The position numbers were made by a program, and so were the translations under genes. Of a stretch of 50,417 bases of DNA, positions 1 to 50,417 are shown one piece after another (positions within the stretch are counted from its first letter, which is position 1; every line of letters starts with the position of its first letter). Source of the DNA: Bacilli bacterium (lineage in GTDB: Bacteria > Bacillota_I > Bacilli_A > RFN20 > CAG-826); the NCBI GenBank assembly GCA_017447725.1, contig JAFSMX010000007.1:1-50417 (forward strand), read 5' to 3'. The notes below the pieces were generated by a model. That model saw only the letters and a list, made by a program, of their open reading frames with translations. It made no database searches and was not told the DNA's origin.

Positions 1-14
1 AACTCTCAAAAAGT
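1..14 (-). rRNA. rrs: 16S rRNA, extreme 5' end only
   Basis: Read on the minus strand, the last bases before the window edge are CTTTTTGAGAGTT. The conserved start of bacterial 16S rRNA is GAGAGTTTGATCCTGG, so the first 7 bases of that signature are visible and the gene continues off the left end. The mature 5' end is placed a few bases before GAGAG by analogy with other Bacilli. The call is supported by the rRNA-type promoter and boxA-like element directly upstream. Confidence 0.85.
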
Positions 15-155
15 TTTATCTTAGTTCAAAATTATAATCTGGTTATTGTATATAAAAAATTGACGTTAATGTTTCTTGTACATCTGTTTAGTTTTCAAAG
101 ATCAGTGACGCACTATATACTTTCGTATATCTCTAGGTTCCCTTGGAACGTGCGC
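15..155 (-). promoter_or_regulatory. 16S rRNA leader with boxA-like antitermination element
   Basis: The leader contains TGATCTTTGAAAACT (90-104 on the minus strand), which matches the boxA-type sequence found before 16S genes in Bacilli and is followed by the typical AAACAGATG run. Upstream of it are two hairpins: GTTCC/GGAAC (138-150 region), and ATATAC-GAAA-GTATAT with a GNRA tetraloop (115-130). In other bacteria boxA recruits Nus factors that prevent early termination. No coding sequence is seen here. Confidence 0.75.
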
Positions 156-161
156 TTTTCT

Positions 162-190
162 ATATTACTATTATGAAATAAGTAAGTCAA
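162..190 (-). promoter_or_regulatory. rRNA operon promoter
   Basis: On the minus strand a -35 box TTGACT (185-190) is followed after exactly 17 bases by a -10 box TAATAT (162-167). Transcription should start near 155, giving a leader of about 140 bases before 16S rRNA. It lies directly downstream of the terminator of the glycolytic operon, so the rRNA operon is transcribed independently. Confidence 0.85.
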
Positions 191-222
191 ACACTTTTTA
201 AAAAATTTTTTCAAAAAATGAA

Positions 223-244
223 AGCCCCCGGGTTAGCGGGGGCT
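223..244 (-). terminator. Intrinsic terminator of the gap-pgk-tpiA-BI1-dfx operon
   Basis: On the minus strand AGCCCCCG, a 6-base loop and CGGGGGCT form a perfect 8-bp GC-rich stem followed by a T-rich tract. It lies 25 bases after the dfx stop codon and just upstream of the rRNA promoter. Confidence 0.92.
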
Positions 245-269
245 AATTTATGACTAGAATCCTTAGATT

Positions 270-647
270 CTACTCAATGTTCTTTTTCCATAATCCATGG
301 AGATTGCAATAGGCATAAGCGGAGAAAACGATCTCATTTTCCTTGATTGCAAACTCAGCCGCTGGAACATCATTTGGATAAAGGTGTTTAATTTTGTAAC
401 CTTGGTCGGTGTGAAGAACGATGAATTCGATGTAGTGTTCATTCGTCATTGGGTGAATCACTTCACCAACACGAACTTGAACGACATTTTCTTTTTCTTC
501 GACGACTGGAATATGCTTTTCGAAGGCGGCATCGACAGTATTAGCTTCAAGAAGAACCATAGGTTCTCCACAGCAAATAGTTGGGATTTTCTTGTCTTCG
601 AGCATCATGACAACTTTGCCACAATGATTACACTTATAGAAATACAT
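270..647 (-). CDS. dfx: Desulfoferrodoxin (superoxide reductase, two-iron type)
   Basis: 125 residues. Superoxide reductases reduce superoxide to hydrogen peroxide without making oxygen, usually with electrons from rubredoxin. The N-terminal desulforedoxin-like domain has the four cysteines expected for a FeS4 centre (CNHCG near residue 7, CC near residue 25). The catalytic domain shows the EKH motif near residue 44, HPMTNEHY near residue 65 and CNLHG near the C-terminus. Together these supply the four His and one Cys iron ligands and the Glu-Lys pair of the family. A good ribosome site (AAAGGA) precedes the ATG. It is the last gene of the glycolytic operon; a TATAAT-like box at about 656-666 could give an extra internal promoter. 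A 38-residue rubredoxin-like protein near 48.7 kb is a possible donor. Confidence 0.95.
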   Translation of the reverse strand: MYFYKCNHCGKVVMMLEDKKIPTICCGEPMVLLEANTVDAAFEKHIPVVEEKENVVQVRVGEVIHPMTNEHYIEFIVLHTDQGYKIKHLYPNDVPAAEFAIKENEIVFSAYAYCNLHGLWKKNIE

Positions 648-678
648 AATTCTTTTCCTTTAATTATACGTGTACGCG

Positions 679-1425
679 TTAGTTGCGACTTCTTCCGTAG
701 ATACGAACCACAATCGATAAGATACGAATGAAGATGTAGATAAAATCTACATAAAGGTTAAACGCACAAAGAATCGCGGTTTTATTGCTTTGTTCACCAC
801 TATCAGCAATACGTTTGACTCGGTTAATATCAAAGATGGTGATTAATAGCATTGCCGCAAACATTCCATAGGAAATGACCCAGTAGATCATTTCAAATCC
901 TGGGAAGAAAAGCATCCAGATGACATTGAATAATCCGATAAAGAGAATTCCAATCATCATTCCAAAGCCAATCATACCTAAGATAGAAAGATCTCTTTTG
1001 GTAAACCAACCAATGACAAACATAATGCCAAAGGTAAAGCAGGTTAAACCAAAGGAAATCGCGATGAGATAGAATGGGACAAACATTGTAAATCCAGAGA
1101 TAAACACGCCCATGACGATCGCGTATAAGACAAATGGAATCATTGGACGGGATTTTTCTTTAAAAACCGAGAAGTGGATCCACAAGATCAGAGGAATGTA
1201 CATGATAAACGCAGCAATAAATAATCCGATATAGGCTTTCGCCGCATCGATATTGACTTCGTTACCATAAACAATTGGGAAGAATTGGGTAAAAATTAGA
1301 CCAATCACAGCGCAGACTACAGCTGTAATGCCAATTGCCATAAACATATAGAGGAAAACTTTGGACGCCCACTTTGTGGTCGTATAGGTTTTCACATCTG
1401 ATTGTCGGATTGATTCAGCAATCAT
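679..1425 (-). CDS. Bax inhibitor-1 family membrane protein (YetJ/YccA-like)
   Basis: 248 residues with about seven hydrophobic segments and a short basic C-terminus, typical of the BI-1/UPF0005 family. In the bacterial homologue YetJ these proteins form a pH-sensitive calcium leak channel gated by two aspartates. Candidate residues here are Asp in TIFDINRV and Asp in LYVDFIYIF near the end. The gene lies 11 bases after tpiA with a strong ribosome site (AAGGAGGTG), so it is cotranscribed with the glycolytic genes. There is no direct evidence for substrate in this organism. Confidence 0.85.
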   Translation of the reverse strand: MIAESIRQSDVKTYTTTKWASKVFLYMFMAIGITAVVCAVIGLIFTQFFPIVYGNEVNIDAAKAYIGLFIAAFIMYIPLILWIHFSVFKEKSRPMIPFVLYAIVMGVFISGFTMFVPFYLIAISFGLTCFTFGIMFVIGWFTKRDLSILGMIGFGMMIGILFIGLFNVIWMLFFPGFEMIYWVISYGMFAAMLLITIFDINRVKRIADSGEQSNKTAILCAFNLYVDFIYIFIRILSIVVRIYGRSRN

Positions 1426-1436
1426 AGAGCACCTCC

Positions 1437-2192
1437 TTACTTGCCAACGTTGGCAATTAATTGATGGAAAGAATCAACTTTCAAGGATGCACCACCAACA
1501 AGAGCTCCATCAACGTTTGGTTGCATTAAGTAGTCGTGAACGTTTTCTGGTTTAACAGAACCTCCGTATAAAATACGAATTTCGTCAGCGACTTCACCGA
1601 ACTCTTCACGAATAAGTTCACGGCAGTATCCACAGATATCTTCCGCGATTTCTTTCGAAGCGTTCTTTCCGGTACCAATCGCCCAGACTGGTTCATAGGC
1701 AACAACGACTTTACGAAGTTCTTCTGGGGTTAATCCTTTTAAGCCTTCTACGATTTGTTCTTCAATCACTTTTTTAGTGTGACCAGCTTCAAATTGAGCT
1801 AAGGTTTCACCAACACAGTAGATGGAGAACATATCATTTTGGCATAAAGCGTGTAACTTTTTGTTACAAGCTTCATTAGTCTCTCCGAAGTAAGTTCTTC
1901 TTTCGGAGTGACCAATAATGACCCAGTTAATATTAAGTTCTTTTAACATTGAAATAGAAATTTCACCGGTAAAAGCACCATGATCTTCAAAGTGGCAGTT
2001 TTGCGCAGCCACATTTAAAGTTGGGTTTTCTTTTTTAACAGCAGCTAATGAGAGATAAGTTGGGGCAACACCAATTTCGACATTTACGGATTGAGCAAAT
2101 TTTGCTAATTCGTGACTTTCTTTGGCAAAAGCACGAGCTTCCTCAATGCTTTTGTTCATTTTCCAGTTGCCAAATAATAATTTGGTTCTCAT
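1437..2192 (-). CDS. tpiA: Triosephosphate isomerase
   Basis: 251 residues, normal for the family. It interconverts dihydroxyacetone phosphate and glyceraldehyde 3-phosphate. The active-site Lys lies in FGNWKMN near residue 12, the catalytic His in IGHSERR near residue 95, and the catalytic Glu plus flexible loop 6 in AYEPVWAIGTG near residue 167. The phosphate-binding GGSVKPEN is near residue 210. The start codon is one base after the pgk stop with no clear ribosome site, so translation is probably coupled to pgk. Confidence 0.97.
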   Translation of the reverse strand: MRTKLLFGNWKMNKSIEEARAFAKESHELAKFAQSVNVEIGVAPTYLSLAAVKKENPTLNVAAQNCHFEDHGAFTGEISISMLKELNINWVIIGHSERRTYFGETNEACNKKLHALCQNDMFSIYCVGETLAQFEAGHTKKVIEEQIVEGLKGLTPEELRKVVVAYEPVWAIGTGKNASKEIAEDICGYCRELIREEFGEVADEIRILYGGSVKPENVHDYLMQPNVDGALVGGASLKVDSFHQLIANVGK

Positions 2193-2193
2193 A

Positions 2194-3405
2194 TTACTTT
2201 AAAATGTCGACACCTGGTAAGTGTCCGTCGTTTTCAATCATTTCTAAGGAAGCACCACCGCCAGTAGAAACATGGCTGAAGGATTCCTTATAGCCGAATT
2301 CTTTGATTGCTGCAGCACTATCGCCACCACCACAAACAGAGAAACATCCTTTTAAGGAAGCGACTGCTTTGCAGATGGAGATTGTTCCGCTAGCAAAATC
2401 TTTTTGTTCAAAGACACCCATTGGACCATTCCAGAAAACCATTTTTGCTTTAGAGATTTCTTCAGCAAAGAGTTTTTCGGTAGCTGGACCAATGTCCATA
2501 CCTTGGTATCCTTCTGGGACGTTGTCTTTGACAACTTCTTTCTTGGTCCAACCTTCGAATGCGTCAGTGACAACAGAGTCAACTGGTAAAACGATTTTAC
2601 CTTTGGCTTCTTCTAAGCACTTACGAGCATAGTCGAGTTGGTCGAGTTCGACTGGAGATGTTCCAGTTTCAAATCCAAGAGCTTTCTTAAAGGTGTAAGC
2701 CATCGCTCCACCAATAAGGATTTTGTCACACTTCTTAAGAAGTGAGTCAATAACTTTAATTTTGTCAGAAACTTTTAAACCGCCAAGGATTGCGACATAT
2801 GGACGATCTTCTTTTTTGACGTCAACGCAACGCATTAAGTTAGCGATTTCTTTTTCAACGAGGTAGCCACAAGCAACTGGTTTACCTTCGGCTTTTAAGA
2901 GTTCTGGAATGCCATAAGTTGAGGCGTGTGCTCTATGAGCACTACCGAAAGCATCCATGACATAAGCATCGGCAACCTTGGCCCAGTCTTTAGAAAGTTC
3001 TGGATCATTCTTTTCTTCGCCCTTTTCATAACGAGTGTTTTGGACAAGAAGAACTTCTCCATCTTTTAAGGCTGCAACCTTTGCTTCGAATTTAGGACCA
3101 CGAGTTGCTTTAGAGAAGTAAACTTCTTTTCCTAATAAGGAAGCAAGTGTGGAAACAACGATTTCCATGTTGTTTTTGGCTTTTTGAGCTTCGACAACTT
3201 CTGGGGCTTCTTTGTGTTTCACTTTTCCAAGGTGGGAGAGTAAAACAACACGAGCGCCTTCAGAGAGGAGTTTTTGAATTGTTGGTAAAGCGGCTCTGAC
3301 ACGGTTATCGTCACGAACCTTGCCATCTTTAAGTGGGACGTTGAAGTCAACACGAACGATGACAATTTTACCTTTGAGACCTTTTAATTGATCAACAGTA
3401 AGCAT
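2194..3405 (-). CDS. pgk: Phosphoglycerate kinase
   Basis: 403 residues. It transfers the acyl phosphate of 1,3-bisphosphoglycerate to ADP, the first ATP-forming step of lower glycolysis. Substrate-binding RVDFNVPL is near residue 18 and SHLGK near residue 57. The C-terminal nucleotide domain carries GGLKVSDKI, WNGPMGVFE and the GGGDSAAA loop. The order gap-pgk-tpiA is the usual glycolytic cluster of Bacillota, but pgm and eno do not follow and no CggR repressor precedes it. Confidence 0.97.
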   Translation of the reverse strand: MLTVDQLKGLKGKIVIVRVDFNVPLKDGKVRDDNRVRAALPTIQKLLSEGARVVLLSHLGKVKHKEAPEVVEAQKAKNNMEIVVSTLASLLGKEVYFSKATRGPKFEAKVAALKDGEVLLVQNTRYEKGEEKNDPELSKDWAKVADAYVMDAFGSAHRAHASTYGIPELLKAEGKPVACGYLVEKEIANLMRCVDVKKEDRPYVAILGGLKVSDKIKVIDSLLKKCDKILIGGAMAYTFKKALGFETGTSPVELDQLDYARKCLEEAKGKIVLPVDSVVTDAFEGWTKKEVVKDNVPEGYQGMDIGPATEKLFAEEISKAKMVFWNGPMGVFEQKDFASGTISICKAVASLKGCFSVCGGGDSAAAIKEFGYKESFSHVSTGGGASLEMIENDGHLPGVDILK

Positions 3406-3431
3406 ATTTTTTCTCCTTCATTTGAGACAAA

Positions 3432-3454
3432 GAGGCGCTACAAAGTAGCGTCTC
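3432..3454 (-). other. Hairpin between gap and pgk
   Basis: A 10-base inverted repeat, GAGACGCTAC / GTAGCGCCTC on the minus strand with one mismatch and a 3-base loop, lies in the 70-base gap-pgk spacer. There is no T tract after it, so it is more likely an mRNA processing or stability element than a full terminator. A second copy of GAGAC upstream allows an alternative pairing. Confidence 0.6.
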
Positions 3455-3475
3455 AATCGTCTTATATGAGTTTAA

Positions 3476-4549
3476 TTAGCACTTTTCAGCAAAGTACTTA
3501 ATGGTGCGAACCATTTGTGAAGTGTAGGAGTTTTCATTGTCGTACCAAGAGACAACTTGAACTTCATAGAGGCCTTCACCAATTTTGGCAACCATTGTTT
3601 GTGTGGCATCGAAGAGGGAACCGAATCTCATTCCGATAACATCAGAAGAAACGATTGGATCTTCGTTATAACCATAGGATTCATTAGCGACTTTCTTCAT
3701 GTAAGCATTAATGACTTCTGGGGTTAATTCGCCATCATATTTCACAACAGCGGTTAAGATGGTTGTAGAACCAGTTGGAACTGGAACACGTTGTGCACTA
3801 CCAATAAGTTTTCCATTTAATTCTGGAATAACTAAGCCGATAGCTTTAGCAGCACCAGTGGAGTTTGGAACGATGTTGGCGGCACCAGCACGGGCACGGC
3901 GGAGATCGCCTTTGCGGTGTGGACCATCAAGAATCATTTGGTCACCAGTGTAAGCGTGAATTGTGCTCATGATACCAGATTGAATTGGTGCGAGTTCATG
4001 AAGGGCTTTGGCCATTGGAGCTAAGCAGTTGGTTGTACAGCTGGCTGCTGAGATGACGTTGTCTTCTTTGGTTAAACTCTTTTCGTTAACACCATAGACA
4101 ATGGTTGGGAGGTCTTTTCCTGCTGGAGCAGAAATGACGACTTTACGAGCACCGGCGTTGATGTGAGCCATGGATTTTTCCTTAGAGCAGTAGAAACCTG
4201 TACATTCTAAGACAACATCAACCTTGAGTTCTTTCCATGGAAGATCGGCTGCGTTTGGTTTGGCATAAATGGTGATTTCCTTGCCATCAACAGTGATTGA
4301 ACCTGGCTTGACAACGGTCTTTCCGTCTTCGGCTAATTCTGGTTCTTTGCTGCTCACAGTGTGAAGATTTTCACCAATATGACCGGCATAGCCACCTTGA
4401 GCGGTGTCATATTTTAATAAATTAGCTAACATTTTTGGGCTGGTTAAATCGTTAATAGCGACGATTTCATAACCTTCAGCACCGAACATTTGGCGGAAAG
4501 CTAAACGTCCGATACGTCCAAATCCGTTAATTGCAACTTTAACTGACAT
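3476..4549 (-). CDS. gap: Glyceraldehyde-3-phosphate dehydrogenase, NAD-type
   Basis: 357 residues, about 20 longer than the usual bacterial enzyme; the extra length is in the N-terminal half, around residues 60-80. The Rossmann motif NGFGRIGR starts at residue 8, and Asp in AINDL favours NAD over NADP. The catalytic Cys lies in SAASCTTNC, with the catalytic His in HAYTGDQ. The phosphate site GAAKAIG follows. It oxidises glyceraldehyde 3-phosphate to 1,3-bisphosphoglycerate and is the first gene of the glycolytic operon, with a good ribosome site (AGGAGG) before the ATG. Confidence 0.97.
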
Positions 4550-4580
4550 AAAATGTCCTCCTTTTTAAATTGCCGTGGTT

Positions 4581-4586
4581 ATTATA
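4581..4586 (-). promoter_or_regulatory. Likely -10 box of the gap operon
   Basis: TATAAT on the minus strand, 32 bases before the gap start and just after the terminator of the preceding operon. The -35 region is T-rich and far from consensus, so only the -10 is assigned. Confidence 0.6.
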
Positions 4587-4611
4587 CATTGCTTTTATAT
4601 AAATAAAAAAG

Positions 4612-4633
4612 AACCACCTTTATGAAAGTGGTT
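4612..4633 (-). terminator. Terminator of the flippase-to-XRE operon
   Basis: On the minus strand AACCACTTT-CATA-AAGGTGGTT forms a stem with one G-U pair, followed by CTTTTTTATTT. It ends the long operon that closes with the XRE regulator gene. Confidence 0.88.
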
Positions 4634-4665
4634 TCAAACAATTTTAGTATAACAAAAATTGATAG

Positions 4666-4893
4666 TTATAAGCCTTCAATTGTCTCGATTCCACGAAACA
4701 ATTCTGATAAGGTGATGCCAAAGGCATCGCTAATTCTTTCAAGAATCTCTAAAGATGGATTTCGTCGTCCATTTTCTAAATCGCAAATATAATTCTTATT
4801 TACGTTCGCTTCGAGCGCTAAATCCTCCTGGGACCACTTCCTAAGAGAACGCAAATAACGGATTCTCATACCTAACTGGATGACTGCTTTCAT
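4666..4893 (-). CDS. XRE-family transcriptional regulator, single HTH domain
   Basis: 75 residues, essentially one Cro/C1 helix-turn-helix. Residues 13-65 read RYLRSLRKWSQEDLA, then NYICDLENGRRNPSLE, then LERISDAFGITLSELF. There is no sensor or oligomerisation domain. Its ATG overlaps the whiA stop codon (ATGA), so it is translationally coupled to whiA. In B. subtilis the gene after whiA is crh, not a DNA-binding protein. Targets are unknown; WhiA-linked control is only a contextual guess. Confidence 0.85.
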   Translation of the reverse strand: MKAVIQLGMRIRYLRSLRKWSQEDLALEANVNKNYICDLENGRRNPSLEILERISDAFGITLSELFRGIETIEGL

Positions 4894-5846
4894 TTGAGTG
4901 CTCCTTTGTATCTTTCGGCACTTTGATGAATAGCGCGGAATAAGTGATTAATATTCGATCGAGACACAGGTTCTCCTAGTTCATCGCTAAGAAGTTTGGC
5001 TAATTCGGACAAAGATGCGTCATCGTGTTTGAGACGGATTCTCATTAATGCTTGTTGTTTTTTGTTTTGAACATGTTCAATGCCTAAAACTTGGTCGATG
5101 ATTCTAATATCCTTAATTTGTTTTTTACTAGATGAAGTTGTCTTGTTGTAATTGGCGTAATCTAGATTTTGTAGACGATTACCAATCGCAGAAAAATCTC
5201 TATCGATTCTAATTGATTCAAATTCCAGGGTTGTATTAGTAGCGCCCATCAAAGATAAAAGATCCACAATTTGCTGGGATTTTTTCAAATATACAACGTA
5301 TTTGCCACGTCTTTCGACAACTTTTGGAGAAAACTCAGTCAATTTACAACGAATTAATAATTTTGAGAACCATTTTGCAAAGTTTTCTTCTCTTAAGCAA
5401 AACTCTAAATGATAGTTAGAATTCTTTGGTGAATTGCAAGAACCGGCAGCTAAAAATGCTCCGGAAATATAACCTGAAAGCATGTCATCGGTATAAACGA
5501 TATTTTTTGAGATTTTTCCTTCTAAAAATGAGATCTCTAGATCATCTAAAAGGTATTCACCTTCATCAATGATAACATTATATGTTAATCGTTTTCTAAA
5601 ATTCATGGTTTTCATGTAAGAAAAGCGACATGATAAACCATATACTCTTTCAACAGAATAATAGATAAATTTTGCTGTTTTGGCTGATTCGGTTTTAACA
5701 ACAATTTGTGGCCTTTTTGAACCAATATTTAAAGAACCATTGATTCTAATAAAAGCGGATAATAAGGCTCGTAAGTGCTCATCAGAAAAAGTTAGAGAAC
5801 AAATCTCTTCTTTCACTTTTTGAGTAAACGAAACCTTGGCCTGCAT
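4890..5846 (-). CDS. whiA: DNA-binding protein WhiA
   Basis: 318 residues. WhiA has a degenerate LAGLIDADG homing-endonuclease fold at the N-terminus and a WhiA-type HTH at the C-terminus. It influences cell division and chromosome segregation in Bacilli and sporulation in Streptomyces. The C-terminal motif SLSELAKLLSDELGEPVSRS followed by NHLFRAI matches the WhiA HTH, and GAFLAAGSCNSPKNSNYH matches the central domain. The gene overlaps rapZ by one base (TAATG). The yvcK/mgfK gene normally between rapZ and whiA is absent. Confidence 0.95.
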   Translation of the reverse strand: MQAKVSFTQKVKEEICSLTFSDEHLRALLSAFIRINGSLNIGSKRPQIVVKTESAKTAKFIYYSVERVYGLSCRFSYMKTMNFRKRLTYNVIIDEGEYLLDDLEISFLEGKISKNIVYTDDMLSGYISGAFLAAGSCNSPKNSNYHLEFCLREENFAKWFSKLLIRCKLTEFSPKVVERRGKYVVYLKKSQQIVDLLSLMGATNTTLEFESIRIDRDFSAIGNRLQNLDYANYNKTTSSSKKQIKDIRIIDQVLGIEHVQNKKQQALMRIRLKHDDASLSELAKLLSDELGEPVSRSNINHLFRAIHQSAERYKGALK

Positions 5847-6685
5847 TATTTCATTAATTCCTTATGAATAACGCGTGTCTGATATTTCTTGGAATAGTAT
5901 TTGTTTAAATATTCCGCTATAACAACTGAACGGTGTTGACCTCCACTACAAGCGACACCGATTGTAGCATGTGTTCTTTCGCTCTCTTTTAGACGAGGCA
6001 AATAATAATCTAAATAAGAAATAACGTGTTTTAAGAAATCCTGCGTGACTTCATTGTCTAAAACATATCGAATTATTTTTTCATCTAACCCAGTCAGTTC
6101 GCGAAGTTCAGGAACCCAATATGGATTTGGCAGTAGTCGAACATCGAAAACTGTTTCGACATCTTGCGGAACCGAACGTTTATAACCAAAAGATACGAAC
6201 GTCACCACAAAATCGTGTTTATGAGAACCTAGTGCAACGAAAATTAATTGCTTTCTAAATTCGTTTTTGGAAAGTTTCGTAGTATCAATAAAATGAGTGA
6301 ACGAAAGTCTCATATCATTGATTTGCTTAATCTCTAAATCAAGTGCCTCCTCAAGTGGCATTCCGTTGGCCTCTTTTGGATGTTTTCTTCTTGATAATCG
6401 ATAGCGAGATAAAAGCTCACCTTTTTCACAAAATAAGCCAATGAAATTAATATTAAATTCACTGCAATTCTTGGCTAATTCGTATGTTTTCTGTGCAATA
6501 TCAAGAGAAACAGCAAGAGCAACTTTTGCATATTTTTTTGGATCTTTTATATAAGTTTGAAGAAGTTTCTCAACTACTTCTAAAGGAACGTTATCTGTAA
6601 CAAAAAAACCATTTTCTTCAAACGTATATAAGGCAGAACTTTTTCCAGCTCCACCAACGCCTGTAACAATATCTAGTTCAATCAT
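5846..6685 (-). CDS. rapZ: RNase adapter / nucleotide-binding protein RapZ (YvcJ)
   Basis: 279 residues. The N-terminal Walker A motif is GVGGAGKSS at residues 9-17, and the C-terminal domain carries the family signature GVACSGGQHRSVVIAEYL. In E. coli RapZ directs decay of the GlmZ small RNA in response to glucosamine 6-phosphate; in B. subtilis YvcJ has GTPase activity and affects competence. The family signature is usually GCTGGxHRSV, so Cys-Ser here is a mild variant. It sits between trxB and whiA as in other Bacillota, with a clear ribosome site. Confidence 0.94.
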   Translation of the reverse strand: MIELDIVTGVGGAGKSSALYTFEENGFFVTDNVPLEVVEKLLQTYIKDPKKYAKVALAVSLDIAQKTYELAKNCSEFNINFIGLFCEKGELLSRYRLSRRKHPKEANGMPLEEALDLEIKQINDMRLSFTHFIDTTKLSKNEFRKQLIFVALGSHKHDFVVTFVSFGYKRSVPQDVETVFDVRLLPNPYWVPELRELTGLDEKIIRYVLDNEVTQDFLKHVISYLDYYLPRLKESERTHATIGVACSGGQHRSVVIAEYLNKYYSKKYQTRVIHKELMK

Positions 6686-6696
6686 TAATTCTCCTC

Positions 6697-7590
6697 CTAA
6701 TGAACAAACTTCATTGCCTCAGTAGCAGCAATCGCACCATCGTTTGCCGCAGTGACTAGTTGCTTTAATTTTTTAGATGTAATGTCTCCGGCAAAATAAA
6801 GACCAGCAACATTACTCATCATTTCTTCATTCACCTTAACTCCGAATTGATCGGTTTCAGGTTTGAGGTTAAACAAGAATTCATCTGAGGATTTAGTTCC
6901 AACAAATGGGAAAACTCCCCAAACAGGAAGATCCTTACCATTAACTCTAATTGCGCTTACTCCAACATCATCACCAACAATTTCTTCAACATTTGAATTA
7001 AGAATAACTTCAATATTTTCTTTCTCTTTTACTTTAATAAGTAAAGATGGCGTTCCTTCAAGTTCTTCAGCTGGAACACATAAGTAAAGTTTATTCACAA
7101 GATTTGCTAAATAGAGACTTTCTTCTAAAACAATATCGTTATTACCAACTACAGCGACATCGGCGCCTTTAAAGAAGTTTCCATCGCAGGTTGCGCAGTA
7201 AGAAACACCGCGACCAACGAATTCTTTTTCACCTTTAATTGTGACTCCTTGAATTTTACGACCGGTAGCTACAATAACTGCTTTTGCATCATAACTATCT
7301 TGGTCAGTAACAACTTCAAATCCACCTTCTTCTTTTAAAATTGTTTGGACACTTCCATATTTAATTTCGATTCCCAAATTTCGTACTTGTTCCATTAAAG
7401 AAATAAGAATATCGGAGCCAGTTGTATTAGGTATTCCTGGGTAATTTTCAACCTTATGAAGCTTATTTAAAAGTCCACCTGGTAAAGAGTTTTCTAAAAC
7501 AACAAAATCGGCGTTTCCACGCTTTAAATAGATTGCTGCTGTTAAGCCGGCAATACCTGCGCCAATAACAACAATATCAGTCTTTTTCAT
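6697..7590 (-). CDS. trxB: Thioredoxin-reductase-like flavoprotein lacking NADPH motifs
   Basis: 297 residues, a little short for TrxB. FAD-binding GAGIAGL (residues 10-16) and the C-terminal FAGDIT are intact, and the redox-active disulfide is CATC (132-135), as in true thioredoxin reductases. The NADPH domain is abnormal. The usual GGGxSA loop is replaced by GNNDIV (149-154), and the HRRxxFR motif that contacts the 2'-phosphate is replaced by LCVPAEELE (170-178). Such losses are known in ferredoxin-dependent flavin thioredoxin reductases of clostridia, so ferredoxin may be the donor, made by NifJ encoded nearby. This is inference from missing motifs. The position beside rapZ-whiA is the usual trxB location. 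Confidence 0.85.
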   Translation of the reverse strand: MKKTDIVVIGAGIAGLTAAIYLKRGNADFVVLENSLPGGLLNKLHKVENYPGIPNTTGSDILISLMEQVRNLGIEIKYGSVQTILKEEGGFEVVTDQDSYDAKAVIVATGRKIQGVTIKGEKEFVGRGVSYCATCDGNFFKGADVAVVGNNDIVLEESLYLANLVNKLYLCVPAEELEGTPSLLIKVKEKENIEVILNSNVEEIVGDDVGVSAIRVNGKDLPVWGVFPFVGTKSSDEFLFNLKPETDQFGVKVNEEMMSNVAGLYFAGDITSKKLKQLVTAANDGAIAATEAMKFVH

Positions 7591-8222
7591 AAGATTTCCT
7601 CCAAGAATTGCTGGTAATTTTTAATATGGACATCTATTTTTGCGCCTTCAGGAAGTTTGCGTGTTGACCAATCAACAAAGGCAAATTTCACACCAGCATT
7701 TTTAGCGGTTAAATAATCAATTTGACCATCACCAACATATAGAACTTTCTCTTTATCTTTAACACCGAAATGATCCATCGCCATAACAACACCATCTTCG
7801 GCTGGTTTCAAATGTTTTACTTCATCAGCACAGACAGTATATGGAACTAAACCAGTGACATGAAAGAGTTCATAAGTGTAATCGGTTGCGTATCGATGTT
7901 TATTTGTAACGATTCCGAAATGTATTCCCTTTTCATTGAGTTTTTCAAACATCTCTTTTACATATGGAAAGAGTTTGCAGTACTTCACATAATTTCCAAC
8001 CGAACGTTTACGGAACTCATTTAATACAACTTCTTGATCTAAATCAGGAAACTCGTTTTTAAGTGTGACAGTAATTTGCGGACCAGAGAACGTGAGCATA
8101 TGTTCTCTTGTTGGATGATAATCTGGTTTGAAGATTTGATAGAGCTCTTTAAAAGTCTCGACAATCATTTCATCACTATCGAGGAGAGTTCCATCTAGAT
8201 CAAACAAGATTAGATCGTACAT
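7587..8222 (-). CDS. HAD-family phosphatase (PpaX/Gph-like)
   Basis: 211 residues. HAD motif I is FDLDGTLLDSD near residue 7, motif II is the Thr in VTNKH, motif III lies around a Lys near residue 140 (HLKPAEDG), and motif IV is YVGDGQIDYLTA. The cap is the small helical type of phosphoglycolate phosphatases and of PpaX, the pyrophosphatase linked to HPr(Ser-P) turnover. In B. subtilis ppaX follows lgt in hprK-lgt-ppaX, and this gene also directly follows lgt (TAA then ATG with no gap). HprK is not in the window, so substrate remains open. Confidence 0.85.
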   Translation of the reverse strand: MYDLILFDLDGTLLDSDEMIVETFKELYQIFKPDYHPTREHMLTFSGPQITVTLKNEFPDLDQEVVLNEFRKRSVGNYVKYCKLFPYVKEMFEKLNEKGIHFGIVTNKHRYATDYTYELFHVTGLVPYTVCADEVKHLKPAEDGVVMAMDHFGVKDKEKVLYVGDGQIDYLTAKNAGVKFAFVDWSTRKLPEGAKIDVHIKNYQQFLEEIL

Positions 8223-9521
8223 TTAAATGGTCTCCAATGTTTTTGGTGGTAAACCTCTCTTTTTGCGTAACGCATCATAGACATGGAAGGCCACAATAAG
8301 AAGAATTCCTAGTGCCACCATCACAAATGCGATAATCCAAGATTGAAGATAACCATAACCATCTTCGTGTTGTCCTAGGTTAAATCCTTCTCTTAAAGGC
8401 TCAAACGCAACACGTGTTAATCCGTACCAAATAAGGTAGCTAGCTCCAATATCGCCTAAGCCGATAAAATTCTTTAAACCTCGACCAATCGCGTAACGTA
8501 AAACGAAGAAACCAACAATATTGGTTACACTTTCGATAAAGAACAATGGAAGTCGATATTGTCCATTGATTAGCATGTTATTAGAAATAATCTTTGGGAA
8601 GATTTTCATCACATCTTCACTAACAACTTGACCATAAACTTCACGATTAAAGAAATTACCCCAACGTCCGATTGCTTGAGCAATAATAACGCAAGGAAGA
8701 ATAACATCAATTAGAAAACGAACATTGAGTTCTTTCTTTTTAAGAAGAACAAAGATAATAGTAACAGTTGCTCCAAGGAAAATACCGCCTTGAACAGCAA
8801 GACCGCCTTCCCAAATCTTAAAGACTTCTACAAAGTGTTGACTATAATAATCAAACTCTAAAACAAAACAGGACCAAAGTCTTGCACCGAGAATACCAGA
8901 CAAGAAAGCAATAATCGCAATTGATTCAATTAATCCATGTTTCTTATATTTTTTGTAAACAATGTGATCAGCAATAAAATAAGCTAGCACAGTTCCACCA
9001 ACAATAAGGATTCCATACCAAAGAATTGCACCTTCACTTCCTGGTTCAATATAGTTAATACCACTTTTGAATCCGATTCCGTTTGGAAGTGGGTATTTTA
9101 GATAATCAGCAACTCCAGTTGTAAGTAGATAAACACCTAAGATAAAAACAACAGCAGAACAAATTAAAACATACTTTAAAATTCGACGTTCTTTCTCTTC
9201 ACTACTGATGTTGTAATAACGGATTAGAAATGAACAAACACCGAACGAAAATCCTGTTCCAAAGAAGTAAGAACCAAAGATAATTAGGAAATGTTCATAG
9301 ACTTCTAAATGCCATCCACCGTTCATTACTAAGCCGTAGCTTGAAGCAATGGTTAATAAACCTTGCGCAAGCATTAGTGGAAGCATTTTTACCAGCAATT
9401 CACGGTTAAACTCAAATTTTTGCCCACCAATTGCTGATGCTTTATTAATACGCAAAACGTTATAGATGGTTAACCCAAACCAGAAAACACCTAAAACAAT
9501 TGCACTAATTAGAAGAATCAT
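8223..9521 (-). CDS. lgt: Phosphatidylglycerol-prolipoprotein diacylglyceryl transferase with N-terminal membrane extension
   Basis: 432 residues, against about 270-290 for typical Lgt. The Lgt core begins near residue 145 (YPLPNGIGFKSG) and carries the signature GRWGNFFNREVYG near residue 290. Lgt attaches diacylglycerol from phosphatidylglycerol to the lipobox Cys of prolipoproteins; two such lipoproteins are encoded at 19.6-22.7 kb. The extra 140 residues at the N-terminus contain about four hydrophobic segments with charged turns and are not part of the catalytic fold. The start is supported by a strong ribosome site (AGGAGG), and no better internal start is evident. It overlaps uvrA by four bases. 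Confidence 0.92.
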   Translation of the reverse strand: MILLISAIVLGVFWFGLTIYNVLRINKASAIGGQKFEFNRELLVKMLPLMLAQGLLTIASSYGLVMNGGWHLEVYEHFLIIFGSYFFGTGFSFGVCSFLIRYYNISSEEKERRILKYVLICSAVVFILGVYLLTTGVADYLKYPLPNGIGFKSGINYIEPGSEGAILWYGILIVGGTVLAYFIADHIVYKKYKKHGLIESIAIIAFLSGILGARLWSCFVLEFDYYSQHFVEVFKIWEGGLAVQGGIFLGATVTIIFVLLKKKELNVRFLIDVILPCVIIAQAIGRWGNFFNREVYGQVVSEDVMKIFPKIISNNMLINGQYRLPLFFIESVTNIVGFFVLRYAIGRGLKNFIGLGDIGASYLIWYGLTRVAFEPLREGFNLGQHEDGYGYLQSWIIAFVMVALGILLIVAFHVYDALRKKRGLPPKTLETI

Positions 9522-12355
9522 TTTTGTCCTCCTAAAATCTGTGCGAGATATTGACCAGTGTATGATTTTTTGACCTTAGCAACTTCTTCAGGTGTGCCTT
9601 CGGCAACAATTGTTCCGCCTTTGTCTCCACCTTCTGGGCCAAGATCAATAATATGGTCTGCCACTTTTATGACATCAAGATTATGCTCAATGATGACAAC
9701 CGTATCACCATGATCAACAATACGATTTAAAATCTTAATCAAACGAGAAACGTCGTCACTATGTAAACCAGTAGTTGGTTCATCAAGAATAAAGATTGAT
9801 TTACCAGTTGGACGTTTTTGTAATTCGTAGGCTAATTTAACACGTTGAGCTTCACCACCAGAAAGTGTTGTTGCTTGTTGACCTAGTTTAATATAACCCA
9901 AACCAACATGACTAAGAGTTTGGAGTTTTCTCATAATTGAAGGACGATTCTCAAAGAACTTACAAGCATCTTCGATTGTCATCTCTAAAATTTCATAAAT
10001 GTTTTTACCTTTATAGGTAACTTCAAGAGTTTCTTCGTTATAACGTTTTCCGCCACAATCATCACATTTAACATAAACATCTGGAAGGAAGTTCATTGGA
10101 ATTCGTGTGACACCAGCGCCTTGGCATGTTTCACATCTTCCACCAGGAACGTTAAACGAGAAACGTCCTTTATCAAAACCACGTGAACGAGCTTCAACGG
10201 TTTCAGCAAATAAAGCACGAATATCATCAAAGACTCCAACATAAGTTGCTGGGTTAGAACGAGGTGTTCTACCGATTGGCTCTTGTGTAATATTCACGAC
10301 TTTGTCGACATACTGTAATCCATCAAAACTTGTGTGTTTACCAATTTTGACATCTTCATTTTTATTAATTGCTCGAGCAAGAATTGGGTAGAGAGTTTGA
10401 TTAATCAAAGATGATTTACCAGAACCACTAACGCCCGTGATAGCAACAAACTTTCCTAAAGGAATCTTCACATCAATCTTTTTAAGGTTGTTACATGAGG
10501 CGCCTTTAATAGTGAAATAGTTACCGTTACCTGGTCGACGTGAGGAAGGAACTTCAATCTTCTTTTTACCAGATAGATATTGTCCAGTAATTGAACGTGG
10601 TTCTTTTTCTAAATCTTCTACACTACCCGCTGCAACAACTTCACCACCATGAACACCTGGGCCTGGACCGATATCAACAAGAAAATCAGCGGCTCGCATA
10701 GTGTCTTCATCGTGTTCAACAACGATTAATGTATTACCAAGATTAACCATGTCCTTCATGGTCGCAATAAGTTTGGCATTATCTCTTTGATGTAGTCCAA
10801 TCGAAGGTTCATCAAGGACGTATAAAATACCAGAAAGTTTTGATCCGATTTGGGTAGCTAAACGAATACGTTGAGCCTCGCCGCCAGAAAGTGTCATCGC
10901 CATACGACTAAGTGTTAAATAGTTCAGACCAACGTTACATAAAAATGTTGCACGAGAATCAATTTCTTTGATAATTAATCGAGCAATTTCTAATTCAGTT
11001 GGATTCAAAACATCCAGCAATTCGTGGATATATTCAACTAATTTCTCAATTGAAAGGCATGTCACTTCATAAATATTTAAACCGTTAACTTTGACACTTA
11101 ATGCCTCTTTAGATAGACGTGCTCCATGACATGTTGGACATTCACTATCACGCATATAATACTCGTACCATTCACGCATCATTTCTGATCCGGTGTCGTT
11201 ATAAAGACGAGTAATCCGTTTTTGGATACCTTCAATAAATCCTTGTCGGTGCATGACGTTTCCATTAACGGAAGTAATTTCATATTTGAATTCTTTATCT
11301 GAACCATTAAAGATGATTTCTTTTTCTCGTTCAGTAAAGTCTTTGATCGGTTTATCTAAATCAATCTTATATTGCTTACATAAGTAAGCAAATTCTTGCC
11401 ATTCAATATTTTTAGAACCAATCATATTTCTAAACCAGCGGATTCCCCCTTGGTTAATAGAAAGTGATTCATCTGGAACCAAAACTTCTCTAGATGCTTC
11501 ACGTCTCATTCCTAAGCCTTTACAGTCTGGGCAACAGCCAAGTGGAGCATTAAAGGAGAATAATCGTGGTTCTAATTTTGGAACTGAAAAACCACATTCC
11601 GGGCAAGAATGATGTTGGGAAAATAGACGTTCTTCTTTTTCGGTAAGGAAGACACAATATCCTTTTGACCAATCGCAGGCAAGTTCGCATGCTTCAGCAA
11701 TTCGACCGCGAATTTCCGGTTTAATTACAATTCGGTCAACAACAATTTCAATATCGTGACGTTTATTTTTTTCTAGTTCTGGAGCTTCATCAATGCGATA
11801 AATTTCCTTATCAATTCGAACACGTTCAAAACCATTTTGTTTGAGTTTTGCTAGTAAATCTTTATGTGTTCCTTTTTCATTATGAGCAACTGGAGAAAGA
11901 ATTTGTAACTTTGTTCCAACCTCCATTTGCATCGCAATATCAGCCATCTTTGAAACAGAGAAGGAAATAATTGGTTTATTATGTGTTGGGCAATAAGGCA
12001 CGCCTACGCGCGCAAATAAAAGACGGAGATAATCATAAATCTCTGTCACAGTCCCAACCGTTGAACGAGGATTATGTGATGTTGTCTTTTGATCAATGGA
12101 AATAGCTGGGCTTAAACCAGTGATTGAATCAACATCTGGTTTTTCCATTCCACCCAGGAATTGCCGGGCATAACTAGATAAAGATTCAACAAATCGACGT
12201 TGTCCTTCGTTAAAAATTGTATCGAAAGCAAGTGTTGTTTTTCCACTTCCAGAAAGACCAGTGAAAACAACTAGAGCATTCTTCGGTATCTCTAGGTCAA
12301 TGTTTTTGAGGTTGTTTTCACGAGCCCCTTTGATAAAGATTGTTTTCGGTTCCAT
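9518..12355 (-). CDS. uvrA: Excinuclease ABC subunit A
   Basis: 945 residues, normal length. UvrA is the damage-recognising ATPase of nucleotide excision repair. The two ABC modules show Walker A motifs GLSGSGKTT near residue 34 and GVSGSGKSS near residue 640, and signatures [12 protein letters not shown] and [12 protein letters not shown]. Zinc modules are CPEC...CCPDC in the first half and CETCQGAG...CDDCGG in the second. uvrB, its usual neighbour, is not in the window. The gene abuts the upstream glycosyltransferase gene without a gap. Confidence 0.97.
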
Positions 12356-13528
12356 TTATTTTTTGTGTCTTTCCTGATAATTCTTAATTACGTCATCATA
12401 GCGTTTAGCCGCTTCATAAATGACTTCTTCCCATGTGTGTGGCATTTCTTTAGATGCACGTAGGCCAACTTGTTTTCTTTCTTCATCATGATCAAGGATG
12501 TAAACAAGTTTTTCTTTCATTGCTTCTGGAGTTTCTTTGGCAAGGTAGCCAGTCACACAATCGGTGTATCCTTCGGATGTATTCGATCCTTCGGTAAATA
12601 ATGTTGGGACACGGCAGACGCAAGCTTCTTGCACCGCAATCGAACTATTGTCATAAACGGATGGGAAGAACATTAAATCAGTATTCGCGAAGAATCCTTG
12701 CATCATGTCTCCGCCATAGAGTCTTCCAACAAAAGTAATGACGTTATCTAATCCAAGTTTATGAACATATTTTTTAAGTTTCTTTTCGTCGTTACCTTCC
12801 CCAACAAAGTAAAAATGGAAGTCATCTCTTTCTTTAGAAAGAAGGTTAATTGTATCAATAATTAATTTTAAGTTCTTGACTAAACGGATTTGACCAACAA
12901 AAGCGATATTTGTTTTATTTGTATCAATGTTATATTGAACGCGAACCTTTTCTTTTAATTCATCCATGTTATCTGGATAAGTAAAAGCAGTTCCGTTACG
13001 AGCAACAAAGATTTCCTTTTTATAACCATAGCTACGTAATGTATTCGCTGTAGCATTGGAAACGGCCCATACTTCATCACATTTATTAAAGAATTTCATG
13101 ACATATCTCATTAAGAAGAACGTGATTAAACGTGAATGTGTTTGTTCTAAGAAATCTCGTTTAAATTGGGAATGGAAGGTTGCCACAATTGGAACATGAT
13201 TCTTTTTCGCTTGCCTTAACGCATAGTGACCAACAAAAAATGGGGAGTGTGCGTGATAAATATCCGCTTTATGTTCTTTTAAGAATTTGTCAGTCTCTTT
13301 ACAACGTTTCGGTAAAGGAAAGATAAAATCATGGAATTTGAATAAATGACTTGATTTACGTAATAGACGATATTCGTGTTTTCCTTGATAGTTATCACGA
13401 TAATCTGGAACGACTACTGTACAATCATTGTCTTTAGACAAAATCTTTCCATAGTTATTTACAACTTTGACAACTCCATCCACATTTGGATAAAAATTGT
13501 CCATAAAATAAACAAGTTTCTTACCCAT
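12356..13528 (-). CDS. GT4-family glycosyltransferase, probably glycolipid synthesis
   Basis: 390 residues with a GT-B fold. The N-terminal acceptor domain starts [14 protein letters not shown], typical of GT4 enzymes acting on lipid acceptors (diacylglycerol or phosphatidylinositol). The C-terminal nucleotide-sugar domain has [12 protein letters not shown] and FVGEGNDEK. The E-x7-E motif appears as D-x7-E in [11 protein letters not shown], a conservative change in the first acidic residue. It overlaps the upstream flippase-like gene by eight bases. That pairing with a YbhN-type membrane protein suggests a glucosyl- or glycosyl-diacylglycerol pathway in the membrane. Substrate cannot be read from sequence. 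Confidence 0.85.
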
Positions 13529-14684
13529 TATTTTTCTCCAAATTCTTCTCTTTTTTACGCTCTCTTGATGAAATAACTGCTTTCTTAATCACATCGCGAA
13601 TTGTTAAAACAATTCCAGTAATAATGAAGATGTAATAAGTAAACAGTCTCCAGATTAAAACTCCATAGACCGCGACACCTGGAGCGACCGCGTTAAACGC
13701 TAAGGAGGAGGATATTTCCATTCCACCAGCGTTTCCTGGAGTTGGAATAAATGAAACGGCAAATGTTGAGAAAGCATTTAAACCAGCCACATCAATCAGT
13801 TGTGACCAATCAAGGCTTGTTGTTAATGATTTCATCACAAAGAATGGCAAGGCAAAAGTTAAGAAATATTCAACAATCGAAATGAGAATAAGGAAGATAA
13901 AATGCCATGGCTTCTTTGCAATGGTTCTAAAACACATTCTAAAATCAAAAACTGTTTTATAAGCTTTCTTTAGTGCTTTGTATGGATCCTTCACAATGTG
14001 AAGTCTCATACCAACTTTGACAATAAACTTTGTTAAGGCATTAGCAAAACGTGGAGCGATAACAAAAATTAACACTGATACAGGAAGTAATAAGTTAATC
14101 GTAATACCGACAATACCAGCAATAAGTAGGAAGATTCTAGAACCATTATCACCGATTTGACTTAAGGCGTGGATTCCTAGGCCCATTAAAGTTACACCAA
14201 CTAGAAGCCAACATACAATGTTGACGGAATAGCGAATCAAAATAATTGCTGAAGCGTGCGCTCCATCATAATCATGTTTATGTAGATAATGGATTTGCAT
14301 TGGCTGTCCACCGGTTGAAAACGGTGTAATGTAGTCATAATATTTTCCAAGAAGTGTGGTTTTCATTAAAATTCCTGGTCGAACATTACCCGAAACAGCA
14401 TGAGAAACAATCGCATATTCCACCACAATTAAAGATGGAATTAAAACCGCAATTCCGACAGAGATAAGTAGGTATGTAATATTAATCTCTTTAAAAAGAG
14501 TTGCTAAATCTTCGGCTTTTGCACCTGGTATAAGATCGGTAATTCTAAACATTAAATAAATACCAAGACCAATAATCAAAAGAAGGAAGATCATTCCTAA
14601 CCAACCAAACTTACGCTTTTTTGGTTCTTTAATTTCAGGCTGTTGTTCCTGATATTCTTTTTCGTATTCCTTAATGTCTTTCAT
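13521..14684 (-). CDS. YbhN/UPF0104 (lysylphosphatidylglycerol synthase TM region-like) flippase-type membrane protein
   Basis: 387 residues from the chosen ATG. After a charged N-terminus (about 30 residues) come eight or so membrane segments, and near the end the family motif FIPTPGNAGGMEI. This is the lipid-flippase-like domain of MprF without the synthase domain. Homologues are implicated in moving glycolipids or aminoacyl lipids. A start seven codons upstream is possible but would lie before the -10 box and on its own promoter DNA, so the ATG at 14684 is preferred. No ribosome site precedes it, and the mRNA is probably leaderless. It is the first gene of an operon running to 4666. Confidence 0.86.
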   Translation of the reverse strand: MKDIKEYEKEYQEQQPEIKEPKKRKFGWLGMIFLLLIIGLGIYLMFRITDLIPGAKAEDLATLFKEINITYLLISVGIAVLIPSLIVVEYAIVSHAVSGNVRPGILMKTTLLGKYYDYITPFSTGGQPMQIHYLHKHDYDGAHASAIILIRYSVNIVCWLLVGVTLMGLGIHALSQIGDNGSRIFLLIAGIVGITINLLLPVSVLIFVIAPRFANALTKFIVKVGMRLHIVKDPYKALKKAYKTVFDFRMCFRTIAKKPWHFIFLILISIVEYFLTFALPFFVMKSLTTSLDWSQLIDVAGLNAFSTFAVSFIPTPGNAGGMEISSSLAFNAVAPGVAVYGVLIWRLFTYYIFIITGIVLTIRDVIKKAVISSRERKKEKNLEKNNG

Positions 14685-14688
14685 GTGC

Positions 14689-14703
14689 GTGTATATTATA
14701 CAC
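14689..14703 (-). promoter_or_regulatory. Promoter of the flippase operon within a perfect palindrome
   Basis: The -10 box TATAAT (14695-14700) lies inside the perfect 15-base palindrome GTGTATATTATACAC. The ATG follows only 10 bases after the -10, leaving almost no 5' leader. A convincing -35 is not seen. Nearly the same palindrome covers the nifJ -10 box. Confidence 0.7.
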
Positions 14704-14704
14704 A

Positions 14705-14738
14705 AAAAAATAGCTACAACGAAGTGTAACTATTTTTT
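14705..14738 (-). terminator. nifJ terminator overlapping the flippase promoter region
   Basis: On the minus strand AAAAAATAGTTACA, a 6-base loop and TGTAGCTATTTTTT form a 14-bp stem with one G-U pair and a run of seven Ts at its end. It lies 16 bases after the nifJ stop and ends one base from the palindromic promoter. Confidence 0.88.
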
Positions 14739-14754
14739 GAGTTTAATTTATCAA

Positions 14755-17700
14755 TTATAAACCGAATTTTTTGATACGTTCCCAACGTTCCTTAGCACAA
14801 CGTTCACTCTTTTGTAAGAGTTCTTCAGCGTGGGCTGGGTTAACCTTTGGAAGTTGTGAGAATCGTGTTTCTCCCATGACGAAGTCACGGAACTTGGAGA
14901 AGTCAGGTTCTTTACAATCAAGTTGTAAAGCTGGTTTTCCTTGAGCAGCGAGACGTGGGTCATAGCGGAAGGTGGTGAAGTAACCACATTCAACAGCGGC
15001 TTTTTCAACCTTCATGGAGTTAGATAAGCCACCCTTAATACCGTGGTTAGCACATGGTGCATAGCAGATAATGATGGATGGACCTGGATAAGATTCCGCT
15101 TCTTTCATGGCTTGAATGGCTTTCATTGGGTTAGCACCTAATGAGATTTGGGCTACATAGCAGTGTCCATAGCTCATCGCAATTAGAGCAAGGTTCTTCT
15201 TTTCGCCTGTCTTACCGCTAGCGGTAAATTTAGCGATTGATCCAGTTTGAGATGACTTCGAAGATTGACCACCAGTGTTGGAGTAAACTTCGGTATCAAG
15301 AACCATAATGTTCACATCTTGGTCGTTAGCTAAGACGTGGTCAACACCACCGTAGCCGATGTCGTAGGACCAGCCGTCACCACCGATAATCCAAACTGAT
15401 TTATCAAGTAAGTCGCGTTCATAGGTAAGAACGGATTTAACTTCTTCATCTTTACTTGCTTTCACAAGTTTAACGAGTTCTGGAATGATTTTACGAGCAA
15501 CATCTTTGTTCTTAATATTTTCTAAATATTGTTTGATGACTGCTTTAAGTTCTTCTTCGACACTTTCACGAGCTAATGCTGGTTCTAAGATATCGATGAT
15601 TTGACTTAAGCGGTAGTCAACTGTTGTACGCATACCATAACCAAATTCGGCGTTATCTTCGAATAAGGAGTTGGCCCAGGCAATACCTTGACCATTCTTA
15701 TCGGTGCAGAACGGGGTTAATGGAGTTGATCCAGAGTAGATGGATGAACAGCCTGTTGCGTTAGCAATAAGCATATCTTTACCAAAGAGTTGGGAAGCTA
15801 AACGGTAGTATGGAGTTTCTCCACAGCCAGCACAGGCACCAGAGATTTCCATGTATGGCATGAGGTAGCCAACACCGTTAACGGTGTTTGTTGGGACAAG
15901 ACCAGCTTTGTATTCAGTGTGTTTGAATAAATAAGTTGCGCCTTCTTCTTGAGCAAATTGTTCTTTGGCTTCGCTCATGACAAGGGCTTTCTTGCCCATC
16001 TTGTTAGCGGTACATTCAGCAACACATAGACCACAACCGACACAGTTCTTTGGAGAAACTTGGAGACGGTATTTTAATCCTTTGCCTTTTAATGTTGGGA
16101 AGGTTGGCTCAGCGACATCGTTTTTAACGATTTCTGGAGCGTTCTTAAGTTCTTCTTCATTAATAAGGAATGGACGTAATGTAGCGTGTGGGCAGACAAA
16201 TGCACATTGGTTACATTGGATACAATCCGCTTTGTTCCATACTGGAACACGGTCAGCAATTGAACGTTGTTCCTTGTATGTAATGTCGTTTTTCATTGTG
16301 CCATCAAGAAGTTCGTATTCAGTGAACTTGGAGACTGGGAGAGTGTCACCATCAAGAGTGCCCATGACGTTAACATAGGTATCAAAGTATTCATCACCAG
16401 TTGTGGCACGGACACGGGAGTCATCAAGTTCAGCCCATTTTGGATCGACTTTAACTTCACGAAGTCCTTCAGTACCAGCATCAATGGCCTTCCAGTTGAG
16501 TTCAACAACTTCTTGGCCTTTCTTGGCGTAGGATTTTTCAGCAAATTTCTTCATCCATTTGTTGGCTTCTTCGTAAGGCATAATGTCTTGGTTAAGGTAG
16601 AAGAAGCTCGCTTGGAGAATAGTGTTTGTGTGACGTCCCATTCCAATTTCGGAAGCAATCTTGTTCGCGTCAATAACATAGAATTTAGCTTTCTTGGCCG
16701 CGAGTTGATGTTTCATGCGGTTTGGAAGAGATTTCACGAGTTGTTCATCGCTCATGTCAGTATTTAAGAGGAATGTTCCACCTTCTTTTAAATTCTTGAT
16801 CATGTCGAATTTGAACACATATGTATCAAGTGAGCAGGAAATAAAATCAGCATTTTCTACATAATATGTAGAATGAATTGGGAATTTACCAAAACGTAAG
16901 TGGGAACGAGTAACACCACCAGCTTTACGAGAGTCGTAAGCAAAGTAGGCTTGTGCGTATTGGTGTGTCGCATCACCAATAATCTTAATGGAAGATTTAT
17001 TGGCAGAGACTGTTCCATCAGATCCAAGACCATAGAAGAGACAGGATGTGTAATTGGCTTTCACATGGAATTTCTCATCAACTGGGATGGATAAGTGTGT
17101 GACGTCATCGTTAATACCAACGGTAAATCCGTGGAATGTTTTTCCTTTGAGGAAATCATAGACCGCTTTAACATGTTTTGGTTGAACGTCTTTGGAGGAT
17201 AAACCATAACGACCACCAACAACTTCAATGTCACGGCCTTCTTGCTTTAAGGCAGCCACAACATCAAGGTAGAGTGGTTCGCCAGTAGCACCCATTTCTT
17301 TTGTTCTGTCTAAGACAGCAATCTTTTTGGCGCTAGAAGGAATAACGCTAACTAAGTGTTTAGCAGAGAATGGACGGTATAAGTGAACTTTCACAACACC
17401 GACTTTCTCGCCTTCTTTTGCTAATTCATCGATAACTTCAATGGCTGTTTCGGTAACAGAACCCATGGCAACGATGACTCTTTCAGCGTTTGGATCACCA
17501 TAATAGGTAAATGGTGCATAGTGACGTCCGGTAAGTCTTTCAGCTTCTTTGAAGTACTTTTCAGCAATCTCTACAACTCTGTTGTAGTGAGCGTTTTGTG
17601 CTTCACGGCCTTGGAAGTAGACGTCATCGTTTTCGGCACCACCACGAGTCACTGGATGAGTGTGTGGATTAAGTGCACGAGCACGGAATTCTTCCACTTT

Positions 17701-18300
17701 ATCCATTGGAAGAAGTTTCTTGTATTCAGCTTCATCAACGAATTCAACGTTTTGAATTTCGTGGGAAGTTCTAAATCCATCAAAGAAATGCATCACTGGT
17801 GCACTGGATTCAATGGCAATTAAGTGAGCCATTGGTGCTAAGTCAGCGATTTCTTGGACAGAATGTGAACAAATCATTGTGATACCAGTTTGACGGCAAG
17901 CATAGATGTCTTGGTGATCGCCAAAGATGGATAATGATCTAGTTGCTAAGCTACGAGCTGAAACGTGAAGAACAGCTGGAAGCAATTCACCACACCACTT
18001 GTAGATATTTGGAATCATAAGTAACAAACCTTGTGATGCGGTATAAGTTGTGGCTAATGCACCAGCTTGGAGAGCACCGTGGACAGTTCCAGATGCACCA
18101 GCCTCGGATTGCATTTCAACAACTTTGACTGGAGTGTTGAAGAAATTCTTCTTACCTTGAGAAGCATAAACATCAACAAGTTCAGCCATTGGGGAACTAG
18201 GGGTAATTGGATAGATACCAGCAACTTCTGTAAAGTAATAAGAGCCAATTGCAGCTGCGGTATTACCATCTACCGATAGAAACGATTTTTTAATTTCCAT
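14755..18300 (-). CDS. nifJ: Pyruvate:ferredoxin (flavodoxin) oxidoreductase
   Basis: 1181 residues, the single-chain form. It converts pyruvate and CoA to acetyl-CoA, CO2 and reduced ferredoxin, the main pyruvate exit of many anaerobes. The N-terminal domain shows YPITPSSPMAE near residue 30. The two [4Fe-4S] motifs are CIQCNQCAFVCPH and CVGCGLCVAEC in the middle. A further cluster-binding CAGCGE and the thiamine-diphosphate site GGDGWSYDIGYGG lie in the C-terminal part. The start at 18300 is chosen because it has a ribosome site (AAAAGGAG) and begins MEIKKSFLSVDGNTAAA, as in the family. An upstream in-frame extension of 28 codons crosses the promoter and is rejected. Confidence 0.97.
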   Translation of the reverse strand: MEIKKSFLSVDGNTAAAIGSYYFTEVAGIYPITPSSPMAELVDVYASQGKKNFFNTPVKVVEMQSEAGASGTVHGALQAGALATTYTASQGLLLMIPNIYKWCGELLPAVLHVSARSLATRSLSIFGDHQDIYACRQTGITMICSHSVQEIADLAPMAHLIAIESSAPVMHFFDGFRTSHEIQNVEFVDEAEYKKLLPMDKVEEFRARALNPHTHPVTRGGAENDDVYFQGREAQNAHYNRVVEIAEKYFKEAERLTGRHYAPFTYYGDPNAERVIVAMGSVTETAIEVIDELAKEGEKVGVVKVHLYRPFSAKHLVSVIPSSAKKIAVLDRTKEMGATGEPLYLDVVAALKQEGRDIEVVGGRYGLSSKDVQPKHVKAVYDFLKGKTFHGFTVGINDDVTHLSIPVDEKFHVKANYTSCLFYGLGSDGTVSANKSSIKIIGDATHQYAQAYFAYDSRKAGGVTRSHLRFGKFPIHSTYYVENADFISCSLDTYVFKFDMIKNLKEGGTFLLNTDMSDEQLVKSLPNRMKHQLAAKKAKFYVIDANKIASEIGMGRHTNTILQASFFYLNQDIMPYEEANKWMKKFAEKSYAKKGQEVVELNWKAIDAGTEGLREVKVDPKWAELDDSRVRATTGDEYFDTYVNVMGTLDGDTLPVSKFTEYELLDGTMKNDITYKEQRSIADRVPVWNKADCIQCNQCAFVCPHATLRPFLINEEELKNAPEIVKNDVAEPTFPTLKGKGLKYRLQVSPKNCVGCGLCVAECTANKMGKKALVMSEAKEQFAQEEGATYLFKHTEYKAGLVPTNTVNGVGYLMPYMEISGACAGCGETPYYRLASQLFGKDMLIANATGCSSIYSGSTPLTPFCTDKNGQGIAWANSLFEDNAEFGYGMRTTVDYRLSQIIDILEPALARESVEEELKAVIKQYLENIKNKDVARKIIPELVKLVKASKDEEVKSVLTYERDLLDKSVWIIGGDGWSYDIGYGGVDHVLANDQDVNIMVLDTEVYSNTGGQSSKSSQTGSIAKFTASGKTGEKKNLALIAMSYGHCYVAQISLGANPMKAIQAMKEAESYPGPSIIICYAPCANHGIKGGLSNSMKVEKAAVECGYFTTFRYDPRLAAQGKPALQLDCKEPDFSKFRDFVMGETRFSQLPKVNPAHAEELLQKSERCAKERWERIKKFGL

Positions 18301-18322
18301 TTCGAAAACTCCTTTTGTATGC

Positions 18323-18349
18323 GTGTCTATTATACACGTTGCGCACGTG
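18323..18349 (-). promoter_or_regulatory. nifJ promoter with two overlapping inverted repeats
   Basis: The -10 TATAAT is at 18329-18334. It lies in GTGTCTATTATACAC (18323-18337), one base off the perfect palindrome at the flippase promoter. Next to it the spacer holds CACGT-n5-ACGTG (18335-18349). The -35 region is poor, as expected for a regulated promoter. The 5' leader would be about 22 bases and includes a normal ribosome site. Confidence 0.65.
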
Positions 18350-18361
18350 GGAATAATAAAA

Positions 18362-18381
18362 AAATCGGATGAAACCGATTT
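18362..18381 (-). terminator. Terminator after the small basic protein gene
   Basis: On the minus strand AAATCGG-TTTCAT-CCGATTT is a 7-bp stem continuing into a T-rich run (TTTTTTATTATT). It separates the gene ending at 18401 from the nifJ promoter. Confidence 0.88.
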
Positions 18382-18400
18382 CATTGATTATTCGCGTGCG

Positions 18401-18832
18401 CTATTTTCTTTTCTTTTTCTTATTAGGTTTATCGTTTTTCAGAGCTTCTAATTCTTGATTAACAAGGTGTCTAAGAACCTTTAAATCCTTCTCATCAAGA
18501 GGAATATTTCGGTCGACTAAACCACCGATTGTCATCTTGTTATAAACGAAATCCGCCACCGATTTATATTGGTCAATATCGGCTTTTTTCACCGCAATTC
18601 TTGGTTCTTTTTTCTCTTTCGATTGTTCTTCAATATATTTTTCAAGTGCAGGAACAAGCTCGCGAAGATTGTAAGTTGGATCCATAGCTAGCATTGGCTC
18701 AAACTCACTTAATTCAGAAGCAATAATTTCTGGATAAATACCCATGTGTAAAGAAAGAGCTTCACATGTTAGGTGTTTTCTTTTACTTCCATGAATTGCT
18801 GATAGATATTTCTTCGCCGTTGTCTTGTTCAT
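18401..18832 (-). CDS. Conserved-looking small protein of unknown function with basic tail
   Basis: 143 residues from the ATG at 18832. I do not recognise the family. The first 50 residues (KKYLSAIHGSKRKHLTCEAL and onward) look helical and could form a winged-helix-like DNA- or RNA-binding fold, and the C-terminus is strongly basic (KPNKKKKRK). No membrane segment or signal peptide. A longer reading from a TTG at 18874 overlapping the kinase gene is possible. The ATG is favoured because a good promoter ends exactly before it, giving a leaderless mRNA. Nucleic-acid binding is only a guess from charge. Confidence 0.75.
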   Translation of the reverse strand: MNKTTAKKYLSAIHGSKRKHLTCEALSLHMGIYPEIIASELSEFEPMLAMDPTYNLRELVPALEKYIEEQSKEKKEPRIAVKKADIDQYKSVADFVYNKMTIGGLVDRNIPLDEKDLKVLRHLVNQELEALKNDKPNKKKKRK

Positions 18833-18838
18833 GCTGTT

Positions 18839-18867
18839 ATTATAAACCTTTTTATATAAATAAACAA
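18839..18867 (-). promoter_or_regulatory. Promoter giving a leaderless mRNA for the small basic protein
   Basis: TTGTTT (18862-18867), a 17-base spacer, then TATAAT (18839-18844). Only six bases (AACAGC) separate the -10 from the ATG, so the predicted start of transcription is the A of the start codon. No ribosome site is present. Confidence 0.75.
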
Positions 18868-18870
18868 AAC

Positions 18871-19383
18871 TCAATACTTATAATGGAACGAATCTTTGAC
18901 ATTTGGCGATTCAAACCACCCATTAATTTCAATAACTTCATCAAATTTATTCTTGGTTTCTTCGGATGGATCTTCCCATCTTTCCCACATGGATTTTATC
19001 GCATTCTCAGGAACAAATTTAGCTTCATTTCGAACATGATTTTGTTCAAGAATTTTTTCTAATTTTTTCTTTAAAACGACAAGCACTGAACGATCAAAAT
19101 TTGGGCACTTTTCTAAGGCAAATAGCCGTAAATTGTCGGTAATATTGGTCGAATCAGCGATTACTGTGACTTCATCATATTTCAACAAATATTCGTTAAT
19201 TCGATCATAGAAAATTTGCCACACTTCTTCTTCATGAGTAAGGTCTTGATATTGACCAGTTAATTCTTTTCTAATCCCGTCAGAGGAAACGATTTTGACA
19301 TGTTTATGTGTCAAACGGTATTGCTCTGACCAAGTTGACTTTCCACTTCCTGGTAGGGCTGATAAAACTATCAGTGTTCTCAT
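18871..19383 (-). CDS. P-loop kinase of the polynucleotide-kinase/zeta-like AAA group
   Basis: 170 residues. Walker A is ALPGSGKSTW near residue 9. A switch-like SSDGIRKELTG near residue 33 resembles the substrate or lid segment of polynucleotide kinases and zeta-toxin-like kinases, and VIADSTNITDNLR near residue 75 supplies a Walker-B-like Asp. Such stand-alone kinases phosphorylate nucleic acids, nucleotide sugars or small metabolites; the substrate is unknown. The stop TGA overlaps the possible TTG start of the next gene. No ribosome site precedes the ATG, which lies seven bases after a TACAAT box. Confidence 0.82.
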   Translation of the reverse strand: MRTLIVLSALPGSGKSTWSEQYRLTHKHVKIVSSDGIRKELTGQYQDLTHEEEVWQIFYDRINEYLLKYDEVTVIADSTNITDNLRLFALEKCPNFDRSVLVVLKKKLEKILEQNHVRNEAKFVPENAIKSMWERWEDPSEETKNKFDEVIEINGWFESPNVKDSFHYKY

Positions 19384-19390
19384 GCTTTTT

Positions 19391-19418
19391 ATTGTACCTT
19401 AATCAGTGGGTTAGTTAA
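19391..19418 (-). promoter_or_regulatory. Promoter giving a leaderless mRNA for the P-loop kinase
   Basis: TTAACT (19413-19418), a 16-base spacer and TACAAT (19391-19396), with seven bases to the ATG. It starts right after the tRNA-Lys terminator. Confidence 0.6.
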
Positions 19419-19424
19419 AGAAAA

Positions 19425-19444
19425 AACCACTCTAATGAGTGGTT
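19425..19444 (-). terminator. tRNA-Lys terminator
   Basis: AACCACTC-ATTA-GAGTGGTT on the minus strand, a perfect 8-bp stem followed by TTTTC, ten bases after the CCA end of the tRNA. Confidence 0.9.
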
Positions 19445-19453
19445 AATGTATTT

Positions 19454-19529
19454 TGGTGCGCCATGTAGGATTCGAACTCACGACCCACTGATTAAGAGTC
19501 AGTTGCTCTACCAGCTGAGCTAATGGCGC
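19454..19529 (-). tRNA. tRNA-Lys (anticodon CTT)
   Basis: Cloverleaf on the minus strand: acceptor GCGCCAT/ATGGCGC, D stem GCTC/GAGC, anticodon stem ACTGA/TCAGT with loop CTCTTAA giving anticodon CTT, loop TTCGAAT, discriminator A and an encoded CCA. The T stem is imperfect: GTGAG opposite CCTAC leaves one G-U pair and one A-C mismatch, where GTAGG would be expected. It is a single-gene unit with its own promoter and terminator. Confidence 0.95.
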
Positions 19530-19547
19530 GTTGTGCTTAACTAATAT

Positions 19548-19553
19548 ATTATA
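19548..19553 (-). promoter_or_regulatory. -10 box of tRNA-Lys
   Basis: TATAAT on the minus strand, 18 bases before the mature tRNA 5' end. The -35 region is T-rich (TTTTTGTTG) and only weakly consensus. Confidence 0.65.
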
Positions 19554-19598
19554 AGTTAAGTTAAATTACAACAAAAATACACCATAAGAAAAGAAAAA

Positions 19599-19620
19599 GG
19601 AACCCACCGAAATGAGTTCC
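19599..19620 (-). terminator. Terminator of the carbohydrate ABC operon
   Basis: GGAACTCA-TTTCGG-TGGGTTCC on the minus strand, an 8-bp stem with one G-U pair, followed by TTTTTCTTTTCTT. Confidence 0.9.
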
Positions 19621-19637
19621 CTTTAATTAAATTTTTC

Positions 19638-21020
19638 TTATGCAATCTGATCTGCGGAGAATGGAATGATTGTCCAGACGCCGGCGGTACGGATTGAGTA
19701 ATCGTTTTTAGCAACAACGCTACGGTCATTCATCCAACGGATGGAACCGCCAATAGCAATTGTTGAGCCAACAGCTGCACTCTTAAGAATTTGATCGCAA
19801 GCACTAACGAATGCATCACTATCCTTACAAGCGTGATAGTCAGTAGCAACGATTAATGGTGTTGTACCAATTAAGACTTCAAATTCATAACGTTCGCTCT
19901 TAGAGTTACAAGCTGAACGGTTTGACATCATATCTGTTAAGACAGTGTCAGAACCAGAAGCGTTTTTAACTTTGTAGATTTTACCGTTAAATTTGACTTC
20001 GGTCTTGGCAACAACTTTGTTGAAGATGGTATTTGTCGCCCAGTTAGTATTCTGAATCATTGTTTCATCATAAGCTTCTGGAGCAACAATTGGTTTAATA
20101 TCTGGATCTGTTCCTTCAATCTTAGCGATCTTTTGAACATAAGATAATTGAATATTACCGAAACCAGAAGAGATTTGTGCTTGAATAGTGATTGGCACAT
20201 TCATGACAGAGTCACGAATGGAAGTCCAACCAGTGTATTCATCTAAACGATAGATTTGAACAGCTTTATCACCGTTTTGAAGAATACCCCAGTTACCGTC
20301 TTGAGCAACATAGGTTAAGATACCTTTTGTTTCAATCCAGTATGCAGCTTGACCATCAACTTGAGATAAGTCTTCGGTATAAGCCCCTGGAATAACAGTA
20401 CCACCGGTATCTTTCTTACCAGTCATCCATGTCAATTTACCATCAGCGGCTTCGTAAAGTTCATCAAGAGACATCTTTTTGAAGACCTTATCAAGTGGGT
20501 TAAGCACAAGAACATAAGTCTTTTCTTTGGTCTCTCCATTACAAGTACCTGTTGCTTTAACAGAGAATCGTGGATAGTTAGCTGTTTCAGCAAGTTGGCT
20601 TGGCCATCCTTTAAATGCAAGGAGGGTCTTTTTACCTTCATCTGATGGTGTTTGGCTTTCAATATAATCAGTGGCTGGTTTAGCTTCGCTACCAACTTTA
20701 GCTGAAAATTCAAATGTGAATGTGAAGTTATAGGTATCGCCGCTATCAAGATCAGCGTAACTACGTTCGTTCGCTAATGTAGCGAATGATGTAGCCGGGG
20801 TCGAAGGCATAACTTGAGCTTCACGGCCTTCAACGACTGATGTTGAAGCACCAACACTAACGGCACCAGAGAATCCGCCTTCCCAGGCGAGTTCTGGAAC
20901 GGCACCGCCGCTTCCACCACTGGTTGATTTTTTCTTCTTGCCGTTGCGTGGAGCGCAAGCAACAAGAGCAACCATCGCGAGTGCTACAAATGCACTTAAT
21001 AGAACTTTTGCTTTTTTCAT
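19638..21020 (-). CDS. Predicted lipoprotein of unknown function, ABC-operon partner
   Basis: 460 residues. The N-terminus is a type II signal: MKK, a hydrophobic stretch, and lipobox LVAC at about residue 22, followed by a basic and Gly/Ser-rich linker. The mature part is rich in Thr, Ala and aromatic residues. Segments such as GILTYVAQDGNWGILQNGDK followed by FGNIQLSYVQKIAKIEG look like OB-fold or beta-sandwich domains of secreted proteins, but I cannot assign a family. It is the last gene of the importer operon, 18 bases after the binding protein, so it may help capture or process the same carbohydrate at the surface. Confidence 0.78.
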   Translation of the reverse strand: MKKAKVLLSAFVALAMVALVACAPRNGKKKKSTSGGSGGAVPELAWEGGFSGAVSVGASTSVVEGREAQVMPSTPATSFATLANERSYADLDSGDTYNFTFTFEFSAKVGSEAKPATDYIESQTPSDEGKKTLLAFKGWPSQLAETANYPRFSVKATGTCNGETKEKTYVLVLNPLDKVFKKMSLDELYEAADGKLTWMTGKKDTGGTVIPGAYTEDLSQVDGQAAYWIETKGILTYVAQDGNWGILQNGDKAVQIYRLDEYTGWTSIRDSVMNVPITIQAQISSGFGNIQLSYVQKIAKIEGTDPDIKPIVAPEAYDETMIQNTNWATNTIFNKVVAKTEVKFNGKIYKVKNASGSDTVLTDMMSNRSACNSKSERYEFEVLIGTTPLIVATDYHACKDSDAFVSACDQILKSAAVGSTIAIGGSIRWMNDRSVVAKNDYSIRTAGVWTIIPFSADQIA

Positions 21021-21038
21021 ATTCGAATTTAGCCTCGA

Positions 21039-22655
21039 TTATTGCTTAACGTTTGGATCAATTTCGCCCCAAACAGTATCCATGTAAGTAGAAATATTAT
21101 CTCTAGCACCTGTTGTAACGTTACGAATAACGTTTCCGATCTTACTACGAATAGCGCTAGAACCAAGGAATCCTGGATCAACGAATTTATCCCAACCCTC
21201 AGCATCGTAAACATTCTTGTTTACTTGGCCAGCGCTTTGATACATCTTACGAAGTGCGCTTGGGTTTGGATCGTTAAGTAAGTCTTGGTAAGTTTGGGAA
21301 TTGAACGCAGATTTACTAGCTGGGAAGTAACCAGTAGCGGTAACCCAGGAAGCTTGACGTTCACCGGTACAAAGTTCAACCATCGCATCGAAAGCAGCTT
21401 GTTGTTCGGCTTCTTTCTTATCTTTGGAGGAGAATTGGTTCAATAAACCAAGCGATGTACCTTGGGAAATAACAGCTTTTACAGCTGGATTTACTCCATC
21501 GTTATAGTGTGGAACTGGTAGAACTTCGATACGTTTACTAGCATCTGTGGAGTTAGATAGACCACCGGAAGAACCAACGGTGAATAAGCATTGGCCATCT
21601 TCAAATGCATCAGTACAGAAGTTTACTAAGCTCCAGTCTTGTGGAAGACCGAAACATTTTGCATCGTATAAGTCTTTAAAGAATTCAAGACCTGCTAATG
21701 TTTTGGCTTTATTATTGTTATCCCAGAAACGAGCATAACCATATTCATGGTTGTCGAAGTAAATATCGACAGAGAATTCGGTGTATTTGGCACCCCATTG
21801 GTGAAGCATTGTAATAAAGGCGTTTTCACCGGAGTCATAACCTAAGACACGGAATGAGGAAGCTGTGACTTTAGAAATATCTTGGAGAATTTTCTCACCA
21901 TCAGCTAAGACAACAGCGTCTCTATTTGCGGCATCAGAAATACGGAAATCTGAAGCAACATTGTTAGCATCAACTTTACCAACTAAGAATTTGGCATCAG
22001 TAGCAGTTACTGCTTTACCATATTTGGCATTTGCCATAGCAGCAACAATCTTTGGTCCTTCGGAAGCAATTTGTTGCCATGTCCATTGACCATTTGCTGG
22101 AACAGCAATTGTTGGATCAACATCTTTGACATAGTCAACAAGGTATCCATTAGAAACCATGACTTCTGTGGATTTGTTGAATGGAAGACCCATAATGTAA
22201 CCCTTACGTGAAACACTATCATAACGAATTGTTTCATTTTCTTTGGTGTATTGTGGGTAGAAGTCGCTCATTAAATCGGTATTATGTTTGGTGTTATATT
22301 CTTGAATATATTTATCAAGAGGAATCATGATACCTTTGTGGCAGTACTCAGCAAAGTGATCTGGATAACCATTTGCGAAGTGTGGGAATGTACGTCCGTC
22401 AATGGAGTTAGAAATGTTTGTTTCTAACTTGTTGTAGTTGTTTTGAGATGTGTGGGTAATATGGACTGAACCAGATTTATCTTCGTTATATTTATTAACG
22501 ACTTTTTCGATTTCACCAGTATAGTCCTTACCGAAACCAGTCCACATTTGAAGTTCAACTTGGGCACCGGTTTTGCCGTTCTTACCACAGGCTGCTGCAA
22601 CAACAGCAACACCTAAGACAGAGGCGGCTGAGAGGATTTTTGAAATTTTCTTCAT
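21039..22655 (-). CDS. Carbohydrate ABC transporter substrate-binding lipoprotein
   Basis: 538 residues, long for the family 1 extracellular binding proteins. Signal peptide with lipobox AAAC near residue 23, then LQMWTGFGKDYTGEIEKVVNK, the usual start of the mature sugar-binding fold. Further motifs ANGYPDHFAEY and LFTVGSSGGLSN fit a Venus-flytrap protein that binds an oligosaccharide or glycerophospho-type ligand. The exact ligand cannot be inferred. It follows the two permease genes in the same operon; Lgt (8.2-9.5 kb) would add its lipid anchor. Confidence 0.9.
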   Translation of the reverse strand: MKKISKILSAASVLGVAVVAAACGKNGKTGAQVELQMWTGFGKDYTGEIEKVVNKYNEDKSGSVHITHTSQNNYNKLETNISNSIDGRTFPHFANGYPDHFAEYCHKGIMIPLDKYIQEYNTKHNTDLMSDFYPQYTKENETIRYDSVSRKGYIMGLPFNKSTEVMVSNGYLVDYVKDVDPTIAVPANGQWTWQQIASEGPKIVAAMANAKYGKAVTATDAKFLVGKVDANNVASDFRISDAANRDAVVLADGEKILQDISKVTASSFRVLGYDSGENAFITMLHQWGAKYTEFSVDIYFDNHEYGYARFWDNNNKAKTLAGLEFFKDLYDAKCFGLPQDWSLVNFCTDAFEDGQCLFTVGSSGGLSNSTDASKRIEVLPVPHYNDGVNPAVKAVISQGTSLGLLNQFSSKDKKEAEQQAAFDAMVELCTGERQASWVTATGYFPASKSAFNSQTYQDLLNDPNPSALRKMYQSAGQVNKNVYDAEGWDKFVDPGFLGSSAIRSKIGNVIRNVTTGARDNISTYMDTVWGEIDPNVKQ

Positions 22656-22680
22656 AATCTAGAAACCTTTCCTTACCTTT

Positions 22681-23631
22681 TTAACCCTTAATTCCGCTAC
22701 GAGATACACCTTTCATGATGTACTTACGGAAAATTAGGAAGAAGACGAATAATGGGAAGGTAACAACCATTGATCCGGCAATCTTAATTGCGTCGAGACC
22801 TTTAGCAATGTCAGAGTTGAACAAGGACATTAAACCATTGGAGACGAGTTGCATGTTATAGCTCTTGTCGTATTTCCAACCACCGTTTGCAACAAGTAGT
22901 GGCCAGACGTATGAGTTCCAAGCACCCATCAAGGACAAGATGATAATAGTGACGATTGTTGGCATGGCAATTGGGACCATTACCTTTATAAGGTAACCAA
23001 CATCGCCGACACCGTCGACTTTCGCCGCGAGGTAAAGTTCGTTCGGAATTTGTTGGAATGTTTGTCTTAAATAGAAGATATAGAAGACAGACACGCCATG
23101 AACGAAGATCAAGGCAGAGAATGTGTATTCCCAGTCGAGTGATTTAGTGGTCTTATAGTTGGTAAGAACCATCAATTCACCTGGAATCATCATCGTAGCG
23201 AGGAGCAGTGTAAATAAGATGTTTTTGCCTTTGAACTCAAGACGGGCAAACGCGAAGGCTGCTAGAACAGCAGTGACCACTGTTACAGCTGTTGAACCAA
23301 CAGCAGTAATAAGTGTGTTCAAGTAATACTGGGCAAAGCTCGGTCGTGCTTCTGTCGCACCAGTAATTCTGTTCACGATTTGTCCTGAGAAAATGGCTTC
23401 AAAGTTTGAGAACGACCATTTATTGAAACCAATCAGTTCAAAGTTCGCTGTCTTAGTGAACTCGTCGAAGCTCTCGGCATCAGTTAATGAGCCAACAAGC
23501 ATAAAGACGAATGGAAGTAGCATAAACAAGGCAAAAAGTGTTACGAATGTGTAAAGAAAAATTGACGAAGCAATTTTCTTTGCTTTATAGCGTCTTAAGG
23601 CGCCTTCATCAGCAAAATATAATTCAGCCAT
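22681..23631 (-). CDS. Carbohydrate ABC permease, MalG/UgpE type
   Basis: 316 residues with six predicted membrane helices. The coupling-helix motif EAA appears as YLAAKVDGVGDVGYLIKVMVP near residue 210, the site that contacts the ATPase. A long first periplasmic region (residues 45-95) precedes the conserved AQYYLNTLITA. It pairs with the MalF-type permease encoded 15 bases upstream. Confidence 0.93.
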   Translation of the reverse strand: MAELYFADEGALRRYKAKKIASSIFLYTFVTLFALFMLLPFVFMLVGSLTDAESFDEFTKTANFELIGFNKWSFSNFEAIFSGQIVNRITGATEARPSFAQYYLNTLITAVGSTAVTVVTAVLAAFAFARLEFKGKNILFTLLLATMMIPGELMVLTNYKTTKSLDWEYTFSALIFVHGVSVFYIFYLRQTFQQIPNELYLAAKVDGVGDVGYLIKVMVPIAMPTIVTIIILSLMGAWNSYVWPLLVANGGWKYDKSYNMQLVSNGLMSLFNSDIAKGLDAIKIAGSMVVTFPLFVFFLIFRKYIMKGVSRSGIKG

Positions 23632-23646
23632 AATTTACCTCCTTCC

Positions 23647-24798
23647 TTAATAGTGCACTCTCTTTTTGCTTACAGCAAATTGAATGACAGTGATAAATAA
23701 GATAATTGCTAAGAGGACTAAAGAGCCAGCCGCAGCAATACCTGGTTTAGATAAGTTACCGGAGGATGGATCCATTTGTTTGTAAATCCAACCAACGACT
23801 GGCATCCAGTCATAACCTTCGGTACCACCAAAGTAGAATCCACTACCATTGATGTTGGTATAAACAGACATAACGCCTGAATACATCTTGAACGCACCGA
23901 TAAACGACGTAATGGTAATGTATAAGATTTGTGGAGAGAGTAACGGTAAAGTGATTCTTCTCCAAATTGTAAAGCCACTTGATCCGTCGATCTTCGCGGC
24001 ATCAGTATATTGCTTATCAATCGTTGCTAAACCTGCCATAAAGACAAGAATTTTAAAGGCAATACCACTCCAAACAGAGTTTGTAACAATAACAATCGCT
24101 TGATTGAACTTACTTGCCGGTGGCAAGACTGCTACAAGTTTATCACCAACCCAATATTCATACGCACTTGGGTTTAAGAAGTTAACTGGTTTTCCACCTA
24201 AAGCAGTGATAATCACGTTAATGATACCACCTGGTGTATGGGAGAATAACATGTTAAAGACTAAACCTAACGCAATTGCGTTAGTAACGTATGGAAGGAA
24301 GAAGATTGTTTGGTATAAACCCTTTAAGGCTTTGATGTTATTTAAGAACGAAGCAATAACTAAAGAGACGATAATTGTTAAAGGAACTTCAACAATAACG
24401 AGAATCGCTGTGTTTGCAATCGTTGCTGGGAAGTGCGCATCTTGGAACAGATACACAAAGTTGTTAAACCCGAACGATGGCATGCGACGATACATATCGC
24501 AAACATCTGGATGGAATAGGTTCCAGTTAACACATGGTTCTTCTAGCGATTTAAAGAAACTACCAAGAGCAAAACTGCCAGCGCCTTCAACGAATTCAAA
24601 GTCGTTGATGAAGGCCATGAAGAAAGCGTTGATGATTGGATAGAACATAAACAGCACTAAGAAGATTAATGCTGGAATAAGGACGATCCAAGCAACAGCC
24701 CACTGTGGCAAGCTAATACGACGACGTTTTCCAATGACTTTTTTGTCACGAATATCATCGTAATTCACAGCTGGTAATTTAATTGCTTTTTCAGCCAT
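23647..24798 (-). CDS. Carbohydrate ABC permease, MalF/UgpA type
   Basis: 383 residues with six or more membrane helices. The EAA motif is YTDAAKIDGSSGFTIWRRIT near residue 280, followed by LPLLSPQI. The N-terminal region up to residue 28 is basic and cytoplasmic, and an insert around residues 70-110 is extracellular. A ribosome site (AAAGGAG) precedes the ATG. It forms the heterodimeric channel with the MalG-type permease. Confidence 0.93.
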   Translation of the reverse strand: MAEKAIKLPAVNYDDIRDKKVIGKRRRISLPQWAVAWIVLIPALIFLVLFMFYPIINAFFMAFINDFEFVEGAGSFALGSFFKSLEEPCVNWNLFHPDVCDMYRRMPSFGFNNFVYLFQDAHFPATIANTAILVIVEVPLTIIVSLVIASFLNNIKALKGLYQTIFFLPYVTNAIALGLVFNMLFSHTPGGIINVIITALGGKPVNFLNPSAYEYWVGDKLVAVLPPASKFNQAIVIVTNSVWSGIAFKILVFMAGLATIDKQYTDAAKIDGSSGFTIWRRITLPLLSPQILYITITSFIGAFKMYSGVMSVYTNINGSGFYFGGTEGYDWMPVVGWIYKQMDPSSGNLSKPGIAAAGSLVLLAIILFITVIQFAVSKKRVHY

Positions 24799-24840
24799 CT
24801 AATTTCTCCTTTCTTTTTTCGTAAGATAAATAGTTGAAAA

Positions 24841-26292
24841 TTATTTAATTCTTTCTCCTTCTTCTTCAAAGACGTAGAAACGTTTTGGATTGAATTGGAG
24901 TTTTTCTTTTCCAAGGATTTCATCGCGAAGTTCGCTTGGAATGATAACTTTCAAGTGGTTTTCTGGTTGTTCATCGACATGTCCAACTACGTTGATATCA
25001 CGTCCGATGTTTTCCACTTGTTTAACAGTGACTGGAATTAAGCCACCTTTCTTAACAAATGTGAAAGCTTCTGGACGGACAGCAATTTTGACCTTTCTGT
25101 CAACTTTTCCATAAACCTTATCTGTATCGAAAACTTTACCGTTGAGGAGAAGTTTTCCACCTTTGATTTCTCCATCAAAGACGTTAATTGCTGGAGAACC
25201 AAGGAATTTTGCTACGAACAAGTTTGCAGGTTCTTCATAAACCTTTTGTGGTTCGTCGATTTGTTGCACAACACCAAGTTTCATAACAACAATGACATCA
25301 GAGATGGACATTGCTTCTTCTTGGTCGTGTGTAACGAACACAGTTGTAATACCAGTTTCACGTTGAATACGTTTAATTTCTTCACGAGTTTGAAGTCTTA
25401 AACGAGCATCAAGGTTGGAAAGTGGTTCGTCAAGTAAGAGAACTTTTGGAGTCTTAGCAAGAGCACGTGCAATAGCGACACGCTGTTGTTGACCACCAGA
25501 GAGTTCTTTTGGCTTACGATCGAGATATTGATCGATGTCGACGATTTTAGCCATTTCGAATGCAATCGCATCTTTATCAGCTTTAGATAATCTTGTTTTG
25601 GCTTTTTCTTTAGCAGCTTCAGGATCTTTTTCCTTGAGTTCTTGGAAAGCGGCCTTAGCTTTTTCAAGATTAACAATTGCCTCATCAAGACACTTATGAG
25701 CACTTTCTAAATGTTTTTCGAGATTTGGAATGCGCTCTGTAGAAGATTTAATGACTGCTTCAGCGTGTTTGATTGCATCTTCACATTCTTCTGCTAAAAC
25801 AGCATCTTCACGTTGTTCCGCTTTTTCTTTTTTCGCTTGTGCTTTGACGATAGCGGCTTCGGCTTTTTTAATTGCCTTCTTGCATTCATCGATGTCGTGT
25901 TCAGTTGTCCTAATGTCGTGTTTAGCATCCACTACAGCGTTTTGTTCTTCGCCAAATGGACCAGCAAAACGGACATTGTCGAGAGGGAATTGGATGTTTT
26001 GTCTCACAGAAAGATGTGGATAAAGAGCATAGTTTTGGAAGACTAAGCCAATACCACGGTTTTCTGGAGGTAAGTTGGTAACATCCGAATCACCGAACCA
26101 AATATGACCATCTGTTGGTTTGTGTAAACCAGCGATCATATAAAGCGTTGTTGATTTACCACAACCAGATGGACCTAAAAGCCCGACGAGTTTTCCGTCA
26201 GGTATCGTAAAGTTCATATGATTTACAGCAGTTGTCTCAACACCTTTTCGACCGATGAAGGTTTTCGTTAGATTTTCAATTCTAACTTCCAT
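24841..26292 (-). CDS. Carbohydrate ABC ATPase (MsmK/UgpC type) with coiled-coil insertion
   Basis: 483 residues; typical members have about 365-380. Walker A GPSGCGKST is at 40-48, Q-loop at Gln86, signature LSGGQ at 264-268, Walker B VLLLDEP at 284-290, and a C-terminal TOBE-type regulatory domain follows. The Q-loop to signature distance is about 178 residues instead of about 53. The extra 120 or so residues (about 110-240) are rich in Ala, Lys and Glu with heptad-like patterns and few aromatics, so they probably form a helical hairpin or coiled coil protruding from the helical subdomain next to the permease contact. First gene of the importer operon, with a strong ribosome site. Confidence 0.93.
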   Translation of the reverse strand: MEVRIENLTKTFIGRKGVETTAVNHMNFTIPDGKLVGLLGPSGCGKSTTLYMIAGLHKPTDGHIWFGDSDVTNLPPENRGIGLVFQNYALYPHLSVRQNIQFPLDNVRFAGPFGEEQNAVVDAKHDIRTTEHDIDECKKAIKKAEAAIVKAQAKKEKAEQREDAVLAEECEDAIKHAEAVIKSSTERIPNLEKHLESAHKCLDEAIVNLEKAKAAFQELKEKDPEAAKEKAKTRLSKADKDAIAFEMAKIVDIDQYLDRKPKELSGGQQQRVAIARALAKTPKVLLLDEPLSNLDARLRLQTREEIKRIQRETGITTVFVTHDQEEAMSISDVIVVMKLGVVQQIDEPQKVYEEPANLFVAKFLGSPAINVFDGEIKGGKLLLNGKVFDTDKVYGKVDRKVKIAVRPEAFTFVKKGGLIPVTVKQVENIGRDINVVGHVDEQPENHLKVIIPSELRDEILGKEKLQFNPKRFYVFEEEGERIK

Positions 26293-26336
26293 ATTGTACC
26301 TCCTATGGTATTAATCGTAGCTGTAACTACACGTAA

Positions 26337-26365
26337 ATAATAACATAGTTATTTCTTAAGGTTAA
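26337..26365 (-). promoter_or_regulatory. Promoter of the carbohydrate ABC operon with embedded palindrome
   Basis: TTAACC (26360-26365), 17 bases, then TATTAT (26337-26342) with an extended -10 TG. The perfect inverted repeat AATAAC-ATA-GTTATT (26339-26353) overlaps the -10 and spacer and is a candidate repressor site, as expected for a sugar-regulated operon. The ATPase start is about 45 bases downstream. Confidence 0.65.
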
Positions 26366-26427
26366 ACAGAAGATAAAAACAAAATTATTTCTTGAAATAA
26401 AAATATTCAGGTTTTGCAAGAAAAAAA

Positions 26428-26441
26428 CCAGCAATTGCTGG
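26428..26441 (-). terminator. Terminator of the RDD gene pair
   Basis: CCAGC-AATT-GCTGG on the minus strand followed by a run of seven Ts, directly after the TAG stop of the second RDD gene. Confidence 0.85.
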
Positions 26442-27698
26442 CTATTTTTCCTTTTTCGAAGTACCTCGTTTTTTATCGATTTTTTTCTTTAAATCTTTGT
26501 CGACAATCTTAGATCCAACCTGGATAATATTGGCGTTTTCTGGTTCATAAGAATTGAGTTTTTCGAGGTTTGCATTAACTCGATTTTGCTTTCTTTCTTC
26601 TTCGGTTGCATTATCAAAATAGACCGAAGTTTTTTCATCAATCGCAAGTGTCATGGCGGCAAAGTCATGAGGTGAACGACGCTCTTTATTTGTCAGCATT
26701 ACAATCAAGATAATAACTGCTCCGATACCAAGAGTAGCGATAGAAGTTAATCCAAATCCAACAATGAATAAGGAGAATGAAATTTCTACTAAGAAGATTA
26801 ACTGACGGAACAAGATTTGTCGCTTCTTGGCTCGGTAACCAAGTTTAGAAATAACGGCAATACCAAGTGTCTTCTTACCAAGTGTCGCTCCATCTTTAAA
26901 TAACATAGGAATTAAGATATATAATCCACCAACGACGAATAAGTACGTTGGAATGTAGCACCAAAGTTGAATTGCTCGAACATTTCCTTGTAAGGATTGC
27001 ATATAGTCGGTGTAATAGAATTCTTTTGTCGCATCATAAAGGCGTTTATTAATATCGTTAATAGCCTCATCTTTGTTTGCGCCTTCCTTTAAAACTGGTA
27101 ACCCTTCATAGTCAACATGATCATCAACGACTGGATAAGAATAATAAGGAGATTGATTTTCTTCTCCTTCAGGGGCTAATCCCATGATTTTGGTGTTGAA
27201 ATACACTTTAGTGTATATCTCGCTTGGAAGCTTTCCATCAATCTTATCTAAATAGTGTGGCGAAACGAAATGATCCTTCACCGCATCATAAGTTTTTGAT
27301 TCAGTATTATTTGGAAGTTCAACACGAGTTAAGTCACCAGTTAAATAAACAGTATAGTAATACTGAAGATGGGCAATTCTTTGATCGAGAGTAAAATCTC
27401 CAACATTTCTCGTTTCATTTACTCTTTGGAGATATTGGTTATTGATTTTTTCACTGAAGTCTTTGACTTCGATTGGTTGATATTTTCCAGTGTCATCTTG
27501 TTGCATCCACATGTATAAGTGCGAAGAGATTTCGTACTGATAAATATCACTAACATCGGCATCATATGTTGTTGCTTTTCGAGCAATTGGGGTCGCGACA
27601 TAAGTCACTAAAATAAAATATAAGAAGAAAGCAAAAATAGCATCCATGAAGGCGGCAACAATTCGTCTAAAAAGTGGGGCTATTTCAATTTTTTTCAT
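26442..27698 (-). CDS. RDD-family membrane protein (second of pair)
   Basis: 418 residues. RDD domain pieces are the N-terminal RRIVAAFMDAIFAF (Arg and first Asp) and the later SPHDFAAMTLAID. About four or five membrane segments frame a large extracytoplasmic region (residues 40-225) rich in Tyr, Asp and Lys; the cytoplasmic C-terminus is long and basic (KKKIDKKRGTSKK). RDD proteins are poorly defined; some act as Na+/H+ antiporters or scaffolds. It overlaps the upstream paralogue by four bases, so the two are likely partners. Confidence 0.85.
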   Translation of the reverse strand: MKKIEIAPLFRRIVAAFMDAIFAFFLYFILVTYVATPIARKATTYDADVSDIYQYEISSHLYMWMQQDDTGKYQPIEVKDFSEKINNQYLQRVNETRNVGDFTLDQRIAHLQYYYTVYLTGDLTRVELPNNTESKTYDAVKDHFVSPHYLDKIDGKLPSEIYTKVYFNTKIMGLAPEGEENQSPYYSYPVVDDHVDYEGLPVLKEGANKDEAINDINKRLYDATKEFYYTDYMQSLQGNVRAIQLWCYIPTYLFVVGGLYILIPMLFKDGATLGKKTLGIAVISKLGYRAKKRQILFRQLIFLVEISFSLFIVGFGLTSIATLGIGAVIILIVMLTNKERRSPHDFAAMTLAIDEKTSVYFDNATEEERKQNRVNANLEKLNSYEPENANIIQVGSKIVDKDLKKKIDKKRGTSKKEK

Positions 27699-28813
27699 TG
27701 TAAATCTTCTGCTTCGATAAACTCTTCTTCATCGATTTCCGAATCAAAAATGATTGAACTTTCAGCATCAATTACAAGGGTTCTGCCGGTATAATCGTGT
27801 AAAGCGCAGTGTTTTGGAGAGGCAGCAGTTAGACCACCACTGACCATGAAAATTACCGCAGCAATGGAGAATGCAATGTAGTAACTTGGAAGTGGAAGTA
27901 AGAAGATCAAAGCTAACGTTAAAATTAACGGAGTTACTCTTAAGAGTAGTTGATATTTCTGCATCTTATATCCATCAATCGCACACAAGCCAAGTTTCAT
28001 AATCTTCTTACCAATTGAAGCGTTATTTTTCATAAACATTGGAATGATTACGTAACTAATTAAAGAGGCCAAAACTGCCGGAATTAACCAGGAAACTGCG
28101 GTTAAAAATGTAATTTTGTCATAATACGGACGATAAAAATTTTGGTTCATTAAACTACCAAAATAAGCTTGTTTATATTTCTCGTATAAAACAGCGGCGG
28201 TTTCGCCTTCGGTGACTTCCACCACTTTGCCTTGTTTTGTGGAGTAGTGTTCAGTGCGACGAACACCGATTTTTGTTTTGTCAATAACGTCACCAGTTTT
28301 GTCGTACATAAAATAAGCTGTTGATGTTTCGGATGGTTCATCTTCCTTAATTTCTAAAATATTCTCGTTAAACCATGCCACTGTGTAATAGTTAACTGGA
28401 AGAGTTTCTGTTCCACTAACGTATTCTTTATAGTTTGGAGCTTTATAAGCATCTTGATCACCAGTGTAACCTTCTGGAATCTCTACTCCTTCACCAGTTA
28501 AATAATGTAAATAATAATAAGAAAGAATATCCAAATAGAGTTGGTAGTTTCCTTCTTGCTTGTATTGCTTTCGAGTTTTGCTTTCTTCGTCATAATAGAA
28601 AAGATGTGAATTAAAATCACATGGATAAAGCTTCTCATAACACGCATCAATCGATGGGTTAAAAGCAAACTTCACCGCTCCAAAAGCAAGGACGATAGTA
28701 AAGAGTAAGGTCAAGGCAGCATCAACTAAAAAGGCGGTAATTCTTTTACCAATTGGGGCCATTAAAGTATGACGCGGAAGACTCTGTCCTTTTTTCTCTT
28801 TAAACTGACTCAT
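27695..28813 (-). CDS. RDD-family membrane protein (first of pair)
   Basis: 372 residues, paralogous to the following gene with the same layout. It has RITAFLVDAALTLLF near residue 25, an external domain to about residue 240, then membrane helices and LHDYTGRTLVID near the end. The large external domain is unlike simple RDD transporters of about 150 residues. The gene has a promoter ending seven bases before the ATG and no ribosome site, so a leaderless mRNA is predicted. It lies between the tuf terminator and the ABC operon promoter as a two-gene unit. Confidence 0.85.
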   Translation of the reverse strand: MSQFKEKKGQSLPRHTLMAPIGKRITAFLVDAALTLLFTIVLAFGAVKFAFNPSIDACYEKLYPCDFNSHLFYYDEESKTRKQYKQEGNYQLYLDILSYYYLHYLTGEGVEIPEGYTGDQDAYKAPNYKEYVSGTETLPVNYYTVAWFNENILEIKEDEPSETSTAYFMYDKTGDVIDKTKIGVRRTEHYSTKQGKVVEVTEGETAAVLYEKYKQAYFGSLMNQNFYRPYYDKITFLTAVSWLIPAVLASLISYVIIPMFMKNNASIGKKIMKLGLCAIDGYKMQKYQLLLRVTPLILTLALIFLLPLPSYYIAFSIAAVIFMVSGGLTAASPKHCALHDYTGRTLVIDAESSIIFDSEIDEEEFIEAEDLQ

Positions 28814-28820
28814 TACAATA

Positions 28821-28849
28821 ATTATTTATTAAATAAGGAAGAAAGACAA
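28821..28849 (-). promoter_or_regulatory. Promoter giving a leaderless mRNA for the RDD pair
   Basis: TTGTCT (28844-28849), a 17-base spacer and AATAAT (28821-28826), then seven bases (TATTGTA) to the ATG. It begins directly after the tuf terminator. Confidence 0.65.
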
Positions 28850-28854
28850 CAAAA

Positions 28855-28874
28855 AAGACCTCCGAAGAGGTCTT
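28855..28874 (-). terminator. tuf / str-operon terminator
   Basis: AAGACCTC-TTCG-GAGGTCTT on the minus strand, an 8-bp stem with the stable TTCG loop, followed by TTTTG. Confidence 0.93.
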
Positions 28875-28896
28875 AAATTGTAATTGTTTTCAACAA

Positions 28897-30075
28897 TTAT
28901 TTGATAATTTCGGTAACAGAACCAGATCCAACTGTACGGCCACCTTCACGAATGGAGAACTTGGTTCCCTTTTCGATAGCGACTGGGTGGATGAGTTCGA
29001 CTGTTAATTCGACGTTATCACCTGGCATAACCATTTCAACGCCAGCTGGAAGTGTAATCACACCAGTAATATCTGTTGTGTTGAAGTAGAATTGTGGACG
29101 GTAGTTGCTTAAGAAAGCAGTGTGACGGCCACCTTCTTCTTTCTTCAAAACGTAGACGGAAGCGGTGAATTTGGTATGTGGGGTAATTGATCCTGGTTTA
29201 GCAAGGACTTGACCACGGACGACTTGGTCACGGTTGATACCACGTAAGAGGGCACCAACGTTGTCACCTGGTTCAGCGTAATCAAGAATCTTACGGAACA
29301 TTTCAAGACCAGTAACGACTGATTTTTGAGTATCTTTAATACCAACAATTTCAACTTCGTCGTTGACATGGATAATACCACGTTCAACTCTACCAGTAAC
29401 GACTGTTCCACGACCAGTAATGGTGAGAACGTCTTCGATTGGCATTAAGAATGGTTTGTCTTTATCGTGTTGTGGAAGTGGAATGTAGCTATCAACAGCT
29501 GCCATGAGTTCATCGATGCAAGAAGAATCACCACCATCGAGGGCCACTTTTGCGGAACCACGAATGACTGGGACTTCATCACCTGGGAATCCATAGGAAC
29601 TTAAGAGATCACGGACATCCATTTCGACTAAGTCGATAAGTTCTGGGTCGTCAACTAAATCACATTTGTTTAAGAAGACAACGATGTATGGAACACCAAC
29701 TTGACGAGCAAGAAGAATGTGTTCACGAGTTTGTGGCATAACACCATCTGTAGCTGCAACAACGAGGATTGCGCCATCCATTTGGGCAGCACCGGTAATC
29801 ATGTTTTTAACATAGTCGGCGTGTCCCGGGCAGTCAACGTGAGCATAGTGACGATTGGCTGTCTCGTATTCGATGTGGGCAGTATTAATTGTAATACCAC
29901 GGGCCTTTTCTTCTGGAGCAGCATCGATTTCATCGTATGCTTTGGCCACTGCTCCACCCTTCTTAGCAAGGGTAGCTGTGATAGCAGCAGTTAAGGTTGT
30001 TTTACCATGGTCAACGTGTCCAATGGTACCAACGTTTAAGTGTGGTTTGCTTCTATCAAATTTTGCTTTTGCCAT
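28897..30075 (-). CDS. tuf: Elongation factor Tu
   Basis: 392 residues. EF-Tu brings aminoacyl-tRNA to the ribosomal A site. GTPase motifs G1 [10 protein letters not shown]3 DCPGH and G4 NKCD are intact, as is RGITI in switch I. The last gene of the str operon, but separated from fusA by 100 bases that hold its own promoter. A ribosome site (AAGGAGG) precedes the ATG. Confidence 0.98.
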
Positions 30076-30125
30076 AGTTTGAATTTTCCTCCTTTTGGAT
30101 CGATTTCGTAAAATTCAACGAAATC

Positions 30126-30154
30126 ATAATATAGCAAGTGACGGTTTAAATCAA
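30126..30154 (-). promoter_or_regulatory. tuf promoter
   Basis: TTGATT (30149-30154), 17 bases, TATTAT (30126-30131) in the fusA-tuf spacer. Downstream, ATTTCG-n10-CGAAAT can form a hairpin in the tuf leader just before its ribosome site. Confidence 0.65.
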
Positions 30155-30175
30155 CACAATGTGTTAATTTGCACC

Positions 30176-32254
30176 TTAACGATTAGACATGCCGGATTTC
30201 TTAATAATTTCATCCTGCACGAATCGTGGGCATTCTCCATAATGGGAGAATTGCATTGTATAGTTACCGCGACCCTGGGTAAATGAACGAAGGTCTGTAA
30301 CATAACCGAACATTTCGGCTAATGGTACTTCAGCTTCGACAATCTTGGCGTTACCACGTTGGGTCTCACCTGTCATATTACCACGACGACGGGAAATATC
30401 GCCGATAACATCACCGTAGTACTGTTCAGGAACAGTAACTTCGATTTTCATAATTGGTTCAAGGATAACTGGAGAACATTTCTTAGCAGCTTCCTTAAGA
30501 GCCATTGAGGCAGCGATCTTATAAGCTGCTTCAGAGGAGTCGACATCGTGAGAGGAACCATCAAATAAGGTTGCCTTGATGTCGATTACTGGGTAGCCAG
30601 CAATAAGACCACGGTTGAGAGCATCTTCCAAACCATCTTGGGTTGGACGGATGTATTCTCTTGGAACGGATCCACCGACAACAGCGTCGACGAATTCGAA
30701 TCCTTTTCCTGGGTTTGGTTCAAATCTGATCCAAACGTGACCGTATTGTCCACGACCACCGGATTGCTTAATGTATTTACCTTCACATTCAGCTGGAACA
30801 CGGATTGTTTCACGGTATCCAACTTGTGGAGCACCGACGTTAACGTCGACATTGAATTCACGGCGTAAACGGTCAACGATGATGTCGAGGTGAAGTTCAC
30901 CGACACCAGCGATAATTGTTTGTCCGGTTTCAGCGTTGGTGTGAACCTTGAATGTTGGGTCTTCTTCAGCAAGTTTTTGAAGGGCAATGCCCATCTTTTC
31001 TTGGTCAGCTTTTGTCTTTGGTTCGACAGCTTCTTCGATAACTGGCTCTGGGAATTCCATCTTTTCTAAGATGACTGGGTGCTTTTCATCACAGAGTGTG
31101 TCACCAGTGGTTGTGTTTTTAAGACCAACAACAGCACCGATGTCACCAGCGTGGAGAGCATCAACTTCTTGACGATGGTTGGAGTGCATTAAGACGACAC
31201 GAGCGATACGTTCTTTGCCATCTTTTGTCGAGTTGAGGACGTATGAACCAGAGGTTAAGACGCCGCTATAAACACGAACATAAGCTAAACGACCAATGAA
31301 TGGATCTGTCGCAATCTTGAATGCTAAGGCGGCAAGTGGAGCGTCATCAGATGCTGGGCATTCAATGACTTCACCATTTTCACCTTCGCCTTTGGCGACA
31401 GGAATATCAAGTGGGCTTGGGAGGTAAGCAACAACACCGTCAAGGAGTAATTGAATACCTTTATTTTTGTAAGCAGAACCGCAGAAGACTGGGAAGAATT
31501 CACCAGTTAAAACGGCTTTACGAATGGTGGCTTTGATCATATCCACTGGAACTTCTTCACCTTCAAGGACAAGCATCATTAAGTCATCATCGAATCCGGC
31601 AAGAGCTTCGAGAAGTTTTTGACGGAGTTCATTAACCTTGGAAACATAATCTTCTGGAATTGGAGCTTCATGTGGAGCTTCATCCTTATCAGATGTGTAC
31701 ATCCAGGCTTTACGTTCGATAATGTCGATGACGCCTTTGAAGTTAGATTCAGTACCAATTGGGTATTGAACAGCTTCAGCATTCGCTGCTAGACGTTCAT
31801 GGAGGGAAGCAACACACATATCGAAATCCGCACCGATAGCGTCAAGTTTGTTAACAAAGACGATTCGTGGGACACCATATTTGGTTCCTTGTCTCCAGAC
31901 TGTTTCAGTTTGTGGTTCAACACCATTCTTACCATCTAAGACAGTGACAGCACCGTCTAAGACACGGAGTGAACGTTCAACTTCAGCTGTGAAGTCGACG
32001 TGTCCCGGAGTGTCGATGATGTTGATTCGGTTACCTTTCCACATAGCGGTAGTAGCCGCAGATGTGATGGTAATACCTCTCTCTTGTTCCTGAACCATCC
32101 AGTCCATGGTAGCCGCACCTTCGTGGACTTCACCAATTTTGTGGATTTTTCCAGTGAAATAGAGAATACGTTCGGTAGTAGTTGTTTTACCGGCATCGAT
32201 GTGGGCCATGATACCGATGTTACGTGTATGTTGTAAATCAAATTCACGTGCCAT
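30176..32254 (-). CDS. fusA: Elongation factor G
   Basis: 692 residues. EF-G catalyses ribosomal translocation and, with RRF, recycling. G1 [10 protein letters not shown]3 DTPGH and G4 NKLD are intact, switch I has RGITI, and the C-terminal domains IV and V are full length. Start supported by ATAGGAG. Between rpsG and tuf, the normal str-operon position. Confidence 0.98.
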
Positions 32255-32269
32255 AAATGTAATCTCCTA

Positions 32270-32740
32270 TTACCAACGGTAATGAGCATACGCCTTGTTG
32301 GCTTCGGCCATCTTGTGCGTTTCCTCTTTCTTCTTCACAGATGCACCAGCTCCGTTAGCAGCATCAATGATTTCGTGAGCTAATTTAGCTTCCATTGATT
32401 TTTCATTACGAAGACGCGCATATGTGACTAACCAACGAAGACCAAGTGTAACTTTACGTTCAGATGAAACTTCAACTGGAACTTGGTAGTTGGCTGCGCC
32501 AATACGACGAACCTTAAGTTCGACTTCTGGCATGATATTGTTAATTGCGGTCGCGAAGACATCCATTGCAGGTTTCTTTGTTTCTTCCTCAATTTGCTTA
32601 AAGGCATTATAGAGAATGGTTTGGGCAGTGCCTCTTTTACCATCAATCATGATGCGGTTAATTAAACGAGTAACTAAACGAGAATTGTATATTGGATCTG
32701 GTAAGACTTCACGTTTCGCAACTTTTCCTTTACGTGGCAT
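32270..32740 (-). CDS. rpsG: Ribosomal protein S7
   Basis: 156 residues, normal length. S7 nucleates assembly of the 30S head. It begins [20 protein letters not shown] and ends with [15 protein letters not shown], both typical. Ribosome site AAAGGAG. Fifteen bases separate its stop from the fusA start. Confidence 0.98.
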
Positions 32741-32768
32741 AATGTTTTTCTCCTTTCTTTAAACAAAT

Positions 32769-33188
32769 TTATTTGGCCGCTTTTGGTCTCTTTGTACCGT
32801 ATTGGCTACGTCCTTGACGACGAGCTTCAATACCTGCACAGTCAAGAGTACCGCGAACGATGTGGTAACGAACACCTGGTAAGTCTTTCACACGGCCACC
32901 ACGAATGATGACTGTGGAGTGTTCTTGTAAGTTATGTCCTTCACCACCGATGTAGGCTGTGACTTCATATCCATTAGATAGACGAACACGAGCATATTTT
33001 CTTAAAGCGGAGTTTGGTTTCTTAGGTGTCATTGTGCCGACACGGGTGCAAACACCACGCTTTTGGGCGGATGGTTGGTTTGTTTCACGTGAGCGAAGGG
33101 AGTTCCAGCGTTTTCCAAGAGCTGGAGTAGCTGATTTCTTCACAGGACGGGAACGACCATTTTTAACGAGTTGGTTAATTGTTGGCAT
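32769..33188 (-). CDS. rpsL: Ribosomal protein S12
   Basis: 139 residues from the ATG at 33188, which has a ribosome site (GAAAGGAGG) and the family start [12 protein letters not shown]. Upstream in-frame codons are ignored because they precede that site. S12 lines the decoding centre. The streptomycin-related loop [11 protein letters not shown] keeps the usual lysines and a later one lies in [19 protein letters not shown], so no streptomycin-resistance change is seen. Confidence 0.97.
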
Positions 33189-33291
33189 TGATTGTCCTCC
33201 TTTCAATGTTTCAGTTTCGTACACATTCTCCGGTGTATCATACTACCGGCAAATATATAAGCCCATTAGGGCCTTTTCGTTAACCGACAAG

Positions 33292-33320
33292 ATTTTATCT
33301 TTATTAATAAAGGGTGTCAA
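33292..33320 (-). promoter_or_regulatory. str operon promoter and leader
   Basis: A consensus -35 TTGACA (33315-33320), 17 bases, then TAAAAT (33292-33297). The leader of about 95 bases contains two hairpins: AGGCCC-TAAT-GGGCTT (33259-33274) and CCGG-n12-CCGG (about 33226-33250 region). They are candidates for S7- or growth-dependent control, which is known in E. coli at another site. Confidence 0.85.
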
Positions 33321-33486
33321 CAAAAATATAAAATTTTCTTTTTCTTGTTAATAAGATAGTGGTCTTGATTGTTGTAAAAATAAACGAAAATCTCGTATTT
33401 TTCTTTAAAATTCATCCTTATCAAAACTTTTATCCTTAAGGATAAGAAATCATTACTGCAAAAAACTTTTATAAAATAAAGTTTTT

Positions 33487-33495
33487 TGCTACAAT
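33487..33495 (+). promoter_or_regulatory. Extended -10 promoter for the small plus-strand peptide
   Basis: TGCTACAAT on the plus strand is an extended -10 element. Transcription would begin near 33502 and give a 69-base leader before the peptide ATG. The -35 region is weak. Just upstream lie an AT-rich 10-bp inverted repeat (AAAAAACTTT...AAAGTTTTTT) and the palindrome TTATCCTTAAGGATAA. The rest of 33330-33480 is AT-rich with no gene seen. Confidence 0.55.
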
Positions 33496-33570
33496 TCGAA
33501 TTGACAAAGAAAAGTCATAAAAACTCGGAACGGAAATCTCTGATCTATTATTAGTGAGGAGGTATACTAC

Positions 33571-33660
33571 ATGAAAGACAATCTTAATGAAGCCTTAGTG
33601 CTTCTTAAAATTGCACTGTTGTGTATTCTGGTTAGTTTAGTTGCCTTGCTTCTAAAATAA
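33571..33660 (+). CDS. 29-residue hydrophobic peptide, candidate type I toxin
   Basis: Too short for routine gene calling. ATG at 33571 has a strong ribosome site (GAGGAGG, 8 bases spacing). The peptide has a short polar head (MKDNLNEA), then one membrane-spanning segment of Leu, Ile and Val with a single Cys, and ends LLLK. The size and layout resemble type I toxins such as Fst/TxpA-like peptides, without clear identity to any. It is the only supported plus-strand gene in 50 kb. A minus-strand RNA with its own promoter ends opposite its 3' region. It could instead be a regulatory membrane peptide; toxicity is inference. Confidence 0.7.
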   Translation: MKDNLNEALVLLKIALLCILVSLVALLLK

Positions 33661-33662
33661 AG

Positions 33663-33737
33663 AAAAAAACCCTGTGGCTAGGGTTTTGAAGAACCATGTC
33701 TTAATATCCAGTTGTAGATATGGGTTTCCGTTCTTCT
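33663..33737 (-). ncRNA. Small structured RNA convergent with the 29-residue peptide gene
   Basis: A TATAAT box at 33744-33749 predicts a start at about 33737. The RNA of about 75 bases would fold as GAAGAAC/GTTCTTC (33730-33736 with 33688-33694) enclosing ATATC...GATAT, then end at the 33667-33686 terminator with seven Ts. It is complementary to the peptide mRNA 3' untranslated region if that mRNA passes the weak plus-strand stop of the shared hairpin. This is the arrangement of type I antitoxin RNAs such as RNAII of par or RatA. Confidence 0.55.
33667..33686. terminator. Bidirectional terminator shared by peptide gene and antisense RNA
   Basis: AAACCCT-GTGGCT-AGGGTTT forms a 7-bp stem. On the minus strand it is followed by a seven-T run, on the plus strand by only four Ts, so it should stop minus-strand transcripts (the small RNA and perhaps gtrA read-through) better than the peptide mRNA. 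Confidence 0.8.
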
Positions 33738-33743
33738 GGATAC

Positions 33744-33749
33744 ATTATA
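33744..33749 (-). promoter_or_regulatory. -10 box of the convergent small RNA
   Basis: TATAAT on the minus strand, 26 bases after the gtrA stop codon. No strong -35; the region upstream is AT-rich (TTTCTT at about the right distance). Confidence 0.5.
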
Positions 33750-33775
33750 ACAAAAAAATATAAATAAGAAATAGA

Positions 33776-34231
33776 TTATTTATTTTCTTCGGATGAATTT
33801 GGTTCATCCTTTTCTTTTACAGCGGTATCAAGTGATTTTCCAAAGACAAAGTATCTTTGATATAAGAACTCTGTAACAAAGTTAATCGCCATATTTATGC
33901 CTGTGGCCACATAAGGCGATCCAGGGAATGTCCATTTATTTGTTAACACCCATTCAAGTTGTAATGAAAGAGGTGTAAATACAATGTAATAGGCCACCAC
34001 TTTTAACATCGCGATTGGAACATTACTCGCGCTTTTAAATGTATACTTACGATTAAACGTGAAGTTCCAGATGACTGAAAGAACTAGCGCAATTCCATAA
34101 CTAATCCAATGATCAAGATGCGCAACTTCTTCAAGAAGAGTAAAGGAGATGATTTGAACAACTCCGGCCGAGATAGAGAAGAGGGTAAACTTCGCCGCTC
34201 TAAATACTTCTTTACGGTCGACTTTTTTCAT
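33776..34231 (-). CDS. GtrA-family membrane protein
   Basis: 151 residues with four membrane helices and short basic ends. Recognisable features are KFTLFSISAGVVQIISFTLL at the start, NFTFNRKYTFKS in the middle and FVTEFLYQRYFVF near the end, typical of the GtrA/DPMS family that moves lipid-linked sugars or takes part in wall-polymer and glycosylation pathways. It stands alone between the unknown structured RNA and the peptide locus. No ribosome site is seen; a TAAAAT box lies eight bases before the ATG. Confidence 0.88.
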   Translation of the reverse strand: MKKVDRKEVFRAAKFTLFSISAGVVQIISFTLLEEVAHLDHWISYGIALVLSVIWNFTFNRKYTFKSASNVPIAMLKVVAYYIVFTPLSLQLEWVLTNKWTFPGSPYVATGINMAINFVTEFLYQRYFVFGKSLDTAVKEKDEPNSSEENK

Positions 34232-34239
34232 ATCTGATT

Positions 34240-34245
34240 ATTTTA
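34240..34245 (-). promoter_or_regulatory. Possible -10 box for a leaderless gtrA-family mRNA
   Basis: TAAAAT eight bases before the ATG, with a weak -35. If it is not used, the gene must be read through the terminator of the structured RNA upstream. Confidence 0.35.
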
Positions 34246-34273
34246 ATAATAAGAAGAATAAAAATAAATAAAA

Positions 34274-34290
34274 ACACCCATAAAGGATGT
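34274..34290 (-). terminator. Terminator of the unknown structured RNA
   Basis: ACATCC-TTTAT-GGGTGT on the minus strand (one G-U pair) followed by TTTTATTTATTTTTATT. Confidence 0.75.
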
Positions 34291-34390
34291 GATTATTGCC
34301 AACCAGGATAGCCGTCCCTGGATCGCTTTGATATACCCATCTCCGGGGAGATGCGCCGTGGTCGCGTGCTAATTTTCCACCTTTGGCAAT
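34274..34390 (-). ncRNA. Compact structured RNA of unknown class (small RNA or riboswitch)
   Basis: On the minus strand the core 34390-34295 (96 bases) is closed by ATTGCCAA/TTGGCAAT. Inside are GTGG/CCAC (34377-34380 with 34358-34361), a 6-bp hairpin CATCTC/GAGATG (34338-34353), and CCAGG/CCTGG (34303-34321) stacked next to the closing helix, a multi-branch layout. It is followed by an intrinsic terminator. A promoter places transcription start at the first base or two of the closing helix, as for stand-alone RNAs. GC content is well above the surrounding spacer. It lacks the SRP RNA GGUCNGGAAGGAAGCAGC-like apex and the motifs of riboswitch classes I know. A riboswitch controlling the following GtrA-family gene is the alternative. 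Confidence 0.7.
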
Positions 34391-34394
34391 TTTT

Positions 34395-34422
34395 ATTATA
34401 AAAAAATAATTAAATTTTACAA
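34395..34422 (-). promoter_or_regulatory. Promoter of the unknown structured RNA
   Basis: TTGTAA (34417-34422), 16 bases, TATAAT (34395-34400). The start falls at about 34388, inside the closing helix of the RNA. Confidence 0.7.
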
Positions 34423-34495
34423 GTTTAACCGAGAATTGACCATAAATGAGAATTATAGTCAAACCCCAAGCGCTTTTTGAAAATCACCAGCAAAA

Positions 34496-34519
34496 AACCG
34501 CCATTTTGCAATGACGGTT
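34496..34519 (-). terminator. rpoBC terminator
   Basis: AACCGTCATT-GCAA-AATGGCGGTT on the minus strand (10-bp stem, one G-U pair) followed by TTTTG, 21 bases after the rpoC stop. Confidence 0.88.
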
Positions 34520-34540
34520 AATTGTTAGAATTTTTTATTC

Positions 34541-37500
34541 TTATTCGAAGTCTTCTGGACGGTCGTGAGCTTCAATGTATTGTTGCTTGACCTCTTTCAT
34601 ACGACCACGAACGGTGAAGTTCTTGAGGTTTTCTTCTTCCTCTTCTTCGGTAAGTAGACCAACGCCAGCTGGAATAAGTTTACCAGTAATAACGTTTTCT
34701 TTTAGACCGTGGAGGTCATCTTTCTTACCCTTGATTGCAGCATCAGTTAAGACACGAGTTGTTTCTTGGAATGATGCAGCAGAGAGGAAGGATTTGGTCT
34801 CTAACGCAGCCTTGGTAATTCCAAGGATGAGTTGACGAGCCACCGCTGGACGTTTGCCTGAGAAGACAGCATCTTCGTTTTTCTCAGTGAATTCTTCGAT
34901 ATCCATTCTGGTTCCTGGAACCATGTCGGTATCACCAGAATCAATGATGACGACTTTCTTGAGCATTTGACGCACAATGACTTCAATGTGCTTATCGCTA
35001 ATACCAATGGATTGGCTACGATAAACCTTTTGAATTTCTTTGAGCATGTAGTTCTCAACAGCAACGTCATCAGCAACTTCGAGAAGATGTTTTGGAGCAA
35101 TCGCACCTTCGGTGAGTTTGCCACCGTTACGAACTTCATCGCCAACTTTAACACGTAAGTGTGCGCCATAGGCGGACATGTATTCGCGTTCTTCTAAGTC
35201 ATTGGCGACAACAATGTGGTAACGGCCACCTGTTTCTTCAATAGCTTTGACTTTACCAGCAATTTCGCTGATTAAGGCTTCGCCTTTTGGTGTACGGGCT
35301 TCCACAAGTTCTTGGACACGTGGGAGACCTTGAGTAATATCGCTACCAGCAACACCACCAGTGTGGAAGGTACGCATTGTTAACTGAGTACCTGGTTCAC
35401 CAATGGATTGAGCGGCCATAATACCAACAGCCTCACCTTTCTTAACGACTTCACCAGTCGCTAAGTTACGTCCATAACAATGGACACAGACACCATTTTT
35501 GGTTTCACATCCGAATAAGGATCTGATTTCAACTTCTTTAATGCCAGCGTCGATAACTTTCTTCGCCATCACTTCATCGATTAAAGTGTTTTCTGGAACG
35601 ATTTCTTCACCGGTCTTTGGATCACAAATAGCACGGAGAGAGAATCGGCCAACTAAACGGTCAATAAGTGGGACAATAACCATGTCACGAGCGGTATCGC
35701 GAATCTCACGAACCACAAATCCATGGTCAGTGTGACAGTCATCTTCACGGACAATAACGTCTTGAGAGACGTCGACAAGTCGACGTGTGAGGTAACCAGA
35801 GTCAGCGGTCTTTAATGCGGTATCGGCTCCACCTTTACGTGAACCGTGGGTAGCAATAAAGAACTCAGACACTGTTAAACCTTCACGGAAACAGGATTTA
35901 ATTGGAAGTTCGATCGTTTCACCTTTTGGGTTAGCCATCAAACCACGCATACCAGAAAGCTGGGTGACGTTCGAGATGTTACCACGAGCACCAGAGTCAG
36001 ACATCATGAAGATTGGGTTACGTTGGTCAGCTTCGAATTGGCTGGTTAACTTAGCTTGAACTTCATTACGGACATTAGTCCAAATATCAACAACTTCTTT
36101 ATGGTGTTCTTGGTCGGTGAGTAAACCTTTATCGTATAAACGATTGATTTCTTCAACCGCCACATCTCCTTTGGAGATAATTTCTTCTTTACCTTTAAGG
36201 ATTGGTACGTCAGAGATGGAAATAGTAAATCCAGCAGCTGTCGCGTATCTAAATCCTTGGTCTTTCATCTTATCAAGAACAGCTGAGGTCTTGGATGTGC
36301 CATAACGATGATAGATTTCATCAATAATGTTTCCAAGGTCTTTCTTCTTGAATGGACGAATGAGTGGAAGATTATGAATGTATTCTGGAATGTTTGTTCC
36401 ACGTGGGACGAAGAACTTGGCTAGATCACCCTTGAGGTTCTCTTTGCTAGCTTCGTTTAAGTATGGGAAGTCGGCTGGGAAGATGAGGTTGAAGATCACT
36501 TTACCAACAGTTGTAATGAGGTAAGACTTCTTCATTTCTTCAGTGAAGCCGTTCTTCTCTAAAGCACTACCGCGAATCGCAATACGAGTGTGGAGATGTG
36601 CTTGTTTAGTTTGATATGCTCTTAAGACTTCGTCGATTGTACCAAAGACTTTACCTTCTGCATTACCATAAATGGTAAAGAGTTCATATTCTTCTGTATC
36701 GCCTTTGTTTTTACGACGATCAGCACGGGCAAGAAGAGCTTCTTTCGATTCTTCCATGGTGAGGTAGTAGTTACCTAAAACCATGTCTTGGGATGGAGTA
36801 ACAATTGGTTTACCATCTTTAGGACCAAGAATGTTATTTGATGCAAGCATCAAATTAAGAGCTTCTTGTTGTGCCGCTTTACTAAGTGGGACGTGAACAG
36901 CCATCTGGTCACCATCGAAGTCGGCGTTAAATCCAGTACAAACAAGTGGGTGAAGTCGAATTGCACGACCATCAACAAGTTTTGGTTGGAACGCTTGAAT
37001 ACCTAAACGGTGAAGAGTTGGAGCACGGTTAAGGAGCACTGGGTGATCACCAATGATTTCTTCGACAATGTCGAAGACGATTGGGTCATATTGATCAATA
37101 ATCTTATCCGCCGCCTTATGTGCAGACACATACCCACGTTTAATTAATAGATTCGCGATGTATGGACGTAAGAGATGGATCGCCATTTCGCGTGGAAGAC
37201 CACATTGGTACATCTTTAGATCTGGTCCAACCGCAATAACGGAACGACCGGAGTAGTCAACACGTTTACCAAGTAAGTTTTGACGGAAACGACCTTGTTT
37301 TCCTTTTAAGGAAGAGGATAAGGATTTCAGTGGACGTCCACCAGCTCCTTGAACTGGTTTATTACGACGTCCATTATCGATCAGGGCATCAACTGCTTCT
37401 TGAAGCATACGACGTCCGTTCATCAGAATAACGTTTGGTGCGTTAAGATCGATTAATTTTTTAAGACGTGTATTACGAGTAATAACACGACGATATAAAT

Positions 37501-38404
37501 CGTTTAAATCCGAGGCGGCAAAACGTCCACCATCGAGTTGGAGCATTGGACGTAAATCAGGTGGAATGATTGGAATAACATCAAGAACCATCCATTCTGG
37601 TTTATTGTCGCTTTGTCTAAACGCTTGAACAACTTCAAGACGTTTGATGGCTTTGGCTTTCTTTTGGCCTGTTGAAGTACGAATTTCTTCGGTTACCTTA
37701 GCAAATTCTTCATCTAACTTCACTTCACGGAGTAAACGTTTAATTGCTGCAGCACCTTCGCCGAATTCGGCTTTGGTGTATTTCGAAATGAAACGAGAGA
37801 CAGTTTGGAAGTCGAAAGCTTCGCTTTGGTTATTTAAACGATCAATGTATTCTTGAGCAAGTTCTGTATCAACAGAATTTGGGTCAATTAAGCCTTTAGA
37901 GACGATTTCTTGAATCGCAGCGGTAAAGACTTCACGAGCGGTTTTTTCATCAAGGAATTCCTTGTATTTTAAAACACCGCTATCTCCTGGATTTAAACAA
38001 ATGTGGGAGACGAAGTAGACCACTTCCTCAACTTGTTTTGGAGGAATGTCTAAAAGAAGAGCGATTCTAGAAGGAATACCTTTTAAATACCAAATGTGTG
38101 TACATGGAGAGACGAGTTCAATGTGACCCATTCTTTCACGACGGACATCTTTCGAGATGACTTCAACACCACATTTTTCACAGGTAATACCAGCAAAACG
38201 AATCTTTTTGTATTTTCCGCAGTGACATTCATAGTCTTTTGCTGGACCGAAGATCTTTTCACAGAAGAGACCTCCCATCTCTGGTTTTTGACTACGATAG
38301 TTGATTGTTTCAGCCTTGGTGACTTCGCCATGGGACCAACTACGGATACGGTCTGGGGAAGCAAGACCAACTTTAATGCTAGCTAATTTATTGACATCAA
38401 ACAT
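34541..38404 (-). CDS. rpoC: RNA polymerase subunit beta-prime
   Basis: 1287 residues. The catalytic magnesium site [12 protein letters not shown] is present near residue 495. The N-terminal zinc site (CHCGKY...CEKCGVEV) and the second zinc site (CDPKTGEE region with [13 protein letters not shown]) are intact. The C-terminal end after [14 protein letters not shown] is short and acidic. The 15-base gap after rpoB contains its ribosome site (TAGGAGG). Confidence 0.98.
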
Positions 38405-38419
38405 TGTTTTTACCTCCTA

Positions 38420-41400
38420 TTAACCGAGTAATTCCGCAATCTTTTCACTTAAGTCTTCACTACGACCATCGTCGGAGAGAATCTCTTGTTCGTGATTTGT
38501 TTCACCAACTAAGTGACGAATATTGGAATTAATTTTACGTTCTTCTTTGTGTGCTTCACGAGCTAAGGCATCGGTATCGATGACTTTGCCGTCTTTGTCG
38601 ATGAGTTTAACATCCATGCAAAGAGCACTGAGTTCTTTGACCAAGACATTGAAGGCTTCTGGTAAGCCTGGTTTTGGAATGTCATAGTCTTTGATGATCG
38701 CTTCGTAGGTTTTGCGTCGACCAACGCGGTCATCAGACTTGATGGTGAGAATTTCTTCAAGTGTATGGGCAGCACCATAGGCTTCAAGAGCCCAGACTTC
38801 CATTTCACCGAATCTCTGACCACCGTTTTGGGCTTTACCACCAAGTGGCTGTTGAGTCACTAAGGAGTAAGGTCCTGTTGCACGGGCGTGTAACTTATCA
38901 TCAACCATGTGAACAAGTTTAATCATGTACATCACGCCAACGCTAATTCTTTCGTCAAAGCGTTCGCCAGTACGTCCATCGTAGAGGATGGTTTTACCAT
39001 CTTCAGCGATTCCAGCTTGCTTCATCAGGTCGAAGATTTCTTCGTTTGTAATACCATCGAAGACAGGGGTGGCAATCTTTAATCCAAGTTTCTTACAAGC
39101 AAGACCTAAGTGGATTTCTAAGATCTGACCGATGTTCATACGAGATGGAACGCCGAGTGGGTTAAGCATAATGTCCACTGGAGTACCATCAGCAAGGAAT
39201 GGCATATCTTCTTCTGGAAGAATACGGGAAATAACACCTTTGTTACCGTGACGTCCAGACATCTTATCACCAGCGCTGATCTTACGTTTTTGAACGATGA
39301 AGACGCGGATGGATTTCTTGACGCCTGGTGGAAGTTCATCACCGTTTTCTCTAGAGAAGATCTTCACATCAAGGACGGTACCTGCACCACCGTGAGGAAC
39401 ACGGAGGGAGCTATCTTTGACGTCTTTGGTCTTTTCAGAGAAGATGGCCATGAGGAGTTTTTCTTCTGGAGTTGGTTCACTAAGTCCTTTTGGAGTAGTT
39501 TTACCGACAAGGATATCTCCTTCACGAACTTCCGCACCTGGAATGATGATTCCGTTTTCATCGAGGAATGCTTTAGCATCTTCACCGACGTTTGGAATAT
39601 CACGGGTGATTTCTTCTGGTCCAAGCTTGGTTTCACGACAATCTAATTGATATTCTTCAATGTGGATTGAGGTGTATGTATCGTCTTTAACAAGACGTTC
39701 AGACATAATGACCGCGTCTTCGTAGTTATAACCTTCCCAGGTCATAAAGGCGATGGTCACGTTTTGTCCAAGCGCTAAATCACCGTTTTCCATGGCTGGG
39801 CCATCAGCGATGATTTGTCCTTGTTTGACTTTGTCACCAATCTTGACGATTGATTTTTGGTTAATGCATGTGCCTTGGTTGGAACGTTCGAATTTTTGAA
39901 GTTGATAGACACGTTCACCATTCTTTTCTTTAATCACGATTTGTTGGGAGTCAACGTATTTAACTACGCCATCTCCAGCAGCAATCACGGCTAAACCAGC
40001 ATCTTTAGCAACCTTCCATTCCATACCAGTTCCAACAAATGGAGCGTGTGGTTTAAGAAGTGGAAGAGCTTGACGCTGCATGTTCGCACCCATAAGAGCA
40101 CGGGTGGAGTCGTCGTTTTCTAAGAATGGAATACAGGCGGAAGCAATGGAAACGATTTGCTTTGGACTAACATCGATATAATCGATGAGGGAAGAGTCGA
40201 CTAAGACATTTTCACCGTTGTGACGGGCGATGACTTCCTTATCGGTAATAAAGCCGTTCTCATCGAGGTGGACGTTAGCTTGAGCGATGTAATGGTCTTT
40301 TTCGTCTTCGGCGGAAAGATATTCTGTTTCGTCGGTGACTTGACCACCTTTTTTAACAATACGATATGGAGTTTCAATAAATCCATAGCGGTTGATTTTA
40401 GCGTATGTAGCTAAGTTATTGATCAAACCGATGTTTTGACCTTCTGGAGTTTCAATTGGACAAATACGTCCGTAGTGGGTTGGGTGAACGTCACGAACGG
40501 CCATTGAGGCACGGTCACGAGTAATACCACCTGGACCAAGAGCGGAAATACGTCTCTTATTGGTTAGTTCAGAAAGTGGGTTAGTTTGATCCATGAATTG
40601 GGAGAGTTGGGAGCTCGCAAAGAATTCACGAATGCTACTTGTGAGAGGTTTAATATTAATTAAGCTCTTAATTGAAGCATTACTCATATCGGAAATAGAC
40701 ATCTTTTGTTGGACTGTCTTCACCATTTTGGTTAAACCGATACGGAATTGACTTTGAATTAATTCACCAACAGAACGAATACGACGGTTGGAGAGGTTAT
40801 CGATGTCATCGACATCGCCAAATCCAGCCATAATGTTCATTAAGTAGGAGAAAATCGCGATAATATCAGAGAATGTGACACATTGGACAGTAAGGTTAAG
40901 GTCAGTACCGATGATGTTTTGAGTTTCTTTCATCTTGTCATCAACGTAAACCTTAATCATGTTGACCTTGCCACGGAATTCTTGGTTAATCTCATCAAGA
41001 GTTTCTTTATCTGATTTACCACGTGGGGCAGCCCGATCCATCGCTTCGACTAAGCTCTTTTCAGCCTTAATCTTGATTTCGTGAGCGCCTTTTTCAAAGA
41101 CTTCGAGATCCATTAATTTTTGGACGTCTTCTTTGGAGAGGTAATCTCCCTTTTTATATAAGATTTCTCCGTCAGCGGAAACTAAATTCTCTGCGAGAAT
41201 ACGTCCGGCTAAACGGTTATAGATTCCAAGTTTAGTACGATATTTGAATCGACCAGCGCGACCTAAGTCATAACGCTTGTGGTCAAAGAACTTTTGAATA
41301 AGGAAATTCGCCACACCTTCTTGGGTGATTGGTTCACCTGGTTTAAGTTTACGGAAGATCGTGACTAACGCATCAAAAGCTGAAGTATGTTCTTCTTTAT

Positions 41401-42073
41401 CCTTTTCAATGGTCGCTTCAAGCATTTCGTTATCTCCGAAGAGTTTACGATATTGGCTTGGTTCAACAATGCCTAACGCCTTTAATAAAATGGTGGCTGG
41501 CATTTTCTTTTGACGGTCGATACGAACATTAATTAAACCCTTTTGGTCTGTTTCGAATTCTAACCATGTTCCACGAGTTGGGATTAAGTCGGCTTCATAG
41601 AAATATTTACCGTTTTTATCCATTTCCTTACTTAAGTAAGCACCTGGGGAACGAACGATTTGGGAAACAATGACACGTTCCGCACCATTAATAATGAATG
41701 TTCCTGAATCAGTGATGAGAGGAATATCACCCATAAACACTTCTTCTTCTTTTTGTTCACCACTATCTTGGTAACGAAGACGAAGTTTGGCACGAAGTTG
41801 GGCTTGGTAGTTGTAATCGTGTTCTTTACATTGTAAATAAGTGTGTTTTGGATCTTTTAGTTCACTTGAAACATAATCAATGAAGATGTCTTCAGAGAAG
41901 TTTGCGATTGGGAAAACTTCTTTTAAGACTTCATCAATTCCCTTTTCAAGGAACCACTTGTAAGAATCAGTTTGGATTTCTACAAGATTTGGGAGTTCAA
42001 GACTACCGGAAATTTTCGAAAAGTTAATTCGATTATTTGGTAGTAATGGGTAATCTTTATAGGTTTTGCTCAT
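38420..42073 (-). CDS. rpoB: RNA polymerase subunit beta
   Basis: 1217 residues from the ATG at 42073 (ribosome site AAAAGGAG, family start [11 protein letters not shown]). Conserved [10 protein letters not shown] and GNKGVISRI segments are present. The rifampicin pocket reads [20 protein letters not shown]. The His of E. coli position 526 is Asn here (codon 40559-40561) and Asn518 is Thr. Asn at 526 is linked to natural rifampin insensitivity in Mollicutes. Follows rsmC and precedes rpoC. Confidence 0.98.
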
Positions 42074-42090
42074 ATGTGGCTCCTTTTTCA

Positions 42091-42693
42091 TTAATTCATT
42101 TTCGTCGCCATCAGGACGAAGTATCCTTTACTTTTCTTTAGAATGGTCACGTTTCCAAAGACCTCTTCTAAATGTTTTTTCACGGATTCTGCGCCTTGTG
42201 CCTTTCGCACGACGACGTATAATGAACCTCCATCTTCGAGGTGCTCCTTCGCTTCATCATAGATCCGGTAAGTAACTTTTTTTCCAGCTCTAATTGGCGG
42301 ATTTGACACAATCGAATGGAATTTTCCTTCAATCTCTATATAGATGTCACTTTGAAGGCAGGTGACTCGGTGGCTTAACGCGAGCGTTTGCGCGTTTTTT
42401 TCACATAATACCAGTGCGCGCGTGTTAACGTCTGAGCAAGTCACATTCAGACGGGGGTGGAAATAGGCTAGAGTTAAGCCGATCGGGCCAATTCCACACC
42501 CAAGGTCAAGAAGACTTTCTCCAAGTGAGAGGGGAAGAAGTGTTTCTATAAGGACACGACTCCCCCAGTCTAACTCACTTTTAGAAAAGACTCCTATATC
42601 AGACGATAATGAGAACGCTACGTCATTAATGACGTACCGTACTTGTCTTGGAGATGATCCAAGACTTTCATCATTGATAAAATAATGACTCAT
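42091..42693 (-). CDS. rsmC: 16S rRNA (guanine-N2) methyltransferase RsmC/YbxB family
   Basis: 200 residues, a single Rossmann methyltransferase. SAM motif I is [13 protein letters not shown] near residue 60 and the catalytic [11 protein letters not shown] near residue 130. Homologues at this place (rplL-ybxB-rpoB) methylate a guanine in 16S rRNA. No ribosome site precedes the ATG, which lies 29 bases after rplL, but the start agrees with the family. Its stop precedes the rpoB ribosome site. Confidence 0.9.
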
Positions 42694-42722
42694 TATCGCT
42701 AATTAGGGTTGTTGTTAAATAA

Positions 42723-43100
42723 TTATTTAACTTCGCATTCTGCGCCAGCAGCTTCAAGAGCTTTCTTGTGTTCTTCAGCTTCAACTGGTGAGATGTGTTC
42801 TTTAACGGCACATGGTGCACCGTCAACAAGTTTCTTGGCATCCATTAAGCCGAGACCAGTGATGGCTTGGACAGCTTTAATGACAGCGACTTTGCTAGCG
42901 CCAACAGCTTTGAGGAATAAAGAGACATCGGCAGCAGCCTTTGGTCCTTCTTCTTCAGCTGGAGCAGCGGCAGCGGCTGCAACTGGAGCAGCGGCTGTAA
43001 CGCCAAATTCTTCTTCAACTGCTTTGACGAGATCATTGAGTTCAATGACGGTCATTTCCTTTAAGGAAGCAATGATTTCTTCTTTTGTTAACTTTGCCAT
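42723..43100 (-). CDS. rplL: Ribosomal protein L7/L12
   Basis: 125 residues from the ATG at 43100, which has AAGGAGG before it. An N-terminal dimerisation domain, an Ala/Pro/Glu hinge ([20 protein letters not shown]) and the C-terminal factor-binding domain ([20 protein letters not shown]) are clear. It forms the stalk with L10 and recruits EF-Tu and EF-G. Confidence 0.97.
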
Positions 43101-43121
43101 TTTAGTTTCCTCCTTAGGCAA

Positions 43122-43610
43122 TTAATTTTTGCTATCCGCAACAGCTTTGACAGTGCAAGCAAAACTGCGGATAGGTGCTTGCAAGCACGATAAGAACATG
43201 GAAATTAATCCTTCGCGGTTTGGCATTGTTGCGACGGCTTTAACACCGGCTGCATCAACGACCTTGCCTTCGACAAGACCGGCCTTAATCACTAAGTTTT
43301 CATTTTTCTTAGCGAATTTGGCGAGTACTTTTGGTCCTTCGACAACATCTTCAGAGAAGACATAGGCGTTAGAACCAGAGAGGTATTGGTCGAGTTCATT
43401 GTATCCAAGTTCATCACTAGCGCGTTGCACTAAGGTGTTCTTGTAAACATTGAATGAAGCTTTGACCGCTTTTAATGACTTTCGAAGTTCAGATAAATCA
43501 GCAACTGTTAATCCGCGGTATTCAACGATGACCATTGTTGATGCACCCTTGAATGATTCGCTAATCTTACTAACAACTTGCTTCTTGCTTTCGAGAGTTG
43601 ATGGATTCAT
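43122..43610 (-). CDS. rplJ: Ribosomal protein L10
   Basis: 162 residues. Binds 23S rRNA and carries L12 dimers on its C-terminal helix. EYRGLTVADLSELRKSLK near residue 30 and YKNTLVQRA are typical. It follows an L10 leader RNA, through which L10(L12)4 represses its own synthesis in related bacteria. Twenty-one bases separate it from rplL. Confidence 0.97.
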   Translation of the reverse strand: MNPSTLESKKQVVSKISESFKGASTMVIVEYRGLTVADLSELRKSLKAVKASFNVYKNTLVQRASDELGYNELDQYLSGSNAYVFSEDVVEGPKVLAKFAKKNENLVIKAGLVEGKVVDAAGVKAVATMPNREGLISMFLSCLQAPIRSFACTVKAVADSKN

Positions 43611-43640
43611 TGTTCTACCTCCTTTTTCTTAATAGTCTTT

Positions 43641-43718
43641 GAGGCTCCAATATACTTGGTTAATACCTGGGCAACATGATTAAGCCCCGTGGCCGTTGCT
43701 GTCTTAGGTATATTGTGC
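43641..43718 (-). ncRNA. L10 leader (autoregulatory element of rplJL)
   Basis: In the 118-base rplA-rplJ spacer, CAATATAC (43708-43715) pairs with GTATATTG (43648-43655). The enclosed segment carries CTAAGACAGCAACGGCCACG and GGCTTAATC, typical of the L10 leader of Bacillota. Binding of L10-L12 to it lowers rplJL expression. Confidence 0.8.
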
Positions 43719-43728
43719 TTCGTATAAA

Positions 43729-44412
43729 TTACATTCCTTCAAATGTGAAGTGAATGGCTGGTCCCATAGTGGTGTGAATGACAGCATTCTTAATGAATGT
43801 GCCTTTAACAGCGGCTGGACGAACTTTCACTAATGTGGAAGTAAGAGCTGCTAAGTTCTCACTAAGGGCTTTTTCTGTAAAGCTGACACGACCGATCGAG
43901 ACGTGCATATTGGCGTCTTTATCAAGACGGTATTCAACCTTACCAAGTTTGATTTCTTTAATAGCTTGTGCAACGTTTGGTGTAACGGTACCAGTTTTTG
44001 GGTTTGGCATTAAGCCTTTTGGACCAAGTATACGAGCTACTTTTCCAATTTCTCCCATCATGTCTGGTGTCGCGACGATAACGTCGAATTCAAACCAGTT
44101 TTCTTTTTGGATTTTTTCGATTAATTCTTTACCACCGACGAAATCCGCGCCGGCAGCTTTGGCTTCTTCTACTTTAGAAGTGATTGCACAGATCTTTTTG
44201 GTTTTGCCATTACCATTTGGAAGGATGAGAGTTCCTCTGACTTGCTGGTCGGCTTTGGTGGTGTCAACATTCAAATGAAGGCTGACATCGACTGTGGCAT
44301 CAAACTTAACAGTAGATGTTTTCTTGACGAGTTCGCATGCTTCTTCAATGCTATAGACTTTGTTAGAATCAACGAGTTCGGCAACTTTTTTATAATTCTT
44401 TGAGTATTTCAT
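43729..44412 (-). CDS. rplA: Ribosomal protein L1
   Basis: 227 residues from the ATG at 44412, five bases after the rplK stop with no clear ribosome site, so translation is probably coupled to rplK. Start MKYSKNYKKVAELVD is typical; an earlier ATG at 44451 inside rplK is rejected. Motif ILGPKGLMPNPKTGTV is intact. L1 binds the L1 stalk and often its own operon mRNA. Confidence 0.96.
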   Translation of the reverse strand: MKYSKNYKKVAELVDSNKVYSIEEACELVKKTSTVKFDATVDVSLHLNVDTTKADQQVRGTLILPNGNGKTKKICAITSKVEEAKAAGADFVGGKELIEKIQKENWFEFDVIVATPDMMGEIGKVARILGPKGLMPNPKTGTVTPNVAQAIKEIKLGKVEYRLDKDANMHVSIGRVSFTEKALSENLAALTSTLVKVRPAAVKGTFIKNAVIHTTMGPAIHFTFEGM

Positions 44413-44417
44413 AGATA

Positions 44418-44828
44418 TTATTTGTCGACCGCGATTCCCATGTTGCGGCATGTACCTTCAATGATTTTCATCGCTGATTCGATATTGTCGCAGTTTAAGT
44501 CTGGTAACTTGTATTCAGCGATTTCTCTCACTTTGGCTTGGATAATGTGACCAACGATGGTCTTTGGATTAGCAGAACCTTTTTGAACGCCAGCGGCTTT
44601 AAGAATTAAGCCAGCGGCTGGAGAAGTCTTGATTACAAAGTCATGGGACTTGTCTTCATAAGCTGTAATGATAACTGGAACGATTTCGCCTTTACGGTCA
44701 GCGGTCTTAGCGTTGAAATCCGTACAGAACTTTGGCATGACCACGCCAGCACTAGCGAGCTTTGGACCTGGTTTGGCTTCGCCGCCAGGGAGTTCCATCT
44801 TCACAACTTTGACGATTCTTTTACTCAC
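44418..44828 (-). CDS. rplK: Ribosomal protein L11
   Basis: 136 residues. The start is a GTG at 44828 preceded by AAAGGAGG, giving the family start (V/M)SKRIVKVVKMELPGG. An ATG-led extension upstream crosses the leader and is rejected. L11 binds the GTPase centre of 23S rRNA; the thiostrepton region PGPKLASAGV is conserved. Confidence 0.96.
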   Translation of the reverse strand: MSKRIVKVVKMELPGGEAKPGPKLASAGVVMPKFCTDFNAKTADRKGEIVPVIITAYEDKSHDFVIKTSPAAGLILKAAGVQKGSANPKTIVGHIIQAKVREIAEYKLPDLNCDNIESAMKIIEGTCRNMGIAVDK

Positions 44829-44865
44829 GTGACATTTCCTCCTTTTCTTTCTTAGGTTGTCCGTG

Positions 44866-44903
44866 TTGTGGTTTAATGGACTAAATCGTTTGTCCTTCCA
44901 CAA
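44866..44903 (-). promoter_or_regulatory. Leader hairpin before rplK, possible L1-binding site
   Basis: On the minus strand TTGTGG-AA-GGAC-n10-GTCC-ATTAAA-CCACAA forms two stems separated by an asymmetric internal loop. It lies in a leader of about 120 bases. L1 feedback on its operon is known in other bacteria; this role is inferred only. A second small stem (CGCT/AGCG) lies at about 44929-44941. Confidence 0.45.
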
Positions 44904-44958
44904 TACGTATATGTGCTATTACCGCCCGCTCTCTCATAGCGAACGACATGCGAATGGG

Positions 44959-44987
44959 ATTATACCAGCATACATACACGTATGCAA
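44959..44987 (-). promoter_or_regulatory. rplK-rplA operon promoter
   Basis: TTGCAT (44982-44987), 17 bases, extended -10 TGGTATAAT (TATAAT at 44959-44964). The spacer contains the inverted repeat CATAC-GT-GTATG. It lies just after the cadA terminator. Confidence 0.85.
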
Positions 44988-44995
44988 GAAAAAAA

Positions 44996-45015
44996 TCAGA
45001 ACCATTCGGTCCTGA
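44996..45015 (-). terminator. cadCA terminator
   Basis: TCAGGACC-GAAT-GGTTCTGA on the minus strand (8 bp, one G-U) followed by seven Ts, 23 bases after the cadA stop. Confidence 0.9.
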
Positions 45016-45038
45016 CTTTTCTAAAACAAAGTTTTAAT

Positions 45039-47192
45039 CTATTTGATCTTTCGATAAATAATTAGTAATGAATTGAGCGTCATGAGCACGGTTAGGCCCG
45101 TGTCTGCGAGGACAGCAATCTCCATATTAGAGACAACCTTGGTCATTAATAAGACGATGACAGCAACCTTCACCAAGAGGGAGAAAACAATGTTGAATAT
45201 TGCTACTCGACGGACCTTTTTGGCGATAACAATTGAGTCATAAATCTTTAGTGGATGGTCTTGCATAATGACAACATCAGAGTTTTCGACGGCCATATCA
45301 GATCCAATGCCTCCCATCGCATAGCCAACATCAGCACGGATGATTGACGGAGTATCGTTAATTCCATCACCAGCAAATGCGACTAATTTTTTATTTTCTC
45401 GATGTTCGATTGCGTCTTCAACAAACTTGGTTTTATCGCCTGGTAAAAGTTTGGCGTAATAGCTATCAACTCCAACCTCATTTGCGACCTCTCTAACAGT
45501 GGCTTCTTTATCTCCAGAAAGGAGGACAACTTTGACACCAAGTTCGTGCATTTTCTTGACCATTAATTTAGCTTTATCACGAACGATGTCTTGTAGTAAA
45601 ACATAGCCAATATATTTGCCATTTTTTGCGACATACACCGCAGTTCCTGGTAAATCGATTTCCTCGGCAAAAACCCCATATTTTTTAAGTAGGTCAACAT
45701 TTCCAGCCAGGATTTGCTGGTTTTTATACTTTGTTGATATTCCTAAACCCGGGACCTCTTCATAGTCTTCCTGATTGAGTGCTAATTCAGAGATATTTTG
45801 GTGTAAAACAATGGCTTTTGCAATTGGGTGATTTGAACGTGATTCAGCCGAGTATAAGGCTTCTAAAAATTCTTCTTTTGAAACACCTTCGTTATGGATT
45901 TCAGTAACCTCAAAATTACCATAAGTTAGAGTACCTGTTTTATCAACGAAAAGCACTCCAATGTTACATAGTGAATCAAGGTAATTTGCACCCTTAATAA
46001 CAATGCCTCGTTTGGATGCTAATCCGATGCCAGCAAAGTAGGCTAAAGGCACCGAAATAACGATGGCACAAGGACATGCAACAACAAGGATTGCTAAACC
46101 ACGATAAATGCCCTCAGACCATTGTCCTGTAATAATACCTGTAAGTAGTGCAAACAAGATTCCTATGACAAAGACCGTTGGTGTATAAATACGTGCAAAT
46201 CTTGTAATGAATTTCTCGGCTTTAGCTTTGTGTTCTCCAGAGGATTGAACAAGTTCAATAATCTTGGAAATTGTTGAATCAGCGAACACTTTATTAACAC
46301 AAACCGTAATTGATCCACTTCTTAGAATAGAACCACTCAAAACGTTGGCTCCTTTCACAACATCAACCGGCATTGGTTCACCTGTTAACGAGGACATATC
46401 TAATGTTCCTTGACCATCAATGATTACACCATCTGCTGGAACGATTTCACCAACGTGAACGATGATTTGATCATCGACTTTCAAAGTTTCTGGTTTAACT
46501 TGGCTAACTTTACCATTCACGATTAGGTTCGCAGTATCTGCACGTAAATCAATCGCGTTTGAAATAGCATTCTTAGATTTACCAGTTGCAATGTGTTCAA
46601 ATAGTTCACCAACTTGATAGAGGGCAACAACCATCACGCCATCCATCATATCAATTGGGAATCCAGCGCCTTGTAAAACACCTAAATTAATTAAAACAGA
46701 AAGAGCGAAAACACCTAAACACGAAATCGTTAACAAAAGATTCATGTCAATCGGATTTCGTAAGTGAATAATGTTTTGAATAACCTTCCAAACAATATCA
46801 TAAACAACGATTCCAGCCGCAACTGCATGAAGTGCAAAGGACACCCATGAAAATTCTTCTCCATAGACAATCATCGCGACGGCAACAAGCACCGCTGCAG
46901 CAACGATTCTACCTAAAGTTATCCAGAATTTGCGGTTAAAAATGGAATATTTTTGTTTTGAACCTTTATTAATTCTTTCAATTCTTAAAGGATCATCTTC
47001 AATCTTTTTGATCTCCTCTTTTAGGTTCTCAACAGGCATCTCATCTTCGCGATAAACGATGTACATACGTTCATTTGCAAAGTCGATTGTTGCTTGTTGA
47101 ACAAACTCTTGTTTATTTAAGTATCTTTCTACTTTAGAGGCGCAGTTCGGACAATCAAATCCCGAACAATGATAAACTACTTTTTTACTCAT
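45039..47192 (-). CDS. cadA: Heavy-metal efflux P1B-ATPase (Cd/Zn/Pb type)
   Basis: 717 residues from the ATG at 47192 (ribosome site GTGGAGG). An N-terminal HMA domain has DCPNC near residue 12. The membrane metal site is CPC in VACPCAIVIS, the actuator has LTGEPMP, the phosphorylation site is DKTGTLT, the nucleotide domain has NHPIAKAI, and the hinge reads GDGIND. The Asp in the last helix pair (LADTGLTVLMTL) is typical of the Zn/Cd/Pb group. The start is just after the cadC stop. It pumps toxic divalent metals out under control of the upstream regulator. Confidence 0.94.
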   Translation of the reverse strand: MSKKVVYHCSGFDCPNCASKVERYLNKQEFVQQATIDFANERMYIVYREDEMPVENLKEEIKKIEDDPLRIERINKGSKQKYSIFNRKFWITLGRIVAAAVLVAVAMIVYGEEFSWVSFALHAVAAGIVVYDIVWKVIQNIIHLRNPIDMNLLLTISCLGVFALSVLINLGVLQGAGFPIDMMDGVMVVALYQVGELFEHIATGKSKNAISNAIDLRADTANLIVNGKVSQVKPETLKVDDQIIVHVGEIVPADGVIIDGQGTLDMSSLTGEPMPVDVVKGANVLSGSILRSGSITVCVNKVFADSTISKIIELVQSSGEHKAKAEKFITRFARIYTPTVFVIGILFALLTGIITGQWSEGIYRGLAILVVACPCAIVISVPLAYFAGIGLASKRGIVIKGANYLDSLCNIGVLFVDKTGTLTYGNFEVTEIHNEGVSKEEFLEALYSAESRSNHPIAKAIVLHQNISELALNQEDYEEVPGLGISTKYKNQQILAGNVDLLKKYGVFAEEIDLPGTAVYVAKNGKYIGYVLLQDIVRDKAKLMVKKMHELGVKVVLLSGDKEATVREVANEVGVDSYYAKLLPGDKTKFVEDAIEHRENKKLVAFAGDGINDTPSIIRADVGYAMGGIGSDMAVENSDVVIMQDHPLKIYDSIVIAKKVRRVAIFNIVFSLLVKVAVIVLLMTKVVSNMEIAVLADTGLTVLMTLNSLLIIYRKIK

Positions 47193-47193
47193 T

Positions 47194-47541
47194 TTATAAT
47201 TCCTCCACATGTTCCACTGCCACATTTAAAAGTTGTTTAACGTGGCAATCTGACAAGGAATAGTAAACCTTTTGTCCTTCTTTACGAGTACGAACAAGAT
47301 TGGCTTTTCGTAAAACAATTAATTGATGTGAGACTAGTGATTGAGATTCACTAACTTCACTCACAATGTCACCAACACATTTCTCAATCATGCATGAATG
47401 ACAAGTACATTCAGAACAATTCTGCTTTCCGCACTCGCACATGCATTTTTCATCATTAAGTAAAGATAAAAGAATTTTTAACCGAGTTGGATCAGACATA
47501 ATCTTGAAGATTTTTGACACTTCATTAACTTTGTTAGACAT
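47194..47541 (-). CDS. cadC: ArsR/SmtB-family metalloregulator (CadC-like) with Cys-rich insert
   Basis: 115 residues from the ATG at 47541 (ribosome site GGAGG about 13 bases upstream). A winged helix with VSEVSESQSLVSHQLIVLRK as recognition region and a C-terminal wing GQKVYYSL is clear. Before it, about residues 33-60, lies a segment with eight cysteines (CMCECGKQNCSECTCHSC then KC), far more than the two or three of ordinary CadC, so metal sensing may use a larger thiolate site. It should repress its own promoter and cadA; the operator upstream fits. Confidence 0.9.
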   Translation of the reverse strand: MSNKVNEVSKIFKIMSDPTRLKILLSLLNDEKCMCECGKQNCSECTCHSCMIEKCVGDIVSEVSESQSLVSHQLIVLRKANLVRTRKEGQKVYYSLSDCHVKQLLNVAVEHVEEL

Positions 47542-47565
47542 AATCGGATTACTTCCTCCGCGTAT

Positions 47566-47594
47566 ATTATATGAATGTGCGTTCATATATTCAA
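47566..47594 (-). promoter_or_regulatory. cadCA promoter with metalloregulator operator in the spacer
   Basis: TTGAAT (47589-47594), 17 bases, TATAAT (47566-47571). The spacer is filled by ATATGAA-n6-TTCATAT (47569-47588), a perfect inverted repeat of the SmtB/CadC/CzrA type, so the bound repressor would cover the promoter. Confidence 0.88.
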
Positions 47595-47605
47595 GTAAAA
47601 TAAAA

Positions 47606-47623
47606 GGATTCCCTTAAGAATCC
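47606..47623 (-). terminator. Terminator after nusG
   Basis: GGATTC-TTAAGG-GAATCC on the minus strand followed by TTTTATTTT. It ends the rpmG-secE-nusG unit before the cad cassette. Confidence 0.8.
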
Positions 47624-47640
47624 AATTATTTAAGATTTTC

Positions 47641-48192
47641 TTAGATCTTATCGATTTCAGAGAAATCGACATCAACTGGAGTAGCACGTCCAAAGAAGAT
47701 TGTTTCGATACGGCAAGCACCTGTTGTTTTATCAATGGAGAGAATCTTACCTTCGGTACCTTCAAGTGGTCCACGAATGACTTTAACATTGTCACCAACG
47801 TTATAACGATCATACATGGAGCTATCGACCATACCCATTCTTTTAAGAACCGGTTCGATTTCTTCACGTGAGACTGGGGTTGGTTTTTGACCACCACCAG
47901 CAGATCCGGCAATACCAGTAACACCCGGTGTGTTACGAACAACATACCAAGAGTTGTCGGTCATAATCATTTCCACAAAGATGTTTCCTGGGAAAAGATT
48001 TTTCATTTTTGTCTTGCCAGTTGGCATTCCGTCCTTAAGGACAGGAACTTCTTGTTCAGCAACCAAGACATTAAAAATGTAGTCTTGGAGATTCATTGTT
48101 TGAATACGTTTTCTTAAGTTATCAGCAACTTTATTTTCGTGTTGAGAATAAGTTGTCACGATATACCAACGCTTTTCACCTAATTGAGCCAT
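47641..48192 (-). CDS. nusG: Transcription termination/antitermination factor NusG
   Basis: 183 residues. The NGN domain starts KRWYIVTTYSQHE and the C-terminal KOW domain has GDNVKVIRGPLEGTEGKI. NusG binds RNA polymerase and couples it to ribosomes or pausing signals. Ribosome site TAAGGAG. In B. subtilis rplK follows directly; here the cad cassette intervenes. Confidence 0.97.
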   Translation of the reverse strand: MAQLGEKRWYIVTTYSQHENKVADNLRKRIQTMNLQDYIFNVLVAEQEVPVLKDGMPTGKTKMKNLFPGNIFVEMIMTDNSWYVVRNTPGVTGIAGSAGGGQKPTPVSREEIEPVLKRMGMVDSSMYDRYNVGDNVKVIRGPLEGTEGKILSIDKTTGACRIETIFFGRATPVDVDFSEIDKI

Positions 48193-48204
48193 CCTAACGT
48201 CTCC

Positions 48205-48438
48205 TTATCTAATTAAGCGGATTGCGCCATCAGCTGCTTGCTTAGCACCACCGCCAAAAATTTCTTTCAGTTGACCAATTAATGATCCTGAGGCTAAGTC
48301 TTCAATTGATAAAATCAATGCACAGAAAACACAAATCACAATTGTTGTGATAAGTGCTGGCACGAAGACATCTTTCTTTGGCCAACGAACACGTTTGCCT
48401 TCTTTAATGACTTCTTGAGTATACTTTTTAACACCCAT
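48205..48438 (-). CDS. secE: Preprotein translocase subunit SecE
   Basis: 77 residues with a basic amphipathic N-terminus (EVIKEGKRVRWPKK, the conserved SecE motif) and one membrane segment (residues 27-48). A short C-terminal tail is predicted outside. It is the essential small subunit of the SecYEG channel. Ribosome site AAGGAGG overlaps the rpmG stop. Confidence 0.95.
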   Translation of the reverse strand: MGVKKYTQEVIKEGKRVRWPKKDVFVPALITTIVICVFCALILSIEDLASGSLIGQLKEIFGGGAKQAADGAIRLIR

Positions 48439-48449
48439 ACAAAGCCTCC

Positions 48450-48596
48450 TTACTTACTTTCCTTATGTAACGTCATCTTGTTACAGGTTGGACAGTACTT
48501 CTTAATTTCAAGACGTTTGGTTTCCCCCTCTTTCTTTGTTGTCGTGTAATTTCTCGACAGACATTCAGGGCAAATTAAAATAACTTTCTTTCTCAT
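48450..48596 (-). CDS. rpmG: Ribosomal protein L33 (zinc-binding form)
   Basis: 48 residues, normal for L33. It begins [17 protein letters not shown] and has the second pair CPTC, so it is the C+ form with four cysteines for zinc, consistent with a zinc-sufficient lifestyle. The order rpmG-secE-nusG is that of B. subtilis. Ribosome site AGGA is weak but placed well. Confidence 0.95.
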
Positions 48597-48628
48597 AAAA
48601 CGTTATCCTATTAACATCTTGCTGGACT

Positions 48629-48658
48629 ATTTTACTCTTTTACGAATTAAAAAGTCAA
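48629..48658 (-). promoter_or_regulatory. Promoter of rpmG-secE-nusG
   Basis: TTGACT (48653-48658), 18 bases, TAAAAT (48629-48634). A 6-bp inverted repeat (AATAAT/ATTATT, 48657-48673) lies across the end of the upstream rubredoxin gene and could be a weak transcription stop. Confidence 0.7.
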
Positions 48659-48668
48659 TAATGACTTA

Positions 48669-48785
48669 TTATTCGTCTTCTTCGACTGGTTTGAGCATTT
48701 CGAATGGAGCGCCACAAATTGGGCAAACCTCTCCTTCTTCGACCTCAACCTCTTGACCGCAGATTTGACAAACGTACTTTTTCAT
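48669..48785 (-). CDS. Mini-rubredoxin / rubredoxin-like domain protein
   Basis: 38 residues starting MKKYVCQICG and containing CPICGAPFEML, so the two CxxC knuckles of a FeS4 site are present with only 11 residues between them. Classical rubredoxins have about 52-54 residues and a long loop; this is closer to the C-terminal domain of rubrerythrin. Strong ribosome site (AAAGGAG). It could carry electrons to the superoxide reductase at 270-647 or be a zinc ribbon. It sits between the mrp gene and rpmG. Confidence 0.85.
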   Translation of the reverse strand: MKKYVCQICGQEVEVEEGEVCPICGAPFEMLKPVEEDE

Positions 48786-48797
48786 AACTGATCTCCT

Positions 48798-49625
48798 TTA
48801 TTTTTTGTATTCTTCAACACGATGAACGAGTTCATCGAGAGCGTCAGTTTCATATTCCTCAACCTTGCCTTGGTCAACCTTAGTTGCTAGTTCAGGATCA
48901 ATAGGAATTTCAGCTAAAACTTCTAAGCCATGTCGTTTAACGTCTTCTTTATATTTTCCATTACCAAAAACAACGATTTTTTCATTGCATTTTGGGCATT
49001 TTACGTAAGCCATATTCATTGCTACGCCTAAAATATCAACATACATCATCTTTGCCATATTGATGGATTTAGCAACGACCATTGAAACAAGTTCTTGTGG
49101 GCTTGAAACAACGATAATTCCGTCAATTGGATAGCTTTGGAAAACAGTGAGTGGAACATCGCCTGTTCCTGGTGGCATATCAATCAATAAATAATCGACG
49201 TCTCCATAGATAACATCGGTGTAGAGTTGTTGAACAAAACCAGCAATAAGTGGTCCTCTCCAACAAATTGGATCTTCCGCATCTTCAAGTAAGCAGTTTG
49301 CTGACATAATTTTGATGCCATGAGGAGAAAGTAAAGGATAGAGCCCTGAATCATCTTGTGGAGCAAGTTTTCCTTTCAAACCAAATGCTTGCGGAATACT
49401 TGGTCCGGTAACGTCAGCATCAATAATTGCGACACTATGTCCGCGCTTATTTAGTGCGCTTGCTAAAAGTGAAGTAACAAGACTTTTTCCTACCCCACCT
49501 TTTCCAGAAATCACCGCAAAAGTCTTACGAAATGACGAAAATTGGTGTGGTTTTAATTTTTCGATTTTGCGTTCACTGCAGTCGCTTTCAGAGCAGTTTG
49601 AGCAGTCATGATTACAATCAGCCAT
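48798..49625 (-). CDS. mrp: Mrp/NBP35-family iron-sulfur cluster carrier ATPase
   Basis: 275 residues. The deviant Walker A is SGKGGVGKSLVTS near residue 40 and the switch GDVDYLLIDMPPGTGD near residue 140. The N-terminus has a Cys-rich tail (CNHDCSNCSESDC) that can hold a cluster, and a CPKC pair lies near residue 225. These proteins assemble or deliver [4Fe-4S] clusters, relevant to NifJ in the same region. Ribosome site CGGAGG. A 10-bp inverted repeat covers its start region. Confidence 0.92.
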   Translation of the reverse strand: MADCNHDCSNCSESDCSERKIEKLKPHQFSSFRKTFAVISGKGGVGKSLVTSLLASALNKRGHSVAIIDADVTGPSIPQAFGLKGKLAPQDDSGLYPLLSPHGIKIMSANCLLEDAEDPICWRGPLIAGFVQQLYTDVIYGDVDYLLIDMPPGTGDVPLTVFQSYPIDGIIVVSSPQELVSMVVAKSINMAKMMYVDILGVAMNMAYVKCPKCNEKIVVFGNGKYKEDVKRHGLEVLAEIPIDPELATKVDQGKVEEYETDALDELVHRVEEYKK

Positions 49626-49666
49626 ATGAGATAAGCCTCCGATTTAGGTGTTTATATTATCTCATA
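49625..49666 (-). repeat. 10-bp inverted repeat flanking the mrp start
   Basis: TATGAGATAA and TTATCTCATA are perfect complements separated by 22 bases that contain the mrp ribosome site and a TAATAT box (49654-49659). It may be an operator for a dimeric regulator, or a hairpin holding the ribosome site in its loop. Confidence 0.65.
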
Positions 49667-49687
49667 ATTAATGTAATTAAAAAACTA

Positions 49688-50272
49688 TTAATCTAAATTG
49701 TGTAGACTATCTAAAAGTTTTTGGTTTTTTCGCTGTGCCAGGATCCTTCTTCTAACACCTGAAACAGACATATTTAATTTGTCAGCAATTTGTTGGAGTG
49801 TCCAACCAGAACCGCGGTAAATGAGAATTATTTTATCAAGGGGATCAAGAGCGAATTTTCTTAGCTCATCTGAAGACAAGATGGTCTCAAAATTCTTAAT
49901 TTCATCGTCAAATTCTCCAAGAGTCTCAGAGATCTTTTCGTGACGACGATTTCTAATGTCTAAACTTACGCAATAAAAAAGCGGATCTTTTCTTGTTTGG
50001 ACCCGCCTAACAAAGTCAAGAGTTTTGTAGTGAACAATTTTCTTGAGATAGTATCTGAATCTGGTGATACTTGGATTGTAAGTTTTGACAGCGATTGCGA
50101 AGAACTCATTGTACATATCTTCGCAGTCTTCTCTTGTGACGTTTCTAATAAAACATTCTCTCATTAACATCAGCATTAAGCGGATGTTTTCTTCTTGGCA
50201 CTTTTCGTAATACTTATGAGTTAATTCGGCTTCATATGTTGAAAAGAATCCAAGATTTTTGGATTTTGACAT
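49688..50272 (-). CDS. Sigma-70-like factor at the sigH position
   Basis: 194 residues. An N-terminal helical region (DMYNEFFAIAVKTYNPSITR followed by FRYYLKKIVHYKTLDFVRR) resembles sigma region 2, and the C-terminal DPLDKIILIYRGSGWTLQQI followed by ADKLNMSVSGVRRR is a region 4 HTH. Region 3 is absent. In B. subtilis the gene before rpmG-secE-nusG is sigH; here a divergent factor with ribosome site AAGGAGG is in that place, separated by mrp and the mini-rubredoxin. Regulon unknown. Confidence 0.78.
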   Translation of the reverse strand: MSKSKNLGFFSTYEAELTHKYYEKCQEENIRLMLMLMRECFIRNVTREDCEDMYNEFFAIAVKTYNPSITRFRYYLKKIVHYKTLDFVRRVQTRKDPLFYCVSLDIRNRRHEKISETLGEFDDEIKNFETILSSDELRKFALDPLDKIILIYRGSGWTLQQIADKLNMSVSGVRRRILAQRKNQKLLDSLHNLD

Positions 50273-50288
50273 GTAAATTCCTCCTTAT

Positions 50289-50417
50289 TTACTTAAAGGA
50301 GGATCTAATATTACTTAGTAATACACCTGTTGCCACAGAGACGTTTAATGAGTTCACGTGGCCAAGCATTGGGATTTTCACAACGAAATCAGAATTTTCG
50401 AGAACGAGTCTTGAAAT
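50289..50417 (-). CDS. rlmB: RlmB/TrmH-family rRNA 2'-O-methyltransferase, C-terminal fragment
   Basis: The last 42 codons are in the window and the gene continues to the right. The visible end contains VKIPMLGHVNSLNVSVATGV, the SpoU motif III that forms the trefoil knot binding SAM. In B. subtilis rlmB (yacO) lies at this point upstream of sigH. The subfamily (RlmB versus TrmH) rests on synteny. Confidence 0.85.
   Translation of the reverse strand: MSRLVLENSDFVVKIPMLGHVNSLNVSVATGVLLSNIRSSFK

What the first reader, a model, noticed from the sequence alone, without database searches (positions are those of the whole stretch)
33487..33749. Candidate type I toxin-antitoxin locus: 29-residue membrane peptide with convergent RNA
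The only plus-strand gene in the window is a 29-codon ORF with an optimal ribosome site encoding one hydrophobic helix. Opposite its 3' side a minus-strand promoter predicts a 75-base folded RNA ending at a shared bidirectional terminator. This is the architecture of par/fst and txpA-ratA loci, but the peptide matches none that I recognise.
Basis: partly seen in the sequence, partly recalled or inferred. Interest (0 to 1): 0.8.

Follow-up and report, generated by a model that had tools for sequence, protein, structure and literature searches.

The report
New family of gut-bacterial self-poisoning switches
The 29-residue membrane peptide and the RNA opposite its end belong to an apparently undescribed, often tandemly repeated family of type I toxin-antitoxin-like units in an uncultured Bacilli lineage, in which the two ends of the toxin message, its ribosome site and the antisense RNA have evolved together as one RNA switch.

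Summary
A 29-codon hydrophobic ORF (33571-33660, +) with a strong ribosome site faces a minus-strand ~76-nt RNA (-10 at 33749-33744, terminator 33687-33666). It is not a lone oddity. Relatives occur at 94 places in 55 of 224 genomes of the same family, in tandem arrays of up to six units encoding different 25-29-residue peptides. None was found in 55 genomes from other families of the order, or with the full signature in phage or plasmid collections. A leader model built without the window finds the window unit at E 5.6e-13. The peptides are under purifying selection and match no Pfam, NCBIfam, PADLOC or PHROG family.

Each unit has a 5' hairpin and an anti-Shine-Dalgarno segment 'a'. Segment 'a' can pair either with the SD or with the mRNA 3' region (a'), which the antisense RNA covers. 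Both pairings co-vary (0 of 10,000-20,000 permutations) and carry G-U pairs on the mRNA strand. So the antisense RNA repeats the leader sequence.

Best explanation: a type I toxin-antitoxin family whose antisense RNA keeps the SD closed, either by capturing a' or by covering the SD directly. Toxicity and transcription are untested. It resembles par/fst in layout but fails its peptide motif.

The parts
33468..33495 (+). Predicted toxin-mRNA promoter: -35-like TTTATA, extended -10 TGC-TACAAT (hexamer 33490-33495)
   Evidence: start about 33502-33503, directly at the 5' hairpin. Family-wide the plus promoter is weak and variable (10 of 79 perfect TATAAT).
33503..33516 (+). 5' terminal hairpin H1 (GAC-AAAGAAAA-GTC)
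   Evidence: Sequence. Stem co-varies across the family: GAC/GTC 44, GTC/GAC 24, GGC/GCC 4 (pair counts).
33517..33527 (+). Conserved unpaired linker ATAAAAACTCG (family consensus TTAAAACTCG)
   Evidence: Near-invariant columns in alignment A1.
33527..33539 (+). Segment 'a' GGAACGGAAATCT: pairs with a' near the mRNA 3' end; its 3' part is the anti-SD
   Evidence: 9-nt perfect inverted repeat with 33725-33733 (reached by 115 of 5000 shuffles for the window alone). Co-variation over 72 units, 0 of 20,000 permutations.
33558..33562 (+). Shine-Dalgarno GGAGG
   Evidence: predicted to pair with segment a.
33571..33660 (+). ORF for the 29-aa hydrophobic peptide (putative toxin)
   Evidence: purifying selection; no family match, with positive controls.
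33662..33737 (-). Predicted antisense RNA (putative antitoxin), about 76 nt, start about 33737
   Evidence: conserved counterpart in 79 units.
33666..33687 (-). Intrinsic terminator hairpin of the antisense RNA
   Evidence: 8 pairs, loop of 6, then TTTCTTTATT.
33725..33733 (+). Segment a' (TTTCCGTTC) in the mRNA 3' region, lying inside the antisense RNA gene
33744..33749 (-). Antisense promoter -10 TATAAT
   Evidence: counterpart perfect in 74 of 79 units (the element was used to delimit units, so this count is biased upward).
33791..33814 (+). Possible plus-strand terminator of the toxin mRNA, inside the 3' end of gtrA
   Evidence: 8 pairs, loop of 3, then TTTTCTTTTA; function not tested.

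Best explanation
The locus is one member of a new type I toxin-antitoxin family. The plus strand makes a short mRNA starting at a small 5' hairpin and encoding a 25-29-residue membrane peptide. A strong opposing promoter makes a ~60-76-nt antisense RNA covering the mRNA 3' region. In the leader, anti-SD segment a pairs with the SD, so a nascent message should not be translated. In the full-length message of most members, a is predicted to pair instead with a' near the 3' end, loosening the SD hairpin. The antisense RNA begins with a copy of a. By duplexing with a' it should return a to the SD, or it may cover the SD with its own anti-SD, and the duplex should attract RNase III. Loss of the antisense RNA would then release a membrane-active peptide. 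Shown: conservation, co-variation, strand, coding selection. Inferred: transcription, toxicity, direction of the switch.
For: 94 motif places in 55 of 224 family genomes, against 8 hits in 7 genomes for the reversed-pattern control. Tandem arrays with different peptides. The leader covariance model, trained without the window, hits the window at 63.9 bits, E 5.6e-13. Leader/3'-region duplex: own partner -26.1 vs permuted -18.8 kcal/mol (sd 0.40), 0/20,000; within subfamilies own partner better in 57 of 65, p 8e-11. a:SD co-variation 0/10,000, while three control segment pairs show none. G-U pairs lie on the mRNA strand: a:a' 128 vs 26, a:SD 83 vs 13. Masking the 3' region raises mean SD:a pairing from 0.32 to 0.95; the SD is clearly more open in the full-length mRNA in 26 units and less open in none. 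pN < pS in 28 of 28 independent pairs. The flanking DNA is 98% and 91% identical to genome G023, which lacks the toxin but keeps an antisense-like stretch. Analogues: BsrG/SR4 (PMC4147584) and timPR (PMC11228461).
Against: No transcript or toxicity data. In the window unit itself the a:a' helix and the SD hairpin can coexist (SD:a 0.84 full-length, 0.76 masked), so the predicted switch is weak there. Family-wide the SD is only modestly freed (mean unpaired 0.02 to 0.17). The antisense 5' part also co-varies with the SD, so relay and direct blocking cannot be separated. Permutations do not fully remove shared ancestry. The pN/pS pairs were chosen by peptide similarity (at least 60%), which lowers pN.
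Confidence: 0.8

Rival explanations
1. par/fst-like direct blocking: the antisense RNA pairs at the 3' overlap and then its own anti-SD (CCTC) covers the SD in trans; the mRNA a:a' helix only stabilises or circularises the message.
For: SD region x antisense 5' part co-varies, 0/10,000. par RNA II works in this way (PMC7472228).
Against: That signal follows automatically if the antisense repeats segment a and a pairs with the SD. G-U pairs show that a:a' is itself kept as RNA on the mRNA strand.
Confidence: 0.35
2. The 5'-3' helix is an inhibitory lock as in hok or aapA: the full-length mRNA is inert and 3' trimming activates it.
For: Long-distance 5'-3' interactions of this kind are known in aapA/IsoA (PMC6733600). 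The SD remains mostly paired even in the full-length predictions.
Against: Here a:a' removes the anti-SD rather than sequestering the SD; with the 3' part masked, the SD becomes more closed, not less. SD x a' and SD x c show no co-variation.
Confidence: 0.2
3. A small regulatory or signalling membrane peptide with antisense control, not a toxin.
For: No toxicity data; peptides are conserved and lie among housekeeping genes.
Against: Tandem arrays of divergent peptides, gain and loss between near-identical sites, toxin loss beside a kept antisense-like stretch, and extra toxin-less antisense copies fit toxin-antitoxin behaviour better.
Confidence: 0.15
4. A non-coding mobile repeat whose inverted repeats are ends of an element; the ORF is incidental.
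For: Repeated units, inverted repeat at both ends, presence/absence at sites.
Against: Purifying selection on the ORF, SD co-variation, G-U strand bias, no transposase noticed among the neighbour genes.
Confidence: 0.03

Closest known systems
BsrG/SR4 (and TxpA/RatA), Bacillus subtilis
   Same: Convergent toxin mRNA and antisense RNA overlapping at their 3' ends (TxpA/RatA about 75 nt, BsrG/SR4 about 120 nt); in BsrG, SR4 bound at the 3' end deepens SD sequestration far away (PMC4147584).
   Different: Much shorter peptide (25-29 aa); co-varying anti-SD segment shared by leader and antisense RNA; chromosomal tandem arrays instead of prophage or skin; no sequence similarity found.
par/fst (RNA I/RNA II) and the Fst/Ldr superfamily
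   Different: No PxxxG motif (0 of 71), no Pfam Fst or Ldr match. The shared sequence is an inverted repeat, so the antisense mimics the leader; only a short SD stretch acts like a direct repeat.
timPR (enterobacteria)
   Same: Mutually exclusive mRNA conformations with the antitoxin acting on one, no processing needed (PMC11228461).
   Different: Different peptide, lineage and gene layout; the alternative pairing here is 5'-3' rather than a local pseudoknot.
aapA/IsoA (Helicobacter) and hok/sok
   Same: Long-distance 5'-3' pairing and a leader hairpin that blocks the SD in the nascent message (PMC6733600).
   Different: There the long-distance pairing hides the SD; here it removes the anti-SD.
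Ldr/Rdl and Ibs/Sib (E. coli)
   Same: Repeated multicopy hydrophobic peptide genes with antisense RNAs (PMC4147584).
   Different: Antisense covers the 3' region, not the coding region or the ribosome site; no sequence similarity.

Membership tests
Type I toxin-antitoxin systems (general) | Small hydrophobic peptide under selection | tested here: met
   25-29 aa, pN < pS in 28 of 28 pairs
Type I toxin-antitoxin systems (general) | Antisense RNA gene complementary to the toxin mRNA | tested here: met
   Conserved -10, body and terminator opposite the mRNA 3' region, at sequence level
Type I toxin-antitoxin systems (general) | Peptide is toxic and the RNA neutralises it | not testable with these tools
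   Needs expression experiments
par/fst | Fst peptide profile, PxxxG motif | tested here: not met
   0 of 71 peptides with PxxxG; no Pfam Fst match while Fst itself is found, below the curated cut-off
par/fst | Direct repeats DRa/DRb giving RNA I/RNA II complementarity at the ribosome site | tested here: inconclusive
   Main repeat is inverted, but a short SD stretch in the leader matches the antisense 5' part and co-varies
par/fst | Convergent promoters with a shared bidirectional terminator | tested here: inconclusive
   Convergent promoters yes; terminator good on the minus strand, U-poor on the plus strand
TxpA/RatA, BsrG/SR4 | Convergent RNAs with a 3' overlap of about 75-120 nt | tested here: met
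   Predicted overlap about 60-80 nt
TxpA/RatA, BsrG/SR4 | Related toxin or RNA sequence | tested here: not met
   No Pfam, NCBIfam or Rfam match
TxpA/RatA, BsrG/SR4 | Antisense binding at the 3' end changes SD accessibility | tested here: inconclusive
   Predicted by folding, not measured; weak for the window unit
Ldr/Rdl | Ldr toxin profile | tested here: not met
   No match; positive control found at E 5.7e-27

The most novel reading that the evidence does not exclude
A type I toxin-antitoxin family in which the antisense RNA imitates the toxin mRNA's own leader and represses from a distance. By taking the leader's 3' partner it hands the anti-SD back to the ribosome site. Each unit keeps its own co-evolved leader/partner pair, so neighbouring toxins in an array could be controlled independently.
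Probability: 0.4. Interest if true: 0.72.

Novelty: new variant of a known kind. Interest (0 to 1): 0.6.

Why it matters
It adds a large, apparently undescribed type I toxin-antitoxin family to an uncultured gut and rumen Bacilli lineage, with dozens of natural variants of both peptide and RNA. The co-evolved pairing makes a clear, testable model of how a 3'-overlapping antisense RNA can control a distant ribosome site, a question raised by BsrG/SR4. The arrays and the near-identical sites with and without toxin also allow the gain, loss and independent control of chromosomal toxins to be studied.

Tried and rejected
Rfam at gathering and relaxed thresholds: no RNA family match. Pfam, NCBIfam, PADLOC, PHROGs: nothing for the peptides. 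Phages and plasmids: no BLAST match; 57 viral contigs hold the 14-mer core but none has the 5' hairpin beside it, so these are taken as chance. Full-text search for peptide and leader strings: none. Antisense pseudoknot (helices S1 and S2 cross): both co-vary, but the S1 5' arm lies within about 8 nt of the -10, so it may not be in the antisense RNA, and its strand bias is weak (p 0.01); left open. A loose regular expression for orphan antisense genes gave mostly false hits and was replaced. Distant leader-model hits in other families of the class (25-32 bits) are not counted as members.

Full report
CHECK OF THE OBSERVATION. On the other strand, TATAAT (33749-33744) and a terminator hairpin with a U-run (33687-33666) frame an RNA of about 76 nt that folds better than any of 200 shuffles (z -3.06). 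The neighbouring minus genes are a GtrA-family protein (33776-34231) and ribosomal protein S12. The larger plus ORFs that were tested are shadows of minus genes.

A FAMILY, NOT A SINGLETON. A search of 59 relatives with the peptide gave clear homologues in several genomes, some in tandem. Their leaders share GAC-AAAGnAAA-GTC, TTAAAACTC, GGAACGGAGnCCTC and an SD. A pattern for the leader found 94 places in 55 of 224 genomes of the same taxonomic family (13 of 35 genera), against 8 hits in 7 genomes for the reversed pattern. None of the 55 genomes from other families of the order matched a related, stricter pattern. From the fetched loci 87 candidate units were read and 79 parsed in full. They encode several peptide subfamilies (for example MKDD..LLKIALICLLLSLLALLLK, MKTNKEIVYAFLLGIIELVCLILELIR, MEPLKKVISLIVLCLLLCLLILIFK). 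Arrays reach five units by the parser, six counting L015 in G003. A covariance model of the leader, built from 31 sequences without the window's, finds the window at 63.9 bits, E 5.6e-13, and one other good match in its genome.

CODING SELECTION AND NOVELTY OF THE PEPTIDE. In 28 independent pairs of related ORFs, pN is below pS every time (means 0.126 and 0.460); shifted frames do not show this as clearly. Pairs were chosen at 60% or more peptide identity, which lowers pN. The peptides match nothing in Pfam, NCBIfam, PADLOC or PHROGs, while Fst and Ldr used as controls are recognised.

RNA ARCHITECTURE. (1) The 5' hairpin stem co-varies: GAC/GTC 44, GTC/GAC 24, GGC/GCC 4. (2) Segment a (GGAACGGAGnCCTC) pairs with the mRNA 3' region: own partner -26.1 vs permuted -18.8 kcal/mol, 0 of 20,000; within peptide subfamilies own partner is better in 57 of 65 (p 8e-11). 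(3) The 3' half of a pairs with the SD: 0 of 10,000, while three control combinations show nothing. (4) G-U pairs occur when these helices are read on the mRNA strand (128 vs 26 and 83 vs 13), so they act as RNA in the message. (5) The terminator-like helix co-varies and leans to the antisense strand (108 vs 70, p 7e-4). (6) The antisense -10 is perfect TATAAT in 74 of 79 units, against 10 of 79 for the mRNA (the antisense element was used to delimit units, so the first count is biased upward). A strong antisense and weak toxin promoter is what a type I system needs (general knowledge).

HOW IT PROBABLY WORKS. With the 3' region masked, as by the antisense RNA, the SD is paired to a with probability 0.95; in the full-length message this falls to 0.32, because a pairs with a' at 0.90. 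The SD is more open by over 0.2 in 26 units and less open in none, although the mean unpaired value rises only from 0.02 to 0.17. I infer a message closed while nascent, loosened when complete, and closed again when the antisense RNA takes a'. Because the antisense RNA repeats a, it can also pair with the SD directly (0 of 10,000), so direct blocking is a serious rival. In the window unit the two helices can coexist, so this member is a poor test of the switch.

GAIN AND LOSS. The same-genus genome G023 (recorded as an uncultured Bacillales bacterium) has the same site, with 98% and 91% identical flanks. There, the window stretch 33342-33743 (402 nt) is replaced by about 111 nt that lack the leader and ORF but keep an antisense-like promoter, arms and terminator. 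Five further antisense-like copies without a toxin follow toxin units elsewhere. Arrays sit between housekeeping genes such as recA and rny or rpsO and pnp (names from the sequence starts, by my own recognition), and 10 of 59 lie just upstream of an XRE-type regulator. No phage or plasmid match was found.

COMPARISON. Layout is that of TxpA/RatA, BsrG/SR4 and par/fst (PMC4147584, PMC7472228). Membership in par/fst fails on the peptide (no PxxxG, no profile match) and is inconclusive on the direct repeats. The closest working analogues are BsrG/SR4, where 3' binding deepens SD closure, and timPR, with mutually exclusive conformations (PMC11228461). aapA/IsoA uses a 5'-3' interaction with the opposite logic (PMC6733600). 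No held paper contains the peptide or leader strings; subscription literature was not searchable. Verdict: a new family and variant of type I toxin-antitoxin modules, well supported as an RNA-regulated peptide gene pair, with toxicity and the switch direction still to be shown.

Noticed in passing
L142 1515-1816 (G000:C34, near the contig end): The window's own genome has a second unit (MKTNKEIVVAFLLVIVDLIYLILELFR) with intact leader and ORF but no recognisable antisense part in the 3' region; an orphan toxin or an assembly-edge effect.
   Followed up: partly
L186 (- 1675), L187 (- 1671), L188 (528, 648), L189 (1728): Extra antisense-like RNA genes without leader or ORF directly follow toxin-bearing units: possible orphan antitoxins.
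   Followed up: partly
L275, L276, L277 (genomes G499, G304, G493, another family of the class): A similar leader (GACAAAACAAAGTCTTTAAAACTCCAGACTAC) precedes a different small peptide (MKFLYKLFKTMADALIICNVNVSDVKW and relatives) with no antisense part seen. It may be a distant cousin or a shared leader design.
   Followed up: partly
L139, L140, L142, L151, L152: Arrays at one syntenic site (after a sugar-kinase-like gene) in five same-genus genomes differ in number and type of units, showing rapid turnover.
   Followed up: partly
L130, L131, L133, L146, L160, L180, L181, L183, L184, L185: Ten of 59 arrays lie just upstream of an XRE-type helix-turn-helix gene (MSKETIGPKIK.FR...), possibly a linked regulator or an insertion hotspot.
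   Followed up: no

What the first reader, a model, noticed from the sequence alone, without database searches (positions are those of the whole stretch)
34274..34422. Unassigned structured RNA between rpoC and a GtrA-family gene
A 96-base GC-rich RNA core is closed by ATTGCCAA/TTGGCAAT with three internal stems. It has its own promoter starting at the first base pair of the closing helix and its own terminator. It does not match SRP RNA, 6S RNA, tmRNA or riboswitch consensus sequences that I know. It may be a stand-alone regulatory RNA or an aptamer controlling the GtrA-family membrane protein.
Basis: partly seen in the sequence, partly recalled or inferred. Interest (0 to 1): 0.82.

Follow-up and report, generated by a model that had tools for sequence, protein, structure and literature searches.

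The report
Orphan RNA of a toxin-antitoxin-like pair

Summary
The element is real, but it lies on the minus strand: -10 box at 34400-34395, RNA core 34391-34294, terminator 34290-34274. Fifty-two related copies in gut/rumen Bacilli show a -10 box (42) and a terminator (47) on that strand, against 0 and 2 on the other. The fold is a closing helix P1 around hairpins P2, P3 and P4, with the loops of P2 and P4 kissing. Strong compensatory changes support it, including in the kissing helix, which the model did not use. No Rfam family reaches its cut-off, but a covariance model built only from these RNAs finds true skipping-rope RNAs (RF02924) in register (E down to 6e-6), so this is a divergent branch of that class, for which I found no known function. 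About half of the copies lie just downstream of a ~125-aa gene with a predicted BECR-RNase fold. Every clear copy of that gene has an adjacent RNA, whereas RNAs without the gene are common. Classical skipping-rope RNAs are likewise often next to solo PBECR3 nuclease genes, in chromosomes and phages. Best explanation: an RNA antitoxin of a type III-like system. The window copy is an orphan, since neither gene family was found in its genome. Neutralisation is inferred, not shown.

The parts
34294..34391 (-). RNA core (98 nt, minus strand), orphan member of a new branch of skipping-rope-type RNAs
   Evidence: R1 match 78.2 bits, E 8.4e-18 (the sequence is in the seed of 8), plus more than 40 homologues outside the seed
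34383..34390 (-). P1 5' arm (ATTGCCAA), pairs with 34302-34295; probable transcription start within or next to it
   Evidence: all 8 pairs of P1 show changes on both sides across copies
34295..34302 (-). P1 3' arm (TTGGCAAT)
34358..34380 (-). P2 hairpin GUGG (34380-34377) / CCAC (34361-34358); 5' arm and loop carry the conserved GGAAA motif
   Evidence: 97.1% of cells paired, almost invariant, so little covariation
34338..34353 (-). P3 hairpin CAUCUC/GAGAUG
   Evidence: 5 of 5 modelled pairs with double changes, 96.3% paired
34303..34321 (-). P4 hairpin CCAGG/CCUGG
   Evidence: 5 of 5 pairs with double changes, 98.4% paired
34368..34371 (-). kissing strand in P2 loop (UAGC), pairs with 34312-34309
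   Evidence: not part of model R1, so not biased by it; UAGC/GCUA here against CAGC/GCUG, GAGC/GCUC, CAGU/ACUG, CGCUG/CAGCG, CGGUG/CACCG elsewhere
34309..34312 (-). kissing strand in P4 loop (GCUA)
34395..34422 (-). promoter TTGTAA - 16 nt - TATAAT
   Evidence: -10 box at this place in 42 of 52 copies, 0 of 52 on the other strand
34274..34290 (-). intrinsic terminator hairpin (T run continues to about 34266)
   Evidence: fold z -3.34; present in 47 of 52 copies, 2 of 52 on the other strand
34496..34519 (-). terminator-like hairpin after rpoC, separating the RNA from rpoC
33776..34231 (-). GtrA-family gene downstream (Pfam PF04138, 8.9e-14); bystander
   Evidence: other copies of the RNA have other neighbours

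Best explanation
The element is a minus-strand gene for a ~125-nt small RNA (core 98 nt plus terminator) that belongs to a divergent, family-restricted branch of the skipping-rope RNA class. The RNA folds into a compact particle: helix P1 encloses hairpins P2, P3 and P4, and the P2 and P4 loops kiss. Such RNAs are the RNA half of a two-gene module whose other half is a small protein with a predicted BECR-type RNase fold (the new 'C0' family in this clade, PBECR3 in other Bacilli and phages). Most likely the RNA binds the nuclease and keeps it inactive, i.e. a type III-like toxin-antitoxin pair, probably used by phages/mobile elements or against them. In the window's genome the nuclease gene is absent and two orphan RNAs remain. 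Shown here: strand, promoter and terminator signals, fold, homology to RF02924, gene linkage, and the one-sided dependence (nuclease gene hardly ever without RNA, RNA often without it). Inferred: RNase activity, toxicity, direct binding, neutralisation, and that the orphan still acts (for example as protection against incoming modules).
For: Covariation including a kissing helix not used in the model. Signals on one strand only. R1, built from 8 of these RNAs, when run on 69 kb of RF02924 loci gave 7 hits, all exactly on RF02924 RNAs (E 5.9e-6, 2.1e-5, 7.3e-5, 4.7e-4, 4.9e-4, 0.02, 0.11), and gave hits only in gut/rumen Bacilli contigs among 582 kb from many phyla. C0 gene directly upstream, same strand, usually 11-34 nt away. 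24 of 25 genomes with a C0 match are convincing (G061 is a weak partial match inside a 589-aa frame); 23 have an R1 RNA and the 24th (G103) has an RNA of this shape by eye on the opposite strand; 10 genomes have RNA without C0. C0 frames with stops keep the RNA (G025, G027). 10 of 16 solo PBECR3 genes lie by an RF02924 RNA and 5 more by a look-alike RNA; none of 3 giant polyvalent PBECR3 proteins has an RF02924 RNA. 15 of 35 chromosomal and 5 of 11 viral skipping-rope RNAs have PBECR3 within about 170 nt (one at 541), always same strand. C0 model (pLDDT 85.7) matches phage MuF-C/nuclease models (prob 0.97-1.00) and BrnT (0.84); PBECR3 model matches BrnT (0.96) and HigB toxins; C0 and PBECR3 profiles align, E 1.4e-4. 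Orphan RNAs keep their pairs as well as linked ones (97.9% against 97.1%).
Against: No experiment: no transcript, no toxicity, no binding. C0 has no Pfam match above cut-off (best MuF_C 0.0017-0.0019), Foldseek E-values are weak and TM-scores modest, and the C0-PBECR3 profile match covers only the C-terminal sheet (probability 53%). Known type III loci have RNA first, tandem repeats and a ToxN-like toxin (PMC5086642); here the RNA is usually a single unit, often after the gene. More than half of skipping-rope RNAs have no recognised nuclease nearby. One solo PBECR3 (G302) has no RNA seen. The look-alike RNAs upstream of 5 PBECR3 genes and the G103 RNA were matched by eye; neither RF02924 nor R1 detects them.
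Confidence: 0.7

Rival explanations
1. The RNA is a guide, scaffold or sensor that the nuclease needs to act (for example an anti-phage effector switched by the RNA), rather than an inhibitor.
For: Tight linkage with a nuclease-fold protein in both gene orders and in prophages, in two loci beside a repressor-like gene and in one of these an integrase-like gene; variable P2 and P4 insertions could carry specificity.
Against: RNAs are often kept without the protein while the protein is hardly ever kept without the RNA, the pattern expected for an antidote; the kissing loop changes freely as long as it pairs, so it is structural rather than a target-reading sequence.
Confidence: 0.1
2. The linkage is by co-mobility only: the RNA is an independent phage or mobile-element sRNA (for example host takeover or DNA packaging) that travels beside nuclease genes.
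For: More than half of skipping-rope RNAs have no nuclease neighbour; phage copies exist.
Against: Always same strand and nearly always within about 170 nt where linked to PBECR3, two barely similar nuclease families with two RNA branches, and no nuclease gene of the C0 clade without an RNA.
Confidence: 0.15
3. Cis-regulatory leader or aptamer for the GtrA gene.
For: On the minus strand the RNA and terminator precede gtrA, whose start is about 43 nt beyond the terminator hairpin.
Against: Other copies are next to unrelated genes, 12 of 46 with the next gene on the opposite strand; terminator stem and P1 do not overlap, so no switch is visible.
Confidence: 0.02
4. Decayed relic without function at this locus.
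For: No C0 or PBECR3 gene found in the genome and no remnant in the window; no other genome searched has a copy at the matching place as far as the neighbours of the fetched copies show.
Against: All 24 scored pairs are intact and the kissing pair carries a double compensatory change not seen in the other copies (UA, 1 of 30 cells); promoter and terminator are intact.
Confidence: 0.2

Closest known systems
skipping-rope RNA (Rfam RF02924)
   Same: P1 enclosing P2, P3 and P4 hairpins, GGAAA motif at the P2 5' arm and loop, CGCA before P3, GAU(G/C)CAGG into P4, pseudoknot (one is reported for RF02924 in PMC7779021), terminator; in-register matches with R1
   Different: No tested member of the window's branch reached the RF02924 cut-off (best 18.7 bits against 36.7); longer P2 loop, different P2 (GUGG/CCAC), optional inserts in P2 and P4; partner gene is C0 rather than PBECR3
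Type III toxin-antitoxin systems (ToxIN, CptIN, TenpIN; PMC5086642)
   Same: RNA with pseudoknot-type fold next to a gene for a small RNase-like protein, intrinsic terminator, some loci with RNA-terminator-gene order
   Different: Single unit, not a tandem repeat array; in this clade the gene comes first and the RNA has its own promoter; BECR-type fold, not ToxN fold
AbiF with its abiF-motif RNA RF03085 (PMC12373285)
   Same: An Rfam motif of unclear role found beside an RNase gene and then shown to neutralise it by direct binding, in cis and in trans
   Different: HEPN RNase; two motif copies per RNA; different RNA fold
PBECR / MuF-C nucleases of phages (PMC5512222)
   Same: Predicted metal-independent RNase fold; solo copies in phages; C0 model matches MuF-C models
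   Different: C0 is below every Pfam cut-off; no RNA partner is mentioned in the passages of that paper that I read

Membership tests
skipping-rope RNA RF02924 | covariance model score at or above the gathering score | tested here: not met
   window: no match at gathering nor among E <= 10; best family member 18.7 bits against 36.7; 0 of 59 relatives over cut-off
skipping-rope RNA RF02924 | homology / same architecture (P1, P2, P3, P4) | tested here: met
   R1 finds 7 RF02924 RNAs among 23 loci, in register, and nothing else; consensus comparison
skipping-rope RNA RF02924 | pseudoknot with covariation | tested here: met
   kissing P2 x P4 with changes on both sides in all 6 pairs; that RF02924's own pseudoknot is the same pair was judged by eye only
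Type III toxin-antitoxin | RNA gene adjacent to a gene for an endoribonuclease-like protein | tested here: met
   in relatives. At the window itself: not met (orphan)
[quoted passage not shown]
   C0 clade: gene first, RNA after with own promoter. RNA-first order occurs in some PBECR3 loci
Type III toxin-antitoxin | tandem repeats of the RNA unit | tested here: not met
   mostly single units; a few loci with two or three copies (L049, L059, L063, L073, L077)
Type III toxin-antitoxin | ToxN (MazF-like) toxin fold | tested here: not met
   models match BrnT / HigB / MuF-C, i.e. BECR-type
Type III toxin-antitoxin | RNA neutralises toxin by direct binding | not testable with these tools
   needs experiment
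PBECR / BECR nuclease (for C0) | Pfam match above cut-off | tested here: not met
   MuF_C 0.0019 and 0.0045, DUF4258 0.013, PBECR3 0.22, all below cut-off
PBECR / BECR nuclease (for C0) | fold and conserved polar residues | tested here: inconclusive
   Foldseek prob 0.97-1.00 to phage MuF-C/nuclease models but E >= 0.002; invariant H49, H55, D61, R91
riboswitch / cis leader of gtrA | conserved position upstream of the same gene | tested here: not met

The most novel reading that the evidence does not exclude
The whole skipping-rope RNA class, with this new branch and a third, unlisted variant, is a superfamily of single-unit kissing-loop RNA antitoxins for BECR-fold nucleases of phages and gut bacteria, found in both gene orders; freestanding copies such as the one in this window are retained as trans-acting immunity against incoming nuclease modules.
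Probability: 0.5. Interest if true: 0.9.

Novelty: new variant of a known kind. Interest (0 to 1): 0.78.

Why it matters
I found no stated function for skipping-rope RNA in the open papers searched, and PBECR proteins were known only as predicted RNases (PMC5512222). Tying the two together gives both a testable function and would extend RNA antitoxins to a new toxin fold, a new RNA fold and a reversed gene order. The orphan copies give a natural test of whether lone antidote RNAs protect cells.

Tried and rejected
(1) Plus-strand RNA: no upstream promoter, no terminator, fold no better than chance. (2) Known Rfam class at threshold: none. (3) RF02924 hits in relatives of the clade (L012, L013, L017): checked three by eye; they are weak, do not show the architecture, and appear to lie in coding DNA. 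(4) A 208-aa protein beside two skipping-rope RNAs, first thought to be a ToxN-like toxin: homologues in 77 of 116 genomes, mostly without a skipping-rope hit, so dropped. (5) Viral copies of this branch: one pattern hit, not matched by R1. (6) PBECR3 relatives in annotated phage records by tblastn with one chromosomal protein: none, although phage contigs carry others. (7) Direct profile match C0 against 5 PBECR3 neighbours: weak; better with 11. (8) Relatives in solved structures by sequence: none credible. (9) A phylum-wide RF02924 search only repeated the class genomes.

Full report
Observation. The core at 34295-34390 with the ATTGCCAA/TTGGCAAT closing helix is present. On the plus strand it folds no better than shuffled sequence, has no promoter before it and no terminator after it. 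On the minus strand it is preceded by TTGTAA-16-TATAAT and followed by an intrinsic terminator (terminator fold z -3.34). A DNA search of related genomes found homologues, and a covariance model R1 from eight hand-trimmed copies found 54 copies in 33 of 144 related genomes, all in the same taxonomic family, up to five per genome. A scan of GTDB species genomes with a loose pattern, filtered with R1, gave 48 hits, all in contigs titled as gut or rumen Bacilli/Bacillales/Erysipelotrichaceae.

Strand and structure. In 52 aligned copies a -10 box is in place in 42 and a terminator in 47; on the opposite strand the same tests succeed in 0 and 2. G-U cells outnumber A-C cells 47 to 18. With 28 pairs in five helices, 91.4% of cells are paired and 25 pairs show changes on both sides; no shuffle of 500 comes near and sliding the partners destroys the signal. 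The kissing helix between the P2 and P4 loops was not in the model that made the alignment, so its covariation is free of that bias: CAGC/GCUG, GAGC/GCUC, CAGU/ACUG, CGCUG/CAGCG, CGGUG/CACCG and, in the window alone, UAGC/GCUA. Where long inserts occur in P2 or P4, the aligned kissing columns are partly gapped and those cells were set aside.

Relation to known RNAs. No Rfam family reaches its cut-off. One member gave a weak RF02924 skipping-rope match (18.7 bits against a cut-off of 36.7). True skipping-rope RNAs were then collected from 395 genomes of the same class. They share the order P1, P2 with a GGAAA motif, P3, GAUGCAGG, P4, P1. R1 run over those loci returned seven hits at E <= 10, every one on an RF02924 RNA and in register. 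I conclude homology, but the window's branch fails RF02924 by score, so it is a sister branch rather than a member.

The partner gene. Clustering of the genes around the copies showed one family, C0, in 23 loci, directly upstream on the same strand, usually 11-34 nt from the RNA. C0 proteins have about 125 residues with invariant H49, H55, D61 and R91, and only sub-threshold Pfam matches to MuF_C, DUF4258 and PBECR3. The AlphaFold2 model (pLDDT 85.7, pTM 0.79) matches phage MuF-C and nuclease models at probability 0.97-1.00, though with E-values no better than 0.002, and the BrnT RNase toxin at 0.84. C0 was found in 25 of 144 genomes; one (G061) is a weak match inside a 589-residue frame, 23 carry an R1 RNA, and in G103 an RNA of this shape lies on the opposite strand just after the gene (by eye). 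Ten genomes, including the window's own, have the RNA without C0. Two C0 frames are broken by stops while the RNA persists (G025, G027).

The same link in classical skipping-rope RNAs. Neighbours of several RF02924 RNAs are PBECR3 proteins (Pfam E 3e-22 to 2e-9). Searching PBECR3 itself in the genomes of the same class gave 16 solo genes above cut-off: ten lie beside an RF02924 RNA, five have directly upstream an RNA of a third sequence type with the same outline and some covarying pairs in P1 and the hairpins, one has none seen; three giant polyvalent proteins with the domain have no RF02924 RNA. With a PBECR3 profile, 15 of 35 chromosomal and 5 of 11 viral skipping-rope RNAs have such a frame nearby, all on the same strand, on either side. 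Two viral loci show the order helix-turn-helix-like gene, PBECR3, RNA, one of them followed by an integrase-like gene (Pfam on the nucleases; the repressor and integrase names are by eye). The PBECR3 model (pLDDT 88.7) matches BrnT (0.96) and, more weakly, HigB toxins, and the C0 and PBECR3 profiles align over the C-terminal sheet with E 1.4e-4.

Mechanism. The simplest account is a type III-like pair: an RNase kept in check by a structured RNA. It explains the linkage, the loss of the protein but not of the RNA, broken genes beside intact RNAs, and phage carriage. It resembles AbiF, whose partner RNA carries an Rfam motif and was shown to neutralise the toxin by binding (PMC12373285). It is not a textbook type III locus: these have RNA first, tandem repeats and a ToxN-like toxin (PMC5086642). 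RNase activity, toxicity and binding remain untested.

The window copy. Neither C0 nor PBECR3 is found in this genome (about 94% complete) or as a remnant in the window; a second orphan copy lies on contig C4. Orphan copies keep their pairs as well as linked ones (97.9% and 97.1%), and the window's own kissing pair has a double change seen in no other copy, which suggests continued selection, though it could predate loss of the partner. The GtrA gene (PF04138) is a bystander: other copies have other neighbours, and the next gene is on the opposite strand in 12 of 46.

Limits. Most genomes are metagenome-assembled, so absence of a gene may be a gap. Several architecture calls (the third RNA type, G103) are by eye and not detected by either covariance model. 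The original description of skipping-rope RNA was not in the library, so any neighbour noted there is unknown to me; 'no known function' means none found in open papers.

Noticed in passing
L261, L266, L273, L274, L279 (directly upstream of the PBECR3 gene on the gene's strand): A third RNA type (AGGGUGUAAAU..UUCUUCUUGCAC .. ACUGGGAGA) with P1, hairpins and a terminator precedes five solo PBECR3 genes; detected neither by RF02924 nor by R1.
   Followed up: partly
L230, downstream of the C0 homologue, opposite strand: A C0 homologue in G103 has an RNA-like element tail to tail with it (P1 TGTGATAA/TTATCACA, possible CCGG/CCGG kissing, terminator).
   Followed up: partly
L047 and L050: An orphan RNA of the long type lies next to the same gene family (cluster C11) in two genomes (G000 and G001), suggesting vertical retention without the nuclease.
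   Followed up: partly
L059, L049, L063, L073, L077: Two or three RNA copies, some of different subtypes, sit in a row, as if the RNAs accumulate or are swapped; in L063 RNAs lie on both sides of a broken C0 frame.
   Followed up: no
L284:4539-5216: In one phage contig a NYN-domain protein (Pfam 3e-10), another predicted RNase type, is directly upstream of a skipping-rope RNA.
   Followed up: no
L080 and L082, just after the RNA: Terminators appear interrupted by sequence that may be the end of an insertion element near contig ends.
   Followed up: no
window 26442-28813: Two adjacent, similar-looking membrane-protein ORFs (418 and 372 aa) follow the EF-Tu gene on the minus strand; family not checked.
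   Followed up: no
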